DNA of 8,881 nt, taken from Planctomycetota bacterium. GTDB taxonomy: Bacteria > Planctomycetota > UBA1135 > UBA2386. The stretch is taken from the NCBI GenBank assembly GCA_020425885.1, contig JAGQRA010000268.1, positions 1-8,881 on the forward strand. Direction: 5' to 3'. Numbering within the stretch: the stretch's first letter is position 1; every line of letters begins with the position of its first letter. A program made the translations under genes and the position numbers. Shown here piece by piece: positions 1 through 8,881 of this stretch. The notes beneath the pieces are model-generated. The model had not been told where the DNA came from. It searched no databases and saw only the letters and a program-made list of their open reading frames with translations.

Positions 1-168
1 CCAGGCGTCCTGCACCGCGTCGCGTGCCAGCTCGGGATCGCGGAGGAAGCGGCCGGCGTGGCGCACCAGGGCGCCATGACAGCGATCGACGAGCACCGCG
101 AAGGCATCGCCGTCGCCGCTCTGGGCGCGCAGCACCGCGAGTTCGAGTCCTGGATCGGAAGCGTGCAT
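1..168 (-). CDS. ECF-type RNA polymerase sigma factor, N-terminal part (cut by window edge)
   Basis: The 56 codons up to the left edge encode the start of a sigma-70 family protein, extracytoplasmic-function type, which would direct RNA polymerase to a set of promoters. What is visible is sigma region 2. Residues about 21-40 (DAFAVLVDRCHGALVRHAGR) match the amphipathic first helix of region 2.1. FLRDPELARDAVQDAW (41-56) matches the conserved pattern in which A-x-D-x-VQ-x-x-[WF] leads into region 2.2, where core polymerase is bound. Region 4 and the remainder lie outside the window. The start was placed at ATG 168-166 because region 2 normally begins within 10-20 residues of an ECF N-terminus. 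An in-frame ATG at 201-199 is a possible alternative that adds 11 residues. Neither has a good Shine-Dalgarno sequence. It lies 68 nt downstream of the selenoprotein gene on the same strand, with a hairpin between them, so co-transcription is uncertain. No anti-sigma factor is seen. Confidence 0.82.
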   Translation of the reverse strand, partial: MHASDPGLELAVLRAQSGDGDAFAVLVDRCHGALVRHAGRFLRDPELARDAVQDAW

Positions 169-216
169 CCGCTCAGTCGTCGCCCGCGACGGCGTCGGCA
201 TTCACGAAATCGCGTG

Positions 217-238
217 GACGCCGGGTTGGCCCGACGTC
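217..238 (-). terminator. GC-rich hairpin overlapping the stop codon of the thioredoxin-like gene
   Basis: In the minus-strand transcript the arms GACGUCGGG and CCCGGCGUC pair over 9 bp (one G-U) around a CCAA loop. The first base of the hairpin is the middle base of the TGA stop (239-237). No run of U follows at once; the next bases are CACGCGAUUUCGUG, which can fold into a second, weak hairpin. It may act as a terminator, a partial terminator before the sigma gene, or an mRNA-stabilising 3' structure. Without a U tract, intrinsic termination is uncertain. Confidence 0.35.
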
Positions 239-1214
239 ACCCCTTGGGTGTTCCCCCGGGCGGCAAGGGTGTCGGCTTCGTGGCAGGTTTCGCCGGCGGC
301 GGCGGCGGCGGCGTCTTGCGCGGCCGTCGCTGCGGCGCCGAGTAGTCCTCGAGATCATCGATCATGGTCCGGACCTCCGCCTCGGACACCTTGTCGCCGC
401 GGCTGCGCCGCATCATCTCGCCGAACCAGGCGCACTCCTCGGGTGAACGCGGGCCGCCGATGTTCTTGCCGTCGGCCTCGGCATTCGACGACACGATCTC
501 CTTGCCGTCGGGATCGAGGATCACCATCCACGGCAGCCCGCCGCCGCGTTCGCCCTTGAGCCGTTCGTTGATCGCCTTGCCGTTCGTGTCGCGATCGACG
601 TCGATCATGACGTCGACCCAGCCCTGCTGGTAGATCGGGGCCGTCTTCGCTCGCCCGAGGAACTCCTCGAGCACCTTGCACCAACCTCACCAGGGCGCGT
701 CGAAACGGATGAAGACGTTGCGGCCGGTCTTCTTCGCCTCGACCAGCGCCGCGGTGAGCTTCTGCTCGGCATCGACCGGCGGGCAGTATTGCGGCTTCAG
801 CTGCTCGAGCAATCGCTGCGCCTGCAGTTCACCGTCGACGAGCAGGTCGGCGGCGGTCTGACGGAGGAGCCGAGTGCGGTCGGCGGCCAACACCATCAGC
901 GCCGGCCGTTGCTTGAATGCATCGTCGAACTTCAGCTCGGTGGCCATCGCGTCGGCGTCCACGCCCTCGAACTGCACGACCTCGAACTCGTAGAGCAGCG
1001 GCCGCCCCAGGGCCTTGCTGCGCCGGCACTGCAGGGCGAGGTCCTGGCCCTGTTCGACGAAGCAGGCCAGCACCCGCTTGTTGTGGACCTTCGCCCTGGC
1101 CAGCGCCGCAGCGAGCGTCTGCAGCGGGTCGGTCTTCGGCGGTGGCGATTCGTCCTGCGCCGCGAGCGCGGTCAGCAATGACAGGGCAAGGGTCGGAACG
1201 ATGGCGCGCTGCAT
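237..1214 (-). CDS. Exported tandem thioredoxin-fold selenoprotein (U-x-x-C), TGA read as selenocysteine
   Basis: Start ATG 1214-1212 has a perfect AGGAGG six bases upstream. The frame is open to TGA 239-237 except for one TGA at 689-687. Read through, it gives 325 residues. Residues 1-20 are a signal peptide (MQRAIV, hydrophobic core, LAAQ end), so the protein is probably periplasmic or secreted. Domain 1 (about 32-140) looks like a degenerate thioredoxin fold: it lacks CxxC, keeps Cys63 near the resolving position, and has a likely cis-Pro at 104. Domain 2 (about 148-290) has FDAPW-U176-GWC179-K, the thioredoxin active site with Sec for the first Cys, then VDVMIDVDRD and cis-Pro228 in GLPWMVILDPDG, as in thioredoxin_7-like proteins. 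A Pro/Lys-rich tail follows (294-325). Likely role: thiol-disulfide reduction or exchange in the envelope; the partner is unknown. A standard gene caller would split it at 687. The alternative is a pseudogene with one TGC-to-TGA change, which is less likely given the exact Sec position and the hairpin downstream. Confidence 0.85.
295..312. repeat. Six GGC trinucleotide repeats encoding a polyproline run
   Basis: Six perfect GGC units on the plus strand are read on the minus strand as CCG codons, giving the six-proline run in the tail of the selenoprotein (residues about 302-307). Such a tract can change length by slippage in steps of one proline without breaking the frame. Confidence 0.8.
652..673 (-). 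promoter_or_regulatory. Candidate bacterial SECIS element
   Basis: The transcript just after the in-frame UGA folds into UGCUCGAGG / CCUCGGGCG, 9 bp with two G-U pairs, around an AGUU loop. The loop begins 23 nt after the UGA. Bacterial SECIS elements are known to be stem-loops inside the coding region right after the UGA, with a small apical loop about 16-37 nt downstream and a G among its first loop bases. This one fits, with G second in the loop. It would bind SelB carrying Sec-tRNA. Folding was done by eye; the bulged U seen in the E. coli fdhF element is not evident. Confidence 0.65.
687..689 (-). other. In-frame TGA, predicted selenocysteine codon (Sec176)
   Basis: The codons around it read GAC GCG CCC TGG TGA GGT TGG TGC AAG, giving D-A-P-W-U-G-W-C-K. 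In Cys homologues of the thioredoxin family this is the WCGWCK active site, so TGA sits at the nucleophilic Cys. Both flanking segments are in the same frame, and the thioredoxin fold is complete only if they are joined. The ATPase, the first permease, the fusion protein and this gene itself end in TGA, so TGA is a normal stop in this genome outside a Sec context. Confidence 0.8.
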
Positions 1215-1220
1215 TGGATT

Positions 1221-1226
1221 CCTCCT
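1221..1226 (-). promoter_or_regulatory. Strong ribosome binding site of the selenoprotein gene
   Basis: AGGAGG lies six bases (AATCCA) before ATG 1214-1212. It sets the start there rather than at the in-frame GTG at 1241-1239, and it places a clean signal peptide at the N-terminus. It is the best Shine-Dalgarno sequence in the window. Confidence 0.85.
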
Positions 1227-1244
1227 GAAGGTGGCGGGCACATC

Positions 1245-1772
1245 CTACTGCAGGATGCGCAGGTAGTCGCGCCACGGACCGACGGCGGCGGCGTAGCGCT
1301 TCGCCATGACCCTGGCGATCTGCGTGACGTGGGTCAGGTCATGCGCGACCCAGGTCGAGAGGTGCTGGCCCAACGTGACCGGGCCGAACTCGGGATGGAC
1401 ACCGCGGCGCTCGAGGTCGGCGACGGTGAGTCCGAGTGACTCGAGTTCGGCGAGACTCTGCCGCCGCGACGCCGCGAACTCGTCGAGCAGCTCACCGATC
1501 TTGCGCGGCGGCCGCGCATCCTGGGCGAAGCGATCGAAGGGCGGGAACGGTTCGCCTTCGCCGCGTTCGAGGATCCAGCGGGTGCGGAACAGCCAATCGC
1601 TGCGTTCGCCCTCGATCAGGTGACCGAGGATGTCGATCGCGTTCCAGGTCCGCTCGCCCTCGGCGCAGCGCAGCCAGACGTCGGGCAAGTCGCGCAGCCA
1701 GGCATCGAGCAGCGGCGGGGTGCGGGACAGCAGCGCGCGGGCAGAGGCGAAGTCGTAGGTGGCTGCCGGCAT
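1245..1772 (-). CDS. DinB-superfamily four-helix metal-binding protein
   Basis: A 175-residue soluble protein with the layout of the DinB/YfiT-like four-helix bundle. The three expected metal ligands are present: His51 in helix 2 (ILGHLIEGE), and His144 and His148 in helix 4 (WVAHDLTHVTQIARVM). GPVTLGQHLSTW (130-141) is the usual lead-in to that helix. Known members of this fold include thiol S-transferases using bacillithiol, mycothiol or glutathione, metal-dependent isomerases, and many uncharacterised proteins; which applies here cannot be told. Cytoplasmic, since no signal peptide is seen. ATG 1772-1770 was chosen because the conserved fold starts soon after it; no Shine-Dalgarno is visible, and a GTG at 1805-1803 is possible. 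It starts 38 nt after the second permease and ends 30 nt before the selenoprotein gene, so it is probably co-transcribed with both. Stop TAG. Confidence 0.8.
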   Translation of the reverse strand: MPAATYDFASARALLSRTPPLLDAWLRDLPDVWLRCAEGERTWNAIDILGHLIEGERSDWLFRTRWILERGEGEPFPPFDRFAQDARPPRKIGELLDEFAASRRQSLAELESLGLTVADLERRGVHPEFGPVTLGQHLSTWVAHDLTHVTQIARVMAKRYAAAVGPWRDYLRILQ

Positions 1773-1810
1773 CGGCGGCGAGGATGTTGGTTTTGGTCCT
1801 GGCACCGTTG

Positions 1811-3061
1811 CTACTCGTAGCGCAGCGCCTCGATCGGATCGAGGCTCGCCGCCTTCCACGCCGGCCACAGCCCGAAGAACAGACCGATGCCGCCGGAGCC
1901 AGCGAAGGCGAACACCCGCGCCCACAGCGGTGTCTCGACAGGCATGCCGGGCAGGGCCATGGCGACGAGCTGCAACAGGCCCTCGGCGACCAGCAGTCCG
2001 AGCACGCCGCCGACGAGACACATGACGACGGCCTCGACGAGGAACTGGCCCATGATGTCGCGGCGCCTCGCCCCTACAGCCTTGCGCACGCCGATCTCGC
2101 GCGTCCGCTCCTTGACCGACACCAGCATGATGTTCATGACGCCGACGCCGCCGACCATGAAGCCGACCGTCGACAACAGGAACATCACCGCCAGCGCGGC
2201 GAAGACGATGCCGTCGAACGCCGCGATCAGCGAGTCGGCGGTACCGATCTCGAAGTTGTCGTCCTCGTCCCAGCGCACCCGCCGGCGACGGCGAAGGACC
2301 TCGCTGATCTCCTCCTTGGCGCTGTCGATCTTGCCGGCGATGGCACGCACGGCGATGAAGTGATCGTCGCGGCCAGGGTAGAAGCGACGCAGCGTGTAGT
2401 ACGGGATCAGGAACAGGGTGTCGTCCTCGTTCTGGCCGCCGAAGGGACCCTCGCGCCGCTTCTTGCAGATGCCGATGACGGTGAACTTGTTGCCGCCGAT
2501 CAGGATCTCCTTGCCGACGCCGCCGCCGTTCGGGAACAGCGCTTCGGCCCCCGCGGCGCCGAGCACGACCACGGCGACGCGATGCTCGTTCTCCTGCTCG
2601 CCGAAGAAACGGCCCTCCTCGATGACGCGGTTGGCGGCCTCGACGTTGTTGGGGAACACGCCGCGGACGCGCGGCGAATCGACCTCCTCGTCGCGGTAGA
2701 CGGCGCGCTTCAGGAACGTCGGCGCGCTGACCCCGGGCGACACCATCTCGACCGACGGGCACAGGTCGCGGATCGCCCAGGCATCGTCGAGCGACAGCTC
2801 CCGGCGCAGCCGCATCTCGCGCGGCATGCGGCCGATGTTCACCAACGGCATCCGATAGACGTAGAGGTTGTTGGTGCCGAACTCCTCGACCTGATCGACG
2901 ACCGATTGCCGGAAACCGTTCAGCACCGACGCGACGGCGACGACGAGCAGGACGCCGATGAAGATGCCGAGCACGGTCAGGAACGACCGCATGCGATTGG
3001 CGACCAGGGTCTCGAACGCGAGCTTGGTGTTCTCGAAGACGGCGAACAGGGTGGCGCGCAT
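1811..3061 (-). CDS. MacB-type ABC transporter permease (second of a pair)
   Basis: A 416-residue inner-membrane permease of the MacB/FtsX family: one N-terminal transmembrane helix (about 27-47, after ANRMRSFLTVLGIFIG), a large periplasmic MacB_PCD domain (about 50-280), then three helices (about 283-312, 341-367, 380-400). The cytoplasmic loop NIMLVSVKERTREIGVRKAV, where the ATPase couples, and the end LDPIEALRYE are family signatures. It shares the fold and these motifs with the upstream permease but differs widely elsewhere, so the two probably form a heterodimer on one ATPase dimer. The start has GGAG six bases upstream inside the previous gene's end, and the gap to that gene is 3 nt. 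Stop TAG. Substrate unknown: drugs, lipids, peptides or lipoproteins are all known for the family. Confidence 0.93.
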   Translation of the reverse strand: MRATLFAVFENTKLAFETLVANRMRSFLTVLGIFIGVLLVVAVASVLNGFRQSVVDQVEEFGTNNLYVYRMPLVNIGRMPREMRLRRELSLDDAWAIRDLCPSVEMVSPGVSAPTFLKRAVYRDEEVDSPRVRGVFPNNVEAANRVIEEGRFFGEQENEHRVAVVVLGAAGAEALFPNGGGVGKEILIGGNKFTVIGICKKRREGPFGGQNEDDTLFLIPYYTLRRFYPGRDDHFIAVRAIAGKIDSAKEEISEVLRRRRRVRWDEDDNFEIGTADSLIAAFDGIVFAALAVMFLLSTVGFMVGGVGVMNIMLVSVKERTREIGVRKAVGARRRDIMGQFLVEAVVMCLVGGVLGLLVAEGLLQLVAMALPGMPVETPLWARVFAFAGSGGIGLFFGLWPAWKAASLDPIEALRYE

Positions 3062-3064
3062 GGT

Positions 3065-4281
<1,217 letters not shown>

Positions 4282-4285
<4 letters not shown>

Positions 4286-5034
4286 GCGCCCTCCGCGCCC
4301 TCGACGAGGGCCGGCCGCGGCGCCGGCGAACGCCGGCCGGTCGGTTCGTCGCTCTCGATGCGGCCGTCCTTGATGGTGACGATGCGTTCGGCGTGGGCGG
4401 CGATGTCGGGTTCGTGGGTGACGACGACGATCGTGTTGCCCTGGCGGTGCAGCCGCTCGAACAGCGCCATGATCTCGGCCGAGGTCTTGCTGTCGAGGTT
4501 GCCGGTGGGCTCGTCGGCGAGCAGCAGCGCCGGCTTCGTCACCAGCGCGCGGGCGATGCTGACCCGCTGGCGCTGACCGCCGGAGAGCTGGTTGGGCCGG
4601 TGGTCCATGCGATCCTGCAGCTCGACCTGGGCCAGCGCCTCGATCGCCAACTTGCGCCGCTCGGCCGGCGACACGCCGCCGTAGATCAACGGCAGCTCGA
4701 CGTTGCGCAGCGCGGTCGCGCGCGCCAACAGGTTGAAGGTCTGGAAGACGAAGCCGATCTCGCGATTGCGGATCCGCGCCAGCTCGTCCTGGGCGAGGCC
4801 GGCGACCGGCGTGCCGTTGAGCCAGTACTCGCCGGCGCTCGGCGTGTCGAGGCAGCCGATCAGGTTCATCATCGTCGACTTGCCCGACCCCGATGGCCCC
4901 ATGATGGCGACGTACTCGTTGCGCCGGATGACGAGGTCGATGCCGCGCAGCGCGTGCACCGTCGTCGATCCCATCGCGAAGGACCGCTTCAGGCCCTCGG
5001 TGCGAATGACGTCCGCTGGTCCCGCGGCAGCCAT
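4282..5034 (-). CDS. ABC transporter ATP-binding protein, MacB/LolD type
   Basis: A 250-residue cytoplasmic ATPase that powers the two permeases. All motifs are intact: Walker [10 protein letters not shown] (46-54), Q-loop Gln98 in FVFQTFNLL, signature LSGGQRQR (150-157), Walker B LLLADEP with catalytic Glu175, D-loop GNLDSKT (178-184) and switch His207 (VVTHEPD). The GNLDSKT and NRxIGFVFQ-FNLL type sequences are those of the MacB/LolD/FtsE-like subfamily. Unlike E. coli MacB, where ATPase and permease are fused, here they are separate proteins. ATG 5034-5032 overlaps the fusion-protein stop by one base (TGATG), which implies coupled translation; no strong Shine-Dalgarno is needed or seen. 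Residues after about 230 are a variable Pro/Ala-rich tail. Stop TGA. Confidence 0.95.
4290..4294 (-). promoter_or_regulatory. Ribosome binding site deciding a GTG start of the first permease
   Basis: GGAGG with a 4-base spacer (GCGC) precedes GTG 4285-4283. There is no suitable ATG nearby at the conserved N-terminus, so this site decides the start. Confidence 0.65.
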
Positions 5035-6500
5035 CAGCGCTTCTTGCGCAGGCGCATGACGTTCTCGCGCTGGCGCTTCTCGTCGACCGCGATGCGATCC
5101 CATTCCTTGAGCGTGCGCAGCTCCTTGATCGGACCGATGACGACGACGTCGCCCGTGGCCAGCCCGTCGAGCACCTCGACGTCCATGTCGCCGATGATGC
5201 CGAGCTTGACCGGAACGAAGCGGGCGCGGCCGTCGCGCATGACGAACACGCCCTCGAGCTCCTCGGTCTTCTTGCGCTCCCCGGCGTGGAGCGGAGGGAC
5301 CAGCGAATCATCGATCGGCTCCGGCGGCGCCACGTATCGATCCTCGGCATCGACCTCGACCTCGCGTGCGGTCTGGGCCTGCAACGGGATGACGAGGACG
5401 TCCTGGCGGACCGCGGTCGTGATGTCGGCGGTCGCGGTGAAGCCGGGGCGCAACGCGGCCGGCGGATTCTCGAGCCGCACCACGACCTTGAAGTCCTTGC
5501 CCTCCTGGCTGGCACCGCCGGTGTTCTCCTGGATCGGGCTCTGGCCGACCTCGGTGACGACGCCGGCGATCTCGAGGTCGCGCATCGCGTCAACCTCGAT
5601 CACGGCCTTGGCCCCGAGCGCCACGGTGACGATGTCGGCCTCGGCGACGCGGATCTCGGCCTCGATGACCGACATGTCGGCGATCGTCATCAGCGTCGCG
5701 ATCGGATTGCTCTGGATACCGGGCACGGCGCGTTCGCCCTTCTCGACGTTGAGCTTGGTGATCAACCCGCTGAGCGGCGCCCGCAGCACGGTCTTGGTCA
5801 GCATGTCGCTGGCCCGCGCCAGCGCCGCCTGCGCCGCGACCACGCGCTGCAGGGCGCCGGCGTGCACCGACTTCGCGGCCTCGACGCGCGAGGCCGCGGC
5901 CTTGACGTTGGCCTCGCCCTGCTCGATCCGCGCCTTGTTCCACTCGAGCTTCTGCTGCGTCAGCCGCGCATCGGCGACCGCCACCTCGTACTCCTCGCTG
6001 CCGAGCAGGCTGCGCTGGAACAGCTCCTCCTTGCGCTTCCACGAAGCATCGGCCCGATCCCGCGTCGTGCGCGCCTGCTCGAGCTCGAGCGCGAGGCTCG
6101 CCAGCACGACCTTCTCGGCGGCCAGGTTGGCCTCGGCGGTCGCGACGCCGACCTCGGCGTTCTTGGCATCGGCCTCGGCCGAGCCGACCTGGGCCCGCGC
6201 CGAATCGACCTCGGATTGCAGCTGCCGGTCCTCGAGTCGCAGCAGGATGTCGCCGACCTCGACGCTGTCGCCTTCGTTGACGTTGACCTCCGTGATGACA
6301 CCGGCGACCTCGGCCTGGATGTCGACGAACTCCTGCGCCTGGATCTCACCGGTCGCGGAGACGATCGAGCGCAGCTCCTCGACGACCTCGGCCTTGGCCG
6401 TCAGCACCTTGGTCGGCTCGGGTGGCTGCAGCGCTTTCCAGGTGGCCCCACCGCCGCCGGCGAGGACAACGACGAGGACGACGAGGGTCTTCTTTTTCAT
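5034..6500 (-). CDS. Periplasmic membrane fusion protein, HlyD/MacA family
   Basis: A 488-residue adaptor linking the inner-membrane pump to an outer-membrane channel. MKKK plus a hydrophobic stretch (5-20) anchors it to the inner membrane. The first half of the barrel-sandwich (lipoyl-like) domain is at about 52-92 ([20 protein letters not shown]), and the second half at about 239-258 ([18 protein letters not shown]). Between them is an Ala/Glu/Gln-rich alpha-helical hairpin coiled coil (about 93-238) that would contact a TolC-like channel. A beta-barrel domain (about 270-365) and a membrane-proximal domain (about 366-470) follow, then a basic tail (KRQREN to RKKR). The start at ATG 6500-6498 gives the proper membrane anchor; the upstream open frame adds 57 residues without family character. 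No clear Shine-Dalgarno. First gene of the operon, just downstream of the Pho-box-like repeat. No TolC-like gene is in the window. Confidence 0.92.
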
Positions 6501-6576
6501 CGGGGCAGGCAGCGGGTGGACGGGGTCACCCGGGGGGAGCGGCAGAGGTAGCCACCGGGCCTGAGAATCTGCCGCG

Positions 6577-6594
6577 ATGACATTGGCATGACAT
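6577..6594 (-). promoter_or_regulatory. Pho-box-like direct repeat upstream of the efflux operon
   Basis: On the minus strand it reads ATGTCAT-GCCA-ATGTCAT: two identical 7-mers 11 bp apart, one helical turn. The E. coli Pho box is CTGTCAT-N4-CTGTCAT, so each half matches at 6 of 7 and the spacing is exact, but the spacer is not AT-rich. It ends 76 bp before the fusion-protein ATG, with a weak -10-like GATTCT (6569-6564) seven bases downstream. It would bind PhoB or another OmpR-family response regulator. Confidence 0.45.
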
Positions 6595-6627
6595 GGAAAC
6601 CGGAAGAAGTCGCCCCGTCCAGAGCCG

Positions 6628-6640
6628 TGGCATAGTGCCA
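6628..6640. promoter_or_regulatory. Dyad TGGCA-TAG-TGCCA, possible operator
   Basis: A perfect 5-bp inverted repeat around a TAG centre in the divergent spacer, 34 bp upstream of the Pho-box-like repeat relative to the pump operon. Short symmetric sites like this can bind a dimeric repressor or activator. At this length chance is not excluded. Confidence 0.25.
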
Positions 6641-6934
6641 TGGTTGACGGGCGCGCCTGGCGCAGCCGCACCGGCCCATGCCATGGTGCAGAGGGCGAAG
6701 CGTCGGCGCCGGCGTCATCGGGAGGCAGTTCCCATCGCGGCCCAGCCGACTCGGCGTCTGCACCCGGGCCGGGATCATGCGCGCATGGACCGCGTCGGCC
6801 ACCCCGAGATTCGCAGACCGGCCCCCCCAGGCCTCACCGTATGCCTGGACTGCGGGCCCGAATGGGCCACCTCGTCCCAGCCTACCGGCCCAGTTCCGAG
6901 TCACGGGTCAGCGACCACTGGCTCTCTCCCACCA

Positions 6935-8881
6935 ATGCTCTCCCGCCATTCCATCGCCGTCACCGTTCTCCTGACCAGCAGCCTCTGCGCCCAGTCCTGG
7001 CAGCCCGGCCCCACGATCGTCACGCCGGGCAACGTCCCGCGCGCGGGCGGATTCGCCGTCAACTCCCCGGCTGGGTTCTTCCTGTTCGGCGGCACCCCGG
7101 CCAACTCGGCGGGTGACGCGCAGGTCCAGCTGTGGAACGGCTCGACCTGGGCGACGACGACCTCGCTCGAGGGTGTCTACCTGCACGGCGGCGCGGCCAC
7201 CGACGAACTCGGCCGCAACCTGATCATCGCCGGCGTCGACTCGGGTGGTGCCATGGGCGACAGCTACGAGTGGACGGTCCAGGACGGCAACGCCGGTGGC
7301 ATCCAGGACCGATCGGGGCAGGCGCCGGACCAGGGCTTCGCCACGACCACGGACGCCGCCGGCCGCGTCTACTCGATCGGCGGTTCTTCGGCCAGCGCGT
7401 TCGCCGTCGCCGCCGCCAACGGCCGGGTCGAGCGCTTCAACGCCACCACCGACCAATGGACCGCGCTGGCCCCACTGCCGACCCCGGTCGCCGATGCCGG
7501 CGCCTGCGAGGACGGCCACGGTCATCTGCTGGTCTTCGGCGGCTTCGACACCGCCGGCCTGCGAACCGCCAACGTCGCGCAATACGACGTCGCCGCCGGG
7601 ACCTGGTCGGACACCGCCGTGCCCGACATGCCGCAGGCGCGTGCCGGCGCCGGCGTGGCGCGCGGCGCCGACGGCCTGATCTACGTCATCGGCGGTTCGG
7701 ACGGCAGCGGCGCCGTGACATCGACCTTCGTGCTCGATCCGGTCGCGGCGACCTGGCGAACCGGCCCGGCCATGGCCACCGCCCGCCAGCACTTCGGCTG
7801 CGCCCTCGACGATGCGGGCAACATCTGGGCCCTCGGCGGCGACACGACGAACACGACCGAGATGCTGTTCACGCCGACCTGCCCGACCGTCATCCAGCAG
7901 CCGATGGCCAACACCGCGTTCCGCGGCGGCTCCGCCGGCTTCGCCGTCGCCGTCGGTGGCACCTCCCCGTTCACCTACCGATGGCACAAGGACGGCAGCG
8001 CGCTGACCGACGGCCCGACCCCGCACGGCAGCACGATCGCCGGCGCCGGCACCGATCAACTCGCCATCCTGGGGCTGCATCCGAACGATGCGGGCAACTA
8101 CAGCTGCGTCATCGGCAACGCCTGTGGCAGCACGATCAGCAATAGCGCGACCCTGACCATCGCCCTGCCACCGGTGCTGCCGCCGGCCTTCGTCGCCCAG
8201 AACCTGCACCCGACCAACGGCGCGCTGTCGTCGCAGGCCAACTCGGTCGACGGCAGCATGATCGTCGGCTCGGCCCGCTACACGCATCCTCAATACAACT
8301 CGCTCGACCACGCCATCGTCTGGCATCAGCTCGGCCACGGCTCGGTCGTCGATCTGACGCCGGCCAACTCGGTCGGCAGCGCGGCCAACTGCGTACGCCA
8401 GGACGCGATCGTCGGTTGGTGGTGGTGGCCCTACACCACTCCACTCGGCACCGGCTACTACCGCCAGGCAGCGATCTGGACCGGCACCGGCACCGTGCAC
8501 CACCAGGCGCAGGTGTCGGGCTGGGAGATCGGCTTGCTGAGCGCCACCGACGGCACCCACCACACAGGCACGCTGACGTACGACGAGACCTCGACCAACT
8601 CCAACGGCTTCTACTGGCCGCAGACCGGCCGCTCGGCGAGTTCGCTGACGCCGCTGACGGCGTGGGGTTCGGGCTGCAACGCCATCGACGGGCCCAACGA
8701 GTACGGTCAGGTCCACATCGGCTACGGCGTCGTGCACGCCGCCAAGTGGAACGGCGCCTCGCGCGACTGGACCGACATGAACCCGCCGGGCATGTCGCGC
8801 AGCTACATCACCGCCGCCGGCAACGGCCAGCAGGTGGGTACTGCCCACGCCGGCAGCATCGCCTACCCGGGCCTCTGGTCC
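6935..8881 (+). CDS. Exported kelch-repeat / Ig-like / HAF-like protein (cut by window end)
   Basis: 649 codons are open to the right edge. Residues 1-20 are a signal peptide (MLSRHSIAVT, hydrophobic core, LCAQ end), so it is exported. About six kelch-type repeats occur near residues 48, 97, 145, 197, 249 and 296, each with a hydrophobic strand ending in GG (FFLFGG, HLLVFGG, LIYVIGG, NIWALGG), spaced about 50 residues, as in a beta-propeller. An Ig-like domain follows (about 316-409) with core Trp350 (YRWHKDG) and the D-x-G-x-Y-x-C motif DAGNYSC at 385-391. From about 415 there is a repetitive region of A-[IA]-x-W units (HAIVWHQLGHG, QAAIWTGTG, HAAKWNGASRDW) resembling HAF extracellular repeats, including four Trp in a row near residue 495. 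It is probably a surface or secreted binding protein; no catalytic motif is seen. No Shine-Dalgarno is evident; the ATG was chosen for the signal peptide. Confidence 0.85.
   Translation, partial: MLSRHSIAVTVLLTSSLCAQSWQPGPTIVTPGNVPRAGGFAVNSPAGFFLFGGTPANSAGDAQVQLWNGSTWATTTSLEGVYLHGGAATDELGRNLIIAGVDSGGAMGDSYEWTVQDGNAGGIQDRSGQAPDQGFATTTDAAGRVYSIGGSSASAFAVAAANGRVERFNATTDQWTALAPLPTPVADAGACEDGHGHLLVFGGFDTAGLRTANVAQYDVAAGTWSDTAVPDMPQARAGAGVARGADGLIYVIGGSDGSGAVTSTFVLDPVAATWRTGPAMATARQHFGCALDDAGNIWALGGDTTNTTEMLFTPTCPTVIQQPMANTAFRGGSAGFAVAVGGTSPFTYRWHKDGSALTDGPTPHGSTIAGAGTDQLAILGLHPNDAGNYSCVIGNACGSTISNSATLTIALPPVLPPAFVAQNLHPTNGALSSQANSVDGSMIVGSARYTHPQYNSLDHAIVWHQLGHGSVVDLTPANSVGSAANCVRQDAIVGWWWWPYTTPLGTGYYRQAAIWTGTGTVHHQAQVSGWEIGLLSATDGTHHTGTLTYDETSTNSNGFYWPQTGRSASSLTPLTAWGSGCNAIDGPNEYGQVHIGYGVVHAAKWNGASRDWTDMNPPGMSRSYITAAGNGQQVGTAHAGSIAYPGLWS

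Follow-up and report, generated by a model that had tools for sequence, protein, structure and literature searches.

A predicted exported selenoprotein with a UxxC thioredoxin domain, stored in databases as separate halves, in Planctomycetota

In the 8,881-nucleotide stretch of planctomycete DNA analyzed here (the window), one in-frame TGA divides an otherwise continuous reading frame. The locus thus raises the question of whether translation ends at this codon or continues with selenocysteine (Sec) in the active site of a redox protein. We favor the latter. At a probability of roughly 0.93 for the reading as a whole, the gene encodes a predicted exported selenoprotein with hairpin-directed Sec at residue 176 and a thiol-disulfide oxidoreductase function. 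At the level of sequence, the assignment of Sec is strongly supported by conservation of the UGA, Sec/Cys exchange, a hairpin and the Sec machinery of relatives. The gene and its immediate signals are as follows.

237..1214, minus strand: selenoprotein gene of 325 codons, with its TGA stop at 239..237 and UGA codon 176 read as Sec (translation, homologues)
687..689, minus strand: in-frame UGA, Sec176, at the nucleophilic first position of UGWC (translation, homologue codons)
678..689, minus strand: UGWC redox motif, U176 to C179 (translation, alignment)
1221..1226, minus strand: Shine-Dalgarno-like AGGAGG, 6 nt 5' of the ATG at 1214 (by eye)

With TGA translated as U, positions 1214..240 of the minus strand give 325 residues with one internal TGA only, at codon 176, and the motif across the joined halves is RFDAPW-U-GWCKVLEEFL. 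A sequence-only reading of this DNA had proposed that a single TGA at 687-689 joins two same-frame segments into a 325-residue protein with the motif W-U-G-W-C-K. Translation bears this out (PW-U-GWCK); the coordinates 237..1214 and the residue number 176 given there are right. That reading named no strand; the frame is on the minus one. The split that it expected from gene callers is seen in the open reading frame listing, in which the 5' part ends at 687 and has 184 aa if it starts at the GTG at 1241 or 175 aa if it starts at the ATG at 1214; the 3' part starts at 674 and has 145 aa.

Its further claim, that neighboring genes end at TGA and the code is not reassigned, agrees with the stops of the same-strand neighbors ending at 3065, 4282 and 5034. 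Because TGA ends both several neighbors and the selenoprotein gene itself, the code has not been reassigned wholesale. Context-dependent read-through does occur in nature, which lends some weight to the idea that this UGA is reassigned or read through as Trp, Gly or Arg without selenium. We consider this highly unlikely, given these TGA stops, the fact that homologues usually have Cys in its place, and the presence in relatives of selA, selB and tRNA-Sec together with a hairpin that fits the rules for bacterial SECIS (bSECIS) elements.

The databases hold the protein in two pieces. Searching 5.8 billion proteins with the joined 325-residue protein (7997 candidates scored) gave 15 matches. Eleven of these are 180-185 aa long and every one ends at FDAPW; the remaining four are two downstream halves (P0003, P0005) and two distant Cys proteins. 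Since 11 of 15 matches stop at the same FDAPW, the split is beyond chance. The downstream half as query yielded 101 matches of 98-223 aa, one of which (P0018) is the window itself; sequences were examined for 25 other rows and for P0110, and lengths alone for the rest. Among the 25, 22 start at M/V-LEEF directly past the motif, P0095 and P0101 start later, and P0115 is a Cys form that reads GAPWCGWCKVLEEFL.

Adjacent locus tags carry the two halves in two MAGs (U1E73_07110/U1E73_07105 and H6835_10705/H6835_10710). This division by automatic annotation is what would be expected if the TGA were a real stop, with the locus being a pseudogene or two separate genes whose frame continues by descent. 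We give that reading very little credence. The same TGA, followed by an intact downstream frame, is found in divergent relatives, the active-site GWC lies 3' of the TGA, and decay would scatter stops. Moreover, the downstream half is the better conserved, at 52-82% identity to the window (25 database rows) versus 47-54% for the upstream half (11 rows), these being different proteins.

Exchange of Sec and Cys among homologues is a standard criterion for selenoproteins, as described in the accessible part of a recent survey (PMC13188914). A genome scan with the single full-length protein gave no match; one pattern in it required Cys in the motif, so that TGA genes were beyond the reach of that pattern. 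A scan of GTDB genomes with an alignment of the downstream halves, using patterns that avoid codon 176, found eight loci, all in MAGs, and in 8/8 a TGA lies immediately 5' of GWC; the scan is biased toward the Sec clade, because the query halves exist owing to the stop. In the class of G001, the genome that carries the relative L001, the second domain was found in 76 of 154 genomes. An active-site TGA is present in 44 of the 76 genomes with a family member; loci were read in 75 of them, and G018 was assessed from the match table only. A second class gave a match in 73 of 397 sampled genomes, with TGA at the site in three (G007, G270, G506); 30 loci were read there, and for the rest the match table contains zero in-frame TGA and one TAA.

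Altogether 108 sequences were read at the active-site codon: 49 have TGA, 56 have Cys, two have neither and one (L099) is partial. The first 92 to be typed (44 TGA and 48 Cys) were used for the hairpin analysis described below; four of the 48 Cys rows (L114, L115, L117, L130) were typed at the domain 1 site. Both kinds of homologue to which the sequence-only reading had looked for support therefore exist, Cys forms aligned at residue 176 (56 of the 108) and forms with TGA at the same codon (8/8 scan loci, 49 of the 108). Of the signs that it had named as speaking against Sec, TGC in close relatives is replaced by TGA, and further stops are absent from the interior of the gene in the nearest relatives, L001-L006.

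Metagenome contigs do contain errors, and in L099 a TGA stands oddly in place of a Trp codon, so the possibility that a TGC or TGT was misread or misassembled as TGA has to be weighed. A TGA at the same codon in 48 other loci, accompanied by the hairpin, leaves this explanation with next to no credence, and the TGA is best read as Sec.

Several relatives depart from the usual pattern. The TGA of L099 (genome G067) falls on the Trp codon of the GIPW loop, away from the active site, and may reflect either error or decay; another match in G067 has two TGA. L083 and L088 have Q or S at the first motif position, neither Sec nor Cys. L063, L064 and L066 show a variant site, GPG-U-[PG]WC, from which the usual Trp before Sec is absent.

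A hairpin lies downstream of the UGA.

652..673, minus strand: bacterial SECIS hairpin with a 9-bp stem and an AGUU loop at 664..661, core CUCGAGGAGUUCCUCG at 671..656 (folding, published rules, covariation)

The published bSECIS rules, in the part of the source available to us, call for 3-9 nt in the loop, 4 or more base pairs in the stem, a G at loop position 1 or 2 and a spacing of 16-37 nt from the UGA (PMC13188914). The window hairpin, whose AGUU loop starts 22 nt 3' of the UGA, conforms to them. So do 44/44 TGA genes and 9/48 Cys genes, with 43% and 19%, respectively, by synonymous shuffles; because such shuffles often fit, the rules alone are weak evidence. The minimum free energy of the window hairpin is likewise unremarkable against synonymous shuffles (z -0.46), and dinucleotide shuffles of a longer stretch give z -2.33. 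An Rfam search of the window returned nothing at gathering scores.

Position and covariation are more specific. AGUU stands at exactly 22 nt in 40 of the 44 typed TGA genes, and across those 40 a 7-bp stem has 275 of 280 cells paired, compared with at most 189 of 280 when it is slid. Compensatory changes on both sides affect four of the seven stem pairs in the 40 genes (the table over all 44 TGA genes shows five both-side pairs, one of which comes from a gene without the AGUU hairpin). The hairpin of L041, for example, is UUCCAGG-AGUU-CCUGGAA. The TGA genes L057, L074, L080 and L092 have other hairpins. The hairpin 16-mer occurs 20 times in 12 genomes, and the 12 places that were read comprise nine in the selenoprotein gene and three ordinary codings of LEEFL; the 16-mer by itself is no proof.

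The hairpin overlaps the codons for the peptide LEEFL. All genes that read LEEFL there use the same five codons (34/34, with 2.6 expected from each gene's own usage), a contrast that gives no probability because the genes are kin. LEEFL is coded there in 0/48 typed Cys genes, many of which have LEDWM or similar. The database protein P0115 has Cys and also reads LEEFL, so the hairpin is not the sole cause of this peptide. The RNA signal is therefore probably one determinant of the LEEFL peptide that follows the active site, but not the only one.

The genomes of most relatives tested encode selA, selB and tRNA-Sec of the machinery for Sec insertion. selB scores over the cut-off in 8/8 genomes of the first scan loci, selA in 13/13 relatives' genomes tested, and tRNA-Sec in 7/8 (missed in G008) and 5/5 relatives' genomes. 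The tRNA-Sec model is the weakest of the three markers, because it also exceeds its cut-off in 5/14 control genomes, including Caulobacter, Thermus and Thermotoga, where selB does not. Within the class of G001, selB was found in 139/154 genomes, made up of 41/44 with the TGA form and 98/110 others; selA and tRNA-Sec are present in the three TGA-form genomes that gave no selB match (G032, G094, G121). In the second class, selB is present in 3/3 TGA genomes versus 13/27 others, numbers too small to conclude from. As a discriminator of the TGA form selB fails, since nearly the whole class of G001 carries it. The Sec trait itself seems nearly universal in that class.

The architecture of the joined protein places the Sec in the second of two thioredoxin-like domains.

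1155..1214, minus strand: N-terminal signal peptide, residues 1 to about 20, MQRAIVPTLALSLLTALAAQ (by eye)
786..1133, minus strand: thioredoxin-like domain 1, about residues 28-143 (alignment, model)
390..776, minus strand: thioredoxin-like domain 2, about residues 147-275 (model; over the cut-off for both PF13899 and PF03190)
528..542, minus strand: GGLPW, taken as the cis-proline loop, P228 (alignment)
240..326, minus strand: proline-rich C-terminal tail, about residues 297-325, of lower model confidence and not conserved (alignment, model)

Thioredoxin_7 (PF13899) matches at 39.5 bits (cut-off 27). The structure model shows two thioredoxin folds, and domain 2 resembles solved thioredoxins; GGLPW is presumably its cis-proline loop, as judged by known thioredoxins. 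Domain 1 has lost its CxxC through a four-residue deletion at the place where Cys homologues carry WCxWC. The combination first proposed from the sequence, of a signal peptide (seen by eye) and two thioredoxin folds (from the model) with Sec in the second, stands with one qualification: because domain 1 is redox-dead in the window's clade, domain 2 alone forms the active site.

In the mechanism that we propose, SelB and tRNA-Sec, guided by the hairpin with its AGUU loop from 22 nt past the UGA, would insert Sec at position 176. The product would be exported from the cytoplasm via its putative signal peptide and fold into the two predicted thioredoxin domains. Domain 1, which would descend from a redox-active CxxC domain and has lost that motif, would probably hold a substrate or partner, or act as a binding scaffold. 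In domain 2, the selenolate of Sec176 would attack a disulfide and Cys179 would resolve the mixed selenenylsulfide, near the Pro228 loop. Substrate, partner, electron donor and the direction of electron flow are inferred from the fold. On that basis the protein most likely serves in the periplasm as a thiol-disulfide reductase or isomerase, of the DsbD-gamma, DsbH or PDI type.

A selenoprotein of this architecture might instead act outside protein thiol-disulfide exchange, with domain 2 serving, for example, as a peroxide or metalloid reductase. No conserved neighbor names a partner, and relatives fuse the Sec domain to DUF885 (L073) or to a ResA/TlpA-like domain, which gives this alternative a real, if minor, chance; we consider it unlikely. 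A thioredoxin fold that combines UxxC and a proline loop carries the classical disulfide site, and among solved structures the closest are disulfide isomerases, thioredoxins, DsbD-gamma and DsbH. The domains of ResA/TlpA type that are joined to the Sec domain also match thiol-disulfide proteins, below cut-offs. Thiol-disulfide exchange thus remains our preferred function. The fusion in L073 (2935-5085) places the Sec thioredoxin domain and the DUF885 domain in one 717-residue frame.

Comparison of neighborhoods is a weak test here because the flanks are short (about 1.5 to 6 kb). Within these flanks, the loci of 78 relatives contain no counterpart of any other window gene at E 1e-8, and in a repeat at E 1e-5 all of the 80 matches listed are to the selenoprotein. 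L003-L006 share neighbors among themselves; three of these neighbors were compared with Pfam, a histidine kinase (L005) and two peptidases (L003). In the window, a DinB_2 family protein (1245-1796, minus strand) ends about 30 nt before the selenoprotein start. Upstream of the selenoprotein gene, positions 1811-6500 (minus strand) encode two MacB-type permeases, an ABC ATPase and an HlyD-like fusion protein and resemble a tripartite exporter cluster. The start of a probable sigma-70-family factor (1-165, minus strand; Sigma70_r2 21.0 bits, cut-off 24) is cut by the window end, and a Kelch and immunoglobulin-like protein (6593-8881, plus strand) is open at the other end.

Selenoproteins with UxxC in a thioredoxin fold are already well known, and what is new here is a family and not a principle. 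A literature search, with subscription papers, preprints and supplements outside its scope, did not find the family in print. The accessible part of a 2026 table of 119 selenoprotein families lists Trx7/PDZ (CxxU) and a UxxC thiol:disulfide interchange protein (PF13098), and within that part there is no tandem Thioredoxin_7 UxxC family and no ResA/TlpA-Thioredoxin_7 double selenoprotein (PMC13188914). To that extent the table agrees with the earlier remark that the combination seen here is not recognizable as a described selenoprotein family. Predicted selenoproteins are also reported for the Porphyra-associated Planctomycetes P1 and P2, with formate dehydrogenase and formylmethanofuran dehydrogenase named in the part of the paper available to us (PMC4807772); its selenoprotein list is a possible earlier sighting of the window's family.

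Four known groups come close. As far as the available descriptions go, the PF13098 interchange selenoprotein (PMC13188914) and the GOS 'Trx-like 2' protein (cd02953, PMC2398784) have a UxxC interchange thioredoxin domain, as here. In contrast, PF13899 is the best Pfam match of the window protein, with PF13098 under its cut-off, and the redox-dead tandem domain, signal peptide and proline tail set it apart by description. Trx7/PDZ (NF041199) shares a Thioredoxin_7 type domain with Sec, and 11 of the 51 members of alignment A7 match it weakly. However, Sec comes second in its motif as described in the accessible part of the source (CxxU) and first in the window protein (UxxC), which has no NF041199 match and no PDZ domain. 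The best NCBIfam match of the window protein, over its DsbD-like end, is the TsoB rhodanese/DsbD fusion-like selenoprotein (NF045694), at 27.3 bits and thus far below the cut-off of 805; its Sec motif, in the partial description at hand, is UxxxxU, whereas no rhodanese domain was detected in the window protein. DsbD (NF001419, 21.6 bits, cut-off 330) and DsbH (NF043050, 21.9 bits, cut-off 190) are also far below their cut-offs. DsbH, DsbD-gamma and bacterial disulfide isomerase structures (3fk8, 2ju5, 2fwe, 7tkv) share the fold and the motif position at 18-28% identity, and these solved proteins presumably have Cys, not Sec.

The window gene has one TGA only, and some of its relatives appear to have two Sec sites. 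In 13 of 43 typed Sec loci, a second in-frame TGA lies in a W-U-G-P-C redoxin domain that shares the frame with the W-U-x-W-C domain, either upstream (L032-L037, L041-L043, L046, L079) or downstream (L084, L089) of it. The five W-U-G-P-C domains that were compared with Pfam score as AhpC-TSA (59-83 bits, cut-off 26); in NCBIfam ResA matches them best, under its cut-off. By MFE folding, the UGA of W-U-G-P-C fits the bSECIS rules in 6 of the 13 loci. L074 (2587-3522, genome G121) encodes one protein whose two tandem thioredoxin domains each contain a TGA; in G121 selA and tRNA-Sec were found, and a search for selB found none. Second TGA codons were flagged in 19 of the 43 loci; those counted are the 13 with W-U-G-P-C and L074, with chance UxxC strings in L006, L031, L049, L080 and L102 excluded and five further Sec loci lying outside the count. 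Judged from their sequences, 14 of the 43 Sec relatives thus look like candidate double selenoproteins, with a second site that is less well supported than the first.

A quick tree was built from 86 second domains after removal of the motif and hairpin columns, and without L114, L115, L117, L130, L091 and L097. The window gene pairs with L001 (SH-aLRT 97) within a group of seven TGA genes (100). Parsimony gives at least five changes between Sec and Cys, of which well-supported branches force only one. The placement of the TGA genes L049, L057, L074, L080 and L092 among Cys genes may reflect repeated gain of Sec. Taken further, the window gene may belong to a planctomycete Se-thioredoxin relay family, often with two Sec per polypeptide. 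Sec would have arisen or returned on several occasions, in some cases with unrelated hairpins (L057, L074, L080 and L092, inside the Cys group), and the hairpin of the main lineages would be nearly frozen and shape LEEFL. Electrons might then pass between selenium sites within one exported protein. We put this broader proposal forward tentatively, at slightly less than an even chance.

The gene described here adds a widespread predicted selenoprotein family that is stored in databases as separate halves. Among related genomes both Sec and Cys versions occur, the RNA signal places a constraint on the protein, and two Sec seem to be present in some members. Such genomes offer matched pairs in which to test what the use of selenium costs and what it gains.
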